Assembly (NCBI GenBank): GCA_002348045.1
Contig: DDYO01000300.1
Span: 1 to 12,754 of the forward strand
DNA from: Anaerolineales bacterium UBA2232
GTDB taxonomy: Bacteria; Chloroflexota; Anaerolineae; UBA2200
Direction of reading: 5' to 3'
Length of the DNA stretch: 12,754 bases
Shown: one piece after another, positions 1 through 12,754 of the stretch
Position numbering within the stretch: position 1 is the first letter of the stretch
Layout: each line of letters begins with the position of its first letter
Translations under genes and position numbers: made by a program
Notes under the pieces: generated by a model
Told to the model about the DNA's origin: nothing
Databases searched by the model: none
The model's input: only the letters and a program-made list of their open reading frames with translations

Positions 1-93
1 TACCATGTGTTGGCACAGCACCTTGCCTAGGAGCCAGACGGAGCGTCCCACGGGATCCTGATACCCATCTGATAGGTTTTGGCAGTTTTCCTA

Positions 94-102
94 TGCTATA
101 CT
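94..102 (+). promoter_or_regulatory. extended -10 promoter for the mevalonate operon
   Basis: The sequence TGCTATACT is a textbook extended -10 element (TG, one base, then TATACT). No good -35 hexamer lies 16-18 bases upstream; TTGGCA at 79-84 is too close (12 bases). Transcription would start near position 109, leaving about 75 bases of 5' leader before the first gene. The assignment is inferred from sequence only. Confidence 0.5.
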
Positions 103-119
103 GACGCTGTCTGTACGCA

Positions 120-153
120 AGCGAGCCCGCGGAGCAACCTCTGCCGGCTCGCT
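120..153 (+). promoter_or_regulatory. strong stem-loop in the 5' leader of the mevalonate operon
   Basis: Bases 120-127 (AGCGAGCC) pair perfectly with 146-153 (GGCTCGCT). After one C-C mismatch (128/145), bases 129-134 pair with 139-144, including one G-U pair, around a CAAC loop at 135-138. That gives 14 Watson-Crick pairs, one wobble and one mismatch. No T-run follows, so it is not a standard intrinsic terminator. It sits between the predicted -10 element and the first start codon, so it is best read as a leader structure affecting mRNA stability, attenuation or protein binding. The function is unknown. Confidence 0.6.
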
Positions 154-184
154 CCGCCATTCACGGGGAACAAGATGAGGTGCG

Positions 185-1474
185 ATGACGCGGTCCTCCC
201 GCTTGCAGGGCTTTTACCAATCTTCACCTGATGAGCGCATCGCTGCGCTACGCCAGTTTGCCGACCTGACCGAAGAGGAAGCTAACAACCTCGCCGGCGT
301 CTCTGGCCTGACCGTGGACCAGGCCGATCACATGATCGAGAACGTCATCGGCTTCTTTGGGCTTCCTTTGGGGATCGCCACCAATTTTACCGTCAACGGA
401 CGCGACTATCTGGTCCCGATGGCCATCGAAGAGCCGTCCGTGGTAGCTGGCGCCAGTTTCGCTGCCCGTCTGGTGCGCGATGGCGGCGGGTTCCGTGCCA
501 GCAGCGATGAGCCCCTGATGATCGGACAGATCCAGGTCCTCGATGTCCCGGACCCGTGGGCTGCCCGGTTCAACGTTCTGGCTGAGAAGCAAGACCTCTT
601 GAACAGCGCCAACGAGCTGGACCCGGTGATTGTGAGCCTGGGCGGCGGCGCCCGTGACCTCGAAGTGCGGGTGATCGAGCAGAGCCCCGTCGGGCCCATG
701 CTCGCGGTTCACCTCATCTATGACGCCCGGGACGCGATGGGCGCCAACACCGTTAATACTGCCGCCGAGGCCATCGCGCCGCGGATTGCTGAGCTCACGG
801 GCGGGCGAACCCTACTGCGCATCTTGTCGAACCTGGCGGATCGCCGGCTGGCCCGTGCCATGGGCAGGATTCCCGTCGATTCGCTGTCCCATGCAGGCTT
901 CTCAGGCCAGCAGGTAGCCCAAGGGATCGTTGAGGCGTGGGCTTTTGCCGCAGCAGACCCCTACCGCGCTGCAACCCACAACAAGGGCATCATGAACGGA
1001 GTAGATGCCGTCGTCATCGCCACGGGCAACGACTGGCGTGCCATTGAGGCAGGGGCCCATAGCTTTGCCGCCCGCGGCGGGCGGTACACTTCACTGAGTA
1101 CGTGGCAACTGGACGCCCAGGGCGACCTGGTCGGCACATTGGAATTGCCAATGGCTGTAGGCATCGTCGGTGGGGCCACCCGCGTGCACCCTGCTGCCAA
1201 AGCAGCTCTAAAGGTACTGGGCACAAGCACAGCTCGCGAGCTTGCCGAGGTCGTCGCGGCCGTGGGACTCGCCCAGAACTTGGCAGCTCTGCGGGCGCTG
1301 GCCAGTGAGGGCATTCAGCGGGGGCATATGAGGCTGCATGCACGCCAGATTGCAGTCGCCGCGGGCGCGGAAGGTGCGATGATTGGGCAAGTCGTGCAGG
1401 CCATGCTGGAGGAAAAGACCATCCGCATCGACAAGGCACAGGAAATCCTCAATCGTATTCAGGGCAAGGCATGA
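185..1474 (+). CDS. mvaA: hydroxymethylglutaryl-CoA reductase, class II
   Basis: Interconverts HMG-CoA and mevalonate with a nicotinamide cofactor in the cytoplasm. The 429-residue length matches class II enzymes such as Pseudomonas mevalonii HMGR. The ENVIG motif is at 52-56, EEPSVVA at 82-88 and DAMGAN at 183-188. The known class II catalytic residues fall at the same numbers as in P. mevalonii: Glu83, Lys267 (NKGIMNG), Asp283 (GNDWRA) and His381 (GHMRLHAR). Asp146 is also present at the position linked to NAD(H) preference in the P. mevalonii enzyme, which suggests, without proving, NADH use. A GAGG stretch lies 4 bases before the ATG; another ATG at 175 is out of frame. Although P. mevalonii uses the enzyme to degrade mevalonate, co-transcription with HMG-CoA synthase points to biosynthesis here. 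The stop codon overlaps the next start (ATGA). Confidence 0.96.
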
Positions 1475-2517
1475 AACCCATCCAAGATGTGGGAATCGTT
1501 GGCTACGGCGCATACCTGCCCCGGTATCGGCTTCCAGCGTCTGAGGTGGCTCGGGTCTGGGCAGCCGGGCAGGGCGGCCTTCCCATCGAGGAGAAGACTG
1601 TCCCGGGGCTGGACGAGGACACGGCTACCATGGCCATTGAGGCGGCCCGCAATGCCCTGGCGCGGGCGCAAGTATCGGCCGAGCAGCTAGGGGCTCTTTG
1701 GGTTGGCAGCGAATCGCACCCCTATGCGGTCAAGCCCACTTCGACCATCGTAGCCGAAGCGATCGGAGCGACACCCGCCGTGCTGGCTGCCGATTGGCAG
1801 TTCGCATGCAAAGCCGGCACGGAGGCCCTCCAGGCTGCCTTTGGCATGGTGGGCTCCGGCATGATGCCGTACGCCATGGCCATCGGCATGGATACCGCCC
1901 AGGGCCGCCCCGGCGACGCCCTGGAGTACACGGCCGCCGCCGGTGGCGCGGCCTATGTTGTAGGCCTGCGAGAGCACAGTCTCGCTTACCTGGAAGCCTC
2001 GGCCTCCTACGTGACCGATACGCCGGACTTTTTCCGGCGTCCGTACCAGCACTACCCCGAGCATGGGGGACGGTTCACCGGCGAGCCGGCGTACTTTAAG
2101 CACATTACCAACGCGGTCACAACGCTGTTGAATGAACTGGGGTACAAACCAACGGACTTTGCTGCCGCTGTTTTTCACCAGCCGAATGTCAAGTTCCCAC
2201 AGCGCGTCGCACAGATCCTCGGATTCAGCAAAGAGCAGATCCAGACAGGCCTGCTCTCTCCCCAGGTGGGTAACACCTACGCCGGTTCCTCCATGCTGGG
2301 GCTCACCGCCATCCTGGACGAGGCCCAGCCGGGAGACCGTATTCTATTGGCCTCCTTCGGTTCCGGCGCGGGCAGTGATGCCTTCAGTTTCGTGGTCACC
2401 GACCGTATCCGCGAGAGGCAAGCCCTGGCACCCAAGACGCAAGTATATGTCATGCGCCGCAAGCCGGTGGATTATGGGCTCTATGCGCGCTACCGTCGAA
2501 AACTTCAGATGCATTAG
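1471..2517 (+). CDS. mvaS: hydroxymethylglutaryl-CoA synthase, archaeal type
   Basis: Condenses acetyl-CoA with acetoacetyl-CoA to HMG-CoA, the step before the reductase encoded upstream. The 348-residue protein has the size and motifs of the archaeal branch. Residues that fit the catalytic triad are Glu81 in [12 protein letters not shown], Cys113 in FACKAG (the acyl-enzyme nucleophile) and His236 in FHQPN. A glycine-rich segment, [10 protein letters not shown], lies near 296-305. The ATG overlaps the mvaA stop codon by 4 bases, so translation is probably coupled; AAGG just upstream is only a weak ribosome site. In archaea this enzyme forms one complex with a thiolase and a DUF35 protein, and both partners are encoded immediately downstream. 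All its own catalytic residues are intact. Confidence 0.95.
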
Positions 2518-2523
2518 CCATCC

Positions 2524-2530
2524 GAGAGGA
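2524..2530 (+). promoter_or_regulatory. ribosome binding site supporting a TTG start
   Basis: GAGAGGA lies 5 bases before TTG at 2536. No in-frame ATG lies nearby, and the protein from this TTG begins with the expected thiolase strand (REVSLIGVGQT), so the TTG start is well supported. Confidence 0.6.
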
Positions 2531-2535
2531 TACCA

Positions 2536-3696
2536 TTGCGCGAAGTAAGCCTTATTGGAGTTGGACAAACCAAAGCAGGCGAGCATTGGGATCGCTCGTT
2601 CCGGGACCTGGCGGTGGACGCCATCCAGGCGGCCATGAAGGATGCCGGACAGGAGCGAGCCGATGCCCTGTATGTGGGCAGCATGCTGTCAGGCGAGCTG
2701 GTTTCCCAGGCGCACGTAGGCGCGTTAATCGCCGACTGGGCTGGTCTGGGTGACATCGAGGCCGCCCGCATTGAGGCCGCCGACGCCTCTGGCGCAGCGG
2801 CTGTGCACTTTGGCTATATGGCCGTGGCCAGCGGTATGTACGATCTGGTCGTCGCCTGTGGCGTTGAGAAGACAACCGACACCGACACCGAAATCGTCTC
2901 CGCCGCCTGGGCCTCGGCCACCGATGCGGAGTATGAAGCAAACCAGGGCCTGACGATGAACGCCCTGGCCGGCTTACTGATGCGCCGGTACATGCACCAG
3001 TTTGCCGTCAGCCGCGAGGCATTCGCCGGCTTTGCCGTCAATGCCCACGCCAATGGCGCCAACAACCCGCATGCCATGTTCCGGTCGCCCATCTCGGCAG
3101 AGGCCTACACCAGGGCAGGCATGGTAGCCGATCCTATCGGCATGTTTGATGCGGCGCCCCTGTGCGACGGCGCAGCCGCAGTGGTGTTGTGTCCTAGCGA
3201 TCACCCGCTGGAGCAGGGCAGGCTATCCTTGCACGTGCGCGCCTCCACCATGGCGACCGATCGCCTGGCGGTGCACAGCCGGCTTGATCCGCTGTTCTTG
3301 CACGCGGCAGCAGCCTCGGCCCGCAAGGCCTACGAGCAGGCCGGCATTGGCCCGCACGACATCGGCGCCCTTGAGCTCCACGATGCCTATGGCATCCTGG
3401 CCGCCCTGTCCCTGGAGGCGTGTGGCTTTGCCAAGCAGGGCAAAGGAGCCGAGCTGGCTCAGGACGGATCCATTTCGCTGAAGGGAAGGATCCCGATCAG
3501 CACCATGGGGGGGCTCAAGGCGCGTGGCCATCCCATCGGCGCAACCGGGGTGTATCAGATCGTGGAGTTGGCCACTCAGCTTCGTGGTCAGGCCGGAAAG
3601 AACCAGGTCGAGTGTCGACTGGGTATGGCGCAAAGTCTGGGGGGCTGCGGCGGAACCGCCGTCACCCATATCCTAGAAGCGCACACGCAAGCTTAG
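2536..3696 (+). CDS. thiolase-family protein of the HMG-CoA synthase complex, nucleophile Cys replaced by Asp
   Basis: The 386-residue protein has the archaeal acetoacetyl-CoA thiolase / SCP-x thiolase fold. Recognisable blocks are DRSFRDLAVDA (19-29), IEAADASGAAA (79-89), VADPIGMFDAAPLCDGAAAV (197-216), LHDAY (281-285), GGLKARGHPIGATG (325-338) and a glycine-rich end (369-373). In the family the third block reads EA-A-Cys-A-S-G, with Cys as the acyl-carrying nucleophile. Here that residue is Asp83 (codon GAC, two base changes from TGC). The usual HDCF motif reads HDAY, so its Cys is Ala284, while His282 and His332 remain. Normal thiolysis or Claisen condensation through an acyl-Cys therefore looks impossible. 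It may be a structural or channelling subunit, or an aldolase-like enzyme comparable to the Cys-less, DUF35-bound Ltp2 of steroid catabolism. It lies 18 bases after mvaS and 16 bases before the DUF35 gene. Confidence 0.9.
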   Translation: MREVSLIGVGQTKAGEHWDRSFRDLAVDAIQAAMKDAGQERADALYVGSMLSGELVSQAHVGALIADWAGLGDIEAARIEAADASGAAAVHFGYMAVASGMYDLVVACGVEKTTDTDTEIVSAAWASATDAEYEANQGLTMNALAGLLMRRYMHQFAVSREAFAGFAVNAHANGANNPHAMFRSPISAEAYTRAGMVADPIGMFDAAPLCDGAAAVVLCPSDHPLEQGRLSLHVRASTMATDRLAVHSRLDPLFLHAAAASARKAYEQAGIGPHDIGALELHDAYGILAALSLEACGFAKQGKGAELAQDGSISLKGRIPISTMGGLKARGHPIGATGVYQIVELATQLRGQAGKNQVECRLGMAQSLGGCGGTAVTHILEAHTQA

Positions 3697-3712
3697 GTAG
3701 GAGGTTCATGTC

Positions 3713-4117
3713 ATGAACGTACCGAGAATCTGGAGAACGGAAAAGACCCGCTACGGGCTCGTTGGAGAGACCTGCCGGGTGTGCGGCGAAGCCATCTTCC
3801 CACCTCGTGATGTCTGCCCCCACTGTACCGAGGCAGGCCAGGACCCCCGCGCCTTCTGCGGCAAGGGAGAGGTGTTTTCGTTTTCGACCGTCTCCGAGGC
3901 GCCCGTGGGTTACGCGGAGAATCAGCCCTATACCATGGCCCTGGTCAAACTGGAGGAAGGCCCCTTGGTCACTGCCCAGCTCACCGATGTGGACAGCGAA
4001 GAGCTGCGCATTGGCATGCCAGTGGAGATGGTCACCCGCAAGATCCGCGAAGAAGGCGAGAACGGCATGATCGTTTACGGGTACAAGTTCAGGCCGGTGC
4101 TTGCCGGTTCGCAGTAG
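3713..4117 (+). CDS. DUF35 zinc-ribbon and OB-fold protein
   Basis: A 134-residue protein with a rubredoxin-like zinc ribbon followed by an OB-fold. Zinc ligands are Cys21 and Cys24 (CRVC) plus Cys35 and Cys38 (CPHC); the OB-fold runs from about residue 48 to 130. In archaea the DUF35 protein bridges thiolase and HMG-CoA synthase and helps pass acetoacetyl-CoA between them, and gene order here supports the same partnership. A strong ribosome site (GGTAGGAGGT, 3695-3704) precedes two nearby ATGs. The one at 3708 stops after two codons, so 3713 is the start. The gene is the last of the operon and is followed 24 bases later by an intrinsic terminator. Confidence 0.93.
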   Translation: MNVPRIWRTEKTRYGLVGETCRVCGEAIFPPRDVCPHCTEAGQDPRAFCGKGEVFSFSTVSEAPVGYAENQPYTMALVKLEEGPLVTAQLTDVDSEELRIGMPVEMVTRKIREEGENGMIVYGYKFRPVLAGSQ

Positions 4118-4140
4118 ACGCTGCCCAACAGTAGTGAGAT

Positions 4141-4171
4141 AAAACGCCCCCCAATAATGGAGGGCGTTTTT
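4141..4171 (+). terminator. intrinsic terminator, probably bidirectional
   Basis: AAAACGCCC (4141-4149) pairs with GGGCGTTTT (4162-4170). Two further C-G pairs follow after one mismatch, around an AATAAT loop, and a run of T ends at 4171. The mirrored A-run means it can also stop transcription arriving from the minus strand. It closes the mevalonate operon. Confidence 0.9.
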
Positions 4172-4199
4172 GATTCCAACCACGCATACTTGATCCATT

Positions 4200-4396
4200 C
4201 ATCGGACTGCGCACTGCCTTTGGCCCGAGGTTGAGCACGTGTGTAATGATGATGAAGGCAGCTCTAGAGAACCAAGGCCTAGCGCAATTTCCCGCTCGTG
4301 CACGCTTCGGACAGCGCTGATTTGGTGCTCGAGACGGAGTGCATCGCGAATGCGGTCAAATAGTTGCCTCGATTGTGAAGTTGATTGATCGCTCAT
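4200..4396 (-). pseudogene. remnant of a tyrosine recombinase, integron-integrase type
   Basis: Read on the minus strand from ATG at 4396, the first residues include RQLFDRIRDALRLEH, which resembles the N-terminal SAM-like segment of IntI-type integrases (pattern LLDQVRDAIRLKHYS). Similarity then stops. In another frame, bases 4250-4200 encode ITHVLNLGPKAVRSPM, which matches the extreme C-terminal motif of these enzymes (YTHVLN-RGG-GVRSPLD, carrying the catalytic Tyr region). Both ends thus survive in about 200 bases instead of roughly 1 kb, with a deleted core, a frame change and the catalytic Tyr position read as Ile. The gene is dead. Similarity is judged by eye from known IntI sequences. 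Confidence 0.7.
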
Positions 4397-4457
4397 AGAT
4401 CTTTATTTCCAAAAGGTTGGTGTATGATGTCTTGAGATTGGGTTGCAGCTTCACACT

Positions 4458-4487
4458 TTGACTAACCAAGTGTAATTGCAGTATAGG
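4458..4487 (+). promoter_or_regulatory. possible sigma70 promoter
   Basis: TTGACT (4458-4463) and TATAGG (4482-4487) are separated by 18 bases. It overlaps the first hairpin of the adjacent repeat structure and would fire toward the small ORF and GYD gene. The -10 match is only partial. Confidence 0.3.
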
Positions 4488-4544
4488 ATACTTCTTTTGG
4501 TTGGCTATACGGCATAATTGCAGTGTATCAAAAGGCCGTATAGC
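4462..4544. repeat. two adjacent hairpins with the same element in each loop
   Basis: Hairpin A pairs CTAACCAAG (4462-4470) with CTTTTGGTTGG-side bases 4496-4504, giving 9 pairs including two or three G-U. Hairpin B pairs GCTATACGGC (4504-4513) perfectly with GCCGTATAGC (4535-4544). Their loops carry TAATTGCAGTATA (4473-4485) and TAATTGCAGTGTA (4515-4527), 12 of 13 bases identical and 42 bases apart. The 8-mer AATTGCAG recurs inverted at 4600-4607. The role is unknown: operator pair, recombination site or the end of a small mobile element are all possible. Confidence 0.55.
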
Positions 4545-4650
4545 TAGTAGTTAGCCCGCTCGTCACCATCGAGGGAAGCAACGAGTTATGCGCAATGCCC
4601 TGCAATTCACAATTCTCCAATAACGTTCATTCCGAAAGGAGCAAGTCAAT

Positions 4651-4773
4651 ATGCAACACCATATCCACAAGTTAGGCCGACCGGCTCAACTCTCACGCAG
4701 CCCTACAGGGAGGATTCCAATGCGTATCGCTAGCGGATTGCGAGTGGCACGGGACATGGGAAGGAGGGTTTGA
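4651..4773 (+). CDS. possible 40-residue leader ORF upstream of the GYD gene
   Basis: An ATG at 4651 follows AAAGGAGC at 4635-4642 with a suitable gap. The frame runs 40 codons to TGA at 4771-4773, two bases before the ATG of the GYD gene. A second in-frame ATG at 4720 has its own ribosome-site-like GGGAGG 6-7 bases upstream. The product would be short and basic (many Arg/His) with no recognised domain. The tight junction suggests translational coupling or a leader peptide. It may equally be a chance frame. Confidence 0.35.
   Translation: MQHHIHKLGRPAQLSRSPTGRIPMRIASGLRVARDMGRRV
4761..4768 (+). promoter_or_regulatory. ribosome binding site fixing the GYD gene start
   Basis: AAGGAGGG lies 7 bases before ATG at 4776 but only 1 base before the in-frame TTG at 4770. 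The ATG is therefore the more likely start. Confidence 0.7.
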
Positions 4774-4775
4774 CA

Positions 4776-5102
4776 ATGGCTTTCTATTTGACGCAGTTCA
4801 GCTATACGCCAGAAACCTGGGCTCGATTGACGAAGAATCCCGAAGATCGCCGCGAGGCTGCACGTAAGTACATCGAGTCGGTCGGCGGGAAGCTGCACGG
4901 CTTCTGGTACGCGTTCGGCGCGTACGATGGCTACAACCTCTGGGAAGCGCCAGACGACGTCTCGATGGCCGCAGTCGCGATCGCGATCAGCGGCGGTGGC
5001 GCGTTGTCGAAATTCGAGACGACGCGGCTGCTCACAGTCGAGGAGACCCTAGACGCCCTTCGCCGTGCGCAGGTAGTCACCTACCGGCCGCCCGGAGCAT
5101 AG
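4776..5102 (+). CDS. GYD-domain protein
   Basis: A 108-residue cytoplasmic protein of the GYD family (Pfam PF08734), a small ferredoxin-like alpha/beta domain of unknown biochemical role. The family signature appears as FGAYDGYNLWEAPDD in the middle of the protein. The N-terminus MAFYLTQFSYTPETW and the DRREAARKYIESVGGKLHGF stretch also fit the family. Length is normal, with no signal peptide. An optimal ribosome site supports the ATG at 4776. It may be co-transcribed with the 40-codon ORF that ends two bases upstream. No conserved neighbour tells its function. Confidence 0.88.
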   Translation: MAFYLTQFSYTPETWARLTKNPEDRREAARKYIESVGGKLHGFWYAFGAYDGYNLWEAPDDVSMAAVAIAISGGGALSKFETTRLLTVEETLDALRRAQVVTYRPPGA

Positions 5103-5896
5103 TCGAGCGGCATCGTCCTCTGCTCGCGGCCAAGGTGCCGGACGGTCAGTCGACAATGTGGGGAACTGCGCATTACACGCGCACCACGGACAGGCGAAGG
5201 ATGGAATAGCGTTTCCGAAAGCCAACAACCTTGCCGCCGCCCGTCGTGGTGCTACGGCATTACTGTGAATTTAAGCGGGCTACCACCGGGTTGCAGCCGA
5301 CCGTTAGATCGACTCTCTCACATCCACGGTATGGGCCGAGTCGCATGTACGGGTATTAGTTCAAACTGCTGTTGGTCACCTGAGCCTGGCGGTACCACTA
5401 GGAAGCTCCAAGCGCCCTCCGGAGACCGCGGGCTCTTGGCCTTCCGAAAGAAACCCCCCGAGACCTTCTCTGCGTGTCCACGCACTCAGCACGGTCCCTG
5501 GATCGCCCGATCAGTACAATTAACGCCCAAATGAGTCCCGTCGGGAAGCCCCCTTCTCTAGACGGCTAACCACACCCATAGTGCAGCCCTCGCCAAACCT
5601 CGGAGGCGATCACCCGGAAGTGACGCCATCGGCCGCTACCTTGATCACCGTCACCGAAATCGCCGTCTAACCAGGCGCACGGACCACCAAAAAACTGCGC
5701 CCGTGAGCGGCAGCTCTAACCATCCCAGTCGCCATAGAGGGCACGTTCGGGCTGAAAACAGCCACAATCATGGACAGCGCAGAGCTTTATCAGCTGCTTC
5801 ACTCCATTATGCCGCGCAGCTCAACCTCTCAGTCTACGCAGTGTCCGTCTCAGTGTCTCTCTCCTATGTGGTAAATGAACACCTTTGAGTAACCGG
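5103..5896. other. about 0.8 kb without a recognisable gene
   Basis: I see no gene, RNA or mobile element that I can support here. Open frames are short, lack ribosome sites and have unstructured, Ser/Pro/Arg-rich translations; the longest (5265-5534, plus) looks like chance. Just after the GYD stop, GGCCG (5086-5090) pairs with CGGCC (5127-5131) and CGAGC (5104-5108) with GCTCG (5122-5126). This is a long stem without a T-run that might protect the 3' end. The stretch may be decayed accessory DNA next to the dead integrase. Confidence 0.5.
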
Positions 5897-5925
5897 TTGC
5901 CGAAAGTCCGAATCCTGCTCATAAT
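5897..5925 (+). promoter_or_regulatory. possible sigma70 promoter
   Basis: TTGCCG (5897-5902), a 17-base spacer and CATAAT (5920-5925) give a fair match (4/6 and 5/6). It would transcribe the short ORF at 5985 and the large secreted protein gene. Confidence 0.4.
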
Positions 5926-5984
5926 ACAGCCGTCGAGCTTCCGATTGTTATAGGCGGGGCCAAGTACCCAAGAGGGAGTGTGCT

Positions 5985-6233
5985 GTGGGCCGGTGGTTCC
6001 TCTCGCCGCTAGTGCCTGTGGCCGCGCGCTTCTTCCCCGGCTTTGCCGCGGCCAGTTTCCCCGAGCCCGCCGCGGATGACCGATACTCCTCCAGCACAGC
6101 GATTACCCCACATGGCGACGATCTCGTCGTCTTTACCACCGACCCGAACGCTCTCAGCTTGGCAAACATCGCCAGCCGGCTCATGCCAGTTGAGCTTGAG
6201 CACTCGATTACGTTACTATCGGCGCTGCCGTGA
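5985..6233 (+). CDS. possible small hypothetical ORF
   Basis: A GTG at 5985 follows AGAGGGAG (5971-5978) by 6 bases and opens an 82-codon frame ending at 6233. The translation starts with a hydrophobic, Ala/Pro/Phe-rich stretch (RWFLSPLVPVAARFFPGFAA) and continues as an ordinary mixed sequence with no recognised domain. It is unlike any family I know. A promoter-like pair lies about 60 bases upstream. Against it, overlapping minus-strand frames are equally open and another promoter-like pair lies inside it. It may be untranslated leader of the next gene. Confidence 0.3.
   Translation: MGRWFLSPLVPVAARFFPGFAAASFPEPAADDRYSSSTAITPHGDDLVVFTTDPNALSLANIASRLMPVELEHSITLLSALP
6190..6219 (+). promoter_or_regulatory. 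weak promoter candidate for the large secreted protein gene
   Basis: TTGAGC (6190-6195) and TACTAT (6214-6219) are 18 bases apart, each matching consensus at 4 of 6 positions. Transcription would start about 50 bases before the ATG at 6275. Confidence 0.25.
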
Positions 6234-6260
6234 CAGCATCGACGCGCGTATCCAGTCATG

Positions 6261-6266
6261 GGAGGG
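6261..6266 (+). promoter_or_regulatory. ribosome binding site fixing the start of the large protein
   Basis: GGAGGG lies 8 bases before ATG at 6275. The alternative in-frame GTG at 6230 has no such site and would put 15 polar residues before the signal peptide, so 6275 is preferred. Confidence 0.7.
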
Positions 6267-6274
6267 ACAAAGCC

Positions 6275-9200
6275 ATGATTACCTGTCGCTTGCTACGGTT
6301 TGGTGCTATTGTAGGGGTGCTGATCGGCCTTGCCTTCATCGTTTTGGCCACGGGCTTGGTCCAAGCTGGCGACGCAAGCCTGCCCGAAGCCACAGTCTCC
6401 GGAGCCGTCCGCCACCAAGGCAGCCCTGTCGCTGGCGTAGAGGTGACCGTCGCCTGGCAGACTGACAGCCAGGACGTGATCACCGGCGCCGACGGCACTT
6501 ACAGCATTCCGGGCGTACCTACCAGCGAAGAGATCACCCTTGAGGTCCGCCCGCCGGTCGCCCAGCGACTGGCTTATCGGAACTGGCGCGGGACCCTGAC
6601 CGGTGACCTGGTCAAGGACTTCGACCTCGTCAGCGGCTACCGGCTCGAGGGAGAGTATCGAACCCCCGACGGCTCCCGATACACGGGATTTCGCCCTCGG
6701 TTGCTCGCCGTCGGCGCGCTCCTGCCGGCTGGAGAGTTCTTGGGCCCCGCCATGAACCCAGATGGATCGTTTGATGTGGTCCTGCCCCCTGGGGCTTACG
6801 CCATCGTCCGCAATGACGAGATGGAGCCCTACTTTGTGCCGCCCACGATCGTCGATCTGCGACAAGGTGAGGTACTGAGCAAGACCATCCTCCTCAGTTA
6901 TCGGCCCTCACCCCTTCCCGTTGCGCCGCCCATCGCCGACAAGATTGCGGTCGGACTGCCTGATGCGCAAGGGTGGGCGACCGTATCGGGCGCACCGGGT
7001 AGCGTCCCCCCTCTCGTAGCGGTCCTCGTGGTGAACCTGAGTGCCGGCACGCTCGATGTCACGGCATCTGACATGTCCGGCGCCTTTGCCGCGTCGCTGT
7101 TTGCGCCACCTGGCTCCTCCCTCTTGATCAAGTACGATCCGGTGGCGGAGACACTGGCCGGCCTCTATGCAACGACTGCCGATACTACGATCGACCCGTT
7201 AGATCCCTCGACGGGTGATCTCCCATCGCTGCCAGGTGCGATGATCTACGCTGGAGCGCCGCCCCTGGGAGGTGACGGGTGGCAGGCGTTCGACAGCACC
7301 GCCGGCCTCCTGCAAAGGACACCGCGCGGCTGGGCAGGCGTGCAGCTATCTGGCGTCCTTGCCACGCAACCCGGAGGTCCGCCAGGCATGAGCGTGTTGC
7401 CCGGTGAGACCATCACTATCACCGCTAGTGTGCGGGTGACGTCGCCTGATGCCACGTGCAGCTTGCCGGTCACGTTTTCCATCCAGGCCGGCCTGTCGCT
7501 GCACCGCCAGTTTAGCGCCGACGGTCGCTCCTGCCCCGGGGTGGACGATTTCTCCGCATACCTGTTCACGCCCACCGGCCTGCCGATCGAGCACAACACC
7601 CACGGAGAGGATGTGGCAATTGGCACAACTCAACTGTCCTCTTGGAGCTGCGTCAGCGATCACGTCTTCCAGAGCGCCTTGACCCTCACTGCCACGATTC
7701 CGCTCACGCTCCCAGAGGGAGTCTGGCTGCCCTTGGTCCATTTCCGCCCCAACGGTGTGCCGCTGAGCACGGATCTGCCCCTGGTCGTGGTTTGGTACCA
7801 CATCCTGGAGACCTCTTTTCTGCCGCCGCTCCGCGTCGGTGAGCCAGCCGCTCCGGTCCTGCCGATGGTCATGTTTGCCGACTATCCCAGTAACGGTCAT
7901 CGTGGCGTGGCAGCCAGGGAGGACATGGATTTCTATCGGCTCCAGACATGGGTCACGTTTCCGCCGCAGCAGGTAGTGCTGCCCCGCCTGGACGAGCGGA
8001 GCGGAGAACCCCTGAGCTACCAGCTCGAGCCTGGGTCGAACTGGCTGTCGCTCACGGACCGACGCCTCCCCCATCCCCTGCATGTGCCCCTCCTCTTCCC
8101 ATCCGGTTCGCTGACCGCCGAGGTCGTTCGGCCGGACTCTCAGGTGGAGGTACTCGGTCCCGCGCCCTTGCGGCAGTCGTCACTGCGAACGCCCACGGTG
8201 CCGGGCGGCACCCAGATCGCCCAACGAACCGGTACGGTAGGCGACATCTACCACCTGTACACAGGTGACCCCAGCTTTGCCTACTCTTTCCCCCTCGACG
8301 GTCAGTACACGATCCGCCTCTTTGGAGAGGTAGAAGACATCTACGGCAACGTCTACTTTGTCCGGGGCACCTACGACCTGGTCGCGGCGCGCATCCTCGA
8401 CCTGGCACCAGCGCAATTGCCCGGCATGCCTTACTACCAGGGAGATTTCTTGGCGCCGGGCTTGCACATCAACCCACCGGTAGCAGCCGATGTCACCCTA
8501 CAGGTGATTCATCTGCCCTTCTCCGACCCGGCGCAGGCCATCACTCACACTTTCTCTGGGCAGGCGAATCGCTTTGGTTCCTTCCAGCCGGAGGCTGGGG
8601 CGGCAGTTCGTTTTGAGACGCCAGGTGAGTTTCGGGTCGATGTAACAGCGTGCTATACCTCCCCCGATGGTGTGCGTTGGCTTGGCTCGGCCAGCTGGGG
8701 CAACGTCGTCGAAAGAACGGCGGCGCGCATCGAGGCGCACGGCCGCCGCGGCATGGACTACACTGGCTCGCCCATCGACGACCAGCCCACCTGGTTCTTC
8801 GTCGACCAGGTGCCCACGCACAAAGTCGCCGTCGACACATACGTCCCTTACTTCAGCGGCGACATCTATTGGGGCCGCCAGGACGCCCAGTTTGGCGACT
8901 CGATCCAGCCGGCGGTCACGATCCGGGACACCACCGGGCCTGGTCAAACCATCTACGACCTGCTTCGCGACTATGTGGATGATGCGGTTGGCGAGTTCCG
9001 CCGTCCTCCCAACGACGATGCGTCGTCCGCACATCTGGAGGCGCGGATCGCCATCAACGAAGCGCCCCTCTTCCTCGCGACCGACGGCAAGCGGGACCCC
9101 GCCATCTATCCCGAATCCCTACGGCTCCTGGCCTACGGCTACAATGCCTCCGAGCGCCCCAATGCGCGCGTGCGCGAGGTGATCTCCACGGACATGCTCA

Positions 9201-10246
9201 GCGTAGGCTACTGGGGCTTTGAGGATACCTACAACTACCAGATCGGTGTCCCGGCAGATGGCGACCAACCTGGCGACATCAAGTGGAATTTCGGCGGAGC
9301 GGTGCTGCGCACCCTCGATCTTCAGAATCCCATCGCCGAGTATGGCGCCTATGCTTCTTTCTGGGTGCTGCTGCCCGACGGCGACCCTGTGGGGCCGCGC
9401 ATCACCCCTCCCTTCCAGGACGCTGTTAGTTCGATCAATGGCGGTCCCATCTTTGTGCTCGGCGGTCAGGAGATCGATATGCTCTTCCTGCCGCGCGGCG
9501 TTTCCCCTGGTGACCTGCTGGAGGTGGGCGATACCGTCAGTTTCTCCGGTCACGTCGGTCCACCGCTGGACAGCCGGGTCGATGTAACCATTACCTCGCC
9601 CAGCGGCGCTCAGCACGCTGCTTCGTGGCATGCCAACAAGATCGGCTGGCTATACGACCCGACCTTTGACTTTGTAGCCCAGGAACCGGGACGCTGGACC
9701 GTGGATGTTCAGGTAGAGCATGATCGGCCCTACCTGCCGACCGGGTTGACCCCCATCCGCCACAACACCGGCACCGTCCTTGGCACCGGAGGCCGCTACG
9801 AATTCTACGTCGTTGAGCCCGACGCCCCTCGCCTGTTCCTGACCGACCCACAGCCTGGCTTCTTCACCTGGCCCGCCTGGGAGATTGAGCCAATCCTGAT
9901 CCGGGGCGTAGCGCCGGCCGGTACAACGGACGTCTACTATACCGTTTATGACAAAGGCGTCGTGATGAAACAGGGATCGCTTCTTCCCAATGCAGCGGGC
10001 ACCTTTCAGCTAACTTACGACGCCGAGGCCCTTCACGAGACATTCCCGATGCTCAGCCTCGTTGCCCGCGAAGGACGTTGGGAGGGTTTGGCTGACGAAG
10101 TGTCGATCCGGTTGCTGGCGGTCGGCGGCGGAACGCCCCGCGCCGGTGAGGTCACGCTGATCGGCGAGGAGGTGTTCATTCAGAATGACGTAAGCGGCGA
10201 GGCGCAGCGACTGTACCTGCCGCTGATACTCAAGATGACCCGTTAG
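6275..10246 (+). CDS. large secreted beta-rich protein of unknown function with YLPLIL tail
   Basis: A 1323-residue predicted exported protein. Residues 1-31 form a signal peptide: MITCRLLR, a hydrophobic core and a likely cleavage after VQA at 29-31. Residues 38-92 look like a carboxypeptidase-regulatory-like/CNA-B fold (SGAVRHQGSPVAGVEVTVAW, then GADGTYSIPGVP), and 121-207 resemble a second such unit. The rest is Pro/Gly/Thr-rich, predicted mostly beta strand, with Ig-like stretches near 1069-1150 and 1195-1290; I recognise no catalytic motif. The last residues, LYLPLILKMTR, form the hydrophobic short tail that I recall at the ends of many secreted Chloroflexota proteins. Few cysteines are present. 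It is probably a surface or extracellular structural/adhesive protein, but its function is not known. Confidence 0.85.
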   Translation: MITCRLLRFGAIVGVLIGLAFIVLATGLVQAGDASLPEATVSGAVRHQGSPVAGVEVTVAWQTDSQDVITGADGTYSIPGVPTSEEITLEVRPPVAQRLAYRNWRGTLTGDLVKDFDLVSGYRLEGEYRTPDGSRYTGFRPRLLAVGALLPAGEFLGPAMNPDGSFDVVLPPGAYAIVRNDEMEPYFVPPTIVDLRQGEVLSKTILLSYRPSPLPVAPPIADKIAVGLPDAQGWATVSGAPGSVPPLVAVLVVNLSAGTLDVTASDMSGAFAASLFAPPGSSLLIKYDPVAETLAGLYATTADTTIDPLDPSTGDLPSLPGAMIYAGAPPLGGDGWQAFDSTAGLLQRTPRGWAGVQLSGVLATQPGGPPGMSVLPGETITITASVRVTSPDATCSLPVTFSIQAGLSLHRQFSADGRSCPGVDDFSAYLFTPTGLPIEHNTHGEDVAIGTTQLSSWSCVSDHVFQSALTLTATIPLTLPEGVWLPLVHFRPNGVPLSTDLPLVVVWYHILETSFLPPLRVGEPAAPVLPMVMFADYPSNGHRGVAAREDMDFYRLQTWVTFPPQQVVLPRLDERSGEPLSYQLEPGSNWLSLTDRRLPHPLHVPLLFPSGSLTAEVVRPDSQVEVLGPAPLRQSSLRTPTVPGGTQIAQRTGTVGDIYHLYTGDPSFAYSFPLDGQYTIRLFGEVEDIYGNVYFVRGTYDLVAARILDLAPAQLPGMPYYQGDFLAPGLHINPPVAADVTLQVIHLPFSDPAQAITHTFSGQANRFGSFQPEAGAAVRFETPGEFRVDVTACYTSPDGVRWLGSASWGNVVERTAARIEAHGRRGMDYTGSPIDDQPTWFFVDQVPTHKVAVDTYVPYFSGDIYWGRQDAQFGDSIQPAVTIRDTTGPGQTIYDLLRDYVDDAVGEFRRPPNDDASSAHLEARIAINEAPLFLATDGKRDPAIYPESLRLLAYGYNASERPNARVREVISTDMLSVGYWGFEDTYNYQIGVPADGDQPGDIKWNFGGAVLRTLDLQNPIAEYGAYASFWVLLPDGDPVGPRITPPFQDAVSSINGGPIFVLGGQEIDMLFLPRGVSPGDLLEVGDTVSFSGHVGPPLDSRVDVTITSPSGAQHAASWHANKIGWLYDPTFDFVAQEPGRWTVDVQVEHDRPYLPTGLTPIRHNTGTVLGTGGRYEFYVVEPDAPRLFLTDPQPGFFTWPAWEIEPILIRGVAPAGTTDVYYTVYDKGVVMKQGSLLPNAAGTFQLTYDAEALHETFPMLSLVAREGRWEGLADEVSIRLLAVGGGTPRAGEVTLIGEEVFIQNDVSGEAQRLYLPLILKMTR

Positions 10247-10297
10247 GGGTAAGGAAAGAACCAGAGAAACTGGCGGAGGGCGGGACCTATCTCGCGC

Positions 10298-10358
10298 CTT
10301 AGTGGCAGTCCTGTAATTGAGCATCGTTGCGCTCAAGTTCGCCTCGGCAGCCACTGAG
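10298..10358 (+). other. nested stem-loop in the spacer before the GNAT gene
   Basis: CTTAGTGGC (10298-10306) pairs with GCCACTGAG (10350-10358), 9 pairs with one G-U. Inside it TTGAGC (10317-10322) pairs with GCTCAA (10331-10336) around an 8-base loop. A smaller hairpin, GCGGGA/TCTCGC with a CCTA loop, lies just upstream at 10280-10295. None has a T-run. These could protect the 3' end of the preceding mRNA or form a leader for the acetyltransferase gene. Confidence 0.4.
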
Positions 10359-10394
10359 CCCATCGGCTAGCCCGCTCACCAAGCAGGTATTCAC

Positions 10395-10400
10395 AAGGAG
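10395..10400 (+). promoter_or_regulatory. ribosome binding site supporting a TTG start
   Basis: AAGGAG lies 9 bases before TTG at 10410. The next in-frame ATG (residue 26) is inside a helix expected for the first GNAT domain and has no clear ribosome site. Confidence 0.5.
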
Positions 10401-10409
10401 AGTCACCTA

Positions 10410-11363
10410 TTGAATTCGACGGGCTATCACACTACGCACTCGCTGACATCCAGACTCTATGGATCTGAACATGACCTGCAACAGATGCAGGATATGCTGA
10501 TGGAGGGGCGTCACTGCACCGATGACTGGCACTATGCCCATGTTGGCGAGTTGCTCTTCGCGTTCTTCATGGTAGCCTGCCACTTGAACCCCAAAGAACA
10601 TATCCGCCTCTGGCACGATGATGGCAAATTGGTCGGCTATGCTATTGTGGGTGAAGATCCAGCTTTCGACTTCCAGGTGCTTCCACAGTATGAGTGGTGC
10701 GGAATAGAGGCCGAGGCTATTTCTTGGGCAGAAGCGCTTCTGGTCGAGCTCCGCCAACACAATGTACAAAGATGGGGCGGTCGTTGCGTGTCGGGTGCTC
10801 GGCAGGACAATGTAGAACGAATCGCATTCCTGGAGAAACACGGATTCCAGGTCGGGGGCGCGTTTTCCGAAGTTAACCTGTTGCGCTCTCTGGATGAGCC
10901 AATTCCCGAAATCATGGTGCCTGCTGGGCATCAGGTACGGGCCATTGCCGATGCGGGCGAAATCTCAAACCGTGCTGACGCCCAGCGCGAAGTGTGGAGC
11001 CCTTGGTCTGTGGGAGATGTCACCGACGACAATTACGCATACCTCATGCGGTTGCCGGGCTACCATCGCGAGCTCGACGTGGTTACCATCGCGCCCGACG
11101 GTGTCATTGCCGCATACGTGAATGGTTGGATTGACACACAAAACAAGATTGGCGACTTTGGTCCAGTAGGAGCCCGCCTGGCTTACCGGCGACAAGGATT
11201 GACGCGTGCGGTACTACTGGAATCTTTGCGGCGCATGAAGGCCCATGGCATGAACCGTGTATGCGTTTCGACTGGTGTTTCGAATACGCTGGCGATACGG
11301 CTCTATCAATCGGTTGGTTTTACCATCGTGAACAAGTACCTGGAGTACGTGAAAACAGAGTGA
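10410..11363 (+). CDS. GNAT-family N-acetyltransferase with two GNAT domains
   Basis: A 317-residue cytoplasmic protein predicted to transfer an acetyl group from acetyl-CoA to an unknown amine. The C-terminal GNAT domain (about 175-317) has the acetyl-CoA pyrophosphate-binding loop YRRQGLTRAVL (259-269) and the motif B end NTLAIRLYQSVGF (292-304). The N-terminal half (about 14-155) keeps a GNAT outline, with GKLVGYAIVGED (72-83) and NVERIAFLEKHGF (134-146), but its acetyl-CoA loop is poor, so this copy is probably inactive or structural. Such tandem GNAT proteins resemble mycothiol synthase in architecture, but nothing else here suggests that substrate. The TTG start rests on the AAGGAG site. 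It appears monocistronic. Confidence 0.88.
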   Translation: MNSTGYHTTHSLTSRLYGSEHDLQQMQDMLMEGRHCTDDWHYAHVGELLFAFFMVACHLNPKEHIRLWHDDGKLVGYAIVGEDPAFDFQVLPQYEWCGIEAEAISWAEALLVELRQHNVQRWGGRCVSGARQDNVERIAFLEKHGFQVGGAFSEVNLLRSLDEPIPEIMVPAGHQVRAIADAGEISNRADAQREVWSPWSVGDVTDDNYAYLMRLPGYHRELDVVTIAPDGVIAAYVNGWIDTQNKIGDFGPVGARLAYRRQGLTRAVLLESLRRMKAHGMNRVCVSTGVSNTLAIRLYQSVGFTIVNKYLEYVKTE

Positions 11364-11896
11364 GAGACAAGGAGCGGATTGGCAAGGCGGTTGGCGGATG
11401 CATTGAGGTCTGCGCCGTTCTCAAGTCCTCTTCTCGCTAACTGCCTGCTCCTCCCGAAGCGAATCCGCCCTCGCTCTGCCGTCACCACCTCCAGCCGCTA
11501 GCCTCTTGCTCTCAATTGATGAGTCAGGCATCTGACCGCAGAAAGCCAGCTAGGGCAGATCCAGGTCGGCGGTCTTCGGCAATGCCATGAGCAAGGGGAA
11601 GGTTCGCCATGTCCGCCAGCCGTTCATACGCCCTCGCCTAAGCTGACACTTCTCCGGCTTGGGCCAGTTATCCATCCTGGCCACGCAACCTCGTCAGCGC
11701 CATTGTGTGTCTTTGGCCCAAGTGCGGCGTCTCCGTGAACATGGTCGCGCCGGAACTCATTCAGACAGGGTACCTCACCCTTACACAGGAGATTTCCGCT
11801 TCGGCAGCCCTGTGATCGCACCTTGCTTGGCCAGGGGACGTCACGGACGCGATTGTCTTCTTGGCTAGCTGAGCACATGCACAGCCGGCAAGCTTC
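11364..11896. other. about 0.5 kb without a recognisable gene
   Basis: No supported gene. A distant inverted pair (GCGGATT shortly after the GNAT stop and AATCCGC near 11460) could form a long 3' stem but has no T-run. Plus-strand bases 11642-11815 are open for 58 codons without a ribosome site, and minus-strand frames around 11520-11640 are similarly open and short. Decayed coding sequence is possible, but I recognise no family. Confidence 0.45.
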
Positions 11897-11925
11897 TTGA
11901 CAGATCTTCCTAATAGCGTTATACT
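11897..11925 (+). promoter_or_regulatory. near-consensus sigma70 promoter of perR
   Basis: TTGACA (11897-11902), a 17-base spacer, then TATACT (11920-11925): a perfect -35 and a 5/6 -10. Transcription should start near 11932, about 44 bases before the ATG at 11976. Confidence 0.85.
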
Positions 11926-11931
11926 CTTTGT

Positions 11932-11946
11932 AGAGAATCATTCGCT
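11932..11946 (+). promoter_or_regulatory. candidate PerR/Fur operator at the perR transcription start
   Basis: AGAGAATCATTCGCT is a 7-1-7 interrupted palindrome (6 of 7 positions symmetric) with the perfect core GAATCATTC. The AAT-N-ATT centre matches that of the Bacillus Per box. Its position over the predicted start site suits autorepression. Binding by the downstream protein is inferred. Confidence 0.45.
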
Positions 11947-11975
11947 TTAGTCTGGAAAGAGAAGGAAGCTAGGCC

Positions 11976-12416
11976 ATGGTGGATCAACAAGCCAGGTTCG
12001 ACGCATTAGTAGGCCGACTGCGGGAGCAGGGGCACCGCTTGACGCCCCAGCGCATCGCCTTGCTGCACCTTCTGGCTGCCGGCGACGGGCATCCCAGCGC
12101 GTCCGACCTCTACCACCAGCTCCATCCCCAATTCCCTACCACCAGCCTGGGCACCATCTACAAGACACTGAACCTGCTCAAGGACATGGGCGAGGTATTG
12201 GAGTTGGGCTTTAGCGACGACGACAACCGCTACGACGGAAACAATCCCTATCCGCACCCCCACCTCACCTGCGTCCGCTGTCGCAAGATCATCGACCCCG
12301 AGGTGAGCCTGCCGGGGGACCTGGTCCAGCAGGTGGCCCAGCGGTCGGGCTACCAGATTCTCAGCCACCGGCTCGATTTCTACGGCCTGTGCCCCGATTG
12401 CCGAGATGACAGGTAG
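11976..12416 (+). CDS. perR: Fur-family transcriptional repressor, PerR type
   Basis: A 146-residue DNA-binding metalloregulator. The N-terminal winged helix (about 8-85) includes RLTPQRIALLHLL and the recognition helix region TTSLGTIYKTLNLL (55-68). The C-terminal dimerisation domain carries the structural zinc site Cys99-x2-Cys102 and Cys139-x2-Cys142. Residues that fit the regulatory metal site of Bacillus PerR (H37, D85, H91, H93, D104) are His39, Asp87, His94, His96 and Asp107. The Asp at 87 is typical of peroxide sensing by metal-catalysed His oxidation rather than of iron-sensing Fur. A ribosome site (AGAAGGAAG, 11960-11968) precedes the ATG. The next gene starts like katG, a classical PerR target, which supports the call. 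Fur or Zur remains possible. Confidence 0.9.
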   Translation: MVDQQARFDALVGRLREQGHRLTPQRIALLHLLAAGDGHPSASDLYHQLHPQFPTTSLGTIYKTLNLLKDMGEVLELGFSDDDNRYDGNNPYPHPHLTCVRCRKIIDPEVSLPGDLVQQVAQRSGYQILSHRLDFYGLCPDCRDDR

Positions 12417-12459
12417 GCCGGCGGCTACAGCCGTTCGCCTGCCTCTCTCTTCTTGTTTT
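12411..12459 (+). terminator. intrinsic terminator overlapping the perR stop codon
   Basis: AGGTAGGC (12411-12418) pairs with GCCTGCCT (12437-12444), including one G-U. After one mismatch the inner arm GGCGGC-side bases 12420-12425 pair with 12430-12435 around a TACA loop. A pyrimidine-rich tail ending in TTGTTTT follows. The stem includes the TAG stop (12414-12416), so ribosomes reaching the stop would compete with its folding. Confidence 0.65.
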
Positions 12460-12579
12460 GGGGTGTACTGTGAAGACCGAGTCGTTGTAGAGTACGACCC
12501 CTGCGAGAGTGCCGATCGCAGAAGCGAGGCTGAATACTAGTTACTGGTGAAGCATGGCTGTTATCGAGCAGACATCCTG

Positions 12580-12595
12580 GTGCGTGCGAACGCAC
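12580..12595 (+). other. GNRA-capped hairpin in the katG leader
   Basis: GTGCGT (12580-12585) pairs perfectly with ACGCAC (12590-12595) around a GCGA tetraloop of the stable GNRA class. It lies about 65 bases before the katG start. No clear promoter was found between the perR terminator and katG; an AATACT at 12533-12538 is a weak -10 candidate. Confidence 0.35.
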
Positions 12596-12661
12596 GGACG
12601 CGATGACTGACCCGGGAGGCGTCGTAACGAGGAGATCACACAGTTTGAAGGAGGAAACGGT

Positions 12662-12754
12662 ATGAGTAGTGAATCCAAAAAACCGGAGATGGGCAAGCCA
12701 GCAATTCCCATGACAGGCAGAGGTGCGTCGAACCGCGACTGGTGGCCCAACCAG
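12662..12754 (+). CDS. katG: catalase-peroxidase, N-terminal fragment cut by the window edge
   Basis: KatG is a haem enzyme of about 720-750 residues that destroys hydrogen peroxide. Only 31 codons are visible. The stretch ASNRDWWPNQ at 22-31 is the near-invariant KatG N-terminal motif that precedes LNLKILHQ, and GKPAIPMTGRG upstream resembles the family's GKCP-type leader, but with Ala where many have Cys. A strong ribosome site (AAGGAGG, 12648-12654) lies 7 bases before the ATG. The gene continues beyond the window. Its position just after perR suggests peroxide-inducible control. Integrity of the rest cannot be judged. Confidence 0.88.
   Translation, partial: MSSESKKPEMGKPAIPMTGRGASNRDWWPNQ

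Follow-up and report, generated by a model that had tools for sequence, protein, structure and literature searches.

The thiolase-fold protein encoded between HMG-CoA synthase (HMGS) and a DUF35 protein in a 12,754-nucleotide stretch of DNA from Anaerolineales bacterium UBA2232 (hereafter the window) carries Asp83 in place of the nucleophilic cysteine, and is best explained, with a probability of roughly 0.6, as a member of the archaeal-type acetoacetyl-CoA thiolase/DUF35/HMGS complex that has lost thiolase function and is kept as a subunit to build the complex, perhaps holding acetoacetyl-CoA made elsewhere. This reading is drawn from the loss of the nucleophile, the retention of gene order and of the HMGS catalytic residues, purifying selection on the gene, and the presence of other thiolases. 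Moreover, and beyond what the initial annotation of this DNA had noted, most of the sampled operon-linked thiolases of the Chloroflexota likewise lack the cysteine.

The window operon and its thiolase-fold protein

The operon lies on the forward strand, and includes a gene for HMG-CoA reductase (HMGR; 185..1474; TIGR00532, 451.3 bits against a cut-off of 259.95; PF00368, 387.2 bits). The genes for archaeal-type HMGS (1471..2517; TIGR00748, 535.6 bits, cut-off 353.35; NF003274, 547.5 bits, cut-off 244), the thiolase-fold protein (2536..3696; 386 amino acids, TTG start) and the DUF35 protein (3713..4117) are neighbours on that same strand, and the hexamer GAGAGG (2524..2529, forward strand), as read from the sequence, is the likely ribosome binding site of the thiolase gene. 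The window HMGS has E81, C113 and H236, which we take to be its catalytic triad, and the DUF35 protein, composed of a zinc ribbon and an OB fold (PF12172 and PF01796), has cysteines at positions 21, 24, 35 and 38. Two further features of the window are recorded here: its HMGR scores above the cut-off of TIGR00532, a 'degradative' family, yet the operon looks biosynthetic, and positions 6230-10246 encode a 1338-residue protein whose sole Pfam match is one carboxypeptidase regulatory-like domain. All matches in a plasmid search fell below 60% identity, with five listed rows at 37-39%.

The query protein has the thiolase fold and scores 437.8 bits with the subfamily model NF004720 (thiolase domain-containing protein), above the curated cut-off of 420, and 379.6 bits with the equivalog model NF053570 (acetyl-CoA acetyltransferase), below the curated cut-off of 600. 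Both catalytic histidines, those of the HDxF and GHP motifs, are retained: His282 (codon CAC, 3379..3381, forward strand) within HDAY, at the place of the HDAF/HDCF motif, and His332 (codon CAT, 3529..3531, forward strand) within GHPIGATG. The column of the nucleophile holds Asp83 (codon GAC, 2782..2784, forward strand), in agreement with the initial annotation, which had held that the catalytic cysteine is absent and that the protein cannot work by an acyl-cysteine mechanism; the latter claim stands for position 83. The annotation had also judged a sequencing error unlikely. For the protein of the window itself there is just one contig (database row P0002), as would be the case if Asp83 were an error of sequencing or assembly, but Asp stands at this column in another 64 database rows and in six genomes of one order, two sets that may partly overlap, and these further sequences already refute such an error, the probability of which is negligible.

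Loss of the cysteine across the Chloroflexota

From a larger group, 400 Chloroflexota genomes were drawn evenly and searched at E <= 1e-80, with up to four candidates scored per genome, a threshold at which more distant or additional family copies may be missed. Matches were found at 130 places in 95 genomes, and the addition of six more genomes from the order of the nearest genome brought the family to 101 of 406 genomes. Copies were termed operonic when an HMGS or DUF35 match lay within approximately 1.5 to 2.5 kb on each side, or a shorter distance at contig ends; six of the 101 genomes had no operonic copy above threshold. Left out of the 101 were a copy with Pro83 (L159, genome G409, E 3.1e-69) and the genomes of L002 (Cys), L003 (Gly) and L004 (Gly). 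Within this set, operon-linked copies carry Cys in 15 cases and another residue in 80 (Gly 60, Asp 14, Glu 3, and Gln, Thr and Ala one each), and copies unlinked to HMGS or DUF35 carry Cys in 37 cases and Thr in four.

Several other loci were also noted. Four unlinked copies (L101, L105, L111 and L112) form a separate clade with Thr at the cysteine position (ATATGAAAL) and both histidines retained. Two genomes hold tandem pairs of distant thiolase-like genes, at 24-28% identity, with Gly or Thr at the nucleophile position (for example YVGGGTG): L018/L020 (G001 contig 7, 427-2743) and L019/L021 (G004 contig 64). At L011 (2709-3097), and also at L001, the DUF35 match consists of two overlapping pieces, possibly through a frameshift or small duplication.

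As an archaeal control, 30 operonic relatives were read, the best matches among 178 matching genomes in the phylum of L010, and all 30 keep the cysteine. Five of these (L209, L212, L215-L217) have Asn in place of His332, so His332 alone is no mark of activity. Trees were then built with the three catalytic columns excluded, by FastTree (267 rows) and IQ-TREE (102 rows), after removal of P0002, the query duplicate, and P0071 (324 amino acids); some of the database rows may duplicate loci. The fewest changes between Cys and non-Cys number 10 on each tree, a count that is without direction and that on the IQ-TREE tree crosses a backbone weak in places (bootstrap 37-77); that Cys is the older state is taken from the archaeal rows. 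A deep operonic clade of 74 rows on the FastTree tree contains no Cys83 at all, and retains His332 in three rows and His282 in 30; one row, L051, belongs to this clade by FastTree but is separated from its other members by IQ-TREE. Additional losses of the cysteine are found among the Cys-bearing lineages, and the query clade is one of these. Independent pairs relating operon position to cysteine loss number one on supported branches and three overall, and give the association no statistical support; for loss of Cys and loss of His332 there are seven pairs, approximately four in the same direction and none in the opposite (median p 0.125).

Conventional thiolases elsewhere in these genomes bear upon the initial annotation's suggestion that the complex may need another thiolase to supply acetoacetyl-CoA. 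In the related order, each of seven genomes has three strong conventional matches (E 3.0e-72 or better), and in every genome the C[GA]SG block is present in the best of the three. Five of the seven best proteins were scanned; all five pass TIGR01930 (acetyl-CoA C-acyltransferase), and their top-scoring models are acetyl-CoA C-acetyltransferases, mostly below the models' own cut-offs. A wider search, with one thiolase of the order as query at E <= 1e-70, gave a conventional match in all 36 genomes that have no unlinked paralogue beside their non-Cys operonic copy, and in 37 of 37 further non-Cys genomes, which together with the seven of the order makes 80 of 80; the cysteine itself was read in seven of these 80 genomes, the others being scored by match alone. 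Among the 15 genomes with a Cys-bearing operonic copy, a conventional match was found in eight and none in seven. One genome, G330, has its conventional match split over two open frames (contig 5, 42824-43592); with that genome set aside, the operonic Cys thiolase is the sole one found in six of the 15, to which gaps in the genomes may contribute. The difference in thiolase availability between non-Cys and Cys genomes gives a Fisher p of 5.8e-6, uncorrected for kinship or completeness. In this sample, then, no operonic copy without the cysteine occurs in a genome that gave no conventional match, a contrast that kinship and completeness may have inflated, and supply by another thiolase, with a separate thiolase present in all seven genomes of the order, is among the readings that fit best.

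Selection, partners and the role of Asp83

Glu81, Cys113 and His236 of HMGS are retained wherever they could be scored, in all 77 non-Cys and all 22 Cys loci, archaeal loci included. All four DUF35 zinc cysteines are present in 23 of 23 Cys loci versus 21 of 59 non-Cys loci (the window aside). At least one zinc cysteine is missing in the other 38 of 59, where the substitutes are commonly H/N, T, A/T and E.

Mean dN/dS of the thiolase gene is 0.106 in the query clade, a rough value from seven pairs that all have dS >1, and 0.076, 0.100 and 0.069 in other non-Cys groups, the last from one pair; the two Cys groups give 0.135 and 0.065. For HMGS the values are 0.073, 0.027, 0.075 and 0.033 in the same four non-Cys groups, and 0.137 where the operonic thiolase has Cys. 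Purifying selection thus acts on the thiolases that lack the cysteine, though less strongly than on their own HMGS. These thiolases change faster than HMGS while Cys operonic thiolases do not, as is expected if the active site has been freed. The recurrent loss of catalytic residues and this faster change might also be taken to mark the gene as a decaying relic, carried in the operon with no role, but an intact frame, a mean dN/dS of about 0.1, a well-formed predicted fold and the presence of the four genes together in all seven genomes of the order argue otherwise, and such a relic is highly improbable.

Demand for the pathway product is suggested by a search of 12 genomes, all of which have a mevalonate kinase above cut-off and none of which matched TIGR00243, the DXR model used, which does not cover the type II enzyme and whose silence may owe something to genome gaps. 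HMG-CoA should therefore be needed, mevalonate being apparently the isoprenoid route. Two papers describe a pathway of archaeal or haloarchaeal type in some Chloroflexota (PMC13001223, PMC11052028).

On the preferred reading of a thiolase-dead subunit, with which the initial annotation's option of a scaffold agrees well, a conventional thiolase elsewhere would make acetoacetyl-CoA, and the thiolase-like protein, HMGS and DUF35 would form the predicted complex. HMGS and DUF35 may need the operonic protein for assembly, which would account for its retention, and its CoA site, presumably adjoining that of HMGS, may hold acetoacetyl-CoA or hand it over. Without the cysteine, acetoacetyl-CoA close to the HMGS site would no longer be cleaved to acetyl-CoA by thiolysis, and the recurrence of the loss could be due to this.

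How firmly Asp83 is fixed was read from 120 listed homologues of 7999 scored proteins (121 rows, the query being counted twice), among which column 83 holds Asp in 66, Cys in 36, Gly in 11, Glu in six, and Ala and Ser in one each. On the FastTree tree the query clade comprises 69 rows, with a mean pairwise identity of 0.76 and a minimum of 0.63 (P0075 included), and 68 of them have Asp83. The single Cys83 row, P0075, is a mosaic, its residues 1-160 resembling Cys rows and residues 161-386 being near-identical to P0061/L155; a reversion to Cys within the Asp clade was accordingly rejected in favor of recombination or mis-assembly. Inferred changes within the clade number one at column 83 (that of P0075), none at His282 and two at His332, where the average site has 5.8, and among the 68 Asp rows His282 is invariant and His332 is present in 94%. 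In the order of the nearest genome, HMGR, HMGS, thiolase and DUF35 lie together in seven of seven genomes, and the residue, which the initial annotation had proposed to check for fixation in genomes of the same gene order, is near-fixed there (Asp in six of the seven, Ala in one, all within one order). A second, more distant and unlinked copy in a D-clade genome (L159; G409 contig 21, 49593-50765) has Pro at this position. Asp83 in the query clade is a selected replacement whose role is probably structural or electrostatic, within the former acyl pocket.

The clade shows further near-fixed changes, namely N to A at 145 (60 of 68), A to G at 146 (64 of 68), V to I at 334 (62 of 68) and L to M at 203 (87%), and these, together with the conservation of Asp83, His282 and His332, are the data that fit a scaffold least. 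On their account, chemistry of a residual or new kind keeps a chance of about one in five. The protein might be an enzyme in which Asp83, His282 and His332 act as acid and base upon a CoA thioester and so feed HMGS, for example by malonyl-CoA decarboxylation or by direct non-covalent condensation. Conservation of all three residues across a clade of such divergence speaks for this, as does the coincidence of the changes at 145 and 203 with the loss of Cys, and, according to PMC12329534, the Cys-less thiolase-like protein TbSLP has weak malonyl-CoA decarboxylase activity. Countering these points, near relatives have Gly, Ala, Ser or Glu at 83, with the operon confirmed for the Ala row (L158); W125 and S126 were altered before the cysteine was lost; and conventional thiolases exist in the order. 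That the enzyme has changed its chemistry is therefore possible but unlikely, and we regard as equally tentative the fuller proposal that the clade thiolase was rebuilt on Asp83 and the two histidines into a subunit handling acetoacetyl-CoA or malonyl-CoA by a non-covalent chemistry of its own.

Persistence of ordinary thiolase activity through another nucleophile, be it an Asp83 anhydride or another cysteine, is very doubtful. Cysteines 219 and 296 are present in 68 of 68 D-clade rows, 108 in 65 and 210 in 66, and they are rarer in 97 Cys83 rows (219 in 21, 296 in 37, 108 in 16 and 210 in 25), as might be hoped of a relocated nucleophile. The same cysteines, however, also occur in the closest sister rows that have Cys83 (296 in two of the three), and Gly, Ala and Ser likewise occur at 83 in the family. 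A relocated nucleophile was rejected, the other conserved cysteines predating the loss of Cys83.

Known relatives and the meaning of the loss

In the archaeal complex, as PMC12329534 recounts (citing Vogeli 2018), one CoA site is common to thiolase and HMGS, so that acetoacetyl-CoA moves on without being released. The query differs in its Asp nucleophile position, and many related Chloroflexota loci differ also in lacking catalytic histidines and DUF35 zinc cysteines. Judged by sequence, the query system is a variant of this archaeal-type complex and not of the Ltp2/Sal aldolases, with which the initial annotation had drawn a comparison. The steroid aldolases Ltp2/ChsH2-DUF35 and Sal/Shy-DUF35 (PDB 6ok1, 9myr) do resemble the query in pairing a thiolase fold with DUF35, and PMC12329534 places Gly at the nucleophile position of CtSal. 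According to that paper, however, Ltp2 and Sal use the Tyr of a YDHF/YDCY motif, where the query reads HDAY at 282-285; the comparison is thus unsupported, and membership among these aldolases was rejected for want of the catalytic Tyr.

Other proteins share individual features with the query. The SCP2-thiolase-like TbSLP (PDB 5ab4-5ab7) has a thiolase-like fold and, according to PMC12329534, shares none of the five SCP2-thiolase cysteines; unlike the query it is eukaryotic, has no DUF35 partner, carries a YDCF motif and is 21-22% identical. The thiolase-like ST0096 of Sulfolobus tokodaii (PDB 4yzo), at 30% identity to the query, has the family fold with Ser in the nucleophile column. BbsCD, going by the title of a paper cited in PMC10818641, keeps an inactive subunit beside an active one, as the query is read to do, but that title makes it a short-chain alcohol dehydrogenase, not a thiolase. 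Searches of openly licensed PubMed Central papers (CC0, CC BY, CC BY-SA) showed no prior report of the Chloroflexota pattern of cysteine loss.

Were the less likely, rebuilt subunit to prove real, the opening step of the mevalonate pathway would be separated from reversible thiolysis, or would replace it, and the phylum would hold repeated natural cases of a reversible enzyme turned into a subunit for one-way hand-over. On the favored reading, the operonic thiolase without its cysteine, in the query and in many of its Chloroflexota relatives, is probably a non-thiolase partner subunit at the start of isoprenoid synthesis, and the acetyl-CoA acetyltransferase label given to several of these proteins would be wrong for the non-Cys copies. 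Loss of the nucleophile in 80 of 95 sampled operonic subunits would separate a structural from a catalytic role, and the natural variants at residue 83 (C, D, G, E, A, S, T and Q) offer material for testing how channeling works.
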